Position numbers and translations under genes: made by a program
The notes under the pieces: model-generated
Seen by the model: only the letters and a program-made list of their open reading frames with translations
What the model was told of the DNA's origin: nothing
Database searches by the model: none
Part shown: in pieces, positions 1 through 64,000 of the stretch
Layout: each line of letters opens with the position of its first letter
Numbering within the stretch: position 1 is the stretch's first letter
DNA from: Amycolatopsis jejuensis
GTDB taxonomy: Bacteria > Actinomycetota > Actinomycetes > Mycobacteriales > Pseudonocardiaceae
Direction: 5' to 3'
DNA: 64,000 nt
NCBI RefSeq assembly: GCF_000717335.1
Contig: NZ_JNYZ01000043.1
Location: 17,147 to 81,146, forward strand

Positions 1-474
1 TCAACTCCACGACGGACCGGCTTTCCCCAGCACAGTCCGCTGCCGGATGGTGACCTGCGGGGTGAACTCGTCGAAGCCCCGGACCCGGGCGAGCGCGTCG
101 CTGTCCAGCACGTCGCGGTCGGCCATGTCGTAGGTGGCCAGGAAACGCCATACGTGGTCGAGGTCGTGCCACCGCCGTCCGCGCAGCAGCCCGGCGGGCG
201 CGACGATGGGTACGTGCTTGGTGTTGTACCAATGGTGAAACGCCGCCAGATCGATGTCCGGGTCCAGCTCGATCTCGATGGTGAACACGTACTGTGCGGA
301 CTCGGCCAGCGGCCGGGCGTCGTCCGCGGAGAAGATCTCCTCGTAGCGCGACCCGGATTCGGCTCGCTCCTCGCTTTCCCGCAACGTCATCCACGATCCG
401 GCGCCCATCAGCACCTCGTACAGCGCGCGACTGTCCGTCGCCGTGTCGTGGGTGGTGACCTGCAGGTAGCTCAT
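1..474 (-). CDS. hypothetical protein, EthD-like dimeric alpha/beta barrel
   Basis: A 157-aa protein whose stop codon is the first three bases of the window. Its central part contains HHWYNTKHVPIV (about residues 80-91), which resembles the histidine/asparagine signature of small ferredoxin-fold dimeric barrels such as the EthD group. No catalytic function can be assigned. It overlaps the upstream nitrilase-family gene by four bases (ATGA), so the two are translationally coupled, and it may be an accessory to that hydrolase's pathway. Fold assignment is inference from one motif. Confidence 0.7.
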   Translation of the reverse strand: MSYLQVTTHDTATDSRALYEVLMGAGSWMTLRESEERAESGSRYEEIFSADDARPLAESAQYVFTIEIELDPDIDLAAFHHWYNTKHVPIVAPAGLLRGRRWHDLDHVWRFLATYDMADRDVLDSDALARVRGFDEFTPQVTIRQRTVLGKAGPSWS

Positions 475-1349
475 CGCGGCCCGACCCGCCCGGCCTGCGA
501 CAGCGATTCGGTGATCTTGCCGTACAACTCGGGACGGCGATCCCGGTACAGCGTCAGGTAACGGCGCTGGGCCCGCAGGTCGGCGGCACGCATCGTGGCG
601 CGGACGGCTTCCTCCTGATCGGTACCGGAAGCCGCCAAAGTGTCGCCGCTGGGACCGGCAATTGCGCTACGGCCGTAGAAAACCTGGTCGCCGTCGGTGC
701 CGGTGCGGTTGCAGCCGAGGAAGAACACGGCGTTCTCCATGCCGCGCGTCGCACATCGCTGGATGATGCTGTCCGGCGGCACCTTGCCCGGCTGCACCGC
801 CGACGCCCACAGCGACACGATGATTTCGGCGCCACCCAGCGCTTGTACCCGCGCGAGTTCGGGGAAACGCACGTCGTAGCACAGGTTCAGCGCGATCGCG
901 CCTAGCTCCGTTTCGTACACATCGACCGTGTCCCCGGCGATGTAGTACTCCTTCTCGTCGCGGCACGCGTGGACCTTGTGGTGGATCCCGGCCACTTCGC
1001 CCGACGGGTCCAGCAGTACGGCGCTGTTGTACAGCACCTCGGGGATCACCGGATGCCGTTGCGAAATCCCTGCCACCACATAGGTTCCGGTTTCCCGGGC
1101 GGCTTCGCCGAGCGCGTCGGTGGTCGGCCCGGGTACCGGCTCGGACGCGGTATACAGCTGTTCGGCGTACTCGTCGTCGCGCGGCGACTGGACGTAGCCG
1201 GTGTTGGCCAGCTCGGGGAACACGACGAGGTCGGCCCCGTATTCGTCCCGTTCCCGCCGGACGAAGTCCGCCATCCGTTTCGCGTTCTTCGCCGGTTCCA
1301 GCGGGACCGAACTGAATTGCACCAGGGACGCCCGGACTTCGTCACGCAT
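471..1349 (-). CDS. carbon-nitrogen hydrolase (nitrilase superfamily)
   Basis: A 292-aa member of the nitrilase/amidase superfamily, which hydrolyses non-peptide C-N bonds (amide, carbamoyl or nitrile). The Glu-Lys-Cys triad is visible: Glu in VVFPELANTGY, Lys in HHKVHACRDEKEYY and the nucleophile Cys in IALNLCYDVRFPE. The start at 1349 is chosen because GGAGG lies five to six bases upstream; a longer frame from 1406 has no such site and adds unrelated residues. It is coupled to the small barrel protein downstream. The substrate is unknown; N-carbamoyl or aliphatic amide substrates are typical of relatives. Confidence 0.9.
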   Translation of the reverse strand: MRDEVRASLVQFSSVPLEPAKNAKRMADFVRRERDEYGADLVVFPELANTGYVQSPRDDEYAEQLYTASEPVPGPTTDALGEAARETGTYVVAGISQRHPVIPEVLYNSAVLLDPSGEVAGIHHKVHACRDEKEYYIAGDTVDVYETELGAIALNLCYDVRFPELARVQALGGAEIIVSLWASAVQPGKVPPDSIIQRCATRGMENAVFFLGCNRTGTDGDQVFYGRSAIAGPSGDTLAASGTDQEEAVRATMRAADLRAQRRYLTLYRDRRPELYGKITESLSQAGRVGPR

Positions 1350-1412
1350 GTGTCGCCTCCAAAAATGAAACAACCAGATCATAGGACGAAACGCGTGGCC
1401 GGGCAAGGCGGG

Positions 1413-3191
1413 TCAGGCGGTTTCCCCGCGCACCAGCCGGGCATACCGGCCGTTCCGGGCAAGCAGCTCCGCATGTGTGCCGCGTTCGGCGATCCGTCCG
1501 CGGTCGAGCACCATGATCTGGTCTGCATGCTCCACAGTGGACAGTCGATGCGCGATGGTCAGCGTCGTCCGTCCCTTCGCGAGCCGGTCCAGCTCCGCCT
1601 GTACTGCCCGTTCCGTCCGGTTGTCCAGCGCGCTGGTCGCCTCGTCGAGGATCAGCACCGGTGGGTTGCGCAACAGGATCCGCGCGATGGCCATGCGCTG
1701 TTTCTCGCCGCCGGAGAACCGGTAACCGCGCTGGCCGACCACCGTGTCGTACCCGTCGGGCAGCGCGGCCAGCGTGTCGTGGATGTGCGCGGCTTTGGCG
1801 GCGTTCTCCAGTTCCTCGTCGGTGGCGTCCGGTTTGGCGAACCGCAGGTTTTCCCGTACTGACGCGTGAAACAGGTACGTCTCCTGCGACACCAGCCCGA
1901 CCCCGGCGGCGAGCGACGCGAGGGTGACGTCCCGGACGTCGTCGCCGTCCACGCACACCTTCCCTTCGGTCGTCTCGTAAAGCCGGGCGACGAGGTAAGC
2001 GAGCGTGGTCTTCCCGGAACCCGTCGAGCCGACCAACGCCGTGGTAGTCCCGGCGGGTACGTCCAGGTCGATGTCGCGCAGCGTCCACGGGCCGTCGTCG
2101 CCATAGCGAAACGACACCCCGCGCATCGACACCGCACCGCCGCGCGGAACCAGTTCGCGCGCCCCCGGCCGGTCGCCGATCTCCACCGGCAGGTCGAGGA
2201 CCTCGAAGATCCGCCCGAACAACGCCTTCGCCGACGCGACGTTCTGGCTCACCGTCTGCATTGCGGTCGCCGGCGCGAGCAGCCGGTTCAGCATGCTGGT
2301 GAACGCGACCACGGTGCCGAGCGACACCGCCGCGGCGCCACCGGCGAACTCCAGCCCGGCCACCCAGTAGACCAGCGCCGGGACGATCGTGAGGCTCATC
2401 GTCCGCGACGCGCGCTGCCAGCGTCCGGCCAGCGCGGCACTGCGTTCGAGCGCGGCGACCTCGCGCGACTCGGTCGCGAACCGGTCGCGCATCAGTTGCC
2501 CGTTGCCCATCGTCTTGGCCAGCAGCACGCCGGTGACCGACAGCGATTCCTCGACGATCGTGGTCAGCCGGGCCATCCGCCGGGTCCGGCCGCGCGCGAG
2601 CTTCCGCTGCTTCCCGCCCAGCCGCAGCGTGAAGAGCAGGAACAACGGCACGACCACCAGCGACAGCAGGGCGAGCTGCCAGTCCATGATCAGGATCGCG
2701 GCCGCGATCGCCAGCGCGGTGGTGCCGTTCTGCACGATCGACGCGGCGGTGCCGGTGACGACGTTGTCCACCCCGCCGATGTCGTTGAACACCCGCGACA
2801 GCACTTCGCCGGTCTTCGTTCGGGTGTAGAAGCCGAGCGACATCCGCTGGAGGTGGCTGTACACCGATACCCGCAGGTCGTTCATCACGCGCTGGCCGAT
2901 GGTGTTGGACAGGCCGGTGGTGCGCACGCTCAGCGCGCCGGACCCGAGCGCGGCGGCGATCATCCCGACCGCCAGCAGGCTCACCAGCAGTGCGTCGCGG
3001 TGGGGGAGGGCGTCGTCGAGCATCTCCCGCAGCAGGAAGGGCGAGGTCACGCCCAGCCCGGCCTGTACCACCAGCAGTCCGCACAGCGCGGCCAGCGCGC
3101 GCCGGTGCGGCCGGAACAGCCCGGCGATGCGGCGGAACGGCACGTGCTCGTCCTCGTCCCCGGCCGGTTCGGTCAGCTGGACTGATTTCAT
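1413..3191 (-). CDS. ABC transporter, fused permease/ATPase (exporter type)
   Basis: A 592-aa half-transporter. The N-terminal six-helix exporter domain spans about residues 25-310 and the nucleotide-binding domain follows. Walker A is GSTGSGKTT (about residue 390), the ABC signature is FSGGEKQR (about residue 493), and Walker B runs into LILDEATSALD. A homodimer in the cytoplasmic membrane is expected, exporting lipids, drugs or peptides; the substrate cannot be told. It has no paired half-transporter next to it. The start codon lies within a short inverted repeat (3189-3200), which may be an operator. Confidence 0.92.
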   Translation of the reverse strand: MKSVQLTEPAGDEDEHVPFRRIAGLFRPHRRALAALCGLLVVQAGLGVTSPFLLREMLDDALPHRDALLVSLLAVGMIAAALGSGALSVRTTGLSNTIGQRVMNDLRVSVYSHLQRMSLGFYTRTKTGEVLSRVFNDIGGVDNVVTGTAASIVQNGTTALAIAAAILIMDWQLALLSLVVVPLFLLFTLRLGGKQRKLARGRTRRMARLTTIVEESLSVTGVLLAKTMGNGQLMRDRFATESREVAALERSAALAGRWQRASRTMSLTIVPALVYWVAGLEFAGGAAAVSLGTVVAFTSMLNRLLAPATAMQTVSQNVASAKALFGRIFEVLDLPVEIGDRPGARELVPRGGAVSMRGVSFRYGDDGPWTLRDIDLDVPAGTTTALVGSTGSGKTTLAYLVARLYETTEGKVCVDGDDVRDVTLASLAAGVGLVSQETYLFHASVRENLRFAKPDATDEELENAAKAAHIHDTLAALPDGYDTVVGQRGYRFSGGEKQRMAIARILLRNPPVLILDEATSALDNRTERAVQAELDRLAKGRTTLTIAHRLSTVEHADQIMVLDRGRIAERGTHAELLARNGRYARLVRGETA

Positions 3192-3227
3192 ACTCGTATG
3201 TTTACTTTTTCTCGACCTGGTGTCGAG
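3189..3227. promoter_or_regulatory. two inverted repeats at the ABC exporter start
   Basis: CATAC-TC-GTATG (3189-3200) covers the ABC start codon, and CTCGAC-N5-GTCGAG (3211-3227) lies just upstream. The surrounding sequence is unusually A/T-rich for this genome. The position suits repressor binding or an RNA hairpin controlling the exporter. No regulator gene is adjacent, so the role is inferred. Confidence 0.35.
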
Positions 3228-3399
3228 TGATTTTCTTGTTGTTCAATGGATACTGCTCGGGCATTTTGTACTCTGATGCCTAGTAACAGGCCTGCGCCTG
3301 TGAAGCCGGGTGGCCGGGGCGGCTACCCTCGGGGGATGCCGGGGGTGCCGAGTGCCGCCCGGCACGCGAACTCTCGACCCAGCTGGAGCGTGCACCCCC

Positions 3400-4938
3400 G
3401 TGTTCGACACCCTCTCCGATCGGCTCACCTCGGCCCTTCAGTCGCTCTCGCGCAAGGGCCGGCTGTCCGACGCCGACATCGACGCCACCGCGCGCGAGAT
3501 CCGCATCGCGCTGCTGGAGGCGGACGTCGCGCTGCCGGTGGTCAAGGCGTTCATCGCGAAGATCAAAGAGCGGGCGAAGGGCGCCGAGGTCTCCCAGGCG
3601 CTGAACCCGGCACAGCAGGTCATCAAGATCGTCAACGAGGAGCTCGTGGCGATCCTCGGCGGCGAAACGCGCAGGCTGAACCTGGCGAAGAACCCGCCGT
3701 CGGTGATCATGCTCGCGGGTCTGCAGGGCGCCGGTAAGACGACGCTCGCCGGGAAGCTCGCGATGTGGCTGAAGAAGCAGGGCCACGCGCCGATGCTGGT
3801 CGCCTGTGACCTCCAGCGGCCCAACGCGGTCACGCAGCTGCAGGTGGTCGGCGAGCGGGCCGGGGTCACCACGTTCGCGCCCGAGCCGGGCAACGGCGTC
3901 GGCGATCCGGTGGACGTCGCGCGCCGTGCGATCGAGGAAGCCCGGCACGCGCAGCACGACATCGTGGTGGTCGACACCGCTGGTCGGCTGGGTGTCGATG
4001 AAGAGCTGATGAAGCAGGCCGCGGACATCCGCGACGCGGTCGAGCCCGACGAAGTCCTGTTCGTGGTCGACGCCATGATCGGCCAGGACGCCGTCACCAC
4101 CGCCGAGGCCTTCCGCGACGGCGTCGGGTTCACCGGTGTCGTGCTCACGAAGCTCGACGGCGACGCCCGCGGTGGTGCCGCGCTGTCCGTCCGCGACGTC
4201 ACCGGGCAGCCGATCCTCTTCGCGTCCAACGGCGAGAAGCTCGAGGACTTCGACACCTTCCACCCGGACCGGATGGCGTCGCGCATCCTCGGCATGGGCG
4301 ACATGCTCACCCTGATCGAGCAGGCCGAACAGCACTTCGACCAGGAGCAGGCCGAACAGGCCGCGCAGAAGCTCACCAGCGGGCAGCTCACGCTGGAGGA
4401 CTTCCTCGAGCAGATGCTCGCCGTGCGCAAGATGGGCCCGATCGGCAACCTGCTCGGCATGCTGCCCGGCGCGGGCCAGATGAAAGACCAGCTCGCGCAG
4501 GTCGACGACAAGCACCTGGACCGGCTGCAGGCGATCATCCGCGGCATGACCCCGGCCGAGCGGGACAACCCGAAGATGATCAACGGGTCGCGCCGGCTGC
4601 GCATCGCGAACGGCTCCGGGGTCACCGTGCGCGAGGTCAACGACCTGGTCAACCGCTTCTTCGAGGCGCGGAAGATGATGGCCCAGATGGCCGGCCGGTT
4701 CGGCTTCGGCGGGGGCGGCAGCAAGACGCGCAAGGGCAAGAAGGGGAAGAAGGGCAAGGGGCGCGGCCCCACGCAGCCCAAGATGCGCGGCGGGATGCCC
4801 GGCGGCATGCCGATGCTGCCTCCCGGCGGCATGGGTGGCGGTGGCATGCCGGACCTGTCGCAGCTCGGCGGCATGAACGACGTACCCGGCTTCGACCCGT
4901 CGAAGTTCAAGCTCCCGAAGGACCCGAACAACAATTGA
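3400..4938 (+). CDS. ffh: signal recognition particle protein Ffh
   Basis: A 512-aa SRP GTPase that binds 4.5S RNA and signal sequences and delivers ribosomes to FtsY at the membrane. The NG domain has P-loop GLQGAGKTT (about residue 107), DTAGRLG (about 192) and TKLDGDARGG (about 250). The methionine-rich M domain follows (about 300-430), then a long Lys/Gly/Met/Pro-rich tail that includes KGKKGKKGKG. The GTG at 3400 is preferred: it has GGAG at 3385 and gives the usual start MFDTLSDRL; an ATG at 3310 would add about 30 non-homologous residues. The downstream amidohydrolase overlaps its stop codon. Confidence 0.97.
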   Translation: MFDTLSDRLTSALQSLSRKGRLSDADIDATAREIRIALLEADVALPVVKAFIAKIKERAKGAEVSQALNPAQQVIKIVNEELVAILGGETRRLNLAKNPPSVIMLAGLQGAGKTTLAGKLAMWLKKQGHAPMLVACDLQRPNAVTQLQVVGERAGVTTFAPEPGNGVGDPVDVARRAIEEARHAQHDIVVVDTAGRLGVDEELMKQAADIRDAVEPDEVLFVVDAMIGQDAVTTAEAFRDGVGFTGVVLTKLDGDARGGAALSVRDVTGQPILFASNGEKLEDFDTFHPDRMASRILGMGDMLTLIEQAEQHFDQEQAEQAAQKLTSGQLTLEDFLEQMLAVRKMGPIGNLLGMLPGAGQMKDQLAQVDDKHLDRLQAIIRGMTPAERDNPKMINGSRRLRIANGSGVTVREVNDLVNRFFEARKMMAQMAGRFGFGGGGSKTRKGKKGKKGKGRGPTQPKMRGGMPGGMPMLPPGGMGGGGMPDLSQLGGMNDVPGFDPSKFKLPKDPNNN

Positions 4939-6008
4939 GCCCGCTGCACCTTTCCGGCACCGTCCTTCCCGACGGCGAGCCGCGTGACCTCTGGATCGAC
5001 GGCGGACGGCTGTCGTTCGAGCCCGTCCCCGGCGCGGAAACCCTGTCCACCGGCGGGTTCCTGGTGCCGGGGCTCGTCGACGCGCACTGCCACCCCGGCC
5101 TCGGCCCGCAGGGCGGCCTTGGCGTCGACGTGGCGGCGGAGCAAGCGGCGACCGACCGCGACGCGGGCACGCTGCTGATCCGCGACTGCGGCCTGCCGCT
5201 CGACGTACGGCCCCTGCAGTCCCGCGCCGACCTGCCCACGATCATCCGCTGCGGACGGCATCTCGCACTGCCGAAGAGGTACATCCCGGGCTTCGCGATC
5301 GAGCTGGACGACCCGGAGCTGCTGCCCGACGCAGTCGCCGAACAGGCCCGCGACGGCGACGGCTGGGTCAAGCTGGTCGGCGACTGGATCGACCGCGGGC
5401 AAGGCGACCTCGCGCCGTTGTGGCCGGACGACGTGCTGGCCGAAGCAATCCGCGTCGCCCACGATCTCGGCGCGCGCGTAACGGCGCATGTGTTCGGCGA
5501 AGCCGCGTTGCCGGGCCTCATCGACGCAGGCATCGACTGTCTCGAACACGGCACCGCCTTGTCCTCAGACCAGCTGGCGGAACTCGCGCGCCGCGACGTC
5601 GCTCTCGTGCCCACGCTGATCAACATCGAGAACTTCCCGGGTATCGCGGACAAGGCGGGCAAGTACCCGACGTACGCGGCACACATGCGCGCCCTGCACG
5701 CAGGCGTGGCCGAGATGGTGTCTTCAGCAGTCGAAGCAGGCGTACGCGTCTTCGCGGGCACTGATGCGGGAGGCATGGTTGACCACGGCCGTATCGCTGA
5801 CGAGGTCGAAGCGCTCCATCGCGCAGGCATGTCCCGTACGCAGGCGCTCGCCAGCGCGTCCTGGGCAGCCCGCGAGTGGCTCGGCCACCCGGGCATCGAA
5901 CACGGCGCCCCGGCCGACCTGATCGTCTATCCGGACGACCCACGCACCGATCTGGCCGCCCTGCACCACCCGAGCCACATCGTCTTGCGCGGCACCGTCT
6001 TCCACTGA
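4935..6008 (+). CDS. amidohydrolase family protein
   Basis: A 357-aa metal-dependent hydrolase of the amidohydrolase TIM-barrel superfamily. Motifs: HxH in VDAHCHPGLGP (about residue 50), a metal-ligand His in VTAHVFGEA, CLEHGTAL and the C-terminal Asp in FAGTDAGG (about residue 274). Relatives act on cyclic amides, imidazolonepropionate-like compounds or amino-acid amides; the substrate is unknown here. The only plausible start is TTG at 4935, overlapping the ffh stop, so translation is coupled to ffh. This neighbour is not functionally related to SRP. Confidence 0.88.
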   Translation: MSPLHLSGTVLPDGEPRDLWIDGGRLSFEPVPGAETLSTGGFLVPGLVDAHCHPGLGPQGGLGVDVAAEQAATDRDAGTLLIRDCGLPLDVRPLQSRADLPTIIRCGRHLALPKRYIPGFAIELDDPELLPDAVAEQARDGDGWVKLVGDWIDRGQGDLAPLWPDDVLAEAIRVAHDLGARVTAHVFGEAALPGLIDAGIDCLEHGTALSSDQLAELARRDVALVPTLINIENFPGIADKAGKYPTYAAHMRALHAGVAEMVSSAVEAGVRVFAGTDAGGMVDHGRIADEVEALHRAGMSRTQALASASWAAREWLGHPGIEHGAPADLIVYPDDPRTDLAALHHPSHIVLRGTVFH

Positions 6009-6067
6009 CTTTCACTGGGCGGAAGCATCGACGGGGTTCGCGGCTCGCACCCTTCTACCGTCATTCC

Positions 6068-6733
6068 ATGAGCCGACACCTGATGCTGGTCCACGGAGCC
6101 TGGCACGGCGCCTGGGCCTGGGAAGCCGTCGCGCCGCTGCTGACGGAACAGGGGTTCACGGTGCACACCGTCGATCTGCCCAGCAGCGGCGACCTTGGTG
6201 ACTTGCGCGCCGACGCCGCCGTCGTCCGCGCCGCGGCCAGCGCGATCGACGAGCCCGTGACCCTGGTCGGCCACTCCTACGGCGGCATGGCGATCACGGA
6301 GGCTTCGGCGAGCCTCGACAACGTCGACCACCTGGTCTACGTCGCCGCGTTCCTGCTTCCCGAAGGACTGTCGGTGCTCCAGGCAGTGGGCGGCACCCCG
6401 CCGCCGTGGTGGGTGATCGACGCGGACCGGCGCACGGTCGAGGTCGCCGACCCGGTCGCGGTCTTCTACCACGACTGCCCTCCCGAGGTCGCGGGTCGCG
6501 TCGGCAAGCAATCGCTCGACTCGTTCGAGCAGCCGCTGTCCGGTGCGGGGTGGACGAAGATCCCCAGCACGTACGTCCTCTGCGAGCACGACGCCGCGAT
6601 TCCGCCGTTCGCTCAAGAAGAAATGGCCAAAGCCGCCGGAGCCACGGTACGCATGCCGACCGGACACTCGCCGTTCTTCGCCGATCCCGCCGGACTGACC
6701 CGGCATCTCGCCGCCATCGCCGCTACTGCCTGA
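6068..6733 (+). CDS. alpha/beta hydrolase (EstC/salicylate-esterase-like)
   Basis: A 221-aa alpha/beta-hydrolase fold enzyme. It begins LMLVHGAWHGAWAWE, with the oxyanion-hole HG, and has nucleophile elbow GHSYGG (about residue 68), an Asp candidate in EHDAAIPP and the catalytic His in TGHSPFF (about 198). This arrangement resembles small esterases of the methyl-salicylate esterase/hydroxynitrile lyase group. The ATG at 6068 gives the standard N-terminus. It probably forms its own unit, 59 bases after the amidohydrolase and just before a 30-bp repeat array. Confidence 0.9.
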   Translation: MSRHLMLVHGAWHGAWAWEAVAPLLTEQGFTVHTVDLPSSGDLGDLRADAAVVRAAASAIDEPVTLVGHSYGGMAITEASASLDNVDHLVYVAAFLLPEGLSVLQAVGGTPPPWWVIDADRRTVEVADPVAVFYHDCPPEVAGRVGKQSLDSFEQPLSGAGWTKIPSTYVLCEHDAAIPPFAQEEMAKAAGATVRMPTGHSPFFADPAGLTRHLAAIAATA

Positions 6734-6740
6734 TCCCGCC

Positions 6741-6830
6741 CCAATGCCACATTCGCTGCATCTCACGCACCCAATGCCACATTGGCTGCATCTGACGCAC
6801 CCAATGCCACATTGGGTGCATCCCCCACCA
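6741..6830. repeat. three tandem 30-bp units with imperfect palindrome
   Basis: Exactly 30-bp spaced units begin at 6741, 6771 and 6801, each opening with CCAATGCCACATT and running into a TGCATC segment. In the last two units CCAATGCCACATTGG forms an imperfect dyad. The array lies in the short gap between the hydrolase stop and the first CPBP gene. It is not CRISPR: there are no distinct spacers. It may be an interspersed repeat family or a transcription-end structure. Confidence 0.8.
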
Positions 6831-6878
6831 CCCCACCCCGGCGGGATGCGCCACCGAGCGGGCACCTAGCGTGAGCCG

Positions 6879-7601
6879 GTGGCCGAAAACGGTGGGGACA
6901 AACGGGTGTTCGGCGCCCACTGGGCGTTCGTTGCGTTCTTCGCCGGGGTCGCCGGGTACCACCTCGTCACGCTCGGCACCGCCGCCGCCGTCAACCACCA
7001 GTTCGGCGACGACGATCCGGTCGACCTCTTCGCCGGTCCGTTGCTGCTGCTGGCCTTCCTGCCGAACCTGGTGCTCGGGCTCGGCCCGCTGCTCGGCTCC
7101 GCCCGCTTCGGCACGGGTCCGGAAGCCGACTTCGGGCTGCGCACCCGCGGGCGCGACGTCCGTATCGGCCTTGCCTGCGGCGCGCTCGCCCTCGTGGTCG
7201 GGTTCCTGCTCAACCTCGGCGAGATTGCCATCTTCGGCGGCGACGAGGTGTCCGACAGCCCGCTCACCGATCTGCCCGACGTCTCCGGCGGGAATCCGGT
7301 CTGGCTCGTCGCCGCGGCGCTGGTGCTCGTGATCGCCGTCCCGGTCACCGAGGAACTGCTCGTGCGCGGGGCGCTGTGGAACGCCCTCGTGCACCACCGG
7401 GTCCCGCCGTGGGTGGTGCTGGTGCTCACGTCACTGGTGTTCGCCCAGCTGCACGGCGAGGCCACGCGCACGATCGCGCTGTTCGGCCAGGGCCTGGTGC
7501 TCGGGCTGGCGCGGTACTACTCCGGCCGCACGTCGGCGAGTGTCATCGCGCACGCGGCCAACAACCTCCCGCCCGCCGTGCTGCTCTTCACCGGTCACTG
7601 A
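6879..7601 (+). CDS. CPBP family intramembrane metalloprotease
   Basis: A 240-aa multi-spanning membrane protein of the CPBP (CAAX protease/bacteriocin-processing, formerly Abi) family. Glutamate motif EELLVRG (about residue 156), FAQLHG, and C-terminal AHAANNLPPAV provide the Glu, His and His/Asn residues of the membrane-embedded active site. GTG at 6879 starts the frame; the ribosome site is weak. A second member follows, so the two are probably a tandem paralogous pair. The substrate is unknown. Confidence 0.88.
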   Translation: MAENGGDKRVFGAHWAFVAFFAGVAGYHLVTLGTAAAVNHQFGDDDPVDLFAGPLLLLAFLPNLVLGLGPLLGSARFGTGPEADFGLRTRGRDVRIGLACGALALVVGFLLNLGEIAIFGGDEVSDSPLTDLPDVSGGNPVWLVAAALVLVIAVPVTEELLVRGALWNALVHHRVPPWVVLVLTSLVFAQLHGEATRTIALFGQGLVLGLARYYSGRTSASVIAHAANNLPPAVLLFTGH

Positions 7602-7683
7602 GCGATGCCGGTGCGAGTACTGTGCGAAACCGTTTCGGCGGCTAGGCTCGACCGGTGAGCCGAGCGAGCACGGGAGGGCGGGC

Positions 7684-8475
7684 GTGACCACTTCACAGTC
7701 CCGCGAGCCCCTTCCCGGCGCGCTCTCGCCGGAGGACTTCGTGGCCGAACCCGCCACGTTCCCGGCGCACCGCTGGGGGTTCGGGGCCTTTCTGCTGGTC
7801 GAGGCGATCCTGCTCGCGTCGGCCGCGTTCGTCGGCGTGCTCGCCGGCCAGCCGGCGCCAGGGCGGCCGCTCCCGATCAGCACGGTGCTGCTGGGGACGA
7901 TGCTGCCCACCATGATCGCCGCCGGCGCCGCGGTGCTCGTCACCCTCGTGCGCGGCAACGGGCCGAGGCTGGACCTGCGGCTCGAATGGCGCTGGGCCGA
8001 CGTGCGGGTCGGCGTCAAGTTCGGCCTGCTCGGCCTCGTGCTCACCACGCTGAGCGCGTACGTGTGGACGCAGCTGGTCGGCTCGTCGAACGCGACCTCG
8101 GCGATCAGCGCGCTGGTCGACGACCGCAAGATGTCCGTGCCCGCCGCCGCGGTGATGTTCGGCTACCTGTGGCTGGCCGGGCCGATCTGCGAGGAGATCA
8201 TCTACCGCGGCCTGCTCTGGGGCGCGGTCGAGCGGCTGCAGTGGCGCAGCGAGAAATGGGGCCGGTTCGCCGCGTTCCTGCTGTCCACCGCGGTGTTCGC
8301 GGCGAGTCACCTCGAACCGCTGCGCACCACGCTGCTCCTCGTGATCTCGATCCCGATCGGGCTCGCCAGGCTGTCCACCGGACGGCTGGCGGGCAGCATC
8401 GTCGCGCACGCCATGAACAACTTCCTCCCGGCCGTCGCGATCCTGCTCGGCGCGCTCGGGACGGCCTCGTTCTGA
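7684..8475 (+). CDS. CPBP family intramembrane metalloprotease (second copy)
   Basis: A 263-aa polytopic membrane protein of the same family as its upstream neighbour. Motifs are EEIIYRGLLWG (about residue 169), FAASHLEP and HAMNNFLPA. GTG at 7684 is chosen because a GGGAGG tract lies just upstream; the longer open frame from 7540 runs over the previous gene. Low similarity outside the motifs points to an old duplication or independent recruitment. It sits immediately before the ribosomal-protein operon. Confidence 0.88.
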   Translation: MTTSQSREPLPGALSPEDFVAEPATFPAHRWGFGAFLLVEAILLASAAFVGVLAGQPAPGRPLPISTVLLGTMLPTMIAAGAAVLVTLVRGNGPRLDLRLEWRWADVRVGVKFGLLGLVLTTLSAYVWTQLVGSSNATSAISALVDDRKMSVPAAAVMFGYLWLAGPICEEIIYRGLLWGAVERLQWRSEKWGRFAAFLLSTAVFAASHLEPLRTTLLLVISIPIGLARLSTGRLAGSIVAHAMNNFLPAVAILLGALGTASF

Positions 8476-8515
8476 AGCCGGTCCGGCAGGCCCCTGCGCA
8501 GGCACAACAAGGGCG

Positions 8516-8550
8516 TCTGGCAGAATGTTCGCTTGCCCGCTTCTGCCGGA
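8516..8550 (+). promoter_or_regulatory. leader hairpin upstream of rpsP
   Basis: Arms TCTGGCAGAA (8516-8525) and TTCTGCCGGA (8541-8550) pair over ten positions with one T-G wobble and a 15-base loop, about 105 bases before the rpsP start. It could be a 5'-UTR element of the rpsP operon or the terminator of the CPBP gene. No T-tract follows. Confidence 0.4.
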
Positions 8551-8655
8551 CCCTCTCACCGTGCGGAAGCTCCTGACCTTCGGGTGCCCGCGGCCCTGTC
8601 CCCACGGGGTTCGGCGTGCGCCCGCACCAGAGAGCAACGAGGAGTACCCACACCC

Positions 8656-9099
8656 GTGGCCGTCAAGATCAAGCTGCAGCGCCTCGGCAAGATCCGTGCG
8701 CCGTACTACCGCATCATCATCGCCGACGCGCGCACCCGCCGGGACGGCAAGGCCATCGAGACGATCGGCAAGTACCACCCGAAGGAAGAGCCGAGCCTGA
8801 TCGAGGTCGACACCGAGCGCGCGCAGTACTGGCTGGGCGTCGGCGCGCAGCCGACCGAGCCGGTGCAGCGCATCCTCGAGATCACCGGCGACTGGCAGAA
8901 GTTCAAGGGCCTGCCGGGCGCCGAGGGCACCCTGAAGGTGGCCGAGCCGAAGCCGTCGAAGCAGGACCTGTTCAACGCGGCGCTGGCCGCGGCGGGCGAG
9001 GAGCCCTCCGCCGAGGCCACCACGCCGAAGAAGAAGCCGGCCCCGAAGAAGGCCGACGCCGACAAGGCCGAAGGTACCGAGGGCGAGAAGTCCGAGTGA
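8656..9099 (+). CDS. rpsP: 30S ribosomal protein S16
   Basis: A 147-aa S16. The core (about residues 1-85, [18 protein letters not shown]) matches the family, which helps assemble the 30S 5' domain. A Lys/Ala/Glu/Pro-rich tail of about 50 residues is appended, common in actinobacterial S16. Start GTG 8656 has GAGGAGT upstream. The stop overlaps the GTG start of khpA, so the operon is translationally coupled. Confidence 0.97.
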
Positions 9100-9335
9100 G
9101 CTTCCTCGCCGACTCCCTCGAGCACCTGGTGCGCGGGATCGTCGACAACCCGGACGAGGTCCGGGTCGAGCTGCTGACCACGCGCCGTGGCCGCACGCTC
9201 GAGGTGCACGTGCACCCCGACGATCTCGGCAAGGTGATCGGCCGGGGCGGGCGCACCGCGACCGCCCTGCGCACCGTCATGGGCGGGATCGGTGGCCGCG
9301 GCGTCCGGGTGGACGTCGTCGACACCGACCGCTGA
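9096..9335 (+). CDS. khpA: KH-domain RNA-binding protein KhpA
   Basis: A 79-aa single KH-domain protein. The GxxG loop is visible in [10 protein letters not shown] (about residues 45-54), followed by the amphipathic helix ALRTVM. Members bind structured RNA, often with KhpB, and affect division and sRNA biology. GTG at 9096 overlaps the rpsP stop (GTGA). Location between rpsP and rimM is the standard actinobacterial and firmicute arrangement. Confidence 0.95.
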
Positions 9336-9360
9336 CCCGGTCGTCACGGACAGGTCAGGG

Positions 9361-9873
9361 ATGGACGTCGTAGTCGGCCGTATCGCGAAGGCGCACGGCA
9401 TCCGCGGCGAGCTCGCGGTGGACGTGCGCACGGACTCGCCGCAGGAACGCTTCGCGGTCGGTGCGGCCGTCACGACGAAGCTGCGTGACGGCAGCAAGAG
9501 AGACCTCACCATCGCAGCCGCCCGCGAACACAGCGGGCGGCTGCTGGTGCGTTTCGAGCAGGTGCTCACGCGCGATGTCGCGGAGACCCTGCGCGGCGCG
9601 CTGCTGCTCGCGGACACGGACACGCTGCCGCCCACCGGCGACCCGGACGAGTTCTACGACCACGAGCTGGCCGGCCTGCGCGCCGAGCTGGCCGACGGGT
9701 CGCTCGTGGGCACCGTCGTCGAGGTTGTGCATTCACCGGCGGGAGAGCTGCTCTCGCTGGACGTGGACGGCCGCGAGGTGCTGGTCCCGTTCGTGCTGGC
9801 GATCGTGCCGACGGTGGACCTCGCGGGCGGCCGGGTCGTGCTCGACCCGCCGGAAGGGCTCCTGGACGCCTAG
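9361..9873 (+). CDS. rimM: ribosome maturation factor RimM
   Basis: A 170-aa protein with the N-terminal beta-barrel signature VVVGRIAKAHGIRGELAV and a C-terminal PRC-barrel segment (FYDHELAGLRAEL onward). It binds S19 and assists 16S rRNA 3'-domain maturation. ATG 9361 starts the conserved N-terminus. The stop is immediately followed by the trmD start without a gap. Confidence 0.96.
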   Translation: MDVVVGRIAKAHGIRGELAVDVRTDSPQERFAVGAAVTTKLRDGSKRDLTIAAAREHSGRLLVRFEQVLTRDVAETLRGALLLADTDTLPPTGDPDEFYDHELAGLRAELADGSLVGTVVEVVHSPAGELLSLDVDGREVLVPFVLAIVPTVDLAGGRVVLDPPEGLLDA

Positions 9874-10638
9874 ATGCGCATCGACGTCGTCACCATTTTC
9901 CCGGAGTACCTGGAACCACTGCGCGCCGCGTTACTGGGGCGCGCGATCGACCGCGGCCTCATCGAAATCGGGGTCCACGACCTGCGCGACTGGACCCACG
10001 ACGTCCACCGCGCAGTCGACGACGCGCCCTACGGCGGCGGCCCCGGCATGGTGATGAAACCGCAGATCTGGGGTCCGGCACTCGACGACGTGTGCGGTCC
10101 GCAGACCCGGCTCGTGGTCCCCACCCCGGCCGGGCGGCCGTTCACCCAGGAGCTCGCGCACGCATATGCGGAAGAGCAGCACCTGGTGTTCGCCTGCGGC
10201 CGGTACGAGGGCATCGACCAGCGCGTGGTCGACGACGCCGCCCGCCGGATGCCCGTCGACGAGGTCTCGATCGGCGACTACGTGCTGGTCGGCGGCGAGG
10301 CCGCGGTGCTGGTGATCGTGGAGTCCGTGGTCCGGCTGCTGCCGGGAGTGCTGGGCAACGTCCGCTCGGCAGCCGAGGACTCGTTCTCCGACGGACTGCT
10401 CGAAGGCCCCAGCTACACGCGTCCGGAAGTGTGGCGTGACCTGGCGGTTCCGGATGTATTGCGGTCCGGGAACCACGCGCTGGTCGACCGCTGGCGGCGC
10501 GACCAGGCACTCGAACGCACGGCCCGGCGCCGCCCCGATCTGCTGGCCCGGCTGCCCGATGGAAGCCTCGACCGGAGGGACCACGAGGTGCTCGACCGGC
10601 TCGGCGAGCAGCCCGGCCAGACCCCCTGCGAGGGGTAG
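9874..10638 (+). CDS. trmD: tRNA (guanine37-N1)-methyltransferase TrmD
   Basis: A 254-aa SPOUT methyltransferase that makes m1G37 to prevent frameshifting. The start [16 protein letters not shown] is typical, the trefoil-knot SAM site contains [15 protein letters not shown] (about residue 135), and the C-terminal half carries the Arg-rich tRNA-binding segment. The gene abuts rimM. Length matches the family. Confidence 0.96.
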
Positions 10639-10788
10639 CTAGCCACCTCTGCCATACTTGACCGGTTGGCGTGAGTGGATCGCCTCGTGCACGAGCCCGC
10701 CAGCACCCCCGGAGTGGCCGCAGCCAGGTCGCTGCGCGCCCCGGGACGAAGTACCCGAGAACACGAACCTGACGAGGACGGATCACCG

Positions 10789-11157
10789 ATGAACACCCTG
10801 GACGCGCTGGACGCGCAGTCACTGCGTTCCGACATCCCGGACTTCCGCCCCGGCGACACGCTCAAGGTGCACGTCCGCGTCATCGAGGGCAACCGCGAGC
10901 GCAACCAGGTCTTCCAGGGCGTCGTGATCCGCCGTCAGGGCGGCGGCGTGCGGGAGACCTTCACCGTCCGCAAGATCTCCTTCGGCGTCGGCGTCGAGCG
11001 CACCTTCCCGGTGCACTCGCCGAACCTCGCCCAGGTCGAGGTCTTCAAGCGCGGCGACGTGCGCCGGGCGAAGCTCTACTACCTGCGTGAGCTGCGCGGC
11101 AAGAAGGCGAAGATCAAGGAGCGCCGCGAGAACCGCGAGACCACCTCTGCCTCCTGA
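10789..11157 (+). CDS. rplS: 50S ribosomal protein L19
   Basis: A 122-aa L19 with the conserved block [20 protein letters not shown] and [14 protein letters not shown], and a basic C-terminus ([19 protein letters not shown]). It sits at the 30S-50S interface. ATG 10789 follows GAGGACGG. The 150-base gap after trmD probably holds its own promoter, but no clear -35/-10 pair was identified. Confidence 0.97.
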
Positions 11158-11188
11158 GTGTCGGGACGGTTACCGGTAGCCTGGCGAC

Positions 11189-12115
11189 GTGGTCGAACCC
11201 GTGTCCCGGAACGCCGATGAGGAGGGCCCCGAGCGCCCTGAGGAGGACCGGGAACGGTCCGGTGGGCGCCGGGGGTCGCACCGGCGAGGCAAGCCTGCGA
11301 AGAAGCGGTCGTTCTGGAAGGAACTGCCGATCCTGATCGTGATCGCCCTCGTGCTCACGATCTTGATCCAGGCGTTCCTGGCGAAGGTCTACATGATCCC
11401 GTCGGGGTCGATGGAGTCCACGCTGCACGGCTGCCCCGGCTGCACCGGCGACCGGATCCTCGTCGACCGCGTCACGTACGACTTCAAGGACCCCGCCCCC
11501 GGCGACGTGGTCGTGTTCAAGGGCCCGCCCGCGTGGACCGAGAACGAGATCGCGCCGCAGGAGTCGAGCAATGTCGTGACGCGTGCGCTGCGCGGTCTCG
11601 GCTCATTGGTCGGGTTCGCGCCGCCGGACGAGCGGGACTTCGTGAAACGGGTCATCGCCACCGGTGGGCAGACGGTCCAATGCTGTGACGACCGAAATCG
11701 CGTGATCGTCGACGGCAAGGCCCTCGACGAGCCGTACATCCACTGGGAAGATCCCGGTCACCCGGTGCAGGAGTCGTTCGCCCCGGTCAAGGTCCCGCAG
11801 AGCGCACTCTGGGTGATGGGCGACAACCGCAACAACTCCGCCGACTCGCGCTACCAGGGCGGCGGCGGACCCAATGGTGCCGTCCCGGTCGACGACGTCA
11901 TCGGCAAGGCCCGCATCATCGTGCTGCCGCCGAGCCGCTGGGGCGGTATTTCGGACCACAATCCGCAGGAGAAAGCCCAGCCGGTCGCGCTCGGTGCTCC
12001 CGCGTGGCAGCAGGGGCTGCCGCTCGGCATCGGGTTCGCGACCGCGGTGCCGGTGCTCTTCGCCGGACGGCGCCTGAAGGCCGGCCTCCGCAAGGCGGCC
12101 GGCCGGAGACGGTAG
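11189..12115 (+). CDS. lepB: signal peptidase I
   Basis: A 308-aa membrane serine protease that removes Sec signal peptides. A charged cytoplasmic N-terminus (about 45 residues) precedes one membrane span (ELPILIVIALVLTILIQAFL), then the nucleophile Ser in YMIPSGSMESTL (about residue 73), the general-base Lys in FVKRVIATGG (about 152) and box E MGDNRNNSADSRY. An unusual CPGCTGDR segment and a CCDD segment supply Cys residues on the outer side. GTG 11189 was used; GTG 11201 is an alternative. Confidence 0.95.
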   Translation: MVEPVSRNADEEGPERPEEDRERSGGRRGSHRRGKPAKKRSFWKELPILIVIALVLTILIQAFLAKVYMIPSGSMESTLHGCPGCTGDRILVDRVTYDFKDPAPGDVVVFKGPPAWTENEIAPQESSNVVTRALRGLGSLVGFAPPDERDFVKRVIATGGQTVQCCDDRNRVIVDGKALDEPYIHWEDPGHPVQESFAPVKVPQSALWVMGDNRNNSADSRYQGGGGPNGAVPVDDVIGKARIIVLPPSRWGGISDHNPQEKAQPVALGAPAWQQGLPLGIGFATAVPVLFAGRRLKAGLRKAAGRRR

Positions 12116-12137
12116 CCGTGCCCTCCGCGACTTCCGG

Positions 12138-12992
12138 GTGGTGCTCGAGGTGACCGTCCCCGCTCCCCGTACGCCGGCCGAACCACTGCGGCCGCCCCGT
12201 GCCGTGGTGCGTGGCGACCTGTTCTGGGGCCTGCAAGGCGCACTCGAACGGCGAGGTCTCGGCCCGGTCGCGGGTGTCGACGAGGCAGGCGCCGGAGCAT
12301 GTGCCGGTCCGCTGGTCGTGGCTTCCTGCGTACTCCGCCCCGGCGACGGCGCGCGGCTGCCCGAACTGACTGATTCGAAGATGCTCACCGCCAAGGCCCG
12401 AGACCGCGTGTACGACCGCGTTCTGCAGCGCGCCCTCGACTACTCGGTGATCGTCATCCCCACCGACCAGGTGGACTTGCTCGGCATCCGGGTGATGAAC
12501 CTGGAAGGCATGCGCCGCGCCGTCGCCGGTTTGCGCACCCACCCCGGGTACGTGCTGACTGATGGGTTCCCGGTGCCCGGCATCCCGGCGCCGAGCGTCG
12601 CGGTGATCAAGGGAGACCGCAGCGTAGCGAGCATCGCGGCGGCGTCGGTGCTGGCGAAAGTCACGCGAGACCGCATCATGGCAGGCCTGCACGAGGAGCT
12701 TCCGGCGTACGGTTTCGACGTGCACAAGGGGTACAGCACGTCGGACCATCTGGCTGCGCTGAGTGAGCACGGCCCGAGCCGCGTACACCGCTGGTCGTAC
12801 ACGAATGTCGCCACGGTGGCCCTTGCACACGGGCTCACCGCCCCACATCCGGTCGTGCTCACCTACGCTGCACTTGAGAACGCCCTGGAGAAAGCGGGCG
12901 GGCCGGTCCGTGCCCCGGCGCGCTCGGTGGGTAAGAATGAACGCTCCGCCGCCGGAGCAGGACGAACGCGAGGAGGGGCGCGGATTTCATGA
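12138..12992 (+). CDS. rnhB: ribonuclease HII
   Basis: A 284-aa RNase HII that cleaves RNA in RNA-DNA hybrids and misincorporated ribonucleotides. The catalytic Asp-Glu pair is in VAGVDEAGAGACAGPL (about residue 49), a third Asp is in LTDSKMLT and the fourth acidic residue is in VLTDGF. GTG codons at 12138, 12141 and 12150 are possible starts. A proline-rich tail of about 30 residues extends past the usual end. It overlaps the next gene by ATGA. Confidence 0.95.
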   Translation: MVLEVTVPAPRTPAEPLRPPRAVVRGDLFWGLQGALERRGLGPVAGVDEAGAGACAGPLVVASCVLRPGDGARLPELTDSKMLTAKARDRVYDRVLQRALDYSVIVIPTDQVDLLGIRVMNLEGMRRAVAGLRTHPGYVLTDGFPVPGIPAPSVAVIKGDRSVASIAAASVLAKVTRDRIMAGLHEELPAYGFDVHKGYSTSDHLAALSEHGPSRVHRWSYTNVATVALAHGLTAPHPVVLTYAALENALEKAGGPVRAPARSVGKNERSAAGAGRTRGGARIS

Positions 12993-13312
12993 GCGCAGAG
13001 GATCTCGAGAAGTACGAGACCGAGATGGAGCTCTCGCTGTACCGCGAGTACCGCGACATAGTCGGCCAATTCTCGTACGTGGTGGAGACCGAGCGGCGGT
13101 TCTACCTGGCAAACGCAGTAGACGTCCAAGTCCGCGACGGCGGCGGCGAGGTGTACTTCGAGGTACGCATGTCGGACGCCTGGGTGTGGGACATGTACCG
13201 CCCCGCCCGTTTCGTGAAGCACGTCCGAGTCATCACGTTCAAGGACGTCAACGTAGAGGAACTGGACAAACCCGACCTACGCCTCCCCGAGGACGGCCCC
13301 TTCTCGGGCTGA
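12989..13312 (+). CDS. DUF2469 family protein
   Basis: A 107-aa actinobacterial protein of DUF2469. It starts MSAEDLEKYETEMELSLYRE and is rich in acidic and aromatic residues (SDAWVWDMYRPARFVKHVRV). It nearly always follows rnhB in actinobacteria. Function is unknown; nucleic-acid metabolism is only suggested by the neighbour. It is the last gene of the operon, ahead of the phased repeat and terminator. Confidence 0.93.
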   Translation: MSAEDLEKYETEMELSLYREYRDIVGQFSYVVETERRFYLANAVDVQVRDGGGEVYFEVRMSDAWVWDMYRPARFVKHVRVITFKDVNVEELDKPDLRLPEDGPFSG

Positions 13313-13324
13313 CCCGCCTACGCT

Positions 13325-13419
13325 GCTTGACCCGGCTCGACACAGCTTGACCCTGCTCGACCCCGCTTGACCAGCTCGACCCTGCATGACTTGCTTGACC
13401 CGCGCGACCAGCTTGACGA
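13325..13419. repeat. ten-fold 10-bp phased repeat GCTYGACCNN
   Basis: Units GCTTGA or GCTCGA (two degenerate: GCATGA, GCGCGA) recur at 13325, 13335, 13345, 13355, 13365, 13374, 13384, 13393, about 13403 and 13411. The period is 9-10 bp, one helical turn. The array begins 13 bases after the DUF2469 stop and runs into the terminator arm. In-phase iteration suggests protein binding on one face of the helix or slippage-generated sequence. Confidence 0.8.
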
Positions 13420-13456
13420 CGAGGCCACCCGGCACCCCCGGGTGGCCTCCGTCGTC
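13415..13456 (+). terminator. strong hairpin terminator after the rpsP-DUF2469 operon
   Basis: An 18-nt left arm (13415-13432, starting GACGACGAGGCC) pairs with 13438-13456 (ending GGCCTCCGTCGTC) around a CACCC loop, with a single bulged C. No U-tract follows, as is common in actinobacteria. The position fits the end of the ribosomal operon. Confidence 0.8.
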
Positions 13457-13840
13457 GAAGCCCTTCCTGCCCGGGTCCGCCGCACGCCTGTCTGCCGCTT
13501 CCCGCTGCCGACTGCCGCTGTCTGTCGCCCTTCGCCCCGTATAGCCGCGCTTACCGTCGCTGCACCTTCCCTGCCACCGCTGCCCTCCCTCGCCGCACGC
13601 CACCGCTACTCGCCGCCACCCCGCGCCCGTTCCGCACCATCGGCCGTTCCCTCTCATTTCCCCCCTGCACACCACCCCGACAATTCCCGGCCCTCCCCAC
13701 CCCTCACCCCCCTCCTGATCCACAACCCCCCAGTTATCCACAGCGCGGCGACAAACCCCTGGCGCGCCGAGGATCACGCTGCGAATGTTGAGGCACACGC
13801 ACCGTGACCGACGGTGCTCACGTTGTCCGAGGGGGACACC
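13457..13840. other. C-rich gap with two DnaA-box-like 9-mers
   Basis: A 384-base stretch with pyrimidine-rich top strand and no convincing gene. It contains TTATCCACA (13734-13742, the classical DnaA box) and TGATCCACA (13716-13724, one mismatch) in the same orientation with a 9-base gap. The yraN promoter should lie near the end. DnaA binding is predicted, not shown. Confidence 0.55.
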
Positions 13841-14221
13841 ATGAACGACGGCCCGCACTCCGGCGCGCTCTGGCGCCAGTCGTTCGGCCGATGGGGTGAG
13901 GACCTCGCCGCCCGGCATCTGCAGGACGCCGGCATGGTCCTGCTCAGCCGCAACTGGCGATGCCGCGAAGGCGAACTCGATCTCGTCCTTTCCCAGGGCG
14001 ACCGGGTCATCTTCTGTGAGGTCAAAACCCGCTCCAGCAACGAATACGGCTCACCCGCCGAATCCATCACCCCGGAGAAAGTCGACCGCGTCCACCGCGC
14101 CGCCATGCGCTGGCTGAAGGAACACCGCGTCGGCTGGTGCCGCACGCGTTACGACGTCGTCACCGTTTTCGCGCAGCCCGGTCAAGAACCCGTCGTCCGG
14201 CATCTCGTGGGAGCGTTCTGA
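13841..14221 (+). CDS. YraN family (UPF0102) putative endonuclease
   Basis: A 126-aa restriction-endonuclease-fold protein. Candidate catalytic residues sit in GELDLVLSQGDRVIFCEVKTR (about residues 43-63, the D/E...ExK pattern, quoted here in pieces GELDLV and EVKTR). ATG 13841 follows GAGGGGGACACC. It is commonly found beside yifB and dprA in actinobacteria, consistent with DNA processing. The stop overlaps the yifB ATG by one base. Confidence 0.92.
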   Translation: MNDGPHSGALWRQSFGRWGEDLAARHLQDAGMVLLSRNWRCREGELDLVLSQGDRVIFCEVKTRSSNEYGSPAESITPEKVDRVHRAAMRWLKEHRVGWCRTRYDVVTVFAQPGQEPVVRHLVGAF

Positions 14222-15732
14222 TGCCGCACGCCAAAACCTGGTCCGTCGCGTTGCTCGGGATCGACGGCCGGGTGGTCGAGATCGAAGCCGACCTGGGCGG
14301 TGGCCTGAGCCGCGTGACGCTCGTCGGCCTCCCTGATGCCGGTCTGCGCGAGGCGAAGGATCGCGTCCGCTCGGCCGTGCGCAATTCGGGTCAGCCGTGG
14401 CCCGACGGCAAGATCACGCTCGCGCTGTCCCCGGCCAACCTGCCGAAAATGGGCTCTGGTTACGACCTCGGCATCGCCGCCGCAATTCTGGTCGCCACCG
14501 GAGCTGTGCCCGCCCGGAAACTCTTGCGCACCATCCTGCTCGGCGAGCTCTCGCTCGACGGGCGCATCCGTCCGGTCCGCGGTGTCCTCCCTGGTCTGCT
14601 CGCCGCGAAAGCCGCCGGTCACGAACGCGCGGTCGTGCCCACGGAGTCACTTTTCGAAGCCGCGCTCGTCGACGGCCTGGAGATCGCCGGCGTCTCCCGT
14701 CTGGCGGAACTGGTTGCATGGCTGAAAGACGAGGGAGACCTGGAGTCGCCGTCCGCCCCTGCCGCCGCCGAGCCTGCCGAAGTCCCCGATCTCGCCGACG
14801 TCGTCGGGCAGCCGGAAGCCCGCTGGGCCCTCGAAGTCGCTGCCGCGGGCGGACATCATCTGCTCCTCACCGGCCCGCCGGGCGTAGGCAAAAGCATGCT
14901 CGCCCGTCGGCTTCCCGGCCTGCTACCGGACCTGTCTCCGGACGAATCGTTGCAGGTCACCGCCATCCACTCGGTCGACGGCTCGCTGTCGAAGTCCTCG
15001 CCGCTCGTCACCGTGCCGCCACTCGTCGCGCCCCACCACTCGATCAGCCCGCCCGCACTCATCGGCGGCGGCACCGGCCTGGCCGCCCCCGGCGCGATCA
15101 GCCGTGCCCATCGAGGAATTTTGTTTTTGGATGAGGCTTGCGAATTTGGCAGCCAGCGCCTCGATTCCCTCCGCACCGTGCTGGAAGACGGCGAAGTCCG
15201 CATCGCCAGGGCAAAAGGCGTCGTCCGCTACCCGGCGAGGTTTCAGCTGGTCCTCGCCACGAACCCGTGCCCGTGCGCCCCGCCGCGCGAAGCCGACTGC
15301 ACCTGCTCGGCCAGCGCACGCCGCCGTTATCTGGCGAGGCTTTCCGGGCCGCTGCTCGACAGAGTCGACCTCCGCGTCCGGCTACGTCCGCTCACCGCGA
15401 TCTCCGCACACCAATCCAGCACGCCGGAAACGTCGGCGACAGTCCGCGAGCGAGTTCTCGCCGCTCGCGCCCGAGCCCGACACCGCTGGCGCGACCGCGG
15501 CTGGCATGCCAACACCGAAGTCCCCGGTCCCGTCCTGCGCCGAGAGTTCGCCCTACCGCCACCGGCAACCGCAGTTCTGGACCGAGCCCTGGACCGAGGA
15601 CTCCTGACCGCCCGCGGAGCCGACCGCTGCCTCCGCATCGCTTGGACGTTGGCCGACCTCGCCGACCTGCCCCAACCGACCACGGACCAAGTAACCGCAG
15701 CCCTCGATTTCCGAGAACGAAAAGCAGCTTGA
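14221..15732 (+). CDS. comM: YifB/ComM family Mg-chelatase-like AAA+ ATPase
   Basis: A 503-aa protein with an N-terminal Lon-protease-like fold (about 1-170), an AAA+ core with Walker A GPPGVGKS (about residue 217) and Walker B ILFLDEACEF, and a C-terminal Mg-chelatase-type domain. A Cys-rich loop (NPCPCAPP...CTCS) is typical. ComM is a branch-migration helicase aiding integration of transformed DNA. The start overlaps yraN by one base, and DprA follows, forming a DNA-uptake/recombination operon. Confidence 0.94.
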   Translation: MPHAKTWSVALLGIDGRVVEIEADLGGGLSRVTLVGLPDAGLREAKDRVRSAVRNSGQPWPDGKITLALSPANLPKMGSGYDLGIAAAILVATGAVPARKLLRTILLGELSLDGRIRPVRGVLPGLLAAKAAGHERAVVPTESLFEAALVDGLEIAGVSRLAELVAWLKDEGDLESPSAPAAAEPAEVPDLADVVGQPEARWALEVAAAGGHHLLLTGPPGVGKSMLARRLPGLLPDLSPDESLQVTAIHSVDGSLSKSSPLVTVPPLVAPHHSISPPALIGGGTGLAAPGAISRAHRGILFLDEACEFGSQRLDSLRTVLEDGEVRIARAKGVVRYPARFQLVLATNPCPCAPPREADCTCSASARRRYLARLSGPLLDRVDLRVRLRPLTAISAHQSSTPETSATVRERVLAARARARHRWRDRGWHANTEVPGPVLRREFALPPPATAVLDRALDRGLLTARGADRCLRIAWTLADLADLPQPTTDQVTAALDFRERKAA

Positions 15733-15779
15733 CCCACGGCCGAGCGCCCGCTCGTCCGACCTCCAAGGAAAGGAAACCA

Positions 15780-15998
15780 ATGATGACCCGCCGAGCCGTA
15801 CCGTCCTCCCGCACTCGCACCCGGCACCGCCGCCCGCGTGCGGCCAAGCAAGACATCGTGCGGCACCTGCATCCGGTCCGGTACCAGGAAGTCCGGCCGG
15901 AGCACGACCCGGTCCGCGTGCGGGAACGCCTTGCGCTGCACCGGCATCTCGCCCTCGTCCCCGCCGAGCACTCCGGTGTCCGAAGAGGTGCGGCATGA
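15780..15998 (+). CDS. small basic protein between yifB and dprA
   Basis: A 72-aa Arg/His-rich protein starting MMTRRAVPSSRTRTRHRRPR, with no recognised domain. AAGGAAAGGAAACCA directly precedes the ATG, and its stop overlaps the dprA start (ATGA). These two features make it a real translated gene in spite of its size. The basic N-terminus suggests nucleic-acid binding. Function unknown; it could be a helper of DprA or ComM. Confidence 0.7.
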   Translation: MMTRRAVPSSRTRTRHRRPRAAKQDIVRHLHPVRYQEVRPEHDPVRVRERLALHRHLALVPAEHSGVRRGAA

Positions 15999-17167
15999 CT
16001 GCCGTCGTCGAGGACCAGACCGCGGCGACGGACTCCGAACGCCTCGCTCGGGCCTATCTGCTCGGCGTCGCGGAGCCGCCTGCGCCCCACTTGCTGGCGT
16101 TCGTCGGCGAGCGCGGACCGATCGAGGCGGCCGCGCGGGTGCGTGCCAAGGACTGCCCGGACGGCGTTCTCCGCGAAACCGCCGCGCGGTACAAAACCCT
16201 GAACGCCGAACTCCATCTCGAGTCCGCGGCCAAGTCCGGTGACCGGCTGGTGGTCCCCGAAGATCACGAATGGCCGGCTTGGCCGTTGCTGTCGATGGCA
16301 GTGGCCACCGGCCGGGGGGTGAAGGACGTGGCGGCGCCGCTCGGGCTGTGGGTCCGCGGCAGGGTGAACCTGGCTGAAGTGTCCACTCGTGCGGTGGCCG
16401 TCGTCGGCGCCCGGAATGCCACGCCGTACGGCGAGAGCAACGCGCTCGAGTTCGCATACTTCTTGGCAGGCCGACAAATACCGGTGTTCTCCGGCGCCGC
16501 GATCGGCATCGATGCTGCTGCGCACCGAGGCGCACTCGGTGCCGGCGGGGTCACCGTCGCGCTGTTGGCCTGCGCGGTCGACTATGCGTACCCGGCCAGC
16601 AACGCCAATCTGCTGCAGCGCATCGTCGACGAAGGAGGTGCGATCGTCAGCGAGTACCCGCCCACGACGAAACCGGCGCGCCATCGGTTTCTGGTGCGTA
16701 ACCGCCTGATCGCGGGTCTTACCGACGGCACACTCGTTGTCGAAGCCGGAATCCGCAGCGGCGCGCGCAACACTGCCACCACCGCGGGCGTACTCGGCAA
16801 AGTCGTGATGGCGCTTCCGGGGCCGGTCGATTCGGGCGGCTCGGCCGGGTGCCACGCATTGATCCGGGAAGACAAGGCCACGCTCGTCACCAGCGTCGAC
16901 GAGGTCGTGGAGTCGGTCGGCCTGATCGGTATCGGGAGCGCCGCGCCCGAATCGCAACGACGGCCCACGGACGTCCTCGGTCCGGATGCACTGCGGGTCT
17001 ACGACGCTCTGCTTCCGCGATCCGGTCGCAGCCCGGAACAGGTCGCGCAGAGCGCCGGTGTGCCCGTTTCGCGAGTTCGCGGCTTGTTGCCGGAACTGGA
17101 GATCGACGGCTTCGCGGTCCGCGGCGACACCGGCTGGCGCCAGATCGTCCGAAGGGCCGCGCGATGA
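15995..17167 (+). CDS. dprA: DNA-processing protein DprA
   Basis: A 390-aa DprA/Smf. The Rossmann-like core has VAVVGARNATPYGE (about residue 135), SGAAIGIDAAAHRGAL and GGAIVSEYPP (about residue 214); a C-terminal winged-helix segment follows (RSPEQVAQSAGVPVSRVRG). DprA loads RecA on incoming single-stranded DNA. It is coupled by ATGA to the small basic gene upstream. Confidence 0.95.
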   Translation: MTAVVEDQTAATDSERLARAYLLGVAEPPAPHLLAFVGERGPIEAAARVRAKDCPDGVLRETAARYKTLNAELHLESAAKSGDRLVVPEDHEWPAWPLLSMAVATGRGVKDVAAPLGLWVRGRVNLAEVSTRAVAVVGARNATPYGESNALEFAYFLAGRQIPVFSGAAIGIDAAAHRGALGAGGVTVALLACAVDYAYPASNANLLQRIVDEGGAIVSEYPPTTKPARHRFLVRNRLIAGLTDGTLVVEAGIRSGARNTATTAGVLGKVVMALPGPVDSGGSAGCHALIREDKATLVTSVDEVVESVGLIGIGSAAPESQRRPTDVLGPDALRVYDALLPRSGRSPEQVAQSAGVPVSRVRGLLPELEIDGFAVRGDTGWRQIVRRAAR

Positions 17168-17218
17168 TCGGCGTGGCGATGCTTGACCAACGGCGATGGT
17201 TCGCGCAGCGTAACCGTC

Positions 17219-18238
17219 ATGCCGTCAGCGAGTGCACGGAAGGACGCGGTCCCGCGTCCCGGTGGCCACCGGAAACGCCCGCCACGACCGGATCTTCGCG
17301 CACTTCGCGGCGCATTGCCGGAGTCGGCGCAGGCCGCGGTGGCCGATTACGAACGGCATCTGTCGCTGGAGCGTGGCCTGTCGCCGCATACCGTGCGCGC
17401 GTACATCGGCGACGTCGTCTCGCTGTTGGCGTTCCTGACCGCGGGGGAGGGGGATAGCCCCGCACGGCGCTTCGACGACGTGGACGTCACGCGGCTGCGC
17501 GCGTGGCTCGCCGGTCTGCGCTCTGACGGCGCCAGCCGCACCACGCTCGCGCGTCGCGCGGCAGCCGTGCGCACCTTCACGGCCTGGGCACACCGCACCG
17601 GTTTGCTGAAGTCCGACCCGGGCGGACGGCTCGCCGCGCCGCGCGCGCACCGGACGTTGCCGGGCGTGTTGCGGGCCGATCAAGCCGATGCGCTCATGGA
17701 GGCCTCCGCGAAAGGAGCAGCCGAACGGGATCCGGTCGCGCTGCGTGACCGCGCGGTGGTCGAGCTGCTGTACGCAACCGGCATCCGGGTGTCGGAGTTG
17801 TGCGGTCTCGACGTCGGCTCCGTGGACTTTTCCCGCCGCGTGGTTTCGGTGGTGGGCAAGGGCGACAAAGAGCGGACAGTTCCGTTCGGTGTCCCGGCTG
17901 CTGGCGCACTCACCGCGTGGCTGGACGACGGACGGCCTGCGCTGGCTGGGGAAACGCCGGTACCGGCGCTTTTCCTGGGGGTTCGCGGCAAACGTCTCGA
18001 CCCGCGCGCGGCACGGCGCGTGGTGCACGAGTCGGTCGCTGCGGTACCCGGCGCACTGGACATGGGGCCGCACGGGCTACGGCATTCCGCCGCGACCCAT
18101 CTGCTCGAGGGAGGTGCCGATCTCAGGAGCGTTCAGGAACTGCTCGGTCACGCTACGCTGGCCACGACCCAGCTCTACACTCACGTGACCGTCGATCGGC
18201 TGAAGGCGATCCATGACCGAGCACATCCGCGGGCCTGA
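17219..18238 (+). CDS. xerC: tyrosine recombinase XerC
   Basis: A 339-aa integrase-family recombinase for dimer resolution at dif. The N-terminal SAM-like core-binding domain ([19 protein letters not shown]) is followed by catalytic residues: Arg in ATGIRVSEL (about 188), Lys in VGKGDKE, HxxR in [10 protein letters not shown] (about 284), His in [10 protein letters not shown] and Tyr in LYTHV (about 319). ATG 17219 is preferred; TTG 17183 would add 12 residues. The 3' end overlaps whiG by 26 bases. Confidence 0.93.
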
Positions 18239-19196
18239 AGAGGCCGGCGATGGCTCGGCCGGGGACGGCAGGGCCGAACCGCCGGCGCACGCGCATCCGC
18301 ACGAGCACGGAGACCACACTGAGCCGCATGCCGAGAACGACCGTGCAATGACCTCCACGTCGCAGGTCACGGACGCCGGGGTGAGCCGCCCCGGTGCACA
18401 GGACGCCGTCAACGGTGACGGCCGTCCTGCTCATGACGTCGACGCGGGGATACAGGCGCTGTGGCAGCAGTTCTCCGACAAGCCGGACCAGTCGTCGCGC
18501 GACCGGCTCGTGCTGCACTACGCGCCGCTGGTCAAGTACGTCGCGGGCCGCGTCGGCACCGGCCTGCCGACGCACGTGGATGTCGGAGATCTCGTGCAGT
18601 CCGGCATTTTCGGGCTCGTCGACGCGATCGAGAAGTTCGACCAGGAGCGCGGCCTGCGCTTCGAGACGTATGCGATGCAACGCATCCGTGGCGCCATCCT
18701 GGACGACCTGCGTTCCCAGGATTGGGTGCCGCGCGCCGTGCGCAGCAAGGCCAAGGAAACCGCGCGGGCACTGGAACGCCTTGGCGCGCGCCTGCACCGC
18801 ACCCCGACGGACGCCGAACTGGCCGGCGAAATGGGCATCAGCCTCGACGACCTGCGCGACTTCTACGGCCAGCTCCGCCTCACGAGCGTCGTAGCTCTGG
18901 AAGACCTGGTCGCCGCAGGCAAGGACGCGGGCTCGCTGGTCGACACCCTCCCCGACGACGGCGCCGTGGACCCGGTCGCCGTCCTGGTCGATCAGGACAA
19001 CCGCCGTCAGCTCGCCGAAGCGATCGCGCAGCTCACCGACCGCGACAAGATCGTGGTCAGCCTCTACTACTTCGAAAGCCTCACGCTCGCCGAGATCGGC
19101 AAGGTCCTGGGGGTTACCGAGTCGCGCGTGAGCCAGCTGCACACCCGCGCGGTGATGCGCCTGCGCGCCAAGCTGATGGAACAACCCAGCGGCTGA
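18213..19196 (+). CDS. whiG: RNA polymerase sigma factor, FliA/WhiG family
   Basis: A 327-aa sigma-70 family protein with a His/Glu-rich N-terminal extension (about 80 residues). Region 2 contains [14 protein letters not shown] and [18 protein letters not shown], region 3 [19 protein letters not shown], and region 4 the helix-turn-helix [20 protein letters not shown]. In hyphal actinomycetes WhiG commits aerial hyphae to sporulation; no flagellar genes are nearby. The first 26 bases lie within xerC; ATG codons further in could give a shorter form of about 280 aa. Confidence 0.93.
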
Positions 19197-19389
19197 CCCT
19201 CCTTTCCTGGACAGTTCGGCGGCAGCGGTGGTGCGCCGCGAGGATTCCGGCCGCCGACAGCTCGGCCGAGCAGCGGGCTACTTGGCCGACGGTGCAGTCA
19301 CCGCGGGCCATCGGCGGCGAGGACGATCCGGGCTGCTCGCGGTGGTTTGGTCCAGGCTGCCCCCGGTGGTCGCGGGCGGGCGGTCGGCA

Positions 19390-21027
19390 TCAGGGACCGT
19401 CCGCCCAGGGTTTGAGCCTCACGCGGCTCGGAGTGCCGACCAGGGCGAGCGGGTCGATGTACTCGGTACCGCGGCGCGCTCCCCAGTGCAGGCACACCGT
19501 GGCCGGGCAGCCTGGGTGACCGGCGACGGTCGTGCCCAGGACTTGGCCCCGGTAGACCTGGTCGCCGGGGGCGACTGACGGCGTGATCGGCAAGTAGGTC
19601 GTGTGAAGGCCGCCGTCGTGATCCAGTGCGACCACCCCTTGGCCCGCCACTTGCCCCGCGAATACGACCACGCCCATGTCCGCGGCCAGGACTTGTTGCC
19701 CTGCCGCGGCATCCAGGTCGACTCCGCGGTGACCTGGGCCGTACGGCGTCGCCGGTGGTTCGAAGGTGCGAGTGACGGGCGGGCGGGGCGTGAGCGGCCA
19801 GGCGAGGCGGCCCGCTTGGCTTGGTGATGCTGCGGTCGGCCCCGGGGTGGGCGGGCTCGGTGATGCTGCGGTCGGCGGTGGGGCGGGAGGTTCGGCGGCG
19901 TTGGCTCGGGTGCTGAGCACTGTGAGCGGCCAGCCGAAGAGGAGCAGGATCGTCGCGAAGATGAGCCAGGTACGGATCGCGCCGCGACGGCTGTCCGGGC
20001 CGAACAGCGGGTGTACGACTTCGCCGCCTGCTCCGGCCAGACGCAATGGTGGGTGTCCCCAGCTGAAGTCGCAGGGGAAGGAGATTCGGATCTTCGGGCG
20101 GCTCTCGGAGGTGGCGGGATTGGGCCGGAGGAGCCGTCGGATGGCGAAGGCGGCGAATCGGATGGCGAGAGTCAGGAACCGGGCGACGGTACCTGCGGTC
20201 CGTGAGCCGGTTCGGCGGAGTTGCGTGGTGATGGCGTGGATAGGGCGCGGCCGAGCGGGCATCCGCCGATGGCGGCCGCCACGTGGGGGGATGGGCTTGG
20301 CGGAGAACAGCGTCGTCGGTAATGGGGCGGCGTTCGGTGGTCGGCGTTCGAGGAGTGCGGCCGTGGCCAGGACGACCGGATGTACGGCTGGGCCGGTCGG
20401 TGGTTCGGGCGCGGAGCGGGATTGTGCGGGTGGTCCGGCGTTGGTCGTGACAGGTTTGACTGCTGGGAGGAGTTCGTCGGACAGGGGTGCGGTGGTCGAA
20501 CCGGCACCTGAGCCGCTGGTCGCGATGCCCAAGATGGGCTGCGGTGCACCGGAGTGGGTGCTGGACGGGCTGGTTGCCGTGCCCGAGGTGGGTTGTGGTG
20601 GCGTGCTGGCGTGGGTGGTCGAGCCTGTGCTGGTCACGGTGCCCGAGGTGGGTTGTGGTGGCGTGCTGGTGTGGGTGGCCGAACCGGTGCTGGTTGCGGC
20701 GCCCGAGGGAGACTCTGGCGTGCCCAAGCTGGGTCCCGGAGCTACGCCGGCGCACGCGGTTGGCGCGCCGTCCGCAGAGCTCGCGCTGAGGTCAGCCGGG
20801 GGGCCAGCGAGCACCTCATCCGCAGTGCTCGAAGCAGGCTCACCTGGCGCAACATGCGCCGCAACAAGCGCCGCACCCAGGCCCGCAACGGCGTCCGGGC
20901 CGAACGCGCCCGGCTCGGAAATCGGCGAAACCTCGTCACCGGGCCCAGCGGCCGAGCCGGGTGCGTCCGGCGGGGAACCCGGCTTGCGGGCCGGGAGGAA
21001 AGATCGGGTAGTGGTCACGTCGTCCAT
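19390..21027 (-). CDS. M23/LytM-domain protein with long disordered N-terminus
   Basis: A 545-aa membrane-anchored protein. The first ~250 residues are Pro/Ser/Thr/Ala-rich and repetitive. A membrane span ([19 protein letters not shown], about 365-385) precedes an external LytM domain with GHRGVDLDA (HxxxD) and VCLHWGAR. The three zinc ligands are present, but the first His of the usual HxH is Cys, and the catalytic His of the preceding strand is not seen (TTYLPI). A divergent M23 gene beside rpsB is common in actinobacteria. It may be a weakly active or regulatory peptidoglycan protein. The start could be internal, since repeats fill the N-terminus. Confidence 0.8.
20581..20700. repeat. 60-bp tandem duplication inside the M23 gene
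   Basis: Two 60-bp units (20581-20640 and 20641-20700) differ at only a few positions, and a third unit begins GCCCGAGG before diverging. The period is 20 codons and encodes PQPTSGT..STGS..HASTP repeats. It indicates slippage-driven growth of the disordered region. Confidence 0.85.
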
Positions 21028-21063
21028 CGTCGGGGATCGGCGATGGTCGGCCGGGCCGTCGGG

Positions 21064-21104
21064 CCGGGTTGTCCACAGGCGGGCGGAGTTGTGGACAACC
21101 CCGG
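21064..21104. promoter_or_regulatory. inverted pair of perfect DnaA boxes upstream of rpsB
   Basis: TTGTCCACA (21069-21077) and its reverse complement TGTGGACAA (21090-21098) face each other with 12 bases between. The match extends to 14-bp arms (CCGGGTTGTCCACA) with one extra C on the right. TTGTCCACA is the preferred DnaA box of high-GC actinobacteria. The site lies in the M23/rpsB divergent region, about 320 bases before rpsB. It could bind DnaA or fold as an RNA hairpin. Confidence 0.6.
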
Positions 21105-21420
21105 GGTCACCGAAGGCTGCCCGCAGGGGCGGGCCTGGTGGCAGGGGGTAGAATCATTCCCGCAGTCCACTCGCTGGGCTGACTTCGCGTGCACGTGCGC
21201 GCGTTCCCCGGACGGTCCGCCGCAAGGCCGGGTCCGGACGGTGGGGCGCACGGTGTCCGGCGGTCCCTGGGGTTTCGGCAGTGAAACCCATGGGTCCGGG
21301 CGCTGGTCACGGCACCAGGGCGAGCGGTCACCCGGCCGCGAGCGACGAACCGGAACAGCGCCTCCGGGGCCGGAACGGGCCGCGGGAGCGCGTGACTACA
21401 GAGAAGGTGTGATTCCGGCA

Positions 21421-22287
21421 ATGGCCGTCGTCACCATGAAGCAGCTGCTCGACAGCGGCGTGCACTTCGGGCACCAGACCCGCCGGTGGAACCCGAAGAT
21501 GAAGCGCTACATCTTCACCGAGCGCAATGGCATCTACATCATCGACCTGCAGCAGACGCTGACGTACATCGACCGTGCGTTCGAGTTCATCAAGGAAACT
21601 GTCGCGCACGGCGGCACCATCATGTTCGTCGGCACGAAGAAGCAGGCGCAGGAAGCGATCGCCAACGAGGCCGCGCGCGTGGGCATGCCCTACGTGAACC
21701 AGCGCTGGCTCGGCGGCATGCTCACCAACTTCCAGACCGTGCACAAGCGCCTTCTCCGCCTGAAGGAGCTCGAGGCGCAGGAGCAGACCGGTGGCTTCAC
21801 CGGCCTCACCAAGCGCGAGATCCTCACGCTCACCCGTGAGAAGGACAAGCTGGAGAAGACCCTCGGCGGTATCCGCGACATGGCGAAGGTGCCGAGCGCG
21901 GTGTGGATCGTCGACACGAAGAAGGAGCACATCGCCGTCGGCGAGGCTCGCAAGCTCAACATCCCGGTCGTCGCGATCCTCGACACCAACTGCGACCCGG
22001 ACGAGGTCGACTACCCGATTCCGGGCAACGACGACGCGATCCGCTCCGCCGCCCTGCTCACCAAGGTCGTCGCCGAGGCTGCCGCGGCCGGGCTGATGGC
22101 CCGTTCCGGCCGCAATGGTGCGTCGGCCGACGCCAAGCCGGAGACCGGCGCGTCGGACGAGCCGCTGGCCGAGTGGGAGAAGGAGCTCCTCGCGGGCTCG
22201 GAGAACGCCACCGCCGACGCGACCGAGGCGGCTGCGGCCACCGCGGACGCGGCAGGCGAGCAGGCTCAGGCTCCGGCCAACTCCTGA
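21421..22287 (+). CDS. rpsB: 30S ribosomal protein S2
   Basis: A 288-aa S2. The start [19 protein letters not shown] and the motifs [12 protein letters not shown] and [21 protein letters not shown] are diagnostic. A C-terminal Ala/Glu-rich extension of about 50 residues ([19 protein letters not shown]) is appended. ATG 21421 lies after AGAAGG (21402). It is transcribed with tsf as in most bacteria; the roughly 390-base upstream region carries the paired DnaA boxes. Confidence 0.97.
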
Positions 22288-22297
22288 TCCACCGTGC

Positions 22298-22324
22298 CCG
22301 GGCGGTCCGCGCAGGGCCGCCCGG
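22298..22324 (+). promoter_or_regulatory. hairpin in the rpsB-tsf gap
   Basis: CCGGGCGG (22298-22305) and CCGCCCGG (22317-22324) form a perfect 8-bp stem with an 11-base loop, 11 bases after the rpsB stop. It could be a partial terminator that lowers tsf relative to rpsB, or an RNA processing/stability element. Confidence 0.5.
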
Positions 22325-22374
22325 AGCACCGCTCACCGCACCACCACGTACCTGAAACGGACGGATTCAACACG

Positions 22375-23190
22375 ATGGCGAACTACACCGCCGCTGACGT
22401 GAAGCGCCTGCGCGAGATGACCGGCGCCGGCATGATGGACTGCAAGAAGGCTCTCGAGGAGAACGACGGCGACTTCGAGAAGGCCGTCGAGTTCCTGCGC
22501 ATCAAGGGTGCCAAGGACGTCGGCAAGCGCGCCGAGCGCGCCACCGCCGAGGGCCTCGTGGCCGGCGACGGCGGCGTCATGATCGAGCTCGACTCGGAGA
22601 CCGACTTCGTCGCCAAGAACGACGAGTTCCAGCAGCTCGCGGCCAAGATCGTCGAGGCCGCGAAGACGCTCAAGAGCAGCGACGTCGAGGCGCTCAAGGC
22701 CGCCGACCTCGGTGGCAAGCAGGTCAACGAGGCCGTGCAGGAGCTGTCGGCCCGCATCGGCGAGAAGCTCGAGCTGCGCCGCGTCGTGTCCTTCGAGGGC
22801 CAGACCGCCACCTACCTGCACCGCCGCGGCTCGGACCTGCCGCCCGCGGTGGGCGTGCTCGTCGAGTACACCGGCGGCGACGTCGCTGCCGCTCGCGGTG
22901 CCGCCATGCAGGTCGCCGCGCTGCGCGCGAAGTACCTGACCCGCGACGAGGTGCCCGCCGACCTCGTCGAGAACGAGCGCCGCATCGCCGAGCAGACCGC
23001 CCGCGAGGAAGGCAAGCCGGAGCAGGCGCTGCCGAAGATCATCGAGGGCAAGGTCAACGCGTACTACAAGGACAACGTGCTGCTCGAGCAGCCGTCGGTG
23101 AAGGACAACAAGAAAACCGTCAAGGCCCTGCTCGACGAGGCGGGCGTGACCCTGACCCGGTTCGCCCGGTTCGAGGTCGGCCAGGCCTGA
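22375..23190 (+). CDS. tsf: elongation factor Ts
   Basis: A 271-aa nucleotide-exchange factor for EF-Tu. The N-terminal UBA-like segment ([20 protein letters not shown]) and EF-Tu contact motif [12 protein letters not shown] are visible, followed by the dimerisation domain. ATG 22375 starts the canonical sequence. A strong terminator follows at 23217. Confidence 0.97.
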
Positions 23191-23216
23191 GCGAGGCACT
23201 GGGACTAGGTTCTGGC

Positions 23217-23256
23217 ACTGTGCCCCGTCTCCGTGGATCCGGGGACGGGGCACAGT
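23217..23256 (+). terminator. intrinsic-type terminator after tsf
   Basis: ACTGTGCCCCGTC (23217-23229) pairs perfectly with GACGGGGCACAGT (23244-23256), and the 14-base loop can extend the stem partly (CCG...CGG). No U-run. It separates rpsB-tsf from pyrH. Confidence 0.88.
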
Positions 23257-23287
23257 CGGGTCTACCGAGGGGCAGGAGGCGACACTG

Positions 23288-24034
23288 ATGGGTGACGACC
23301 GGGTCGAGGGTGGCTATCGCCGCGTACTGCTGAAGCTGGGCGGCGAAATGTTCGGTGGCGGCTCGATCGGGGTCGATCCCGACGTCGTGCACTCGGTGGC
23401 CCAGCAGATCGCCGCGGTCGCGCGCACCGGAGTCCAGGTGGCGGTGGTGATCGGCGGCGGCAACTATTTCCGCGGCGCGGAGCTGTCGCAGCGGGGCATG
23501 GACCGCGACCGCGCCGACTACATGGCGATGCTCGGCACCGTCATGAACTGCCTTGCCCTGCAGGACTTCCTGGAGAAGGAAGGCCTGCCCACGCGTGTGC
23601 AGACCGCGATCACCATGGGCCAGGTCGCCGAGCCCTACATCCCGCGCCGCGCCGAACGGCACCTCGAGAAGGGCCGCGTGGTGATCTTCGGCGCCGGGGT
23701 CGGCATGCCGTACTTCTCCACCGACACCGCCGCCGCGCAGCGCGCGCTTGAGCTGGGCTGTGAAGCCGTGCTGATGGCGAAGGCCGTGGACGGCGTCTAC
23801 ACCGCGGACCCGAAGACCGACCCGGACGCGAAGATGTTCACCGAGATCAGCCACCGCGAGGTGCTCGAGCGCGGCCTCAAGGTCGCCGACGCGACCGCGT
23901 TCAGCCTCTGCATGGACAACAACATGCCCATCATCGTGTTCAACCTGCTCACCGAGGGGAACATCGCCCGTGCGGTGGGTGGTGAGAGGATCGGCACGCT
24001 GGTCTCCACCCCCGCCGCCGGGGTGACCGCCTAG
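23288..24034 (+). CDS. pyrH: uridylate kinase
   Basis: A 248-aa bacterial UMP kinase (amino-acid kinase fold), making UDP for nucleotide and cell-wall precursor synthesis. [23 protein letters not shown] and [14 protein letters not shown] are characteristic. AGGAGG at 23274-23279 sets the ATG at 23288. It begins a new unit with frr and cdsA. Confidence 0.97.
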
Positions 24035-24084
24035 ACCTGCTGGGATCAGCACAGGTTCGACAATCACAAACACCGGGAGTAGCC

Positions 24085-24642
24085 GTGATCGACGAGACCC
24101 TCCTCGATGCCGAGGAGAAGATGGAAAAAGCGGTGTCCGTCGCGAAGGAAGACCTCACGTCGGTGCGGACCGGACGGGCCAACCCGTCGATGTTCTCCCG
24201 CATCGTCGTCGAGTACTACGGTGCGCCGACCCCGCTGAACCAGCTGGCGAGCGTCAACGTGCCCGAGGCGCGGATGGCGCTCATCAAGCCGTACGACCAG
24301 ACCCAGCTCGTCGCCATCGAGAAGGCGATCCGCGAGTCGGACCTCGGCGTGAACCCGAGCAACGACGGCAACGTGATCCGCATCGTCATCCCGCAGCTCA
24401 CCGAGGAGCGGCGCAAGGAGATGGTGAAGGTCGCGAAGAGCAAGGGCGAGGACGCCCGCGTGTCGATCCGCAGCGTCCGCCGCAAGGCGAAGGAAGAGCT
24501 GGACCGGATCGCGAAGGACGGCGAGGCGGGGGAGGATGAGGTCGTGCGCGCCGAGAAGGAGCTGCAGAACCTCACCGACACCTACGTGCACCAGGTCGAC
24601 GAGCTGGTGAAACACAAGGAAGCCGAGCTGCTCGAGGTCTGA
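24085..24642 (+). CDS. frr: ribosome recycling factor
   Basis: A 185-aa RRF that splits post-termination ribosomes with EF-G. Motifs [33 protein letters not shown] and the C-terminal DKLI-like helix region are conserved. The start is GTG 24085. The stop overlaps the cdsA ATG by one base. Confidence 0.97.
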
Positions 24643-26015
24643 TGAGCCAGGTGAGCGAGGAACGCGAGGAGCGGGTGGGACCCACCCCGCCACCGGAACC
24701 GGCCGGGGCGCCGGACCGGGGATCGCGGCCGGACCCAGCGGCGGATGAGCCGCGGGCTGCGGATGCCGAGCTGCCTTTGCCGGGGGGACCGGCTGGGCGT
24801 TCTTCGCTCCGGGATTCGGAGGGACTGGGGAGTTCGGCGGCGGAATCTGCTGCCGAGTTGGGGAAGACGGCGGAATCCGCGGCTCGCGAGTTCGAGGAGA
24901 CGCCGGGGTCGACGGCCGGGGCCGGATCAGGTCCGAGTGCGGAATCCGCTGTGCAGGCTGGACAGAAGCCGAAATTCGCGGCTGGTACGGGTAGGAATGC
25001 GAAATCCGCTGCCGGGGTGGGCAAAGATGCCAAGGCTGACCCTGGGGTAGACGCGGCGGGTCGCTCGGCGAAGGATGCTGCGGGTCGTTCGGCGAAGGAC
25101 GGTGCGGGTCGCTCGGCGAAAGACGCTGCGGGTCGCTCGGCGAAGGATGCTGCGGCTCACCCCGCCAAAGACGCTGCGGCGCAGACTCAACCCGAAAAGA
25201 AAACCTCCCGCGCAGGGCGGGATCTTCCTGCTGCCATCGGGGTCGGGTTAGTGCTCGGGGCGGCGATCATCGTCTCCCTGCTCACCGTGCGTTTCCTCTT
25301 CATCGGGGTGATCGCCGCCGCGATTGCCGTCGGGACTTTCGAATTCGCGGGCGTACTCAAGCGCGTCGCGGATACCCGGATTGCGCTCGTGCCGGTGCTC
25401 GTCGGCGGGCAGGCGATGATCTGGCTGGCCTGGCCGTTCGGGCGGGAAGGCGCGCTCACCGCGTTCGGGCTCACCGTGCTTGCCTGTCTGCTCTGGCGGT
25501 TGCCCGGCGGGGCCAAAGGCTACCTGCGGGACACCGCCACTTCGGTGTTCGCCGCCGCGTATTTGCCGTTGTTCGGGGCGTTCGCGGCCATGCTCGTGCC
25601 ACCCGAGGACGGCGTCGGGCGGGTGCTCACGTTCCTCATTGCCGTCGTCGCGTCCGATACCGGTGGGTACATCGCCGGGGTGCTCGGCGGCAAGCACCCG
25701 ATGGCGCCCACGATCAGCCCGAAGAAGTCCTGGGAGGGCTTTGCCGGGTCGATGGTCGCCGGGATCGTCGCGGGGGCGCTCACGGTCAGCCTCATGCTGC
25801 ACGGCCAAGCGTGGCAAGGCGTCCTGTTCGGCGCGGCCATCGTGCTCACTGCCACGCTCGGCGACCTCGTCGAGTCGCTCATCAAGCGGGACCTCGGCAT
25901 CAAGGACATGGGCACCATGCTGCCCGGCCACGGCGGCATGATGGACCGCCTCGACTCGCTGCTGCCGTCGGCCGTCGTGTCCTGGCTGCTGCTGTCGGCG
26001 TTCGTTCCGGCCTGA
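24642..26015 (+). CDS. cdsA: phosphatidate cytidylyltransferase with long low-complexity N-terminus
   Basis: A 457-aa CDP-diacylglycerol synthase. The catalytic membrane domain (about residues 190-457, several spans) ends with the full CdsA signature SLIKRDLGIKDMG ... LPGHGGMMDRLDS. The first ~190 residues are Ala/Gly/Lys/Glu-rich and include five copies of an 8-residue AAGRSAKD-type repeat. The enzyme makes CDP-DAG for cardiolipin, PE and PI synthesis. The N-terminus is far longer than in typical CdsA (about 270-300 aa). Start ATG 24642 overlaps the frr stop; a later start is possible. Confidence 0.94.
   Translation: MSQVSEEREERVGPTPPPEPAGAPDRGSRPDPAADEPRAADAELPLPGGPAGRSSLRDSEGLGSSAAESAAELGKTAESAAREFEETPGSTAGAGSGPSAESAVQAGQKPKFAAGTGRNAKSAAGVGKDAKADPGVDAAGRSAKDAAGRSAKDGAGRSAKDAAGRSAKDAAAHPAKDAAAQTQPEKKTSRAGRDLPAAIGVGLVLGAAIIVSLLTVRFLFIGVIAAAIAVGTFEFAGVLKRVADTRIALVPVLVGGQAMIWLAWPFGREGALTAFGLTVLACLLWRLPGGAKGYLRDTATSVFAAAYLPLFGAFAAMLVPPEDGVGRVLTFLIAVVASDTGGYIAGVLGGKHPMAPTISPKKSWEGFAGSMVAGIVAGALTVSLMLHGQAWQGVLFGAAIVLTATLGDLVESLIKRDLGIKDMGTMLPGHGGMMDRLDSLLPSAVVSWLLLSAFVPA
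25053..25172. repeat. five 24-bp tandem units inside cdsA
   Basis: Five in-frame 24-bp units encode AAGRSAKD, AAGRSAKD, GAGRSAKD, AAGRSAKD and AAAHPAKD. DNA divergence is small, mostly at third positions and in the last unit. It produces a cationic, helix-prone cytoplasmic arm before the first membrane span. Confidence 0.88.
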
Positions 26016-26059
26016 CGCTTCGGTCCGCGCCGAAGGTTCCCCACGGTTGACTCGGGGAC

Positions 26060-27349
26060 ATGATCCGCAACCCCGCGCTCGTCGCCGTCTGCATCGGGTT
26101 CGGCATGATCCTCGTCGACGCGACCATCGTGAACCTCGCGTTGCCCGCGATCGGCGCCGGCTTCGGCGAAACGTCCACGGCGGCGAGCCAATGGGTCATC
26201 GACGCGTACACCGTTACGCTCGCTGCGTTCCTGCTCACCTGGGGTGCGGCGGGGGATCGGTGGGGTTCGCGACGGGTGTTCGTGGTCGGGGTTTCCGTGT
26301 TCGTCCTTGCCTCGCTCGCGTGTGCGCTCGCCGGATCGCTCGCCTGGCTGATCGCCGCGCGGGCGGTGCAGGGGGCCGGGGCGGCGGCGTTGCTGCCGTC
26401 GTCGCTCGCCTTGATCGCGCACCAGTTTCCCGAGCCCGGTGAACGTGCGCGCGCACTCGGGGTGTGGGGTGGTACGAGCGGGATCGGGCTCGCGGCCGGA
26501 CCACTTCTCGGCGGGCTCGCGGTCGGGCTCGCCGACTGGCGGCTGGTGTTCGCGGTGAACGTGCCGGTCGGGATCCTCGCTCTCGTGCTGACCCGGCGGT
26601 ACGTCGCCGAAACGCCGCCGCGTCCGCGTACCCGGTTCGACGCTGCCGGTCAGATCCTCGGGACCGCGGCGCTCGCCGGGATCGTCGCCGGATGCATCGA
26701 AGCCGGGCACCGGGCCGGCGTCTTCCTGCTCGGCGGCGGCATCGTGGCGGCCGTCGCCTTCGGTGTCGTCCAGCGGGTGGTCCGCGACCCGGTGCTGCCG
26801 CCCGGCGTGCTGCGGATCCGCAAGTTCGCCGTGGCGACCGGGATCGGCGCGTTGTTCAACTTCTGCATCTACGGCACCCTCTTCTGCCTTTCCCTTTACC
26901 TGCAACGGGTTTGGGGATTCGGCGCACTCGCGGCCGGGCTCGCGCTGGTACCGCTCACCGCGGCGATCGGGATCGCCGCGTTCTTCAGCGGACGGCTCAC
27001 CGGGCGGTTCGGGCCGCGCCTGCCGATCGTCGCCGGTGCGGTGGCCGGGCTGGCGGGTGCGGCGGGGTTCGCGCTGCTGGACCGGTCACTGGCGCTGCTG
27101 ATCACGTGTTCGCTCGTGTTCGGGTGCTGTGCCCTCGCCATGCCCGCGATGACGTCGCTGGCCATGAATGCCTTGCCCGGCAAGGCAGGTCTCGCCGCCG
27201 GGGTACTGAACGCAGCGCGGCAGACCGGCGGCGCGGTGGGGGTGGCGCTCGTCGGCGGGCTGCTGCCGGGTGCTGCGATGTGGCTCGTCGCCGCCGGGTA
27301 CGCCGGGATCGCGGCACTGACCGCCGCGACCGGACCTCAGTCGTCGTAA
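26060..27349 (+). CDS. MFS transporter, DHA2/EmrB-type drug exporter
   Basis: A 429-aa major-facilitator protein. Motif A is DRWGSRRVFVVG, motif C-like RAVQGAGAAALLPSSLALI, and IVNLALPAIGAGFGETSTAASQWVIDAYTV is split across the first helices as in 14-TM proton-coupled exporters. Substrate unknown. It is the first gene after cdsA, where the conserved actinobacterial order is broken. Its 3' end overlaps the convergent VOC gene by 13 bases. Confidence 0.88.
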   Translation: MIRNPALVAVCIGFGMILVDATIVNLALPAIGAGFGETSTAASQWVIDAYTVTLAAFLLTWGAAGDRWGSRRVFVVGVSVFVLASLACALAGSLAWLIAARAVQGAGAAALLPSSLALIAHQFPEPGERARALGVWGGTSGIGLAAGPLLGGLAVGLADWRLVFAVNVPVGILALVLTRRYVAETPPRPRTRFDAAGQILGTAALAGIVAGCIEAGHRAGVFLLGGGIVAAVAFGVVQRVVRDPVLPPGVLRIRKFAVATGIGALFNFCIYGTLFCLSLYLQRVWGFGALAAGLALVPLTAAIGIAAFFSGRLTGRFGPRLPIVAGAVAGLAGAAGFALLDRSLALLITCSLVFGCCALAMPAMTSLAMNALPGKAGLAAGVLNAARQTGGAVGVALVGGLLPGAAMWLVAAGYAGIAALTAATGPQSS

Positions 27350-28179
27350 GGGTCGTCGACCTCGGCGCGGCCGACACCCTCGAGTACCCGCGAGTGGTCG
27401 ATCACCGCGAACACCGCGCCGTCGGGATCGGCGAGGATGGCGGTGCGGCCGTACGGGGTGTCGTACGGCTCGATCACCACCGAGCCGCCGAGCATCAGCG
27501 CCTGTCCCGCGGTGGCGTCCGCGCCGCGCGCAGGGTCGACCTCGAAGTACACGAGCCAGTGCGGGGGAGTGTCGCGGCGGTATTCCGGACCCATCACGTA
27601 CCGGTACAGGACCGGCGTGTGGTCGATGGAATATTCGGTGTAATCGACGCTCTCGCCGTCGCCGACCTGGCGGCTCGAGTAGTTGAACAGCTTGGTATAG
27701 AAGTGATCCGCGGCCACGCCGTCGTGCGTGTTGAGGTCGGCGCCGCTGAACGTGCCGGGTACGCCGCCCGCGAACTGCCAGTCCGGCGGGGCCTCCCAGA
27801 ACACCACCGGCGCGCCGCACGCGTCGAGCGCGTGCAGGATGCTGCCGCGTTCGGGGATCGCGACCGGTCCCAGGGTCACCTGGCCACCGAGGTGTTCCAC
27901 CCATTCGGCGGCACTCGCCGTGTGCGGTACCGCAATGTGCAAGGTCCACCCGGGCACACTTCTTGCCCCCGCTTGGTACAGACCACCCGCGGGAACGCCG
28001 TCGTGCGCCGCGATCCAGTACCGGCCGTTCGGGGTCGCCGGGTCGCGCCGGACCTCGTACTGCCAGCCGAAAAGGCCTGCGTAGAAGTCCTGCGCCCGGG
28101 TTTCGTCGTGGCAGGCGACCTCGATCCAGCACGGCAGACCTGCCGGGATCACGCGGGTACCCGCGCCGCTGATCGACAT
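27337..28179 (-). CDS. VOC family protein, two glyoxalase/dioxygenase domains
   Basis: A 280-aa protein with tandem vicinal-oxygen-chelate repeats: domain 1 about residues 12-130 (CWIEVACHDETRAQDFYAGLFGW) and domain 2 about 150-265 (LNTHDGVAADHFYTKLFNY). Metal-ligand candidates include His and Glu residues near domain starts and ends. Many relatives are of unknown substrate; some bind antibiotics or thiols. It converges on the MFS gene. Confidence 0.85.
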   Translation of the reverse strand: MSISGAGTRVIPAGLPCWIEVACHDETRAQDFYAGLFGWQYEVRRDPATPNGRYWIAAHDGVPAGGLYQAGARSVPGWTLHIAVPHTASAAEWVEHLGGQVTLGPVAIPERGSILHALDACGAPVVFWEAPPDWQFAGGVPGTFSGADLNTHDGVAADHFYTKLFNYSSRQVGDGESVDYTEYSIDHTPVLYRYVMGPEYRRDTPPHWLVYFEVDPARGADATAGQALMLGGSVVIEPYDTPYGRTAILADPDGAVFAVIDHSRVLEGVGRAEVDDPYDD

Positions 28180-28289
28180 ACTGCCCTCCTCCCGATGAGG
28201 GAGAAGTCTATGCGCAGAAGCGAGGTTCTACCCTCTGAGCGGGAGAATCCGGCGCGAGGTGTTGCCGGCCCGGAGCAAGTGAGGTACCC

Positions 28290-29114
28290 GTGCGCTGGTT
28301 CTCCCGCGGCCCGGACCGGTCCGACGAGGTCGTTCCGAGCCCGAACATCTGGTACCACCAGCAGGTTTACGACGTCGAGAACCGCGCGCAGGACACCGAC
28401 GGCGAGATCTGGCGGGTGCTGCGCGAGGAGTGTGGCTGGACCGGTCGCGACGTCCTCGACATCGGCTGCGGTGACGGATACCACTTGCCGGTTTTCGCTC
28501 GTGACGCACGTTCGGTGCTCGGGATCGAACCGCACCCGCCGCTCGCGCGCGATGCCGAGCGGCGGGTGCGGGATCTGGGGAACGTGCGGATTCGCCTCGG
28601 CCGCGCGCAGCTGCTGCCGGTGGACGACGCCAGCGTCGACGTCGTGCACGCGCGCACTGCGTACTTCTTCGGCCCCGGTTGCGAACCCGGGTTGCGGGAG
28701 GCGGAGCGGGTGCTGCGGCCCGGCGGGTCGATCGTGATCGTGGACCTCGACGTGACCAGCGAGCCGTACGGCGGGTGGATGCGCGCAGACCTGCCGCATT
28801 ACGACCCGCCCGCGGTGGAACGGTTTTTCGCCGCGCAAGGATTCGGCTGCCGCCGGGTGCGCACGCGCTGGCGCTTCGCGGACTTCGCCGCGGCGGAATC
28901 AGTGCTGAAGATCGAGTTCAGCGCGAAGGTGGCCCGGCAGGCGATTGCCGACACGCGCCGGCTGAACCCGGAATCGGGCGAGGTGACGCTGCCGGTGGGC
29001 TACCGCGTGCATTGCCGCGTCAAGCCCACCGGCCTCGTCCTGCCCGGTCACTCGGCCGCCTCACCCGACTCTTCGGACTCTTCGGGTTCGTCGACCTCGC
29101 CGAGGATCGAGTAG
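28290..29114 (+). CDS. class I SAM-dependent methyltransferase
   Basis: A 274-aa methyltransferase with the SAM-binding motif DVLDIGCGDGYHLPV (about residues 52-66), the acidic motif II in VLGIEPHPP, and post-motif VLRPGGSIVIVDLD. Ser/Asp-rich C-terminal tail. The start is GTG 28290. Its last 67 bases overlap the 3' end of the convergent PadR gene. The target is unknown. Confidence 0.87.
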   Translation: MRWFSRGPDRSDEVVPSPNIWYHQQVYDVENRAQDTDGEIWRVLREECGWTGRDVLDIGCGDGYHLPVFARDARSVLGIEPHPPLARDAERRVRDLGNVRIRLGRAQLLPVDDASVDVVHARTAYFFGPGCEPGLREAERVLRPGGSIVIVDLDVTSEPYGGWMRADLPHYDPPAVERFFAAQGFGCRRVRTRWRFADFAAAESVLKIEFSAKVARQAIADTRRLNPESGEVTLPVGYRVHCRVKPTGLVLPGHSAASPDSSDSSGSSTSPRIE

Positions 29115-29722
29115 AGCGACCGCCGTGCCTCGTTGAGCACGTCCACCGTGCGGGCCTGCTGGCTCGCACTGCCGGCGCGCATCACCTGCACGACCGCTGC
29201 GGCGAGCGTGGCGCCTGCCTTGCGCAGGTCGTGCTCGACCGGGTCGACGTCGTCGGCGAAGTGCTCCCACGGCGGCGTGCCGGTCTGCTGCTCGGCTGCC
29301 GCGCGGCCCTCGTCGGTGAGCTCGAACAGCTTCTTGCCGTTCTCGTCGCGGCTCACGACCAGGCCTTCGTCGGCCAGCATCTGCAGGGTCGGGTAGATCG
29401 AGCCGGGGCTGGGCTTCCAGAACCCGCCGCTGCGCTCGCCGATCTCGCGGATGATCTCGTAGCCGTGCCGCGGCTGCTCCACCAGCAAGGCGAGGATCGC
29501 CGCCCGCACGTCGCCGCGCCTGCCGCGACGGGGACCGGGTCCGCGGTGTCCGCCCGGACCGTGGCCACGCCGTCCCCGGCCGGGACCGCCCGGGCCGAAG
29601 AACTCGCCGAACTCACGGCCCCACGGACCGAACGCGGATCGTCCGCGCTGTCCGGCTTCGCCGTGCTCGTGGTGACCGGGGAAGGGGTGGCCACCGGGGA
29701 AGGGATGTTGTCGTCGGTTCAT
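29048..29722 (-). CDS. PadR family transcriptional regulator
   Basis: A 224-aa repressor. A His/Gly/Arg/Pro-rich N-terminus (about 70 residues: HPFPGGHPFPGHHEHGE) precedes the winged-helix domain (AILALLVEQPRHGYEIIREI) with the PadR wing SPGSIYPTLQMLADEGLV. The C-terminal helix is for dimerisation. ATG at 29722 is preferred because AAAGGA lies nine bases upstream; a longer frame from 29788 lacks a site and covers the promoter. A CGATATATCG palindrome upstream suggests autoregulation, and the His-rich arm could sense metals. Confidence 0.88.
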   Translation of the reverse strand: MNRRQHPFPGGHPFPGHHEHGEAGQRGRSAFGPWGREFGEFFGPGGPGRGRRGHGPGGHRGPGPRRGRRGDVRAAILALLVEQPRHGYEIIREIGERSGGFWKPSPGSIYPTLQMLADEGLVVSRDENGKKLFELTDEGRAAAEQQTGTPPWEHFADDVDPVEHDLRKAGATLAAAVVQVMRAGSASQQARTVDVLNEARRSLYSILGEVDEPEESEESGEAAE

Positions 29723-29760
29723 GATCTCTGTTCCTTTCTCGAACTGTTGCGACACGTTCA

Positions 29761-29770
29761 CGATATATCG
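29761..29770. promoter_or_regulatory. palindromic operator candidate between padR and the GluRS gene
   Basis: CGATATATCG is a perfect palindrome 38 bases upstream of the PadR start and about 120 bases before the divergent synthetase. AT-rich dyads of this kind are typical PadR sites. It may regulate both genes. Confidence 0.55.
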
Positions 29771-29892
29771 GAAACGGTCGGTTCGCAACCTGCCGGGTCA
29801 GCGCGGGGACCTGGCCGACCGGCGAAGACGGCAGTCGGCGATACTCGTCCCACACGCCGAAACCCCCGACGACCTGGGAGACCTGACCCCCG

Positions 29893-31545
29893 ATGCTGGA
29901 CCGTGCGGTCATCGACGCCCTGTTCCCCACGGATCTGCCCGAACCGGAGCACTGGGAACAGCGCTACCCGGAGCGGCAGCTGCCCGACGGCGCGAAGGTG
30001 ACGCGGTTCGGCCCGTCGCCGACCGGCTTCGTGCACATCGGCGGCATCTACGTGGCGACGATCGACCAGGACGTCGCGCGCCGCTCTGGTGGCCGGTACC
30101 TGGTACGCGTCGAGGACACTGACCAGTCGCGCGAGGTCGAAGGTGCACTGGAGCAGTTCGAACGCGGCTTCGCCTACTTCGGGCTGAAGGCGGACGAGGA
30201 TTCGCTGCGCGGTGGCGACTACGGCCCGTATAGGCAGTCCGAGCGCGAGCAGATCTACCTGACGTACGTACGGCACCTGTTGCGCGAAGGCCGCGCGTAC
30301 ATCGACTTCGCGACGAAGGACGAGCTGGCGTCGATCACTGCGCGACAGCAGGCGACGAAGCTGCCCACTGGGTACTACGGCTCCTGGGCGCTGTGGCGTG
30401 ACGCTGACCCGGCCGACGTACAGGCGAAGCTCGACGCCGGTGAGCCGTGGGTGGTCCGGTTCCGTGCGCCCGACGACACCGGCGCGCGTGTGCGCTTCAC
30501 CGACGCGATCCGCGGCACGATCGAGGCCGAGGCCAACCGCAACGACGTCGTCATCCTCAAGAGCTCCGAGCAGAGCCCGCGGCTGCCCACGTACCACTTC
30601 GCGCACGCGGTCGACGACCACCTGATGCGGGTGAACCTCGTCATCCGCGGCGACGAGTGGATCTCGTCGGTTCCGGTGCACCAGCAGCTCTTCGGTGCGC
30701 TCGGGTTCGAGCCGATCGAGTACGCGCACATCGCGCCGCTGATGAAGCAGGAGGGCGGCAGCAAGCGGAAGCTGTCGAAGCGCAAGGACCCGGAGGCGTC
30801 GGTCGACTTCTACCTCGAGTCCGGCTATCCGGTGCCCGCGGTGCTGTACTACCTGCGCGGCCTCGCGAACGGGCGGCTCGCCGAAATGCCGCTCCCCGAA
30901 GCCCTCGACGCGCCGATCAACCTCGACGAATGCGGGGTCGCGGGTCCGCTCGTGGACCTGGTGAAGCTGGACGACCTCTCCGCGGACCACGTCGCGACGC
31001 TGTCCGGCACGGAAATCCTCGACCTGGTGCTGGAGTGGGCACAGCGGTTCGACCCGGCGCTGCAGGAGGTCCTGGAATCTTCGCGGGAGCTTGCGCTGCG
31101 TGCGCTGGCGGTGGAACGCGACGGCGCGGAGAACCCGCGTAAGGACCTCAAGAAGTGGAGCGATTTCCGTGCGGTCTACGGGTTCTTCTTCCCGCAGCTG
31201 CACCAGCCGGTGACCGGCCCGGAGGACGAGCGGATCGCAGCGCTCGGCGTGCCGTCGGAAGTCGTGCGCGCGGTGGCGTCGGATTTCGTGTCGGCGTACC
31301 GGCAGCTCGACGACGGCCAGGAATGGTTCCAGCAGATCCGCGACGTCGCCGCGAAGCACGGATTTGCCCGTAATGCCAAGGAATACAAGAAGGACCCGGA
31401 GGCGTACCCGGGTTCGATCCGCGAGGCGTCACAGATCATCCGCATCGCGATCACCGGCTCCACCCGCAGCCCGGACCTGCACGCGATCACGGAGGCACTG
31501 GGTGCGGAGGAAACGGTGCGGCGCTTGGACAATCTGGTGGGCTGA
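29893..31545 (+). CDS. gltX: glutamate--tRNA ligase, clostridial-type long form
   Basis: A 550-aa class I aminoacyl-tRNA synthetase. The HIGH motif is in PSPTGFVHIGG (about residue 39) and the KMSKS motif is KLSKRKDPEAS (about 292), preceded by MKQEGGSKR. FRAPDDTG and HVIRG-type motif NLVIRGDEWISS support Glu-tRNA activation. This long form with SKRKDPEA resembles clostridial GluRS more than the usual ~490-aa actinobacterial enzyme with a SKRHGA-like motif. It is probably a second, horizontally gained GluRS or a drug-insensitive paralogue. Its last 105 bp are duplicated downstream. Confidence 0.85.
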   Translation: MLDRAVIDALFPTDLPEPEHWEQRYPERQLPDGAKVTRFGPSPTGFVHIGGIYVATIDQDVARRSGGRYLVRVEDTDQSREVEGALEQFERGFAYFGLKADEDSLRGGDYGPYRQSEREQIYLTYVRHLLREGRAYIDFATKDELASITARQQATKLPTGYYGSWALWRDADPADVQAKLDAGEPWVVRFRAPDDTGARVRFTDAIRGTIEAEANRNDVVILKSSEQSPRLPTYHFAHAVDDHLMRVNLVIRGDEWISSVPVHQQLFGALGFEPIEYAHIAPLMKQEGGSKRKLSKRKDPEASVDFYLESGYPVPAVLYYLRGLANGRLAEMPLPEALDAPINLDECGVAGPLVDLVKLDDLSADHVATLSGTEILDLVLEWAQRFDPALQEVLESSRELALRALAVERDGAENPRKDLKKWSDFRAVYGFFFPQLHQPVTGPEDERIAALGVPSEVVRAVASDFVSAYRQLDDGQEWFQQIRDVAAKHGFARNAKEYKKDPEAYPGSIREASQIIRIAITGSTRSPDLHAITEALGAEETVRRLDNLVG

Positions 31546-31790
31546 GGCAGACGGGGCCGCGCGCCGTACCGGGACCTGCTGGTCAGTGGCCGGTGCCGAC
31601 ACCGGTACTGCAGGGCGGTTTCGCCGCCACCTCCGGGTGGCTGGGTCGGGTCGACGCCGTCAGCGAGGACTGTGTGGCTCGATGCTGCACCGGGCGTGGC
31701 AATGGCAGTGGCCACGCCGGCCGGAACGGCCAGAGCCAGTCCCGGACCAGCGACGGCCAGTGCCGATGCGGCGAACTTGCGAATCCGCAT
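31546..31790 (-). pseudogene. candidate secreted-peptide gene truncated by the gltX 3' duplication
   Basis: From ATG 31790, preceded by AGGAG, a signal peptide MRIRKFAASALAVAGPGLAL opens a frame rich in Ala, Thr and Gly. It leads into GGGGETALQYRCRH and then runs antisense through the GluRS 3' end to a stop at 31176. The secretion-signal start and ribosome site look genuine; the remaining C-terminus looks like shadow sequence. Most likely a small secreted peptide gene whose end was lost in the duplication event. A short real product ending in this gap cannot be excluded. Confidence 0.35.
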
Positions 31791-31857
31791 GAACTCCTGA
31801 ACGACCCGGAAATCGGTGAATGACGCGAAACGTAGCGTAGGAGTGGTTCCGTTCATT

Positions 31858-31962
31858 CGCATCGCGATCACCGGTTCCACCCGCAGCCCGGACCTGCACG
31901 CGATCACGCAGGCACTGGGCGCGGAGGAAACGGTGCGGCGCTTGGACAATCTGGTGCACTGA
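31858..31962 (+). repeat. direct duplicate of the GluRS 3' end
   Basis: This 105-bp stretch matches 31441-31545 nearly base for base, including the stop codon; only scattered changes occur (GGCTCC to GGTTCC, GAGGCA to CAGGCA, GGGCTGA to GCACTGA). The two copies are 417 bp apart in direct orientation and bracket the truncated secreted-peptide frame. The downstream copy encodes an isolated GluRS C-terminal tail without a start. Confidence 0.92.
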
Positions 31963-32007
31963 CCGGAGTGCGGGGCCCGCGTCATCGCGCACGCAGGCCC
32001 CGGACGA

Positions 32008-32226
32008 TCACCGGTACTCCCAGAGCTCCCACGATCCGTTGTGGTTCCGGCACTGGTGCGGTTGCGCCGCGCCTCCGCCGCCGTGGATGTCGATCCATCC
32101 CTGGTGGCAGGCGCCTTCGGAGCCGTAGTAGTGCCCGGTGTAGTACCAGTTCGCCGCTGAAGCGTTCGTCGCGGTGGCTGCGAGGATCCCCAACGCCAGA
32201 AATGCCGTTGTCACGAGCTTTTTCAT
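32008..32226 (-). CDS. small secreted protein with two cysteines
   Basis: A 72-aa protein with a clear Sec signal peptide (MKKLVTTAFLALGILAATAT, cleavage near ASA-ANW). The mature ~46 residues are Tyr/Trp/His/Gly-rich and hold two Cys (GACHQGW and HQCRNHNG) that could form a disulfide. GAGGGGCACC precedes the ATG at 32226. It lies between the GluRS duplication and dgdA and is unrelated to either. Function unknown; could be a secreted peptide or toxin-like factor. Confidence 0.75.
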   Translation of the reverse strand: MKKLVTTAFLALGILAATATNASAANWYYTGHYYGSEGACHQGWIDIHGGGGAAQPHQCRNHNGSWELWEYR

Positions 32227-32339
32227 GGTGCCCCTCTTGTTCGATCGCCAGTTGCGCATCTCACACTGACGCATCGGCGGGGGCGGGCACGGCGCGGCGG
32301 GCCGGTGTCCGTGCCTCGGGGGGTTATCCCTCACCAAGA

Positions 32340-33641
<1,302 letters not shown>

Positions 33642-33689
33642 TCACAGTTTGCGCTTGCTTGTTCGATGCTGTCGCACAACGATGGGGGC

Positions 33690-34592
33690 ATGCTGAACCC
33701 GTGGCGGTTGCGGCTGCTGAGCCGGCTCGACGTGCTGGGCACGGTCCGCGCGGTCGCCAAGGACGTGAACCTCAGCGCGTCCACCGTGTCGCATCAGCTC
33801 GCGGTGCTCGAGACGGAAACGCGCACCCGGCTGCTCGAACGCACGGGACGGCGGGTCCGGCTCACGCCCGCCGGGCAGAAACTGGCGCGCCAGGCCCGCG
33901 CGATCCTCGATCACCTCGACGCGATCGAGGCCGAACTGCGCGGCGACGAACCGGCCGGGCTCGTGCGGATCGGCGCATTCCAGAGCGCGATCCACACGTT
34001 CGTCGTCCCGGCGGTCACCCGGCTCGCGGCCACCTTCCCGCGGCTGGAAACCGAACTGGTGGAACGGGAACCGCACGACAGCGTGCCTGCCCTGCGGGCC
34101 GGTGACAGCGACGTCGTCATCACCACCACCGATTTCTCGGACCTGCCGCTCGGTCCGGACCTCGACATCGTCCGGCTGGCGACCGACCCGATCGTGCTGG
34201 TGACCGCACCCGGCGGCCCGCGCGGCCCGGCAGTGCTCGCGGACTACGCCGCCGAGCCGTGGGCGCTGGACGTCCCGCCGTCGTACATGGCGCATCTGAC
34301 GTTGCGGCTGTGCCGGGAGTCCGGTTTCGAGCCGCGTGTGGTGTGCCGGTTCAGCAACTACTTGATGACGTTGCAGCACGTCGAGGCCGGGTTGTCGATC
34401 GCGTTGCTGCCGGGGCTGGCGGTGGATCAGCGGTACCGGGTCGCGACGCGTCCACTGGCGACGCCGGTCACCCGCACGATCGTGGCGGTCACCCGGCGGG
34501 CTTCGCCGCGGCGAGCTGCGGTGAACGCGGTCCTCGACGCGCTGCGGCAGCCGCCCGCGGTCCCGGCCGGGGTGGAGCTGCACCTCGGCTGA
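33690..34592 (+). CDS. LysR family regulator (DgdR-like)
   Basis: A 300-aa LysR-type regulator. N-terminal winged helix (LRLLSRLDVLGTVRAVAKDVNLSASTVSHQL in pieces) and a substrate-binding domain of about 200 residues. The gene is divergent from dgdA with only 87 bases between starts, so it probably activates or represses the decarboxylase from that region. ATG 33690 follows a GGGGG tract. The effector may be a dialkylglycine. Confidence 0.88.
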   Translation: MLNPWRLRLLSRLDVLGTVRAVAKDVNLSASTVSHQLAVLETETRTRLLERTGRRVRLTPAGQKLARQARAILDHLDAIEAELRGDEPAGLVRIGAFQSAIHTFVVPAVTRLAATFPRLETELVEREPHDSVPALRAGDSDVVITTTDFSDLPLGPDLDIVRLATDPIVLVTAPGGPRGPAVLADYAAEPWALDVPPSYMAHLTLRLCRESGFEPRVVCRFSNYLMTLQHVEAGLSIALLPGLAVDQRYRVATRPLATPVTRTIVAVTRRASPRRAAVNAVLDALRQPPAVPAGVELHLG

Positions 34593-34616
34593 CGCGTGTG
34601 GGACACTTGATCGGTC

Positions 34617-35723
34617 ATGACTGTCCTCCCTCTTGTTTTCGACGCGCCCAAGCGCGGCCTGCCGCCGCGCCATCTCGCCGACCTCACCGTGGCCGAGCGG
34701 GCCGAGGCGGTCGTCGCGCTGGGGGAGAAAGCCTTCCGCGCCAAGCAGTTGTCGAACCACTACTTCTCGCGGCTCACCGTCGACCCGGCGGAGATGACCG
34801 ACATCCCGGCCGCCTCGCGCGAGCGTCTGGTGGCCGACCTGATGCCGCCGCTGCTCACCGAGGTACGCGCGCTGGCCGCGGACGCCGGTGCCACGCGCAA
34901 GACGCTGTGGCGCGCGCACGACGGGACGCTGCTGGAAAGCGTCCTGATGCGGTACCCGGATCGCGCCACGCTGTGCATCTCGAGCCAGGCTGGTTGCGGC
35001 ATGGCGTGCCCGTTCTGCGCAACGGGCCAGGGCGGCCTCGACCGCAACCTGTCGACAGCGGAGATCGTGGACCAGGTCCGCTCGGCAGCCGCGGTGATGC
35101 GCGACGGCGCCATGCCAGGCGGCCCGGGTCGGCTGTCGAACATCGTGTTCATGGGCATGGGCGAACCGCTGGCGAACTACAAGCGGGTGGTGGCGGCGGT
35201 GCGGCGGATCACTGATCCGGTCCCTGGTGGTCTCGGTATTGGGCAGCGTTCGGTGACGGTGTCGACGGTGGGTTTGGCTCCGGCGATTCGTCGGTTGGCG
35301 GATGAGCGGATGCAGGTGCGGCTTGCGGTTTCGTTGCATACGCCGGATGACGAGCTGCGGGATACGTTGGTGCCGGTCAATGAGCGGTGGTCGGTGGATG
35401 AGGTGTTGTCCGCTGCGCGGTATTACGCGGATACGTCGGGTCGGCGGGTTTCGATCGAGTATGCGTTGATCCGGGACATCAACGATCAGCCGTGGCGGGC
35501 GGAGTTGCTGGCTCGCCGGTTGCGGCAGCATCTGGGCCAGTTGGTGCATGTGAATGTGATTCCGTTGAATCCGACGCCGGGTTCGAAGTGGGATGCGTCG
35601 CCGAAGCCGGTGGAGCGGGAGTTCGTGCGGTTGGTGAATGCCGGTGGGGTGGCGTGCACGGTGCGTGATACGCGTGGTCAGGAAATCGCCGCGGCGTGTG
35701 GCCAGCTGGCGGCTGAAGGCTGA
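34617..35723 (+). CDS. rlmN: 23S rRNA (A2503-C2) methyltransferase RlmN, mosaic gene
   Basis: A 368-aa radical-SAM enzyme methylating A2503 of 23S rRNA and A37 of tRNA. The [4Fe-4S] motif is CGMACPFC (about residue 127), followed by GGEP-type [14 protein letters not shown] and a C-terminal acceptor Cys in [12 protein letters not shown]. Codon usage changes inside the gene: codons before about 35220 are C/G-ending, while those after are T/G-rich. The changed half is repeated downstream (38216-41425). The C-terminus may have been replaced by recombination but the frame is intact. Confidence 0.93.
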
Positions 35724-35756
35724 GTTGTTCGTTTCGATGGTGGAGTGTTTGTCGTG

Positions 35757-36029
35757 ATGTATGCCCCCAGCCTGTTGGAGCCGGCTGGGGAGGAGCTGCG
35801 GCTCGCGGATGTGTGCGGCCGTGGTGCGACCGAGGTGGCTCGCGAGGCGCGTGCACTGCTGGGTGAGCGGTTCAGCACGGTGACGTTCATGTATGTGCTG
35901 ATGCGGGCGTTCGAGGTGGAGTACACGGCAGCACGGGATGCATCGCGGTGGCATGAGTTCCATGGCGGCCCGCGGGCGCTGTCGGATGCTGACCTGGAGA
36001 AGCTGCTCGCTCCCTGGCTTGCCCGCTGA
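35757..36029 (+). CDS. small conserved protein downstream of rlmN (copy 1)
   Basis: A 90-aa protein of no known family: LLEPAGEELRLADV, ARALLGERFSTVTFMYVLMR, AFEVEYTAARDASRWHE and a C-terminal ALSDADLEKLLAPWLAR. It is predicted helical, cytoplasmic. GGAG at 35742 allows GTG 35754 or ATG 35757. A diverged paralogue (41456-41719) follows the second rlmN fragment, so the two genes travel as a unit. Low-GC-third codon use matches the foreign half of rlmN. Confidence 0.7.
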   Translation: MYAPSLLEPAGEELRLADVCGRGATEVAREARALLGERFSTVTFMYVLMRAFEVEYTAARDASRWHEFHGGPRALSDADLEKLLAPWLAR

Positions 36030-36224
36030 CCACTTCGATCAGCTGCCTGCCTCCGAACAAGCTAAGAGTTTCTCGACACGAGCGCGTAGCGGGATCGTCT
36101 TGCCCGGTATCGAGCTTCGGAAGAGCCAGTCGTTGGACGTGTTGCCGTAGGGGCGTTCGAGTACCGGGTCACGCCACCGGCATGCCTGCTCACGCAGCCA
36201 TCCGCCGGGAACGAAGACGAACTT

Positions 36225-37148
36225 GTGTACCTCTTCTGCCGTCGCACGAACGTCGATTCCGTGCTGGCCGCCACAGCTTGGGCGGATGCCGGACTCACGA
36301 TCCGCCGCGAGCGGGTGACCGGTGTCCACCCGCTGGCCGGGCCCGGAGCCGAGATCACCACCGACAACGCCTCCTACACCGCGGACTTGGTCGTCGATGC
36401 ACGCGGCGGTGCGAGTTCGAGAGGTTCCTCCAAGCACATGGACGAATCGTGCGACCTGATCTACACCTCCCGGTTCTACACGTTGACCGGACCTTCTCCC
36501 ACCAGCTTGGAATACGGCTACGGAACCAGTCGCTCGTTCCGCGGGTGGTCGGGACAGGTCTTGCGGCAGGGAACGAGCGATTTCGTGCTGGTCATCGCTC
36601 GCATGATCAGCGAAAAAGCCCCGTTTCGGATCGCTGGCACAGCTGACTTCGACCGGATTCTCTCGAAGATTCCCGGCATAGCCGAGTGGTGTCGGCCGGG
36701 CACATCGATCCCCCTTTCCGACCTGTCCACCCATAGCGGCGCCAGGAATGTGCTGGTAGACACCTCGACGGATCCTGACTATCTCGTTCGCGTCGGCGAC
36801 TCACTCGCGGTGACCGATCCCCAGCTTGGGCAAGGGGCTTCCCTTGCGGCGTGGGAATCCGGCGTGCTGATCGAAGAAATATCCCGCAACAGTCCCGCCG
36901 CCGCAGCCGCGTCATATCGGCGGCAAGTGGAACGGGTCCTGGAAGATCGGGTTCTCCGATCACGGTCGTATTCGAGGTACCGATCCGCCCTCTGGCCTGG
37001 CGACTCGAGCCGGAAACCGGATGATTCGGCCGCGGACGCGCGTGTCGCGGAGCGACTGGACCTGGAGCGAGATGCCAACGAGAACCGCGACTCCTGGTTA
37101 CGCTGGAACAGATCCGTCGCACTGCTGGATCTTGGCGACGACCGGTGA
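36225..37148 (+). CDS. 5'-truncated FAD-dependent oxidoreductase
   Basis: A 307-aa C-terminal piece of a group-A-like flavoprotein. VVDARGG and VGDSLAVTDPQLGQGASLAA (GD motif for FAD ribityl contact) are visible, and CRRTNVDSVL matches the segment that normally follows the lost dinucleotide-binding N-terminus. The same frame is open back to a TAG at 36087, before that unrelated sequence. The GxGxxG Rossmann start is absent, so it is a pseudogene or remnant. The break lies next to the duplicated rlmN block, so recombination likely removed the start. Confidence 0.65.
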   Translation: MYLFCRRTNVDSVLAATAWADAGLTIRRERVTGVHPLAGPGAEITTDNASYTADLVVDARGGASSRGSSKHMDESCDLIYTSRFYTLTGPSPTSLEYGYGTSRSFRGWSGQVLRQGTSDFVLVIARMISEKAPFRIAGTADFDRILSKIPGIAEWCRPGTSIPLSDLSTHSGARNVLVDTSTDPDYLVRVGDSLAVTDPQLGQGASLAAWESGVLIEEISRNSPAAAAASYRRQVERVLEDRVLRSRSYSRYRSALWPGDSSRKPDDSAADARVAERLDLERDANENRDSWLRWNRSVALLDLGDDR

Positions 37149-37188
37149 ACTCGGCGATTGGTGACAACGAAAGCGGCGGGAGTCCACT

Positions 37189-37686
37189 TTGCCCGATCTT
37201 GTAGCACTGGCGATCAAGGACGGCTGGACGTCCGCTCGGCGCGATGACTACCCGGTGACGCTCGAGTACTTCCAGGCTCTCCGTTCCGAACACCCGGAGG
37301 ACCCGCGGACCCAGTACGCGCTCGCTTGCGCGCTGGACTACTCCGGCTTGGAGGCCGGTGCGGCGGAGGAGTACGAGCGGTGTGACTGGTCAGCGCTGCC
37401 GGATGACGATCGTCGCGGCGGGAGGGTGCAGTATGCCAGCACGCTGCGGAACCTGGGCCGGTACAACGAGGCGCTCGCCGTGCTTCGGGCCGTGCGGCAG
37501 GAACACCGCCTGGATGGCGCCGCTGTCGTGTTCACGGCGCTGACTCTGGTCGACCTGGGGAACGCGGCCGCCGGTGTCGCGGAGTTGGCGAACCATCTCC
37601 TGGATGTGTCCGACGACCAGAGGCTGCTGCGCTATGAGTGGGCACTTCGCCGGTACATCGGGGCGATCGGGACATCGCCTTCCTGA
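37189..37686 (+). CDS. tetratricopeptide-repeat protein
   Basis: A 165-aa helical-repeat protein with TPR-type units (DDYPVTLEYFQALRSEHPED; RNLGRYNEALAVLRAVRQEH). Start TTG 37189 follows GGGAG with good spacing. It directly follows the truncated oxidoreductase (40-base gap) and may once have been its operon partner. A scaffold role is implied by the fold; partner unknown. Confidence 0.75.
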   Translation: MPDLVALAIKDGWTSARRDDYPVTLEYFQALRSEHPEDPRTQYALACALDYSGLEAGAAEEYERCDWSALPDDDRRGGRVQYASTLRNLGRYNEALAVLRAVRQEHRLDGAAVVFTALTLVDLGNAAAGVAELANHLLDVSDDQRLLRYEWALRRYIGAIGTSPS

Positions 37687-38215
37687 GGCCGGACCGCGAT
37701 TCCGATCTGCGTCAAACTTTCCTAAGAAGACTGACCGGCGCACAGGGGTCTCGCGCGGTGATGCCGAAGCAAGGGCAGGTCCTGGCCGCGTTCCCGGTGA
37801 TCGGAAGGCAATCGATCTCTGGCGCTGATCATCGCCACTCCGACTGATCGGTTTGGGCAATGAACTGTCAGCGTGCTGGACAGTGTGTCCCCGACGGGCC
37901 AGTTGCGATACATCAACCTGACAACTGGTCGACGAGTAACCTCGGCCAACACGGCTGCAGACCTGACCGCCTAGGTTGCTCACGGTGGCGATACGAGCCC
38001 CTTGAAAGGTTGGGCTTGGTCCAGCGCGGTCTAGGCCTGGCTGTCGTGATCTTGCAATGTCGGTCGACGCCAAGCTAGTGGATGCGTGTGGTGCCAGCAT
38101 CGTCTGCCGGGTTCGCAAGCGCAGGAAACGTGGGGCTCATGTCGAAGGATGAGGAAGCGGAACACGCTGTTGAACCGGCGCGATGCGTATCGCTCGAAGG
38201 TTGTAAAACGGTGGG
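37687..38215. other. 530-base gap, no gene seen
   Basis: No frame with acceptable codon use, motif or ribosome site. The sequence is of lower GC than its flanks and ends where similarity to rlmN resumes (about 38216). It likely represents the decayed edge of the inserted segment. Confidence 0.5.
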
Positions 38216-38742
38216 CATGGGTAAACCGCTGGCGAATTTCCGTCGCGTTATATCGGCGATACATTGTATTGTTGATGCGGCTCCTGCTGAGCTTGGCATT
38301 TCGCACCGTTCGGTGACGGTGTCGACGGTGGGGTTGGCTCCGGCGATCCGGAAGTTGGCGGGCGAGCGGATGCAGGTTCGTTTGGCGGTGTCGTTGCACA
38401 CGCCGGACGACGAGCTGCGCGATACTTTGGTGCCGGTGAACGAGCGGCGGTCGGTGGATGAGGTGCTCTCGGCAGCCCGGTACTACGCGGACACGTCCGG
38501 TCGCCGTGTCTCGATCGAGTATGCGTTGATCCGGGATATCAATGATCAGCCGTGGCGGGCGGAGTTGCTGGCTCGCCGGTTGCGGCAGCATCTGGGGCAG
38601 TTGGTGCATGTGAACGTGATTCCGTTGAATCCGACTCCGGGCAGCAAGTGGGATGCCTCGCCGAAGCCGGTGGAGCGGGAGTTCGTGCGGTTGGTGAATG
38701 CCGGTGGGGTGGCGTGCACGGTGCGTGATACGCGTGGTCAGG

Positions 38743-38831
38743 TGTCGTCTGCCACCAGCATGGGACCACCTGAGCGCTGGTTTGCCATGAGGATGGGACC
38801 ACCTTGATCAGGGTTTTGCCACTGATGGGAC
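38743..38831. repeat. left end of the IS21 element with multiple terminal repeats
   Basis: Three copies of a TGGGACCACC-ending motif occur at about 38750-38770, 38786-38806 and 38817-38833. The first is the outer inverted repeat. Repeated transposase-binding motifs at the ends are a hallmark of IS21. Confidence 0.8.
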
Positions 38832-38894
38832 CACCACCCGGACGTGTCCGTGTGGCGTCCCGACCTCCGGTCGTCTGCCGTTTGTGCTGGTCAG

Positions 38895-40448
38895 ATGGCA
38901 TATCGGGAGGTTTCGGTGATCGAGATCAAAGAGGTGCTGCGGCTGTGGCTGGCGGGCCATTCGCTGCGTGAGGTGACCCGGCTTGCCGGGTTGGACCGGA
39001 AAACGGTCCGCAGGTACGTCCAGGCCGCGCAGGCGGCAGGCGTGGCCCGCGAGGGCGGCGACGGGCAGCTGACCGACGAGGTTCTCGGGGCGGTGGTGGC
39101 GGTGGTTCGCCCGGACCGGCCCCGCGGCAACGGCGCCTCGTGGGAGGCGATCGCCGTGCAACGTGAGCAGATCCAGACCTGGCTGAAGCATGATTTGACC
39201 CTGGCGAAGATCCACATGCTGCTCGGGCGCCGCGGTGTCGTGGTGCCCTACCGAACGCTGCACCGATTCGCGGTGGCGGAGCTGGGGTTCGGCCGCCGTC
39301 AGCCGACGGTGCCGGTGACCGATGGCAAGCCAGGCCAGGAAGTGCAGGTCGATTTCGGTCGGCTCGGCCTGGTCCCGGACCCGCCCACGGCGCGGCAACG
39401 GGTCGCTCAGGGGTTGATCTTCACCGCGGTCTACTCGCGGCACATGTTCGTCTATCCGACGCTGCGGCAGACGCTCGAGGATGTGGTGGCGGGGTTCGAG
39501 GCGGCGTGGGTGTTCTTCGGCGGCGTGTTCGCGGTTGTGGTGCCGGACAACATGAAAGCGATCGTGGATCAGGCCGACGCGGTCGATCCGCGGTTGAACG
39601 ACGCGTTCCGCGAGTACGCCCAGTCTCGCGGGTTCGCGGTCGATCCGGCGCGGGTCCGGCATCCGCGTGACAAGCCGCGCGTTGAACGGTGCGTGCAATA
39701 TGCACGGTCGAATTTCTTTGTGGGAGAGGACTTCCGCGACATCGACGACTGCCGTCAGCGTGCGGTCGTCTGGTGCGCCGAGGTCGCCGGGACCCGCATC
39801 CACGGCACCACGCAGCGACGGCCGGGTGAGGTTTTCGAGGCCGAGGAGTGCCCGGTGTTGCTTCCGCTGCCGACCGACGGGTTCGTGATTCCGTCCTACA
39901 CGCGGCCGAAAGTCGCCCCGGATCGGCATGTCGAGGTGGCCAGGTCTCTCTATAGCGTTCCGGGTGACCTTGTCGGGCAACGGATCCTGGCCCGCGCCGA
40001 CGGCACGACGGTCAAGCTCTACTGGCGCGGCCAGCTGATCAAAGTCCACTCGCATCAGCAACCGGGCCGGCGGCGCACCGATCCGGCGGACCTGCCCAGC
40101 GAGGTGACCGCCTACGCGATGCGCGATCTCGACGCGTTGAACCGCCGGGCTGCGGCGCACGGCGATCACATCGCCGCCTACGCCGCCGCGCTGCTGGAGC
40201 ATCCGTTGCCCTGGACCAAAATGCGGCAGGTCTATCGGCTGCTCGGTTTGGTCCGCCGACACGGCGCCGACGCGGTCGACGACGCCTGCGCCCGGGCGCT
40301 GGAGGCCGAGGCGGTCAACGTCGGCCTGATCGACCGCATGCTCACCCGCGGCCTCGACGGCCGACCCGTCACCGCGCCGGTTCCGCTCAGCACCGCCAGC
40401 CGTTTTGTCCGTGACAGCAAGGACTTCACCGTCAGGAGGCCTTCATGA
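38895..40448 (+). CDS. istA: IS21 family transposase IstA
   Basis: A 517-aa DDE transposase. N-terminal helix-turn-helix (LAGHSLREVTRLAGLDRKTVRRY) binds ends; RNase-H-fold catalytic residues are D in VQVDFGR (about 152), D in VVVPDNMKA (about 218) and E in PRVERCVQYAR (about 262). C-terminal DNA-binding region follows. The last bases overlap istB by ATGA. Full-length and apparently functional. Confidence 0.94.
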   Translation: MAYREVSVIEIKEVLRLWLAGHSLREVTRLAGLDRKTVRRYVQAAQAAGVAREGGDGQLTDEVLGAVVAVVRPDRPRGNGASWEAIAVQREQIQTWLKHDLTLAKIHMLLGRRGVVVPYRTLHRFAVAELGFGRRQPTVPVTDGKPGQEVQVDFGRLGLVPDPPTARQRVAQGLIFTAVYSRHMFVYPTLRQTLEDVVAGFEAAWVFFGGVFAVVVPDNMKAIVDQADAVDPRLNDAFREYAQSRGFAVDPARVRHPRDKPRVERCVQYARSNFFVGEDFRDIDDCRQRAVVWCAEVAGTRIHGTTQRRPGEVFEAEECPVLLPLPTDGFVIPSYTRPKVAPDRHVEVARSLYSVPGDLVGQRILARADGTTVKLYWRGQLIKVHSHQQPGRRRTDPADLPSEVTAYAMRDLDALNRRAAAHGDHIAAYAAALLEHPLPWTKMRQVYRLLGLVRRHGADAVDDACARALEAEAVNVGLIDRMLTRGLDGRPVTAPVPLSTASRFVRDSKDFTVRRPS

Positions 40449-41272
40449 GCCCCGCCAGCCGCGCCACCACGGCCCGGAACACGACCACCAAGCCCATCGA
40501 GGTCACCGCGGAACTCAAGGCGCTGCTGCGGCGCCTGAAGCTCGGCAGGCTGCTCGACACCCTGCCCGAACGCCTCGCCCTCGCCCGCGGCGAACACCTT
40601 CCGCATCATGACTTCCTGGAGATGCTGCTCGCCGACGAGGTCACCCGCCGCGACCGTCAATCAGCGCAGGTGCGCGCGAAGATCGCGCACCTGGAACCCG
40701 GGATGCACCTGGATGCCTGGGACGAGTCGACCAAGGTCGCCTACGACCGGCAGCTCTGGGCCGAGCTGACCTCGCTGCGGTTCCTCGCCGACTCCTACAA
40801 CGTCCTCATCATGGGACCGGTCGGAGTCGGAAAAACCTTCCTGGCCAACGCTTTGGGCCACGCCGCGGTCCGGCGCAAGTACTCCGTCCACACCGAACGC
40901 GCGGACAAGGTGTTCAAGCGGCTCAAGGCCGCACGACTGGACCACACCTACGACGAGGAAATCCGGAAACTGCACCGCGTCGAACTGCTCATCCTCGACG
41001 ACCTCGCCCTCCACCCGCTCGACGCGGTGCAGACCAACGACTTCTACCAGCTGATCGTCGAACGTCACCGGGAAGCCTCCACCATCGTCACCTCCAACCG
41101 GGAACCGCCGGAGATCCTGGCCATGATGGCCGACCCGCTTCTCGCCCAATCCGCGATCGACCGGTTCCAGTCCGCCGCCTTCGAACTCGTCATCGAGGGC
41201 GAGAGCTACCGACAGCGCCAGAAGCCCACCATCGCCGCTCTCGCCGACCGCGACCGCGACACCCGCAGTTGA
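40445..41272 (+). CDS. istB: IS21 transposition helper ATPase IstB
   Basis: A 275-aa DnaA-like AAA+ ATPase that selects target DNA and stimulates IstA. Walker A MGPVGVGKTFLANAL (about 123) and Walker B LLILDDLAL (about 185) are present. It overlaps istA by four bases. Confidence 0.95.
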   Translation: MSPASRATTARNTTTKPIEVTAELKALLRRLKLGRLLDTLPERLALARGEHLPHHDFLEMLLADEVTRRDRQSAQVRAKIAHLEPGMHLDAWDESTKVAYDRQLWAELTSLRFLADSYNVLIMGPVGVGKTFLANALGHAAVRRKYSVHTERADKVFKRLKAARLDHTYDEEIRKLHRVELLILDDLALHPLDAVQTNDFYQLIVERHREASTIVTSNREPPEILAMMADPLLAQSAIDRFQSAAFELVIEGESYRQRQKPTIAALADRDRDTRS

Positions 41273-41350
41273 CCATTTCCACCGACTGGACCACCATCAA
41301 CACACGGCCCGCGACCGCCGGCCCGAGATGGTCCCTAGCTCGTGGCAAAC

Positions 41351-41378
41351 GGTGGTCCCATGCTCATGGCAGGCGACA
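41351..41378. repeat. right terminal inverted repeat of the IS21 element
   Basis: 28 bp that, reverse complemented, match the left end at all but four positions. It is immediately followed by the target duplicate GTCAGG. Confidence 0.9.
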
Positions 41379-41455
41379 GTCAGGACATTGCGGCGGCGTG
41401 CGGGCAGCTTGCTGCTGAGGGTTGAGTTTTCCTTTTCAGAGTTGGAGTAGTCGTC

Positions 41456-41719
41456 TTGTTGTGTGCGCCGAGCCTGCTCGATCCGGCGGCGGAGGAACTG
41501 AAACTGGCCGACGTGAACAGCGCAGCAGAGGCAGCCCGAACGGCACGAACGTTGCTGGGCGAACGCTTCGACGCGATGAGCTTCATGTACGTCCTGATGC
41601 GGGCATTCGAGGTGGACTACCACGCTGCTCGGGCGGCCTCTCGGTGGCACGGGTGTGGGCAGGGTGCGTTGTCGGACACGGATCTCGAGGTCGTGCTTTC
41701 TCCGTGGCTCGGTCGCTGA
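41456..41719 (+). CDS. small conserved protein downstream of rlmN (copy 2)
   Basis: An 87-aa paralogue of the gene at 35757: LLDPAAEELKLADV, ARTLLGERFDAMSFMYVLMR, AFEVDYHAARAASRWHG and LSDTDLEVVLSPWLGR. Its start is TTG 41456 or 41459. It follows the interrupted second rlmN fragment, mirroring copy 1. Sequence conservation between copies, mostly at protein level, suggests both have been under selection. Function unknown. Confidence 0.68.
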   Translation: MLCAPSLLDPAAEELKLADVNSAAEAARTARTLLGERFDAMSFMYVLMRAFEVDYHAARAASRWHGCGQGALSDTDLEVVLSPWLGR

Positions 41720-41840
41720 TTCGGAACCGCGTCTACCGCCTCTGGACCAGATCGACGGTTGTCGCTCGACGCAGGTCTGGGGCGTCACGAACGGTGCTTG
41801 GGCGGCACTGCCAGCTGCAGTGAACGGCTTCTGCCCTCGC

Positions 41841-42773
41841 CTACTGCCAACTGCGCTGCGCCGGGTGCCACTGACCTGCTGGCGGGGCTGTCTGCAGCAG
41901 GGGCGTGACGAACGCGTCCGCCAAGTCCATGACGCCGGTGAGCGAGCGGAACTCGGTCGAAAGCTCGCGGACGCCCGCAGCGGCTGCCCGGTAACCGGCG
42001 TCCCACGTTTTGTTCGGCACGGTAAAGGCGGCAGGCAACGTCAATGTCGTACCTCGTGCGATCCGGCGCTCGGCTTCCTTGTGCAGGACTGTGTGTACGG
42101 CGCGGCCCTCCAGCGTCTCTTTGAGCATGATCAGTACGAGGTCGACGAGGTCTTTGTACCGGCTGGAGTTGATAGTTGCAGCCGGTCCGTGCATTTCGTA
42201 CATCGCGCAGATTTTCTCGGCGACGTGGTCCTCGAGTGGGTACATGCGTATTTCGGGCCACGTCTTACAGTCTGTGGCAAAGGTCGGCACCAAGGGCGCG
42301 GTGACGATCTTGCCGTGAGGAAGGTGGCTGGACGCGACCACGTCAACACTTACCCTGGTCAACTCGGCGTGGGCGGCCATCACTCGGAATTTGATCTTCT
42401 GAGTACGGCGCTCCATGTTGGCGACAGCGGACGACTCGTAGTGCTCGAAAGAGAGATGGTCGTCGAGCTGAACCTCCGCCGCTCGCTTCAGGGCTTTCAC
42501 CGCGGCGTCGACCGTGTCTTCGGCGGAAAGCAGGTCGACATCGGTCGAGTACCGCGCAGCCGGCCAGCGCACGAGCAGAGCCTGACCGCCCTTGAGGACC
42601 CAGCCTTGCGGGTCATGATGGAAAACCCGGGCCATCAGGCGGCGATGGAAGTACAGGTCAAGTAGTTCTCTCGGCGAGCTGCCGGTGCTTCGGGCAGCGT
42701 TTTTCGCCCTATCGCTTAGCGAAGCGCGTAAGGCCCTGGATGTCATCGGTCGCGGCGGATCAAGAGGGGGCAT
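41841..42773 (-). CDS. AbiEii-type nucleotidyltransferase toxin
   Basis: A 310-aa protein of the AbiEii/AbiGii nucleotidyltransferase family. WVLKGGQALLVRW and STDVDLLSAEDTV form the nucleotidyltransferase signature (GG...DxD) at about residues 60-80; VAEKICAMYE and SSRYKDLVDLVLI are further family motifs. Such toxins block tRNA function by adding nucleotides. Its putative antitoxin AbiEi is immediately upstream on the same strand. The start at 42773 is uncertain; 42746 is an alternative. Confidence 0.88.
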   Translation of the reverse strand: MPPLDPPRPMTSRALRASLSDRAKNAARSTGSSPRELLDLYFHRRLMARVFHHDPQGWVLKGGQALLVRWPAARYSTDVDLLSAEDTVDAAVKALKRAAEVQLDDHLSFEHYESSAVANMERRTQKIKFRVMAAHAELTRVSVDVVASSHLPHGKIVTAPLVPTFATDCKTWPEIRMYPLEDHVAEKICAMYEMHGPAATINSSRYKDLVDLVLIMLKETLEGRAVHTVLHKEAERRIARGTTLTLPAAFTVPNKTWDAGYRAAAAGVRELSTEFRSLTGVMDLADAFVTPLLQTAPPAGQWHPAQRSWQ

Positions 42774-42811
42774 GATGGTTAGTGGTCGCTCGGCTCATTT
42801 TCGTGACGCGG

Positions 42812-43990
42812 TTAGTCAAGTTCTTTGCGGTCAGCCTTGTCCTGAGTCTGCGTGGTGGAAGACTGCTGGTCGCTAAGAGTGGTCAGCCTAGCCTGGACCC
42901 GGGCCAAGGCCGCGGCGGCGTCGCGTCCCAACGCTCCGTCCAGGACGTCCTCGCGCGAGCGAGGCGACAACCCGGTGAGCGCCTGCGCGCTCAGGGTGTT
43001 GCCCGTGGTCAATGCGGCGATCCGCGCGACGACGTCGCTGTGGCCGATGAGGTCGCTGAGGGGCGCTGTCGGAGACAGAGCCAACGTCGAGGCAGCTGCG
43101 TCCGTCGCCAGCTTGGCGACGGCGCTGGCGAGACCAGCCGCTGGCTCGGACATCAGTGCCGACGTGAGATCGGTCCTATGCAGTGCTCCGATGCCGGATG
43201 CTGCGGGGAGCAGGTCACGGAGGAGACGGCTGGCGGCTTCCGGGGGAAGGTCCAAGATCGGCGCGCCGCTCGCCGCAAGTTCCATCCGTGTGGTGAGTGG
43301 TTGGTGGCCGAGGCGCGCGGGGCGAATTGCGAGCTCGGCGGTGGTCAGACCGATCTGCTCGAGAAGGTGTTCCAGCAGCGCATCCCCGGACGTGGGCCGG
43401 ACTCGGTAGCGGCGGGCGTAGGGGGTGATGCGGTCGGCGAGCTCGTCGAGGCGCAGCTTCCCGGCCACCACGGCCTCGCGGATAACGGTGGCAACGTGAC
43501 TGCCATCGAGGTGTTGTTCGAGCAGGTCGCACACGGTCCTCAGCATCGTCGTGACGGGCAGTCCGTCGATCAGAGTCACATCCTCGTCTGCCAGATCTCC
43601 GGGGCGTAGCCACACGTCGGGGTCGCGGCTGCTCCGCCGGCGCGGCGTTGTCAGTGTGATTCGGTCGTTGACCAGCTCCCCGACCTGGTGCAGCCTCGTT
43701 GCCGTCGCATGCGAGACCACGCCTCCGTCGGTTTCCAGGGGCTGTCGTTCCCAGCTGGGAGTTTCCGGTCGAAGCGTGAGCCAAACGGCTTGCTCTTCCT
43801 GGGCGTCGGTGATGCCAGCTGCCGTCGAGGCGTACACGCCACGGCGGACCAGATCCAGGAAACCAGCTCCCTTTAGCCGGTGCAGGGTCACAGCGTCCAC
43901 GCCCACGCTCTTGGCCTGTTTCGCTGTGACCATGCCCCACTGATCGGCTGTCCAGGTGCCGAGCTGCGCAAGGGCGCGCTGAGTCTCCAT
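42812..43990 (-). CDS. AbiEi-type antitoxin/regulator
   Basis: A 392-aa protein with an N-terminal winged helix (MVTAKQAKSVGVDAVTLHRL, LVRRGVYA) of the AbiEi antitoxin type and a long C-terminal part lacking known motifs. AbiEi normally represses its own promoter by binding inverted repeats; no direct toxin contact is required (type IV). The gene is longer than most AbiEi (~200-300 aa). The toxin gene follows 39 bases downstream. Confidence 0.85.
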   Translation of the reverse strand: METQRALAQLGTWTADQWGMVTAKQAKSVGVDAVTLHRLKGAGFLDLVRRGVYASTAAGITDAQEEQAVWLTLRPETPSWERQPLETDGGVVSHATATRLHQVGELVNDRITLTTPRRRSSRDPDVWLRPGDLADEDVTLIDGLPVTTMLRTVCDLLEQHLDGSHVATVIREAVVAGKLRLDELADRITPYARRYRVRPTSGDALLEHLLEQIGLTTAELAIRPARLGHQPLTTRMELAASGAPILDLPPEAASRLLRDLLPAASGIGALHRTDLTSALMSEPAAGLASAVAKLATDAAASTLALSPTAPLSDLIGHSDVVARIAALTTGNTLSAQALTGLSPRSREDVLDGALGRDAAAALARVQARLTTLSDQQSSTTQTQDKADRKELD

Positions 43991-44011
43991 ACCTCGAATC
44001 CTACACGCTTA

Positions 44012-44113
44012 TACAGCGTTTGTTTCAACCTGTGACGCAAAGGTTTCGTCTAGAGTGTAATTAACGCTGCTCTTGATGTAATATATGAAGTCAACGAACG
44101 TAGGAAACGCTGT
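44012..44113. promoter_or_regulatory. spaced inverted repeats upstream of abiEi
   Basis: TACAGCGTTT (44012-44021) and AAACGCTGT (44105-44113) face each other over about 83 AT-rich bases. The proximal repeat overlaps the likely -10 (TATAAG on the minus strand). This fits AbiEi-type negative autoregulation. Confidence 0.45.
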
Positions 44114-44353
44114 CTGTATGACATGAGCTGGCTCGCGGTACTCCACGTCGACGATTCGCAGGCTCGTCGAGATGCTGATCATTGCTGGGCGGCCCGGCAA
44201 CGGCTGCTCGAACCTCCCGAGCGCTCGGCTGCAGCGTGGTTTGTGATCAGGTGATCATCGACCAGGTGGATCACTCTGGCATCAATGCTGGAAGGCGAAC
44301 CGGGCCGACTTGCGTGCCTACCGGGCGGCCGCTGAAGGAGAGGGCGAAGTGTC
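44114..44353. other. gap between abiE region and the small gene at 44354
   Basis: No gene supported. The AT-rich part (44040-44140) stands out from the GC-rich genome, suggesting foreign origin of the abiE unit. Confidence 0.4.
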
Positions 44354-44602
44354 ATGACCGAGCCGATGAGTCGCGAACAGGTGCTGGCGGGAATCCAGTC
44401 AGAGATCGCCGAGAAGGAGGCTGCGGCGCAGCGGGAAACTGATGCTGAGAAGCGTCAGCGCATGCTGAGGCACGGGCGTTCTCGTGAAGTCTACGCAGAC
44501 GAGGAAGCTGTCGCGATTGTTGCTGACATCGCCGAGAATGAAGCAAACCGTGTTGTCGCTTCAGGTATCGTCGCCAGGGCTCACCGGGGAAGCATACGCT
44601 AG
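44354..44602 (+). CDS. small charged hypothetical protein
   Basis: An 82-aa helical, Glu/Arg/Ala-rich protein (EQVLAGIQSEIAEKEAAAQRE, ENEANRVVASGIVARAHRG). GGAGAGGG precedes ATG 44354. No domain recognised. It overlaps the convergent methyltransferase stop by four bases. Could be an antitoxin-like or DNA-binding peptide; no direct support. Confidence 0.6.
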   Translation: MTEPMSREQVLAGIQSEIAEKEAAAQRETDAEKRQRMLRHGRSREVYADEEAVAIVADIAENEANRVVASGIVARAHRGSIR

Positions 44603-45408
44603 AACCGGAAACGTACGATCCGGGTCGACCTCTTCATGCCCGGCAAAAGGTTCAGCAACCGATACGCCCGCCGGACATTCGCCGGTGCCTTGGCCATCAG
44701 TTCCGGGGAGTCGTTCATCGGTGCTTCGTCGACGTATTCCAGGCGTGGGTGCCAGTCGGCCAGTGCGGATGGGTCGTCGAAGCCGCAGTGGAACTGCGTG
44801 CCGTACTTGCGCAACGTCGGGTCCCATTTCGACGTTCGCCAGGCCCATACCGACACCGTGTCGAGCTGGATCTGGCCGCCTGGGAAAGTGTCGACCACGG
44901 TGGTCAGCAGGCGTCGTGCGGCGGGCTCCGGTAGGTATGGCACCAGGCCCTCCGCGATCAGCAGCGTCGGTCGGTTGCGCGGGATTTGGTCCAGCCACGT
45001 CAGGTTCGTGACGTTCGATGCGATCAGCGTGTAGTGCTCACGTGGGGGCAGGAACTGGCGCCGCAGTTCGATCACGCTCGGGTAGTCCACGTCGAACCAG
45101 TCGACCGTTGCCGGTGGGTCGAGGCGGTACATCCTTGCGTCCAGGCCGCAGCCCAGGTGGAGCACCACAGCGTCCGGGTGTGCGGACAGGAAGCGGCGAG
45201 CCCACTCGTCGTGTGCTTTTGCCCGCACCACGGCCGCCAGGCCCAGCTGGCTGGTGCCGAATCTGCGGTGGTCGTAGCCGGGGTCGAGACGGCGCATCGT
45301 CTCTTCCGCGTAGCGGTCGCCGAGAATCGGTTCTGGCAGGCGGTTGTCCAGCGCTTTTGCCTTGAGCACCGGGCTGAGCGTCTTCTGCACACCGACGAGT
45401 TCCTTCAC
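44599..45408 (-). CDS. LCM-family class I SAM methyltransferase
   Basis: A 269-aa protein of the leucine-carboxyl-methyltransferase-like family. SAM motif VVLHLGCGLDARMYRLD (about residues 81-97), DWFDVDYPSVIELR and LLIAEGLVPYLPE are typical; relatives methylate polyketides or small carboxylates. Its promoter region is shared with the divergent TA pair. Substrate unknown. Confidence 0.87.
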   Translation of the reverse strand: MKELVGVQKTLSPVLKAKALDNRLPEPILGDRYAEETMRRLDPGYDHRRFGTSQLGLAAVVRAKAHDEWARRFLSAHPDAVVLHLGCGLDARMYRLDPPATVDWFDVDYPSVIELRRQFLPPREHYTLIASNVTNLTWLDQIPRNRPTLLIAEGLVPYLPEPAARRLLTTVVDTFPGGQIQLDTVSVWAWRTSKWDPTLRKYGTQFHCGFDDPSALADWHPRLEYVDEAPMNDSPELMAKAPANVRRAYRLLNLLPGMKRSTRIVRFRF

Positions 45409-45433
45409 CCTCGAACACTACTGCACTCCCTCT

Positions 45434-45469
45434 ACGTACTTGACGTACTTCACGTACGTGAGGGATACT
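45434..45469 (+). promoter_or_regulatory. sigma-70 promoter with 9-bp iterons for the TA pair
   Basis: ACGTAC recurs at 45434, 45443 and 45452, a 9-bp period, and the last copy sits in the palindrome TCACGTACGTGA (45450-45461). TTGACG (45440-45445) and GATACT (45464-45469) with an 18-base spacer form a promoter. The iterons overlap the -35 and the spacer, so they are a good operator candidate for antitoxin autorepression. Confidence 0.65.
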
Positions 45470-45531
45470 GGGTGTCGATCGTTGGTGCGGCACCCGCCGC
45501 CGTCCGGTCATGAGTCTTGGAGGGACTGAAC

Positions 45532-45951
45532 GTGAATGCCTCGGTCCATTTCGACACCTACAGCGATGCCCGCAACAACCTGAAGCAGCTGTTCGACGCG
45601 GCCGGGCAGGGGCGCGTCGCGACCATGCGGCGCGACGATTCCACCGCCGTCGTGGTGGACGCCGGGAGGATGCGGCATTTCCTCGCGTCAGTGGTTCCGT
45701 CGCGGGCGGAGGTCGTCGCGGAGGACGGCGGATGGTCGGTGTTCATTCCCGGGATTCCGGTTGCCGCGGATGCGGTGTCGTTCGATGACGCGATCGAGGA
45801 CATGGTCGATGCGCTGCGTGAGTACTCCGCCGACTGGCAGGACCGGCTGCGGGACGCGCCGAACCACCGGGACAACTGGGGGTTGGTCCAGTTGATCGAA
45901 CTGAGCGACGACGACGAGCTGCGAGCATGGCTGGTGAGTTCCACGCAATGA
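45532..45951 (+). CDS. antitoxin-like protein (prevent-host-death/HicB type)
   Basis: A 139-aa protein. The N-terminus (VHFDTYSDARNNLKQLFDAAGQG) resembles Phd/YefM-type antitoxins that bind DNA as dimers, and the C-terminal half (GWSVFIPGIPVAADAVSFDDAIEDMVDALREY) resembles HicB-like fold. GTG 45532 has GGAGGG with seven-base spacing. It is coupled (ATGA) to the downstream HicA-like toxin, and upstream iterons support autoregulation. Confidence 0.78.
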   Translation: MNASVHFDTYSDARNNLKQLFDAAGQGRVATMRRDDSTAVVVDAGRMRHFLASVVPSRAEVVAEDGGWSVFIPGIPVAADAVSFDDAIEDMVDALREYSADWQDRLRDAPNHRDNWGLVQLIELSDDDELRAWLVSSTQ

Positions 45952-46361
45952 ACCGGCCTGCGCCCACGCGCGAGGATCTCGACACCTTCTGCCGCCGGGA
46001 AGGCTGGCAGGAGGTCCGGAATGCGCGAGGGGAGCACCTCACGTACGAGTTGCACTTGCCCGATGGACGGATCCTGCGTACCCGGGTTTCGCGCCCTCCG
46101 GACAAGGCGACGTACGGCCCGAAAATGTGGGCACACGTTCTGCGGGACCAATTGTGCATCAGCGAGGCCGAATTCTGGGCGTGCGTGAAGGACGGGGTCG
46201 TTCCGGGCAGAACCGCCCCGCGGGTGGTGGCTGAGGCGGTGCCCGCGCAGGTGGTGCACCTGCTGATCCACCAGGTTCGCCTGCGGGAGGACGAGGTCGC
46301 CGCCATGACCCGGGACGAGGCGATCGCGCGCGTCAACCGGTTCTGGACCGAGGGCGGGTGA
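45948..46361 (+). CDS. HicA-like toxin (translational repressor)
   Basis: A 137-aa protein. The first half (TREDLDTFCRREGWQEVRN) matches the double-stranded RNA-binding fold of HicA toxins, and GEHLTYELHLPDGR supplies the conserved His after a Gly. The C-terminal extension of about 60 residues is unusual for HicA (usually 55-70 aa). ATG 45948 overlaps the antitoxin stop. Toxin role is inferred from pairing and fold. Confidence 0.75.
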   Translation: MNRPAPTREDLDTFCRREGWQEVRNARGEHLTYELHLPDGRILRTRVSRPPDKATYGPKMWAHVLRDQLCISEAEFWACVKDGVVPGRTAPRVVAEAVPAQVVHLLIHQVRLREDEVAAMTRDEAIARVNRFWTEGG

Positions 46362-46401
46362 CCGGCCCGGCGATGCGGTGACATCGCCGGGACCGGAGGG
46401 A

Positions 46402-47679
46402 TCAGGTGCGGGCGCCCGCGAGGAGGTACCGCAGGCCGTCCGGGAAGGTACGGCGCCAGCCTGCGTGCTCGTGTCCTCCGGGGTACTCGTCATACCCGAC
46501 GTCGCAGCCTTTGGCGAGCAGCACGTCTCGCAGGTGGCGGTTGGTGGTCAGCAGGTTGGGACCGGTGCCGAGCGGCTGGGTTTCGAGGGTGCCGGCGGCG
46601 ATCCAGAACCTGGTCGCCGCGCGGGGTGCGGTGGCGAACTGCCGGGTGAGCCATTCCGGTTCGTCGTCACGGCCTAGCGGGTACGGGCCCTCGCCGCTGC
46701 CGTAGATTCCGCGCTCGCCCCACCAGAAAGAGCCGGACAGGGACAGCACACCACCGAACAGGTCCGGCCGGGTGTAGGCGAGCCAGGCCGCGCCGAGGCC
46801 GCCGTAGCTGGCTCCGGAGACGATCGTGGTCCGCGGATCAGTACCGGCGTTGCAGTGGGACTGCGCCCACGGCAGCAGTTCGTCGGCGTAATGCTTCACC
46901 AGTGCGGGGTTACAGCACATCTCGGCCATTCGGGACATGGCGTCCTTGTTGTGGACGAAAACCGCCACCGTGGGTGGAATCGCTTCTGCGGCAATGAGAT
47001 TGTCGAGTACCGCGGGGAAATGCGGCAGGTGGTACTCGCCGTCCAGCAGCAGGAGCAACGGCGTCGGCTCGGTGCATGAGGGCGGCCGGTACACGGTCAC
47101 GGTGCGCTCGTCGCCGAAGACGGGGGAGTGCAAGTGGTACTCCGCCATGGGTGGGGTGCCGGGGGCGAACCAGGTGTCCGTGGCTGCCTCAGGCAGGGTC
47201 AGCACCGATTCGTGCTGGGCGTCGGCAGGGAGGCCGGGCGCGATGACGGTGTGCAGAGAAGGAATGCGGTCGGCGTTGAACGGGTCCGGACGGCTTGCTT
47301 TCGCATGTTCGGTGATGAGGTTCAGGAATTCGTCCCGATTCTGTACCAGCGCCATGGTTTCGGCCAGCGAGAGGTCGCGGGCGTCGACGGAATAGGTGTA
47401 GCTGACGGAGGTACGCGCGTCCGCGACCGGGACCGTCAAGTACCACACCTCCGTGTCCGGGATGGCCTGCAGAGCGGCGGGACGGCCGCTGCTGTCCATG
47501 GTGAGCTGTGAAGAAACGGCTACGTGATGAGCCGGTCCCAAGTAGACAAAGGTGACTTCGCAGCCGCCGTCGGGATGTGCCTCGACGAGCGGACCGCCTG
47601 CCCGGCGCAATGCCGACGTCAGTTCTTCCACCGCACCGGACTGTCCCGAGCGGACGGCGTCCACGAGCGAATGAGTCAT
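46402..47679 (-). CDS. enterochelin-esterase-like hydrolase
   Basis: A 425-aa protein with an N-terminal Fes-type domain (about 1-190) and a C-terminal alpha/beta hydrolase: nucleophile Ser in SGASYGGLGAAW (about 290), Asp/His in PGGHEHAGWRR (about 401). Relatives cleave trilactone siderophore esters or arylesters. ATG 47679 has GGAGAG at good spacing; ATG 47700 overlaps the MFS stop and is the alternative. Operon with the MFS and DUF885 genes. Confidence 0.82.
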   Translation of the reverse strand: MTHSLVDAVRSGQSGAVEELTSALRRAGGPLVEAHPDGGCEVTFVYLGPAHHVAVSSQLTMDSSGRPAALQAIPDTEVWYLTVPVADARTSVSYTYSVDARDLSLAETMALVQNRDEFLNLITEHAKASRPDPFNADRIPSLHTVIAPGLPADAQHESVLTLPEAATDTWFAPGTPPMAEYHLHSPVFGDERTVTVYRPPSCTEPTPLLLLLDGEYHLPHFPAVLDNLIAAEAIPPTVAVFVHNKDAMSRMAEMCCNPALVKHYADELLPWAQSHCNAGTDPRTTIVSGASYGGLGAAWLAYTRPDLFGGVLSLSGSFWWGERGIYGSGEGPYPLGRDDEPEWLTRQFATAPRAATRFWIAAGTLETQPLGTGPNLLTTNRHLRDVLLAKGCDVGYDEYPGGHEHAGWRRTFPDGLRYLLAGART

Positions 47680-47696
47680 CGATCTCTCCAATGGGG

Positions 47697-49064
47697 TCAT
47701 GCGACAGCAGGGACGGCGACGGCGCGGCCCTTCGGCAGCGCCCTCGCGACGAGGACGCCCGCTGCGGCAAGAGCGGCGGCGGTGAGGAATGCCGTTTCGA
47801 ACGCGGGAGTTCCGGTGAGGATGGCTCCGGCGATTTCGAAACCGATGGCGACGCCGATCGCGCGCGCGACGATGTTCAGGCCGCTGGCCGCACCGGTCTT
47901 CTCCGGCGGGACGGCGTCGACGGTTCCGTTGATCAAGGCCGTGGACGCCGTCGTGACGCCGATGCCGAGCAGCACGAACAGCAGGATCAGTTGCTCCGCC
48001 GTGTGGTGCAGCCAGGCACCGCAGAGGCATCCGGCGACCGTGATGGCGAGCCCGCCGACCAGCGTCGCGCGGGAGCCGAAGCGCCGGTTCACCCCACCGG
48101 CCACCGGTCCGGCCACCGCCGCGAGCGCGGCGCCGGGCAACAGATAGAGGCCGACATCGCTCGGGGTGCCGCCGAGACCGTACCCGGTCACCACCGGAGA
48201 GACGACGATCTGCGGGATGATCAGGTACGCCATCGCGTAGCCGGCGCCGAGGGCCATCGCGACCAGGATTCCTCCGGCGATCCCGGGTTTGCCGAGCATG
48301 CCGAGGTCGACCAGCGGACTGGCGGAGCGGCGTTCCACCAGCACCCACAGCACGGCCAGCACCGCGAACCCGCCGAGGGACGCGAGGACGACGGGGGACG
48401 TCCAGCCGAGTGCGGGGAGTTCGGTGAGACCGGTCATGAGCGCGAACAGGAATACCGCGAGCAACGCACCGCCGGCCCAGTCGATCTTCGGGCCGCCCGC
48501 CGGTGCGGAGGCGGGCATCGCCCAGTGGCAGGCGATCGCCCCGGCCGCGATGACGATGGCCGGGAGTGCGTACATCCAGCGCCAGGAAAGGCTTTCGGCG
48601 ATCGGCCCGGCGAGGACGACACCGAGGGTACCGCCGATGACGAACACCCCGGTGACGACGCCGACCGCGACCGTCCGTTTCGCGTTCGCGAGGTTCTCTT
48701 GCAGCAGAACGAATCCGAGCGGAAGCACACCCGCGCCGATGCCCTGGAGGGCTTGTCCGGCCAGCAGCAGCGGGAAGGACGGGGCGGCCGCGGAAACGGC
48801 TGCGCCGATGGCGACGACGACGGACACGGTGACCAGTACCCGCCTGCCGCCGAGCCGGTCGGCGAGACAGCCGGTGAGCGGGGTCGCGATGGCGCCGGTG
48901 ATGACCAGCGTGGCCGGGATCAGCGCGGTCTGGGCCGGGGTCAGCGCGAGGTCGGTGCCGATGAGGGACAGCACCGGAATGGTCATGCTTTCCAGCGCGC
49001 CGATGACGATGACGAGGAGTGCGACGACCGGGAGGACCAGCGCGCCGCGAGGGGAGCGGGACAT
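47697..49064 (-). CDS. MFS transporter (EmrB/QacA-like)
   Basis: A 455-aa exporter of the 14-helix drug:H+ antiporter type, with motif A CLADRLGGRRVLVTVS and motif C-like GQALQGIGAGVLPLGFVLLQ. TALINGTVDAVPPEKTGAASG and other helices are standard. It lies between DUF885 and the esterase in one minus-strand unit. Confidence 0.87.
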   Translation of the reverse strand: MSRSPRGALVLPVVALLVIVIGALESMTIPVLSLIGTDLALTPAQTALIPATLVITGAIATPLTGCLADRLGGRRVLVTVSVVVAIGAAVSAAAPSFPLLLAGQALQGIGAGVLPLGFVLLQENLANAKRTVAVGVVTGVFVIGGTLGVVLAGPIAESLSWRWMYALPAIVIAAGAIACHWAMPASAPAGGPKIDWAGGALLAVFLFALMTGLTELPALGWTSPVVLASLGGFAVLAVLWVLVERRSASPLVDLGMLGKPGIAGGILVAMALGAGYAMAYLIIPQIVVSPVVTGYGLGGTPSDVGLYLLPGAALAAVAGPVAGGVNRRFGSRATLVGGLAITVAGCLCGAWLHHTAEQLILLFVLLGIGVTTASTALINGTVDAVPPEKTGAASGLNIVARAIGVAIGFEIAGAILTGTPAFETAFLTAAALAAAGVLVARALPKGRAVAVPAVA

Positions 49065-49089
49065 GACGTCTCCAAAAGATAGGGGCGGA

Positions 49090-50721
49090 TCAGGACCAGC
49101 CGGTGACCACGGAGCCGAGCACGTCGAGCGGCAGCGCTCCGTGGCCGATCACCTGGTGGTGGAACTCCGCGAGGTCGAAACGGAGGCCGAGCCGGGTGCG
49201 GGCGGCCTCGCGGAGCCGGAGGATTTCGCGTTTGCCGATCAGATAAGCCAGCGCCTGGCCGGGCCACGCCAGGTAGCGGTCGATCTCGTTGCGGACGTTC
49301 GTTTCGGTGGTGGCCGTGTTGTCCCGCAGGAAGGCGATGGCCCGGGCACGCGACCAGCCGCGGTGGTGCATCCCGGTGTCGACCACGAGCCGGCAGGCCC
49401 GCCAGGCGTCGGCGGACAGCCTGCCGAGCCGGGTGATGTCGCTGGTGTACAGGTCCATCTCGTCGGCGAGCTGTTCGGCGTACAGGCCCCATCCCTCGAC
49501 GTGCGCCGTGACCGAACCGGAGATCTGGCGGCGGAACCGGGGCAGGTCTTCCAGGGTCTGCGCGACCGAGATCTGCAGGTGATGTCCCGGCACTGCCTCG
49601 TGGAAGGCAAGAGCTTCGTACTCGTAGCGGAATCGGGTGTGCGGTTCGGTGGTGGTCACCCAGTGCGTCCCGGGACCGCCGTCGGCAGCCGGTGGCTGGT
49701 AGTAGGCGAGCGGTGCGGTTTCCGCCTCGACCACGTCGACCTCGCGGGTGACGCATTCGGGGATCCGGTACGGGCGGAAGTACTTCGGCAGTACCGCGGT
49801 GGCTCGGCCGAGCGCAGCCTCGACCATGGCGACGATCTCGCCGGAGCCGCCGAACCGCAGTGCCGGGTCGTTTCTCAGCGCTGCCAGCGTTTCTCCGGCC
49901 GACGCCGTGCCGAGAGCACGCTGTCCGACGGTCGCGAGTGCGTCGTGGATTCCGGCCAGTTCGGTCAGCCCGATTTCGTGGATCTCGTCGGCGGTGAGCC
50001 CGGGCCGGGTGTGCCGGGCGACCGCATCGGCGTACGCCTCGGCGCCGCCGGGGGTGTGGCACACACCGGCCTGATCATCGGAACGTCCTTGTGGCAGCAG
50101 GGAATTCGCGAGGTCGTCCCGGAATGCGGCGATCGCGGGACGGATGCGGTCGGCGATGAGCGCGCGTGCCTGATCGACGTCGGCGAGCGGGCGTAGCATG
50201 GGATCGTCGTCGAGTGGCCGGGCGAGGTGGACGTCGAGCTGGGTGATCGCGGCTTGCACGCCGCTTGCCTGCGGGAACCGGCCGTCGTGTGCCGCCTCCT
50301 GGTAGCGGGCGGACCAGCTCGCGAAGTACTCCGGCAAGGCCGCCAGCCGATCGAGGGAGGCGGCACCGGGCATGCCGCAGACCTGGAAAACCGTTGTCTG
50401 GGGCGCAGACACCGAAGCCGAGATCGCGAAATCGTTCAGGCCGAAGGCGATCTCGCCGATGTCGCCCTCCAGGACCCGCGCCAGTACGCGCCGGGTCACC
50501 TGCTCGTCCGGGCCGGATGGCGGAAGCGCGGCCAGCCGGTCCTGCAGGGAGCGCAGCCGGGCGAGGTGCTCTTCGGCAGCGGTCCGCGACGGGTCCGGGA
50601 CCTGGTCTGCGTAACCGGGTTCGCCGAGCATCGACGCGGTGAAGGGGTCGTGGGAAAGCTTGCGGACGAAGTACTCCTCGGCCAGGTCGGCCAGGCGAGT
50701 ACCGGTGGGGGGTTCCTGCAC
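49090..50721 (-). CDS. DUF885 family metallopeptidase-like protein
   Basis: A 543-aa protein of the DUF885 family. The zinc site is HEAVPGHHLQ (about residue 376), an HExxxH-type variant, with EGWGLYAEQL downstream providing the third Glu. The first member of a three-gene unit. Members hydrolyse peptides or esters; exact role unknown. Confidence 0.85.
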   Translation of the reverse strand: MQEPPTGTRLADLAEEYFVRKLSHDPFTASMLGEPGYADQVPDPSRTAAEEHLARLRSLQDRLAALPPSGPDEQVTRRVLARVLEGDIGEIAFGLNDFAISASVSAPQTTVFQVCGMPGAASLDRLAALPEYFASWSARYQEAAHDGRFPQASGVQAAITQLDVHLARPLDDDPMLRPLADVDQARALIADRIRPAIAAFRDDLANSLLPQGRSDDQAGVCHTPGGAEAYADAVARHTRPGLTADEIHEIGLTELAGIHDALATVGQRALGTASAGETLAALRNDPALRFGGSGEIVAMVEAALGRATAVLPKYFRPYRIPECVTREVDVVEAETAPLAYYQPPAADGGPGTHWVTTTEPHTRFRYEYEALAFHEAVPGHHLQISVAQTLEDLPRFRRQISGSVTAHVEGWGLYAEQLADEMDLYTSDITRLGRLSADAWRACRLVVDTGMHHRGWSRARAIAFLRDNTATTETNVRNEIDRYLAWPGQALAYLIGKREILRLREAARTRLGLRFDLAEFHHQVIGHGALPLDVLGSVVTGWS

Positions 50722-50768
50722 GTGCGCTCCCGGGGTCTCCGTTGACGTGGGAGCTGAGTATTGGCAGG

Positions 50769-50823
50769 TGAACGTCGTTCAGTCAAGAGTAAATCTCGTT
50801 TAGCAATGATTGAACGACGTCTA
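50769..50823. promoter_or_regulatory. operator pair in the DUF885/regulator divergent promoter
   Basis: TGAACG-T-CGTTCA (50769-50781) is a perfect 13-bp palindrome, and a related site TGAACG-A-CGTCTA lies at 50811-50823. Between them TAAA-N5-TTTA occurs (about 50790-50802). The region separates two divergent starts and is the likely site of the MarR-like regulator. Confidence 0.6.
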
Positions 50824-50839
50824 CTGTTACCCTGTGATC

Positions 50840-51337
50840 ATGGAGGACCGGTCCCTGTCGCCGGAGCTGGCGGAGTTCGGTGACGAGCTCAAGATCCGCT
50901 TCGCGCCGCACCTGCCGCGGATGGCCGCGCGGATGCTCGCCCTGCTGCTCACCGCCGACGAGCCGCGCCTCTCCAGCAAGGAACTGCTGGCGCAGCTGGA
51001 TGCCAGCGCGGCCACGGTGTCCAACATGGGCCGCCTCCTGGTCCAGCTCGGGATCGCCGAACGCACGGTGGACCCGGAGACCAGGCGGGATCTGTTCGGG
51101 TTGCGCCCGGACGCGTGGGCGGGGATGTACCGCGACAGTGCACGGTCGATGGACGGCATCGTGGCCGCGCTGGACCGGCAGCTCGCCACCGATCTCGGGG
51201 ACGCCGCCCGCGCGCGGATCCGCGACATGCGCAACTTCTATGCCTTCGTCGGGAACGAGCTGCCCCATCTGGCGACCCGATACGAGAAGTGGCGGGCCGG
51301 GCATCCGGGCGAGGTGTTCGCGCCGCCGGCCGGGTGA
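50840..51337 (+). CDS. MarR/GbsR-type transcriptional regulator
   Basis: A 165-aa winged-helix regulator: helix-turn-helix LSSKELLAQLDASAATVSNM, wing (GIAERTVDPETRRDLFGL) and a C-terminal dimer helix. ATG 50840 or GTG 50834 begins it; transcription start may be very near, because the operator abuts it. It is divergent from the DUF885-MFS-esterase unit, which it presumably represses. Confidence 0.85.
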   Translation: MEDRSLSPELAEFGDELKIRFAPHLPRMAARMLALLLTADEPRLSSKELLAQLDASAATVSNMGRLLVQLGIAERTVDPETRRDLFGLRPDAWAGMYRDSARSMDGIVAALDRQLATDLGDAARARIRDMRNFYAFVGNELPHLATRYEKWRAGHPGEVFAPPAG

Positions 51338-51343
51338 CCGGCG

Positions 51344-51865
51344 CTACTTCCCCTTCGCCCAAGTGCCCAGTACCACCAGCGTTTTCGTCCCCGCCACCTT
51401 GTCGCTCGTGCGCAGCACGTTCACCACCCGTTGCAGTTCGTGGATGGTTCTCGCGCGGACGCGGATCAGGGCGTCCGGGTCGCCGGCCAGGGTGAGGACT
51501 TCCGTGACTTCCGGGACGTGCGACGAGAACGACAGGATGGTTTCCAGGTCCATGTTCCCGGCGACCCGCAGTTCGACCACCGCCTCCAGGTCCGGGCCGA
51601 TGCGGGCCGGGTTGATGCGCACCGTGTAGCCGTCGATGACGCCCGTTGCTTCCAGGCGGTCGATGCGGCGTTTGACCGGGGCGACGGTGAGGCCCACGTG
51701 GTCGGCGATGTCGCGGACGGTGCGGCGGGCGTCCTCGCGCAGGAGGTCCAGGATGCGCCGGTCGATGGCGTCCACGGGGACGGGCTCGGTTTCCGCTGCC
51801 TCGGGCAAGTAAGTATCTGTCTCAGGAGTAGAAGTCTTCCTGTTTTTTGCTTCTTGGGCGCACAT
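51344..51865 (-). CDS. Lrp/AsnC family regulator
   Basis: A 173-aa protein with an N-terminal helix-turn-helix (LREDARRTVRDIADHVGLTVAPVKRRIDRL) and a RAM ligand-binding domain (LTLAGDPDALIRVRARTIHEL). It is divergent from the ACT-domain gene 51940, with a shared AT-rich 75-base region. Likely amino-acid responsive. Confidence 0.9.
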   Translation of the reverse strand: MCAQEAKNRKTSTPETDTYLPEAAETEPVPVDAIDRRILDLLREDARRTVRDIADHVGLTVAPVKRRIDRLEATGVIDGYTVRINPARIGPDLEAVVELRVAGNMDLETILSFSSHVPEVTEVLTLAGDPDALIRVRARTIHELQRVVNVLRTSDKVAGTKTLVVLGTWAKGK

Positions 51866-51939
51866 GGTGCGTCATTGTTGCAGCGAAGGGAGGGAGGCAG
51901 CAAGATCTCGGGATTGCCCCTGCCCTGGAGGTGTCGCTC

Positions 51940-52449
51940 ATGCCTGCCCACGTGCTGTCCCTGATCGCCACCGACGCGCACGCGGTTCCCGCGCGGGTGT
52001 GCAGCCTCCTCGCGCAGCGGCGGGTCGCGGTGGACAGCATGCAGATCAGCCGGTTGCCCGGTGCGCCGGCCTGGTGGATCCAGCTCGGTCTGCGGCCCGG
52101 CGAGGACCGTGACTTCGAGCTGCTGATCAAGCGCATGAACCGGCTCGTGGACGTCGTCAAGGTCGTCGGCATCACCGGCGACGGCAACCACTGGCGGCAG
52201 GCCGTTTTCGTGGCGCTGCGGCCCGAGTCCGACGATCTGGTCCACATCGGACGGATCGTCGGCCGGTTCGGGGCCGAGATCCTCGACTCCGACGCACGGG
52301 ACGTCCGCGTCCACCTTTCCGCGCATCCCGAGCAGTGTGCGGAGTTCGTCGAGGAGCTCCGGCCCTACGGCGTGCAGGAAACGCTGTTCGGTGCCGTGTC
52401 GGCGATGCGCGGCAGCTTCCGCCGTCGGCACCCGCGCGCGACCTCCTGA
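51940..52449 (+). CDS. ACT-domain protein, acetolactate synthase small-subunit-like
   Basis: A 169-aa protein with an N-terminal ACT domain (HVLSLIATDAHAVPARVCSLLAQRR) and a C-terminal half similar to IlvN/IlvH. GGAGG with 8-base spacing supports ATG 51940. No catalytic subunit is next to it, so it is a solo paralogue, perhaps regulating the adjoining Lrp or a distant enzyme. Confidence 0.7.
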   Translation: MPAHVLSLIATDAHAVPARVCSLLAQRRVAVDSMQISRLPGAPAWWIQLGLRPGEDRDFELLIKRMNRLVDVVKVVGITGDGNHWRQAVFVALRPESDDLVHIGRIVGRFGAEILDSDARDVRVHLSAHPEQCAEFVEELRPYGVQETLFGAVSAMRGSFRRRHPRATS

Positions 52450-52602
52450 CCCCAGGCCCGGCCGTCGGCGTTTTGTCAGGTCGATCAAACTGTACGATCG
52501 CTTGCTTTCCTTCGAGCGGAGAGCTAGCGTTCACGAACCCCGGCAGGACGCCGTCCTCCGGAGGTTCCGCGTCATCGTCCCTACCGATCCGGAGGTTCTG
52601 CG

Positions 52603-54009
52603 ATGTCAGAGTTGACGTCATCCGAGGCTTCGTCGACGGCCCGGGGTGCTTCGCCGCCGGGTGCCCACCGCGGTGGGCGGATGAAGAACCGCCATGTCAC
52701 GCTGCTGGCCATCGGCGGCTGTATCGGCGCTTCGCTCTTCGTGGGGATCGGCGAGGTGGTCCGCGCGGCGGGCGCCGGGGCGATCCTGTCGTACGTCCTC
52801 GGCGGGGCCATCGTCTTCTTCGTCATGCGGATGCTCGGCGAGATGGCCCTCGCCCGGCCCGGTCTCGGGTCGTTCGTCGACTACGCCAAGGAAGGCCTGG
52901 GAGCCTGGGCGGGATTCTCCGTCGGCTGGATGTACTGGTATTTCTTCATCGGCGTCATCGCGTTCGAAGCGGTGGTCGCCGGGCAGATCGTCGGTGCATG
53001 GGTCGGGGCGCCGAGCTGGTTGTGCTCCTTGGTGATCATGATCGTGTTCGTCGGGCTCAACCTGTATTCCGCGCGGACGTTCGGGGAATCCGAGTTCCTT
53101 CTCGCCAGCGTGAAGATCGGCACGATTGTCGTACTGGTCGGTGGCGCGCTGCTGTTCATCTTCGGTTTGCTGCCCGGCGCGCATTTCGTCGGGGTCACCA
53201 ACCTGACACACGCGCCGTTCCTCGTCGGCGGTTTCGGGCCGGTCGTGCAGGGGCTGGTGACCGCGGTGCTGTCGTACTTCGGCACGGAAATCGCGGTGAT
53301 CGCTGCCGCGGAGTCGGAAAACCCCGGCCGCTCCGTCATCCGGACCACGCGCATGGCCGCCTGGCGGATCATCCTGTTCTTCGTCGGTTCGGTGGTCGCG
53401 CTCCTGCTCGTGCTGCCGTTCCCGGAAATCCCGCCGGATTCGAGCCCGTTCGCGGCTGCGTTCGCGAAGATCGGCATTCCCTATTCCGCGGAGATCGTGG
53501 ACGTCGTGGTGCTCGTCGCGGTTCTCTCGATCGTCAACTCCTCCATTTACGCGTGTTCGCGGACGCTGTTCCGTCTTTCGGCGAACGGCTGGGCTCCGGC
53601 GGCAGTTACCCGCCGGAATCGGCGTGGGGTGCCGTGGCGGGCGGTACTGCTGAGCGGTATCGGGGGAGTACTCGGTGCCGCGATCAACTTTTTCGCCTCC
53701 GAGAAGGCTTTTGCGTTCATTCTCGATTCCGCGGGCGCGGTGGCGTTGATCGTGTACACCTTCATCTGCCTGTCGCAGGTGGGGATGCGCAAGCGGCTGA
53801 CGGCGGACGAGGTCGCGCGGCTGCCGGTGAGGATGTGGGCGCATCCGTGGCTCGGGCTGCTCTGCGCGTTGGCCCTCATCGGGACCGACATCATCATGCT
53901 CGTCTATCCCGACACCCGGTTGCAGGCCGGATTGAGCCTGCTCGCGCTCGGGGTGGTGCTGGGTGCGTACGGGATTGTCGCCTCCGTGCGGCGGCGGGCG
54001 CACGCCTGA
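52603..54009 (+). CDS. amino acid permease (APC family, GabP/ProY-like)
   Basis: A 468-aa 12-TM transporter. The first helices contain IGGCIGASLFVGIGEVVRAAGAG and the motif FGESEFLLASVKIG is the APC signature. GGAGG seven bases before ATG 52603. Imports amino acids (often GABA, proline or aromatics). Separate from the next operon by a TetR-like operator. Confidence 0.9.
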   Translation: MSELTSSEASSTARGASPPGAHRGGRMKNRHVTLLAIGGCIGASLFVGIGEVVRAAGAGAILSYVLGGAIVFFVMRMLGEMALARPGLGSFVDYAKEGLGAWAGFSVGWMYWYFFIGVIAFEAVVAGQIVGAWVGAPSWLCSLVIMIVFVGLNLYSARTFGESEFLLASVKIGTIVVLVGGALLFIFGLLPGAHFVGVTNLTHAPFLVGGFGPVVQGLVTAVLSYFGTEIAVIAAAESENPGRSVIRTTRMAAWRIILFFVGSVVALLLVLPFPEIPPDSSPFAAAFAKIGIPYSAEIVDVVVLVAVLSIVNSSIYACSRTLFRLSANGWAPAAVTRRNRRGVPWRAVLLSGIGGVLGAAINFFASEKAFAFILDSAGAVALIVYTFICLSQVGMRKRLTADEVARLPVRMWAHPWLGLLCALALIGTDIIMLVYPDTRLQAGLSLLALGVVLGAYGIVASVRRRAHA

Positions 54010-54045
54010 CCCAGTGCGTTGACATGCGGAATCACCCATGTCATT

Positions 54046-54064
54046 CTAACAAAGCGATCGTTCA
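54046..54064. promoter_or_regulatory. TetR-type operator candidate before the thiolase operon
   Basis: A 19-base site containing AAGCGATCGTTCA (54052-54064), with a CGATCG core, 36 bases before the thiolase start. Related sites occur at 58211 and 63929. It overlaps the expected promoter of the 54100-57598 operon. Confidence 0.55.
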
Positions 54065-54099
54065 CTTTTAATCAAGGGACTGTCCCGGAGGGGAAAGAA

Positions 54100-55251
54100 A
54101 TGCCGGAGTTCTCCATCGCGGGGGTGGCCGAGAGCCCGCTCGGGCACGTGACCGGCGAGTCGGAGCTGTCCATGATCGCGCTCGCGGCACGGGAAGCGCT
54201 CGGCGAAGCGAACATCGGGCTGCGCGAGGTCGACGGGCTTTTCGTCAACTACCTCGGCGAGGAAGGCTCGGTCCAGCTCGGCGAGTATCTCGGCATCGAG
54301 CCGTCGCACGCGGACTCGTCGGATCTCGGCGGCGGTTCGTGGGTCGGGTTCGTCGGGCACGCCATGGCGGCGATTGCGGCCGGGCAGTGCGAGGTCGCTC
54401 TGCTCGCGTACGCCTCGCGGCAGCGCACGCTCCGCAAGCGTTCCCGGAAGCACGTTCTCGCCCCGTGGCCGCCCGAATCGCTCACCGCGCAGTTCGACCA
54501 GCCGGCCGGATTACCCGTTCCCATCGGGCATTTCGCGCTCGTCACGGCTCGGCACATGTACGAGTACGGGACGACCGAGGAGCAGCTCGCGTCGGTCGCG
54601 GTCTCCGGCCGCGAGTGGGCGCAGCTGAACCCGAAGGCGTGGCGGCGGGACCCGCTGACGATCGAGGACGTCCTCGCGTCCGACCGGATCTGCGGTCCGC
54701 TCAAGAAGCTCGACTGCTGCCCGATCACCGACGGTGGCGGAGTCATCATCGTCACGACCGCCGAGCGGGCCCGGGCGGCGAAGCGGCCGCCGGTCGCCAT
54801 CCGCGGCTGGGGGGAGAGTCATACGCACTGGCATCCGCACCAGCGGCGCGACCTCACCAGCACGGCCGCGGTGGAATCCGGACGGCGCGCGTACGAAATG
54901 GCCGGGATGGGGCCGTCGGACATCGACGTTTTCCAGCCCTACGACGCCTTCACCATCACGCCCATCCTGCAGCTCGAGGATCTGGGTTTCTGCGCGAAAG
55001 GCGCCGGTGGGGAAATGTTCCACCAAGGTCATCTCCGGCCGGGCGGGAAATTGCCGGCCATGACGTCAGGAGGCGGTTTGTCCTACACTCATCCCGGTGC
55101 ATTCGGGATCTTCCTGCTCATCGAGGCAGTCCGCCAGCTGCGCGGGGAGGCCGGGGCTCGGCAGGTGGGCCCGCGGCCGAAAACCGCGCTGGTGAACGGC
55201 ATCGGCGGGCTGTGCTCCTACAGTGCGACGGTGGTGCTCACGAATGACTGA
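54100..55251 (+). CDS. thiolase-like (SCP-x/Ltp type) protein lacking the catalytic Cys
   Basis: A 383-aa thiolase-fold protein of the lipid-transfer type. The segment equivalent to the active-site Cys reads SDLGGGSWVGFVGHAM, with no Cys; the C-terminal GGLSYTHPGAFG region retains a His. Together with the DUF35 gene directly downstream (8-base overlap), this is the architecture of thiolase/DUF35 complexes such as Ltp2-ChsH2 aldolases or BbsAB. Either retro-aldol or acyl-CoA chemistry is possible. GGAGGGG precedes ATG 54100. Confidence 0.82.
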   Translation: MPEFSIAGVAESPLGHVTGESELSMIALAAREALGEANIGLREVDGLFVNYLGEEGSVQLGEYLGIEPSHADSSDLGGGSWVGFVGHAMAAIAAGQCEVALLAYASRQRTLRKRSRKHVLAPWPPESLTAQFDQPAGLPVPIGHFALVTARHMYEYGTTEEQLASVAVSGREWAQLNPKAWRRDPLTIEDVLASDRICGPLKKLDCCPITDGGGVIIVTTAERARAAKRPPVAIRGWGESHTHWHPHQRRDLTSTAAVESGRRAYEMAGMGPSDIDVFQPYDAFTITPILQLEDLGFCAKGAGGEMFHQGHLRPGGKLPAMTSGGGLSYTHPGAFGIFLLIEAVRQLRGEAGARQVGPRPKTALVNGIGGLCSYSATVVLTND

Positions 55252-55615
55252 CCTGCTCGATCCCACCACCGATCCCTATTGGTCCGCGGCCGCGGAAGGG
55301 AAACTGGCCGTCCAGCGCTGCGGTTCCTGTGGACGGCACCAGCTTTATCCTCGGCCATTCTGCATCGGGTGCACCTCGGCCGACCTGGCGTGGGTCGAGG
55401 CATCCGGATCGGGCACGGTGTATTCGTGCGTCACCGTTCATTTGCCGGTGCACGACGAATTGCCGCCGCCGTACACGGTCGCGCTCGTCGAGCTCGACGA
55501 AGGCCCGCGGCTGCTCGGGCCGGTGCCGGACGGCGTGTCGATCGGTGACCGGGTGGTGGCGCAGTGGCGGCAGACGGACGAGCGTCCGGTGCTGTCGTTC
55601 GGACGGGCGTCGTGA
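55244..55615 (+). CDS. DUF35 Zn-ribbon/OB-fold acyl-CoA binding protein
   Basis: A 123-aa partner protein. The Zn-ribbon CGSCGRHQLYPRPFCIGC is followed by an OB fold (GTVYSCVTVHLPVHDELPPPYTVALVEL). It overlaps the thiolase by 8 bases and the SDR gene by 4. DUF35 proteins bind the CoA part of substrates for thiolase partners. Confidence 0.92.
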   Translation: MTDLLDPTTDPYWSAAAEGKLAVQRCGSCGRHQLYPRPFCIGCTSADLAWVEASGSGTVYSCVTVHLPVHDELPPPYTVALVELDEGPRLLGPVPDGVSIGDRVVAQWRQTDERPVLSFGRAS

Positions 55616-56517
55616 AGCCGCTGGCCGGTCGCGCCGCCATCGTCACCGGCGGGGCTGGCGGGCTGGGCCGCGCCCATGCCCGGTACCTCGCGAGTCTCGG
55701 GGCTTCCGTGCTGGTGTGCGACCTCGCGCGGGCCGACGAGGTCGTCGAAGAGCTTGCCGCACAAGGGTTTTCCGCGGCTGCCCACCAATGCGACATCTCG
55801 GGCTGGACCGAGGCGCGGGACCTGGTGGACGCATGCGTCGACGCCTTCGGCGGGCTGGACATCCTGGTGAACAATGCCGGAATCGTCCGCGATCGTACGA
55901 TGGCCAACATGACGGAGTCCGAATGGGACGACGTCCTCCGGGTGAACCTCAAGGGGCACGCGGCGCCGTCGATCCACGCGATGGCGTACTGGAAGAAGCA
56001 GGTCAAGGCGGGAAATCCGGTCCGTGGGTCCATTGTGCACACGAGTTCCATCGGCGGGCTGATGGCCAATTTCGGGCAGGGCAACTACACCTCGGCGAAA
56101 CTGGGGATCGTCGGGCTTTCCTCGGTGCTGGCGCTGGAGGGCGAGGCGATCGGCGTGCGGTCGAACGTGATCGCCCCGTCGGCGCGCACCGGGCTGGCCG
56201 TGCAGGCGATGCCGACCACCGAGCAGTTCGACCGGCCCGCCGAGGCCGGCGGATTCGATTTCTGGGACCCGGCGAACGTGTCGCCGATGGTCGGCTGGCT
56301 GGCCTCGCCGGGATGCACCGCCACCGGACAGGTGTTTTCCGTGGCGGGCAACGAGGTCCGGCTCTTCGCGCCGCCCACCCCGTTGCGGCACTTCACGACG
56401 GACGGCCGCTGGACGCTGGAAGACCTCGACCGCCGGATCGGCCGGGACCTGCCGAAGTGGCCGACGGCGCTGGAGTTCCTGGAAACATTCGACGAGAAGG
56501 CACCCGCCGATGGATGA
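55612..56517 (+). CDS. short-chain dehydrogenase/reductase
   Basis: A 301-aa SDR. Cofactor motif TGGAGGLG (residues 12-19), NNAG, Ser in HTSSIGG and catalytic Y-x-x-x-K in NYTSAKLGI. The Asp after strand 2 (CDLARADE) suggests NAD use. A C-terminal extension of about 50 residues is typical of hydroxyacyl-CoA dehydrogenase-type members. GTG 55612 overlaps the DUF35 stop; its 3' end overlaps the GNAT gene by 8 bases. Confidence 0.9.
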   Translation: MKPLAGRAAIVTGGAGGLGRAHARYLASLGASVLVCDLARADEVVEELAAQGFSAAAHQCDISGWTEARDLVDACVDAFGGLDILVNNAGIVRDRTMANMTESEWDDVLRVNLKGHAAPSIHAMAYWKKQVKAGNPVRGSIVHTSSIGGLMANFGQGNYTSAKLGIVGLSSVLALEGEAIGVRSNVIAPSARTGLAVQAMPTTEQFDRPAEAGGFDFWDPANVSPMVGWLASPGCTATGQVFSVAGNEVRLFAPPTPLRHFTTDGRWTLEDLDRRIGRDLPKWPTALEFLETFDEKAPADG

Positions 56518-57598
56518 CTCGACCACCCGGCCCTTCGAGGCTCGCGACGAACCGTTCGTGAAACGGTTGCGGCACCAGTGTTTCTCCGCGCCATTGGACG
56601 TGGCGACCTGGCTGCAGCACGGCCGGGTCCTCGAACGCGGCGGCACGCCGGTCGCTGCGTTGCTGGCGCGGCGGGCCGGGCAGTGGTTCGGGGGCAGGCC
56701 GGTCCCGTGCCTCACGATCTCGTCGGTGATGGTCGACCTGCCGAGCCGCGGCGGTGGCGTGATGGCGGATCTGCTCGGGCCGGTACTGGCCGAGGAAAAC
56801 GGTGCTGCCATTGCGACGTTGACCCCGTCGGCAGTCGCGCCGTACCGGCGGGCCGGGTTCGAGATCGCCGGATTCCGGTACCGGCACCACGTGTCGCCGC
56901 AAGCGCTTCGGAGTGGTCAGGAACGCGACGACGTCCGCTGGTTCACGGACGGCGATGACCTCGACCGGGTCTACCAAGCATGCGCCCGGATCCACAATGG
57001 ACTGATCCACCGCGACCGGGCCTGGTGGGACGGCCTTGTCCGGCCGGGGGAGCCGTACGCGGTTGTTGCGAGCCGTGGCGACGAGGTGACCGGATATGCG
57101 CTCTGGGACCAAATCCCGGCGCCGCTCGGCGAATTCACCTTCCGGCACCGCATCCGGGCGCGGGAAATCGTGGCGTCGACGGTTCCCGCCGCTCGGGCTT
57201 TGCTCCACGCGCTCGGGCAGGCCGGTTCACCCGGCGAGGAGATCTCCTGGTTCGGCGGCCCGTCGGACGGCCTGGCGCAGCTTTTCGACGCGCCGGTGCT
57301 GATGGACTGGGTACACCCGTGGATGACCAAAATCCTCGACTACCCGGCTGCGCTCACCGCTCGCGGGTACAACACCGCCCTCGACCTGACGCTGGTGCTG
57401 CGGATCGCGGACGTCACCACGCTGCGGCTTTCCGTGCGGGACGGCCGTTGTCGAGCGGCGGAAACCGACGCCGAACCGGACGTGACGGTGGATGCTGCCA
57501 CGTTCGCCGCGCTGTTCACCGGCCACGCAAGCGCGTCCGACGCCCGCCTCGCCGTGCTGTTCGCTGGTACCGCGCCGTGGTTCTTCGAGCACTTCTGA
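56510..57598 (+). CDS. Eis-like GNAT acetyltransferase
   Basis: A 362-aa protein of the Eis type: N-terminal GNAT (SSVMVDLPSRGGGVMADLL, the acetyl-CoA site), a second GNAT-like domain, and a C-terminal SCP2-like segment (TVDAATFAALFTGHASASDARLAVLF). Eis enzymes are hexameric N-acetyltransferases on aminoglycosides or lysines. Here it ends the thiolase operon, so a metabolic target is possible. Confidence 0.85.
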   Translation: MDDSTTRPFEARDEPFVKRLRHQCFSAPLDVATWLQHGRVLERGGTPVAALLARRAGQWFGGRPVPCLTISSVMVDLPSRGGGVMADLLGPVLAEENGAAIATLTPSAVAPYRRAGFEIAGFRYRHHVSPQALRSGQERDDVRWFTDGDDLDRVYQACARIHNGLIHRDRAWWDGLVRPGEPYAVVASRGDEVTGYALWDQIPAPLGEFTFRHRIRAREIVASTVPAARALLHALGQAGSPGEEISWFGGPSDGLAQLFDAPVLMDWVHPWMTKILDYPAALTARGYNTALDLTLVLRIADVTTLRLSVRDGRCRAAETDAEPDVTVDAATFAALFTGHASASDARLAVLFAGTAPWFFEHF

Positions 57599-57605
57599 GG
57601 TGTGG

Positions 57606-58190
57606 TCAGTGCGCCAGGAACCCTTGCAGGATCTCGTCGACGGCCTTGCCGAACACCTCGTCGAGCGTCTGGCGGCCCTGCGGGTTGAACCACATGATCG
57701 CCCAGTTCGCGACCGAGATGGTGACGAGCCCGGCCATGTGCGAATCGACGTCCTTGCGGAACACCCCGGCGTCGATGGCCTCGACGATGATGTCGTCCCA
57801 GATCTTCTCGAACGACCGGCGGCGCTCGATCACGTCCTGCAGTTCCTTCCCGACCAGGTACCGCCATTCGGTGAGGAAGATGCGCGACGCCGAGTCCGCG
57901 CCGATCGCGAAGTTGGACTTGACGTGCGCCAGGAACGCGGCGCGGTATTTCTCCGCCGGTTCGAGGTCGCTGCGGCGGATCTCGTCCAGTACCGCGTACT
58001 GGCTCTGGAAAGTCTCGATGACGATGTGGTACAGCAGCGCTTCCTTGGAGGCGAAGTGCGAGTACAGCCCGCCCGACTGCATACCGGCGGCCTCGGCGAT
58101 CGCGCGCACGGAGGTTCCCTGGAACCCGCGTTCGGCGAACAGCTGCGTGGCCGCGGCGACGATCTCGTGGACGCGAGTGGGGCGGGGCAT
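57606..58190 (-). CDS. TetR family transcriptional regulator
   Basis: A 194-aa repressor. N-terminal HTH (VHEIVAAATQLFAERGFQGTSVRAIAEAA, recognition helix GGLYSHFASKEALLYH) and a large helical ligand domain. It sits between the operon it converges on and the divergent AMP-ligase, and probably senses an acyl-CoA. Confidence 0.92.
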   Translation of the reverse strand: MPRPTRVHEIVAAATQLFAERGFQGTSVRAIAEAAGMQSGGLYSHFASKEALLYHIVIETFQSQYAVLDEIRRSDLEPAEKYRAAFLAHVKSNFAIGADSASRIFLTEWRYLVGKELQDVIERRRSFEKIWDDIIVEAIDAGVFRKDVDSHMAGLVTISVANWAIMWFNPQGRQTLDEVFGKAVDEILQGFLAH

Positions 58191-58210
58191 ATGACCATGG
58201 TATCAGCTTG

Positions 58211-58229
58211 CATAGCAAGCGTTCGCTCA
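58211..58229. promoter_or_regulatory. TetR-type operator candidate between tetR and the ligase
   Basis: CATAGCAAGCGTTCGCTCA contains AAGCGTTCGCTCA, which shares AAGCG-W-TCG-Y-TCA with the site at 54052. It overlaps the promoter and ribosome-site region of the ligase gene (start 58241). Confidence 0.55.
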
Positions 58230-58240
58230 TGAGGAGTGCA

Positions 58241-59734
58241 ATGACCCCGAAGCGGCTCGCATTCGACCGGTACGTCCCGTACGGCGAACGCATCAAGCAC
58301 CTCGGCGAGGTGCGGCCGGATGACCCGGCGCTGACGTTCGTCGCGCAGTCCGCGACGACCCGGCTGACTTGGGCGGAGCTGGACGCGCGCAGCGACACGT
58401 TCGCCGCCGGGCTGGCCGCGCGCGGCATCGGGCCGGACAGCATGGTGGTGGTGAAACTGCGCAACTCCGTCGAGCACGTCCTCACCACGATTGCGGTGTG
58501 GAAGCTCGGCGCGTGCGTCGTGCCGCTGCGGTACGACATGCCCGCCCGCGAACGCGACCAGATCCTCGCGCTGGCCCGGCCGGACCTGGTGGTCTCGCTG
58601 GAACCCGGTGCAGTGTCGCCCGAGGAGATTCCGGCGAAACAGGACCCGGACTGGCGCCTTGCCGATGCCCGGCCCGGGAAAGCGGTGTGCTCCGGCGGGT
58701 CGACCGGGGTGCCGAAGCTGATCGTCGACCCGCTGCCGTGGGGCAACCCCGGCGCGGTGGCCGGGACCGCCGAGGGGCACGCGCTCGAAGCGGTGGCGCT
58801 GGGCATCGGGTTCCGGCCGGACCAGACGCAGCTCGTCGCCGGTCCGCTGTACCACAATGCGCCGTTCGGCTGGGGGTATTGGGGACTGTTCTTCGGGCAC
58901 CACCTCGTGGTGCTGGAGAAGTTCACGCCCGAGGCGGTGGTCGACTGCGTGGAGAGGTATCGGGTCAACTTCTTGTTCGCCGTGCCCACGATGATGATGC
59001 GGATCATGCGTCTGGACGGGGTCGCCGAGCGGGATTGGTCCAGCGTCGAATCCTTGTTCCACGGCGCGGCTTCGTGCCCGCGGTGGCTCAAGAAGCAGTG
59101 GATCGACCTGCTGGGCCCGGACCGGGTGAACGAGCTGTACGGCGCCACCGAGGTGCCCGGGGCGTCGACGATCAGCGGCGGCGAATGGCTTACGCACGAG
59201 GGCAGCGTGGGCAAACCGGTCGGCTGTGACACGCGAATTCTCGACGACGACGAGCGCGAGGTGCCGGTGGGTGAGGTGGGCATGATCTATATGCGGCCAC
59301 ATTACCCTGGTCCGACTTATGAATACCGGGGCAGCGATCCGGCCCCCTCGACGGCCGACGGGTTCATCACGGTCGGGGACTTCGGCCGCCTCGACGAGGA
59401 GGGTTACCTGTATCTGGCCGATCGCCGGGTCGACCTCATTCTTTCCGGTGGCGCGAACATCTATCCGGCCGAGGTGGAGGAAGCGTTGCTGGAACACCCG
59501 GAGGTTTTCGACGCGGCCGTGATCGGCTTGCCGCATCCGGAATGGGGACAGGCGGTGCATGCGATTGTGCAGCTGACTGCCGGTTCGAGTCTTGGTGAAG
59601 AGCGCTTGGCCGAGTTCATGCGGGGGCAGCTGACGGCGTACAAGCTGCCCAAGTCGTATGAGATGGTGGCCCGGATTCCGCGGGACGAGGCGGGGAAATT
59701 GCGCCGGTCGGCTTTGCAGGCGGAGCGTACCTAA
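58241..59734 (+). CDS. AMP-dependent acyl-CoA synthetase/ligase
   Basis: A 497-aa ANL enzyme. P-loop CSGGSTGVPKLIVD (about residue 148), ELYGATE (about 300), FGRLDEEGYLYLADRR hinge and a C-terminal Lys in EAGKLRR. It activates carboxylates as CoA thioesters. GAGGAG precedes ATG 58241. It is divergent from TetR and probably starts the pathway completed by the thiolase operon. Confidence 0.92.
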   Translation: MTPKRLAFDRYVPYGERIKHLGEVRPDDPALTFVAQSATTRLTWAELDARSDTFAAGLAARGIGPDSMVVVKLRNSVEHVLTTIAVWKLGACVVPLRYDMPARERDQILALARPDLVVSLEPGAVSPEEIPAKQDPDWRLADARPGKAVCSGGSTGVPKLIVDPLPWGNPGAVAGTAEGHALEAVALGIGFRPDQTQLVAGPLYHNAPFGWGYWGLFFGHHLVVLEKFTPEAVVDCVERYRVNFLFAVPTMMMRIMRLDGVAERDWSSVESLFHGAASCPRWLKKQWIDLLGPDRVNELYGATEVPGASTISGGEWLTHEGSVGKPVGCDTRILDDDEREVPVGEVGMIYMRPHYPGPTYEYRGSDPAPSTADGFITVGDFGRLDEEGYLYLADRRVDLILSGGANIYPAEVEEALLEHPEVFDAAVIGLPHPEWGQAVHAIVQLTAGSSLGEERLAEFMRGQLTAYKLPKSYEMVARIPRDEAGKLRRSALQAERT

Positions 59735-60309
59735 CGGTGCGAGGCGCGGAGGTGGATGCGCTCGCCGGACTTGCCGAAGAGGCTGAGCACCTCGACGCTG
59801 CCGCGCCCGGCCGCGCCGAACCAGTGCGGAATCCGGCAGTCGAACTCGGCTGCTTCCCCGGCGCCCATTACGAAGTCGTGATCGCCCAGCTGCACGCGAA
59901 GCCGCCCGCGCAGGACGTAGAGCCATTCGTGGCCGGTATGGGTCCGCAGGTGCGGATCCCCGTCGTGGGCCGGGATTACCATCTTGTACGCGCGTGGTTC
60001 TCCCTGCTGCCGGGAAAGGGGGATGAGGATGCGGCCGTCCCTCGTGGTGGCTTGCTGGGGCACGCGGGGGTCGACGATGCGCGGGGCAGCGACGATCTGG
60101 TCGAACGGGACCCCCAGCGCGGCCGTGACCGGGAGAAGCAGCTCGAGGCTGGGTTTGCGCTGCCCCGACTCGAGCCGGGACAGGGTGCTGGTGGAGATTC
60201 CGGTCGCGCGGGCGAGGGCGGCCAGGCTGACGTTCTTCTTCTCGCGGGCATCGCGCAGGCGCGGAGCGATCTGGTCGAGCACGGCACCGACGCTGGGTTG
60301 GTCGTCCAC
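59731..60309 (-). CDS. XRE-family regulator with C-terminal cupin
   Basis: A 192-aa protein: HTH_3 (LRDAREKKNVSLAALARATGISTSTLSRLE, residues about 18-50) plus cupin_2 (HTGHEWLYVLRGRLRVQLGD). GTG 60309 is the likely start; a further upstream start at 60399 would collide with the divergent MFS. It ends four bases into the ligase stop. Members control uptake or efflux genes in response to small ligands; a divergent MFS gene is the likely target. Confidence 0.87.
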   Translation of the reverse strand: MDDQPSVGAVLDQIAPRLRDAREKKNVSLAALARATGISTSTLSRLESGQRKPSLELLLPVTAALGVPFDQIVAAPRIVDPRVPQQATTRDGRILIPLSRQQGEPRAYKMVIPAHDGDPHLRTHTGHEWLYVLRGRLRVQLGDHDFVMGAGEAAEFDCRIPHWFGAAGRGSVEVLSLFGKSGERIHLRASHR

Positions 60310-60332
60310 CTGCGCCAGTCTGCCGGTTCGTC

Positions 60333-60365
60333 CCGGAAACGGCAACGATGGTTGTCGATTTCCGG
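60333..60365. promoter_or_regulatory. inverted repeat between XRE-cupin and MFS genes
   Basis: CCGGAAACGGCAAC and GGTTGTCGATTTCCGG face each other (33 bp overall) with outer CCGGAAA/TTTCCGG perfect. It is centred between the two divergent starts (60309, 60390). Confidence 0.55.
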
Positions 60366-60389
60366 ACGACCTCCGGATGCTTGGTTCCC

Positions 60390-61553
60390 ATGGACGCACT
60401 GGTACCGGGAGCGGTGTCCCGCAGGTTGCCGACCGGCGTGTACGTGCTCGGGTTCTGCCTGTTCGCGATGGGCAGCGCGGAGTTCCTGCTGGCCGGAGTA
60501 CTTCCCGCGGTGGCCGCGGACCTCGGCGTTTCGCTGTCCTCGGCCGGATATCTGATCAGCGCGTTCGCGCTCGGTGTCGTGATCGGCGGTCCGCCGTTCG
60601 CGGTGCTCAGCCTGCGCTGGAAACGGCGTACCGCGCTGATGGTCACCCAGGGGATCTTCGCGGTCAGCGTCGCTGCGGGACTGCTGGGCGGCTACCCGAT
60701 CCTGCTCGTCGCCAGGGCGGTTGCGGGGATCGCTTACGCCGGGTTCTTCGCCGTCGCGACGGTGACTGCGATCAACCTCGTCACCCCGGACCGGAATGCC
60801 CGCGCTTCGGGGGTCGTGGTGAGCGGTCTCAGCGTCGCGATGGTCGCCGGTGGTCCGGCCGGCACGCTGCTGAGCCATTTCACCCAATGGCGGGGCGGTT
60901 TCTGGGCGGTCGTCGCGCTCACCCTCGTCGGACTGATCGGCTGTCGGGCCATCCCGGACGGACGCTCCGCTGCCGAGCCCGACGTTTCGCGAGAACTGGC
61001 TGTCATCCGCAATCCCCGGCTCTGGGGTATCTGGGCGATCACCGTTCTCACGACCGCGGCCTACATGCTCACGTACAACTACCTCGCCGCCATGCTCGCC
61101 GGTATCACCCGGCTTCCCGAAGCGTGGATCCCGGCGGTTCTCGTGCTCTTCGGGGTCGGCGCGTTCCTCGGTCTGTCTGCCGGGGGCCGGATCGCCGACC
61201 GGAGGCCGCACGCTGCGCTGTCATGCGGAGCCGTCGGGATTGCGGTCCTGTCTCTGGTCATGGTCGTCGCGATCCGCCACGGCTGGGCGGTGGCTCTTCT
61301 TGCGTTCTTACTGGGTATCGCGGCCTTTGTGCTGAACCCCGCCCTCTACGGCCGGGTGTTCGCACTTGCTGCGCACGCACCGACCCTGGCCGGGGCGACG
61401 ACGGTCTCCGCGTTCCAGCTGGGTATCAGCATCACTCCGGTCCTCGCGGGAGCCGTGCTCACCCAAGGAGCTGTGCTGCCCGCTGTCTGTGTGGTGGGAG
61501 CGGTTCTCGCCCTCAGCGCGGTTCTGCTGATCTTTCTCGACCGTGCGCGATGA
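60390..61553 (+). CDS. MFS transporter (DHA1 type)
   Basis: A 387-aa 12-helix MFS protein. GFCLFAMGSAEFLLAGVLPAV and motif-like SLRWKRRTALMVTQ are visible. Resembles AraJ/PbuE-type exporters. ATG 60390 is chosen; a frame from 60348 covers the operator. Regulated by the divergent XRE-cupin gene. Confidence 0.86.
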   Translation: MDALVPGAVSRRLPTGVYVLGFCLFAMGSAEFLLAGVLPAVAADLGVSLSSAGYLISAFALGVVIGGPPFAVLSLRWKRRTALMVTQGIFAVSVAAGLLGGYPILLVARAVAGIAYAGFFAVATVTAINLVTPDRNARASGVVVSGLSVAMVAGGPAGTLLSHFTQWRGGFWAVVALTLVGLIGCRAIPDGRSAAEPDVSRELAVIRNPRLWGIWAITVLTTAAYMLTYNYLAAMLAGITRLPEAWIPAVLVLFGVGAFLGLSAGGRIADRRPHAALSCGAVGIAVLSLVMVVAIRHGWAVALLAFLLGIAAFVLNPALYGRVFALAAHAPTLAGATTVSAFQLGISITPVLAGAVLTQGAVLPAVCVVGAVLALSAVLLIFLDRAR

Positions 61554-61561
61554 CGTACTCC

Positions 61562-62773
61562 TTACGTCCGGGCTAATCGCCGGATGGCGATTTCCGCGTA
61601 TACGGCGGCGGCTCGGGATAGGACCGCGGGGTCGAAATTGGCGTACTGGCTGTGGTTGTTCGGGGCGGATTCCGGGTCCAGGCCGGGTTTGGTGGCTCCC
61701 AGCGCGAGGAAAGCACCGGGTACGCGGCGCAGGATCCGGGAGAAATCCTCAGATGCAGCAAGGGGATCGGCGAGTGGCCGGTATCCTTCGTCGCCGAGTA
61801 CGGATTGGGCTGTCTCGGCGGCGAAGCGGACCTCGCGTTCGGTATTGACGGTCAGTTCCGTTTCCTCGTCGAGCCGGATCTCGGCTTCGACGCCGTGCGC
61901 TGCGGCAATTCCGTGGAGAGTGGTGTCCAAGCGGGACTGGATCACGCCGGTCGTCCGGTCGGAGAAAGTCCTTACGGTGGCTTCGAATTCGGCGCTTTCC
62001 GGAATGACGTTGTGCCGGGTCCCGGCGGCGAGGCGGCCCACGGTGACGACGACCGGGTCGAAGATGTCGAACCGCCGGGTCACCATGGCCTGGAGCGCGG
62101 TGACCATTTCCGCAGCGGCGAGCACGGGATCCTTGGCGCGGTGCGGCATCGAGCCGTGCCCGCCGGCGCCGTTCACCCGGACCCGGAGCCGGTGCGACGC
62201 CGACATCACCGGGCCTGGCCTGCTGCTGACGACCCCGCTGGGCAGGCCGGCGGAAAAGACGTGGAAAGCGAAAGCGGCGTCGGCGCGGTAACCGGCGGCG
62301 TCGAGAATTCCTTCGCGTACCATGAGTCCCGCGCCGTCGTAGCCTTCTTCGCCGGGCTGGAACATAAAGACCACGTCGCCGGAAATGCGGTCGCGGTGCT
62401 GGTGCAGCAATCGCGCGGCGCCGATGAGGGAAGCGGTGTGCAGGTCGTGCCCGCAGGCGTGCATGGCGCCGTTGGTGGCGGCGAAATCGAGGCCGGTGCG
62501 TTCCGGAATGGGGAGCGCGTCCATGTCGGCGCGGAGGATTACCGCGTGCGGCTCGGATTCGTTTCGCGCACCACCGCGCAGCACGCCGATGACCGAGGTC
62601 GCGTCTTTTCCAGTGAAGATTTCGAGCCCGAGCGGATCCAGCTCCTGCAGCACGCGTTCTTGCGTGCGCGGCAGGTCGAGGCCGACTTCGGGGTCCGCGT
62701 GCAGGCGGCGGCGGAACTGCGCGAGGTCGTCCTGCATACCGCGGGCGTCGTCGAGAATGCTTGTGCTGCTCAT
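61562..62773 (-). CDS. M20 family amidohydrolase (hippurate/IAA-amino-acid hydrolase type)
   Basis: A 403-aa zinc-dependent hydrolase. Metal ligands sit in HACGHDLHT (about 107), QPGEEGYDG (about 138) and HVFSAGLPSG. C-terminal HNV region closes the site. It cleaves N-acyl amino acids. ATG 62773 overlaps the cyclase stop (ATGA), so it is translated after the cyclase. Confidence 0.92.
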   Translation of the reverse strand: MSSTSILDDARGMQDDLAQFRRRLHADPEVGLDLPRTQERVLQELDPLGLEIFTGKDATSVIGVLRGGARNESEPHAVILRADMDALPIPERTGLDFAATNGAMHACGHDLHTASLIGAARLLHQHRDRISGDVVFMFQPGEEGYDGAGLMVREGILDAAGYRADAAFAFHVFSAGLPSGVVSSRPGPVMSASHRLRVRVNGAGGHGSMPHRAKDPVLAAAEMVTALQAMVTRRFDIFDPVVVTVGRLAAGTRHNVIPESAEFEATVRTFSDRTTGVIQSRLDTTLHGIAAAHGVEAEIRLDEETELTVNTEREVRFAAETAQSVLGDEGYRPLADPLAASEDFSRILRRVPGAFLALGATKPGLDPESAPNNHSQYANFDPAVLSRAAAVYAEIAIRRLART

Positions 62774-63771
62774 CGGATTGCGACAGCGTTTGCGGGCGAT
62801 CCGGTGCCGCCGGTGAGGTTCAGCGGGCTCGCGACGACGAGACAATCCCAGTTACCGTCGCGGGCACAGCGCTCGGCGAGGCCGTCCAGATCCCACAGTT
62901 CACCGAGCGGGAATCCCAGCAAAGCAATGAGGGAATTGTGCATGACGCCCGCGTACGAGCGCGGAACGTCGCCGCGTTCTTCCGCTTCCGTGCGGAAGGG
63001 GGAATCGTCGGGTGCCGGATAGGATTCGACGCCGAAATTGTCGACCGCGATCATCGCGAACTGGTGGTCCCAGAGCCAGGAAACGGTTTCCCTGCTTGCC
63101 TTCAGCCCGGACACGTTGAGCGGGCTCTTTTCCTCGTGCCGTTCCTGCGGGGTCAGCTCGTGCAGGTGGCGGTGCACCCAGCCGGTGCGGATGAGGAGGA
63201 TGTCGCCGGGCCGGAACTCGACGCCCCGATCCGTTGCCGCGTCGGCAATGTCGGTGATCGGAATGGCCTCGGCAGCGGCGTGGTCGATGGGCCGCCCCTG
63301 CGCCCGCCGGAACCGGTCGACGTCGACCAGCACCCCGCGCCCGACGATGCCGTGTTCGGCGAACCGGTTGATCCCGAGGAACGGATCACCCGCACGGAAT
63401 CGCTCGGGATCGGCGCCGTTGTAAAAGCCGTGCACGGGATGGCCGATGTGCCGGAAACCGTCGATCTGGGTGCTCGCTTGCGGGTAGAAACTGTCGAGGT
63501 ATTCGTCGCGGTGGTAGTCGTAATTGGCGTACATGTTGTGCTGGAGGCTTTTGCGGTACGGGCTCATCGGCGGGTCGAATGCCTCGAGCGGAAGGTTCAG
63601 GTTGACGACCTCGCCGGTGCGCACCGCCGCACGCGCCGCGAGCACCCGCTCGGGGGTGAGGTGGTTGAGGGTGCCGAGCTCGTCGTCCGCGCCGAAGACG
63701 CCCCAGGCCGAACCGGCCGGTGCATCGGTGCGGGTGCACAGTTCCGCGTACGTGGGGATTTCGCTGGGCAT
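62770..63771 (-). CDS. cyclase family protein (kynurenine-formamidase-like)
   Basis: A 333-aa protein of the cyclase/KynB-like family. The metal-binding motif appears as TQIDGFRHIGHPVHG, the family's HxGTHxDxPxH variant. GGGAGA precedes ATG 63771. Likely a hydrolase of amide or lactone bonds acting with the coupled M20 enzyme. Confidence 0.86.
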   Translation of the reverse strand: MPSEIPTYAELCTRTDAPAGSAWGVFGADDELGTLNHLTPERVLAARAAVRTGEVVNLNLPLEAFDPPMSPYRKSLQHNMYANYDYHRDEYLDSFYPQASTQIDGFRHIGHPVHGFYNGADPERFRAGDPFLGINRFAEHGIVGRGVLVDVDRFRRAQGRPIDHAAAEAIPITDIADAATDRGVEFRPGDILLIRTGWVHRHLHELTPQERHEEKSPLNVSGLKASRETVSWLWDHQFAMIAVDNFGVESYPAPDDSPFRTEAEERGDVPRSYAGVMHNSLIALLGFPLGELWDLDGLAERCARDGNWDCLVVASPLNLTGGTGSPANAVAIR

Positions 63772-63928
63772 GGGTCTCCCTGATCGTCGGGTCCGATGTG
63801 GACAGGCGCGACCGGCCCTCGCCGCGGACGGGAATGCGGGCAGGACGGAGGGGGCGAGGGTGGTCGCCACGGGCTGCTGCGGGCCGCCGCTGTCGTGCGC
63901 TCAAGCTACCCGGAGGTACCGGGGAAAG

Positions 63929-63947
63929 CAAACGATCGCTTCGTTTG
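63929..63947. promoter_or_regulatory. TetR-type operator candidate (19-bp dyad)
   Basis: CAAACGA-TCGCT-TCGTTTG is a perfect 7-bp inverted repeat. On the minus strand it reads AAGCGATCGTTTG, close to the sites at 54052 and 58217. It may control the cyclase/M20 unit or an unseen gene beyond the window. Confidence 0.55.
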
Positions 63948-63960
63948 GGGGATTGCGGGC

Positions 63961-64000
63961 GGGGTTTGTGGCGGGGCGGGGGCGGTGGGGTTTGTGGCGG
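63961..64000. repeat. G-rich direct repeats at the window edge
   Basis: GGGGTTTGTGGCGG occurs at 63961-63974 and 63987-64000. The array is cut by the window end. Confidence 0.6.

Follow-up and report, generated by a model that had tools for sequence, protein, structure and literature searches.

Amycolatopsis rlmN as a probable mid-gene attachment site for serine-recombinase elements that bring replacement sequence, with a likely remnant in A. jejuensis

The duplicated rlmN locus

The analyzed DNA (the window) is a 64,000-nt stretch of Amycolatopsis jejuensis contig NZ_JNYZ01000043.1. It contains an intact rlmN gene followed by a small gene and, beyond intervening cargo, a second, interrupted copy of the rlmN 3′ half and of the small gene. 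The features are as follows.

34617–35723, plus strand: rlmN copy A, intact, 368 aa (TIGR00048, 319.9 bits; Pfam Radical_SAM and RlmN_N)
35154–35164, plus strand: putative attB core GGCATGGGCGA at the MGMGEP codons, placed by the junction of cut 5′ and displaced 3′ halves in relatives
35745–36029, plus strand: small gene A, 94 aa, adjoining rlmN, no Pfam match
36030–38199, plus strand: cargo between the copies, with an ORF (36225–37148) and a TPR gene (37189–37686)
38200–38215, plus strand: element end (P arm) GTTGTAAAACGGTGGG, one mismatch to the element-end pattern
38212–38742, plus strand: copy B, rlmN 3′ half, pseudogene, with an element-type III start (type assigned by comparison)
38743–41378, plus strand: IS21-family insertion sequence in copy B (Pfam IstB_IS21, rve, and Mu-transpos_C_2)
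38844–40448, plus strand: IstA, within the IS21-family element
40445–41272, plus strand: IstB, within the IS21-family element
41379–41425, plus strand: remainder of copy B, final rlmN codons (from the repeat alignment)
41456–41719, plus strand: small gene B, 87 aa, ~65% identical to small gene A (from the repeat alignment)

Copy A exceeds the TIGR00048 cut-off, and no other full RlmN was found in the genome (10.1 Mb). The first-pass annotation had described a duplication of the rlmN 3′ half plus the small gene, and the alignments bear this out: 35152–35682 and 38212–38742 are 86% identical over 531 nt, and the rlmN tail with the small gene (35677–36029) is 69% identical to 41379–41719. The repeated sequence begins with codon ~179, at 35152, rather than at ~35220, where the changed half had been placed. 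As had also been noticed, the copies are closer toward the 3′ end, with identity climbing from 65% beside the core to 92 to 97% in codons 281 to 360. The second copy, given as 38216–41719, does recur but is not continuous, since 38743–41378 shows the hallmarks of an IS21-family element: IstA and IstB genes, terminal TG...CA (TGTCG...CGACA), and a target repeat (6-bp GTCAGG at 38737–38742 and 41379–41384). An insert between the copies is present, the insert proper spanning 36030–38199. Pfam supports its TPR gene; the label “truncated oxidoreductase” stays unverified for ORF 36225–37148, which has no Pfam match at E ≤ 0.001.

When the cargo was compared with the DNA downstream of rlmN in 29 genomes without a second copy, only G065 matched, over ~108 bp (36044–36151, 84%) and in scattered translated matches. 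Small gene A has 60 homologs; all those with an organism name come from Amycolatopsis. Copy A has a native-type start, its identity to the nearest relative does not fall abruptly at the core, and the trees place its 3′ half beside copy B and among its own clade. The window therefore does not demonstrate a foreign functional 3′ half; judged by these comparisons, the functional 3′ half looks native and the displaced copy B looks element-type. Beyond copies A and B, no native 3′ half of rlmN was found in this genome, a point against insertion, as are the start and the grouping of copy A.

Attachment core, element end, and codon shift across the genus

Extra rlmN 3′ fragments occur in at least 22 of 80 genomes of Amycolatopsis, a genus of soil bacteria, a lower bound since part of the candidates were scored, so a duplication confined to the genome of the window was rejected. 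Fragments with an intact start begin at codon 174 to 179. The element-end pattern was found at 14 places in 11 of the 80 genomes, and 13 of these run into rlmN, which argues for insertion; the exception is G065 C233. The reversed pattern, used as a control, gave 0 matches, and a chance origin was rejected on this ground. attL and attR consist of a short common core between imperfect inverted arms, with symmetry judged by eye. The core, GGCATGGGYGA, corresponds to the MGMGEP motif codons, and the target is thus in mid-gene instead of at the 3′ end of rlmN, as first supposed. Also in favor of insertion, the downstream flank of rlmN is common to 32 of 1225 genome pairs, compared to 161 of 1225 for the upstream flank.

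Element arms fused to an element-type 3′ half are seen in the window, in G074, in the middle copy of G067, in G017 (C6, C159, and C187), and, with a deletion, in G103. This arrangement recalls the SCC elements of staphylococci, which lie at the end of rlmH, carry ccr genes, accrete, and leave recombinase-less remnants. The elements considered here likewise attach in an rRNA methyltransferase gene, accrete, and leave such remnants, but they target rlmN codon ~179 and carry half or whole genes. The recombinase-less copies could themselves be nonautonomous SCC-like cassettes, whose site would be the GTTGTAAA arm plus the recoded 3′ half and which a recombinase acting in trans would insert, restoring rlmN at once. 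The arm-plus-half units, the coexistence of several of them with a recombinase-bearing element in G017, and the sharp core boundaries of G025, G091, and G009 (see below) are in line with this. However, the recoded starts lack, by eye, the ACAAC-like outer motif of recombinase-bearing element ends, and no PF07508 match lies near rlmN in seven searched genomes with displaced copies and no rlmN recombinase (G000, G005, G024, G025, G027, G028, and G029). We consider such cassettes rather unlikely.

In phylogenetic trees, the cut 5′ half and the displaced 3′ half of G009 are each sister to G035 (100/99 and 97/87), while the 5′ half of its full rlmN clusters with G098/G030. By these tree positions, G009 therefore holds two halves of one host gene and a foreign complete copy. 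The displaced half and the 5′ half of G025 both pair with G074. Since copies A and B, as well as the copies within each pair in G028, G067, and G075, cluster with each other, displacement of a vertically inherited half is clear, as far as trees can show, in G009 and G025 only. The separate trees of the two halves suggested in the first-pass annotation thus revealed a foreign complete copy in G009 but not a foreign 3′ half in copy A.

Compared to their nearest relatives, the functional genes of G025, G091, and G009 fall from 89 to 97% identity in the two windows before the core to 67 to 75% in the two after it. G029 falls alike (from 89 to 97% to 56 to 75%), although the relative nearest to it, G091, also has an element-type gene. 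Seven native-type gene pairs show no such fall. Neither does the functional gene of G028, which speaks against insertion, as do G067, G074, G075, G099, and G103, in which a displaced copy accompanies a functional gene of native type, an arrangement that is not the product of one simple insertion. In G067, identity between the copies drops away from the core, opposite to the window. Homologous exchange could give both gradients, and ~0.8 kb of homology is available for plain tandem duplication or Campbell-type insertion of rlmN 3′-half DNA with no site-specific recombination. Such an origin would leave the conserved 16-bp end, the fixed codon, and the adjacent recombinases unexplained, and we regard it as very improbable.

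The fraction of GT-ending codons in the window rlmN rises from 0.50 in the 5′ half to 0.85 in the 3′ half. The codon shift reported in the first-pass annotation is thus real, but it is not peculiar to this genome: it was seen in all 50 Amycolatopsis genomes examined (of 80). The annotation had named the same shift in relatives as contrary evidence; the shift is shared within the genus, and 15 genomes from other families show it weakly or not at all. It begins at the recombination core or shortly past it. The change point of the genus-mean GT3 lies at codon offset 0 (0/300 permutations), with +10 and +2 fitting almost equally. Change points of single genomes fall within 10 codons of the core in 30/50 genus genomes versus 1/15 from other families. 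The shift might be an ordinary within-gene trait of Amycolatopsis rlmN, independent of the duplications: it accompanies native-type cores (45 genomes) as well as element-type ones (5 genomes), offsets from 0 to +12 fit nearly equally, and the change point is elsewhere in 20/50 genomes. Yet the best change point sits on the core, and the other families hardly show the shift, which makes this explanation doubtful.

Serine recombinases and prophages at cut rlmN genes

In four genomes, G009 and G017 (Amycolatopsis) and G113 and G229 (other genera), rlmN is cut at the core codon, and a large serine recombinase gene lies directly 3′ of the 5′ half, as expected from insertion. The four 5′ halves end at codon ~185. 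Resolvase, Recombinase, and Zn-ribbon domains were confirmed in the G009 and G113 recombinases. In G009, G113, and G229, the host rlmN is broken and rebuilt at neither junction, and a complete rlmN ORF, the predicted replacement, lies between both junctions. No such ORF was found between the junctions of G017, whose draft assembly has only pieces of rlmN and no intact gene, a finding against the insertion model. The earlier description of rlmN as essential also lacks support, with 79 of 80 genus genomes having a full copy and G017 being the exception.

The G113 and G229 elements are ~45-kb prophages in which the complete rlmN immediately precedes the displaced native 3′ half. All of their submitted proteins matched PHROGs (10/10 and 9/9), again in favor of insertion. 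Over their first ~60 codons, the element and native rlmN copies are 95 to 100% identical in both genomes, and the functional gene of G028 has a leucine codon at position 178 and nearly the right end of these prophages and lacks a sharp boundary at the core. Remnants could thus have arisen if the native 5′ half left by the cut recombined homologously with the 5′ part of the element rlmN, deleting the recombinase side. This would scatter boundaries over the 5′ half, whereas those of G025, G091, and G009 are at the core; we see it as a possible route, though not the favored one.

Against the insertion model, an rlmN-associated serine recombinase is present in just 2 of 80 genus genomes, and none was found near rlmN in the genome of the window, whose four PF07508 matches are on other contigs. 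A scan of genome contigs with the G009 recombinase returned one locus, in Amycolatopsis sp. CA-126428. This recombinase is of the same protein type as the serine integrases of mycobacteriophages and other phages; it matches 716 phage records, all at <60% identity (best, ~34%). No close rlmN was found in named phages (43 records match, all at <60% identity), and neither the rlmN nor the recombinase of G113 gave a match in IMG/VR. A tyrosine integrase was rejected as the agent: a PF00589 match, located at ~17666–18190 in the window and sharing the rlmN contig, ~13 to 24 kb upstream of the gene, in at least 10 of 12 genomes searched, is present with or without displaced copies and was kept as a native-locus marker only.

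Proposed mechanism and related systems

The proposal of site-specific insertion into rlmN by elements that bring replacement sequence is upheld by the junctions in relatives, the trees, and the prophage rlmN copies. We consider it quite probable that rlmN contains a mid-gene attachment site for serine-integrase elements that bring a replacement and that the window holds a remnant. The core would be the attachment site of large-serine-recombinase elements, which include temperate phages. As the junctions show, integration cuts rlmN at codon ~179. Compensation would come from the complete rlmN carried beside the right end by prophages of two related genera; in several Amycolatopsis genomes, the functional gene consists of a native 5′ half followed by an element-type 3′ half, and a native-type 3′ half is displaced behind an element end. 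The sequence around the core is recoded in element-type copies, perhaps to prevent their use as attB. Loss of the recombinase would leave extra rlmN 3′ halves, the small gene, and cargo behind the GTTGTAAA end. In the window, an element-type 3′ half, displaced to a position behind an element end, would later have been split by the IS21-family element, and copy B may have been partly homogenized with copy A.

More tentatively, serine-integrase phages may break rlmN within the codons that are its most conserved and carry a recoded, non-attB rescue copy that makes lysogeny dependent on the phage rlmN, with the 3′ half derived from elements genus-wide; we think this extended version unlikely. The idea that AAYTACAA recoding blocks the site is weakened since this motif is also missing from the native site that served in G113.

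Prophage e14 and phage 21 integrate at icd of E. coli by a tyrosine integrase and bring a short replacement 3′ part. With the rlmN elements, too, 3′ sequence of the host gene is replaced, but what they bring is roughly half of the gene or all of it. AICE03 of Streptomyces RLB3-6 is inserted in rlmN with 11-nt direct repeats (PMC9513070), the same target gene in an actinobacterium; however, AICE03 is an AICE, and the cited portion of that report mentions no replacement copy and gives no position within rlmN. The closest known system is the tRNA-dependent lysogeny of mycobacteriophages, in which a host gene is broken by integration at a short common core and the prophage carries a copy of it (PMC10865867). 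Shared features are the short core, a host gene rebuilt at neither junction, and a prophage with its own copy. In that system, a tyrosine integrase acts on a tRNA gene and the requirement is proven (PMC10865867), whereas here there are a serine recombinase, a protein-coding rRNA methyltransferase gene, and a putative requirement. No account of phages rescuing rlmN was found in searches of open PMC papers.

If true, the proposed mechanism would broaden host-gene-dependent lysogeny to include, besides tRNAs, a protein-coding gene for rRNA modification. It would mean that a mobile element can target a strongly conserved coding motif while the host keeps the enzyme, and it may explain two codon styles in one gene across the genus. 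It would also offer new serine recombinase/attachment-site pairs, from an antibiotic-producing genus, to test.

The rlmN locus of the window

In the 10.1-Mb draft genome, where the window sits in contig C43, a single full RlmN gene was found (34617–35723, copy A). Its 3′ half and the adjoining small gene are repeated 3.1 to 5.7 kb downstream (copy B); all relatives of the small gene with a visible organism name belong to Amycolatopsis. Copy B is marked by the following features:

38200–38215: element end, GTTGTAAAACGGTGGG, directly ahead of copy B
within copy B: IS21-family element that splits it, with 6-bp target repeats

The start of copy B resembles functional 3′ halves of two compared genomes, G029 and G343. 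Given this start and the element end ahead of it, copy B is either element-derived or was the functional half until a later insertion. At the core, the putative attachment site within rlmN at the codons of the MGMGEP motif, copy A starts native-type. The 3′ halves of both copies pair in the tree (support 100/96) and are 92 to 97% identical over codons 281 to 360, which is what gene conversion would give. Since the separate native 3′ half expected behind one insertion was not found in the window’s genome, the locus probably represents a composite that has decayed. None of the relatives offered a clean empty site on the downstream side: DNA 3′ of small gene B matched 0 of 29 genomes.

AbiEii toxin-like and AbiEi antitoxin-like genes (41841–43990) adjoin small gene B. 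Upstream of rlmN, a glutamyl-tRNA-synthetase-like gene has its final 110 bp (31436–31545) repeated 0.3 kb downstream (31853–31962, 95%), and the distance from this gene’s end to rlmN is ~150 bp in genome G028, ~1 kb in G001, and 3 kb in the window. Because of this varying gap and the repeat, a second small insertion with a 3′-end duplication may sit near 31436–31962. Two 59-bp direct repeats (25049–25107 and 25121–25179) are 85% identical, and a tyrosine recombinase domain (PF00589; ~17666–18190) lies at a position upstream of rlmN that is conserved in at least 10 of the 12 genus genomes searched.

Displaced 3′ halves and element-borne rlmN in relatives

A full rlmN is present in 79 of 80 genomes of the window’s genus, Amycolatopsis, and at least 22 of the 80 carry additional rlmN 3′ fragments, a lower bound since part of the candidates were scored; those of G005, G071, and G100 are short or degenerate. 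The fragments lie downstream of rlmN on the same strand, except in Amycolatopsis sp. CA-126428 (G017), where they are on separate contigs. Those with an intact start begin at codons 174 to 179; a second group of five displaced fragments begins at codons 316 to 321 (G017 contig C69, G027, G072, G091, and G093). The element-end pattern, searched with up to three mismatches, was detected at 14 places in 11 of 80 genus genomes (reversed-pattern control, 0), and rlmN sequence follows it at 13 of these places. In a draw of 297 genomes from the family, Pseudonocardiaceae, a similar end pattern occurs in 7 genomes belonging to four genera (control, 0). By eye, the called ORFs that follow the displaced 3′ half of G343 resemble dxr, rseP, and ispG, in keeping with the native side of the locus.

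For the functional rlmN genes of G025, G091, and G009, the match to the nearest relative is good up to the core and drops just past it; the controls were seven native-type gene pairs, one of which (G072/G027) has displaced fragments. The G029 gene shows the same drop, but against a nearest relative that is itself of element type. No abrupt drop at the core was seen in the functional genes of G028, G000, G067, and G099.

In G113 and G229, which belong to other genera, the cut 5′ half of rlmN and its displaced 3′ half lie about 45 to 47 kb apart, and the displaced half is preceded, at 56 to 60 bp, by the end of a complete rlmN. PHROGs were matched by 10/10 G113 and 9/9 G229 proteins given from the DNA between the halves. 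The families include terminase, portal, major head, tail, endolysin, and DNA polymerase, as well as integrase in G113 (the G229 recombinase was not in the set given); the prophage rlmN itself matched weakly. The first ~60 codons and ~20 bp upstream of the prophage rlmN copies (L169 and L171, of G113 and G229) are 95 to 100% identical to the host rlmN, and identity falls to ~60% beyond; these copies are mosaics.

In Amycolatopsis G009, ~257 kb separate the cut 5′ half from a complete rlmN, which in turn lies 15 kb ahead of the displaced 3′ half. In trees, both of these halves are sister to G035; the complete gene groups away from G035 by its 5′ half, the tree leaving its 3′ half unresolved. No complete rlmN was found in the draft assembly of G017, where several contigs end within rlmN sequence, so that a complete copy may have been lost in assembly.

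Serine recombinases at the cut 5′ half

In G009 and G017, the rlmN 5′ half (codons 1 to 185 matched) continues into TGACCCAATCCCTACCGTTTGACAAC, with the start of a large serine recombinase gene following within ~60 bp. The two recombinases are 97% identical; the G017 match (locus L041, 3883–5334) has one internal stop (TGA), and its ORF is 483 aa versus 511 aa in G009. Serine recombinase domains were confirmed in the G009 and G113 proteins.

Recombinase matches were detected in 6 of the 297 family genomes (E ≤ 1e-60). The rlmN 5′ half adjoins the gene in G017, G113, and G229 and is absent from the fetched loci of G269, G277, and G328. A search of 390 genomes with the G113 protein gave matches in eight: the gene is within rlmN in G009, G017, G113, and G229, and no rlmN was found within the fetched loci of G158, G314, G328, and G392. 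The G113 and G229 recombinases are 36 to 37% identical to that of G009; those of G269 and G328, outside rlmN, are 48 to 49% identical to it. Thus, either two lineages reached rlmN separately or some left it. Related family recombinases at loci L148, L149, and L178 stand beside a similar arm (TTTGACAAC or TTCACAAC) outside rlmN.

Phage serine integrases related to that of G009 are common, with 716 records, all below 60% identity and at most ~34% among the matches listed. The nearest known parallels are tRNA-dependent lysogeny (PMC10865867) and, in Streptomyces, an AICE that has inserted into rlmN (PMC9513070). Searches of open PMC papers turned up no account of rlmN being broken and replaced by a phage.

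Recoding and the codon shift at the core

Around the core, prophage-borne copies read CTGATGGGNATGGGGGAACC, whereas native genes read TTCATGGGNATGGGYGARCC. Codon 178 is TTC or TTT in 45/45 native-type genus genes, 15/15 other-family genes, and 4/5 element-type functional genes, the exception being G028 (CTA), whose right end is nearly prophage-type. The stretch AAYTACAA past the core is found in 45/45 native-type genus genes, 11/15 other-family genes, and 7/10 displaced halves. It is found in 0/5 element-type functional genes and 0/9 other element-type or prophage copies; the element-type group is partly defined by this stretch, and only the prophage copies are independent. A study of serine integrases (PMC3783163) describes attB arms in which the zinc-domain motif stands 5 bp closer to the center than it does in attP; at rlmN, the ACAA motif is, by eye, ~4 bp closer. 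The recoding may block re-insertion. The displaced native half of G113, a used site, lacks AAYTACAA, which counts against this idea; G343 and G099 likewise lack it.

Among the 50 genus genomes that were examined, the mean fraction of GT-ending codons in rlmN rises from 0.48 to 0.69; for 15 genomes of other families, the rise is from 0.474 to 0.488. For the genus mean, the best-fitting change point is the core codon (R2 of 0.0948; 0/300 permutations), with near-equal fits at +10 (0.0947) and +2 (0.0941). Taken singly, 30 of 50 genus genomes have their change point no more than 10 codons from the core, the other 20 having it elsewhere, versus 1 of 15 outside the genus. Downstream flanks of rlmN are shared in 32 of 1225 genome pairs versus 161 of 1225 for upstream flanks. 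The codon shift fits element-derived rlmN 3′ halves across the genus, but it may also be an ordinary regional bias.
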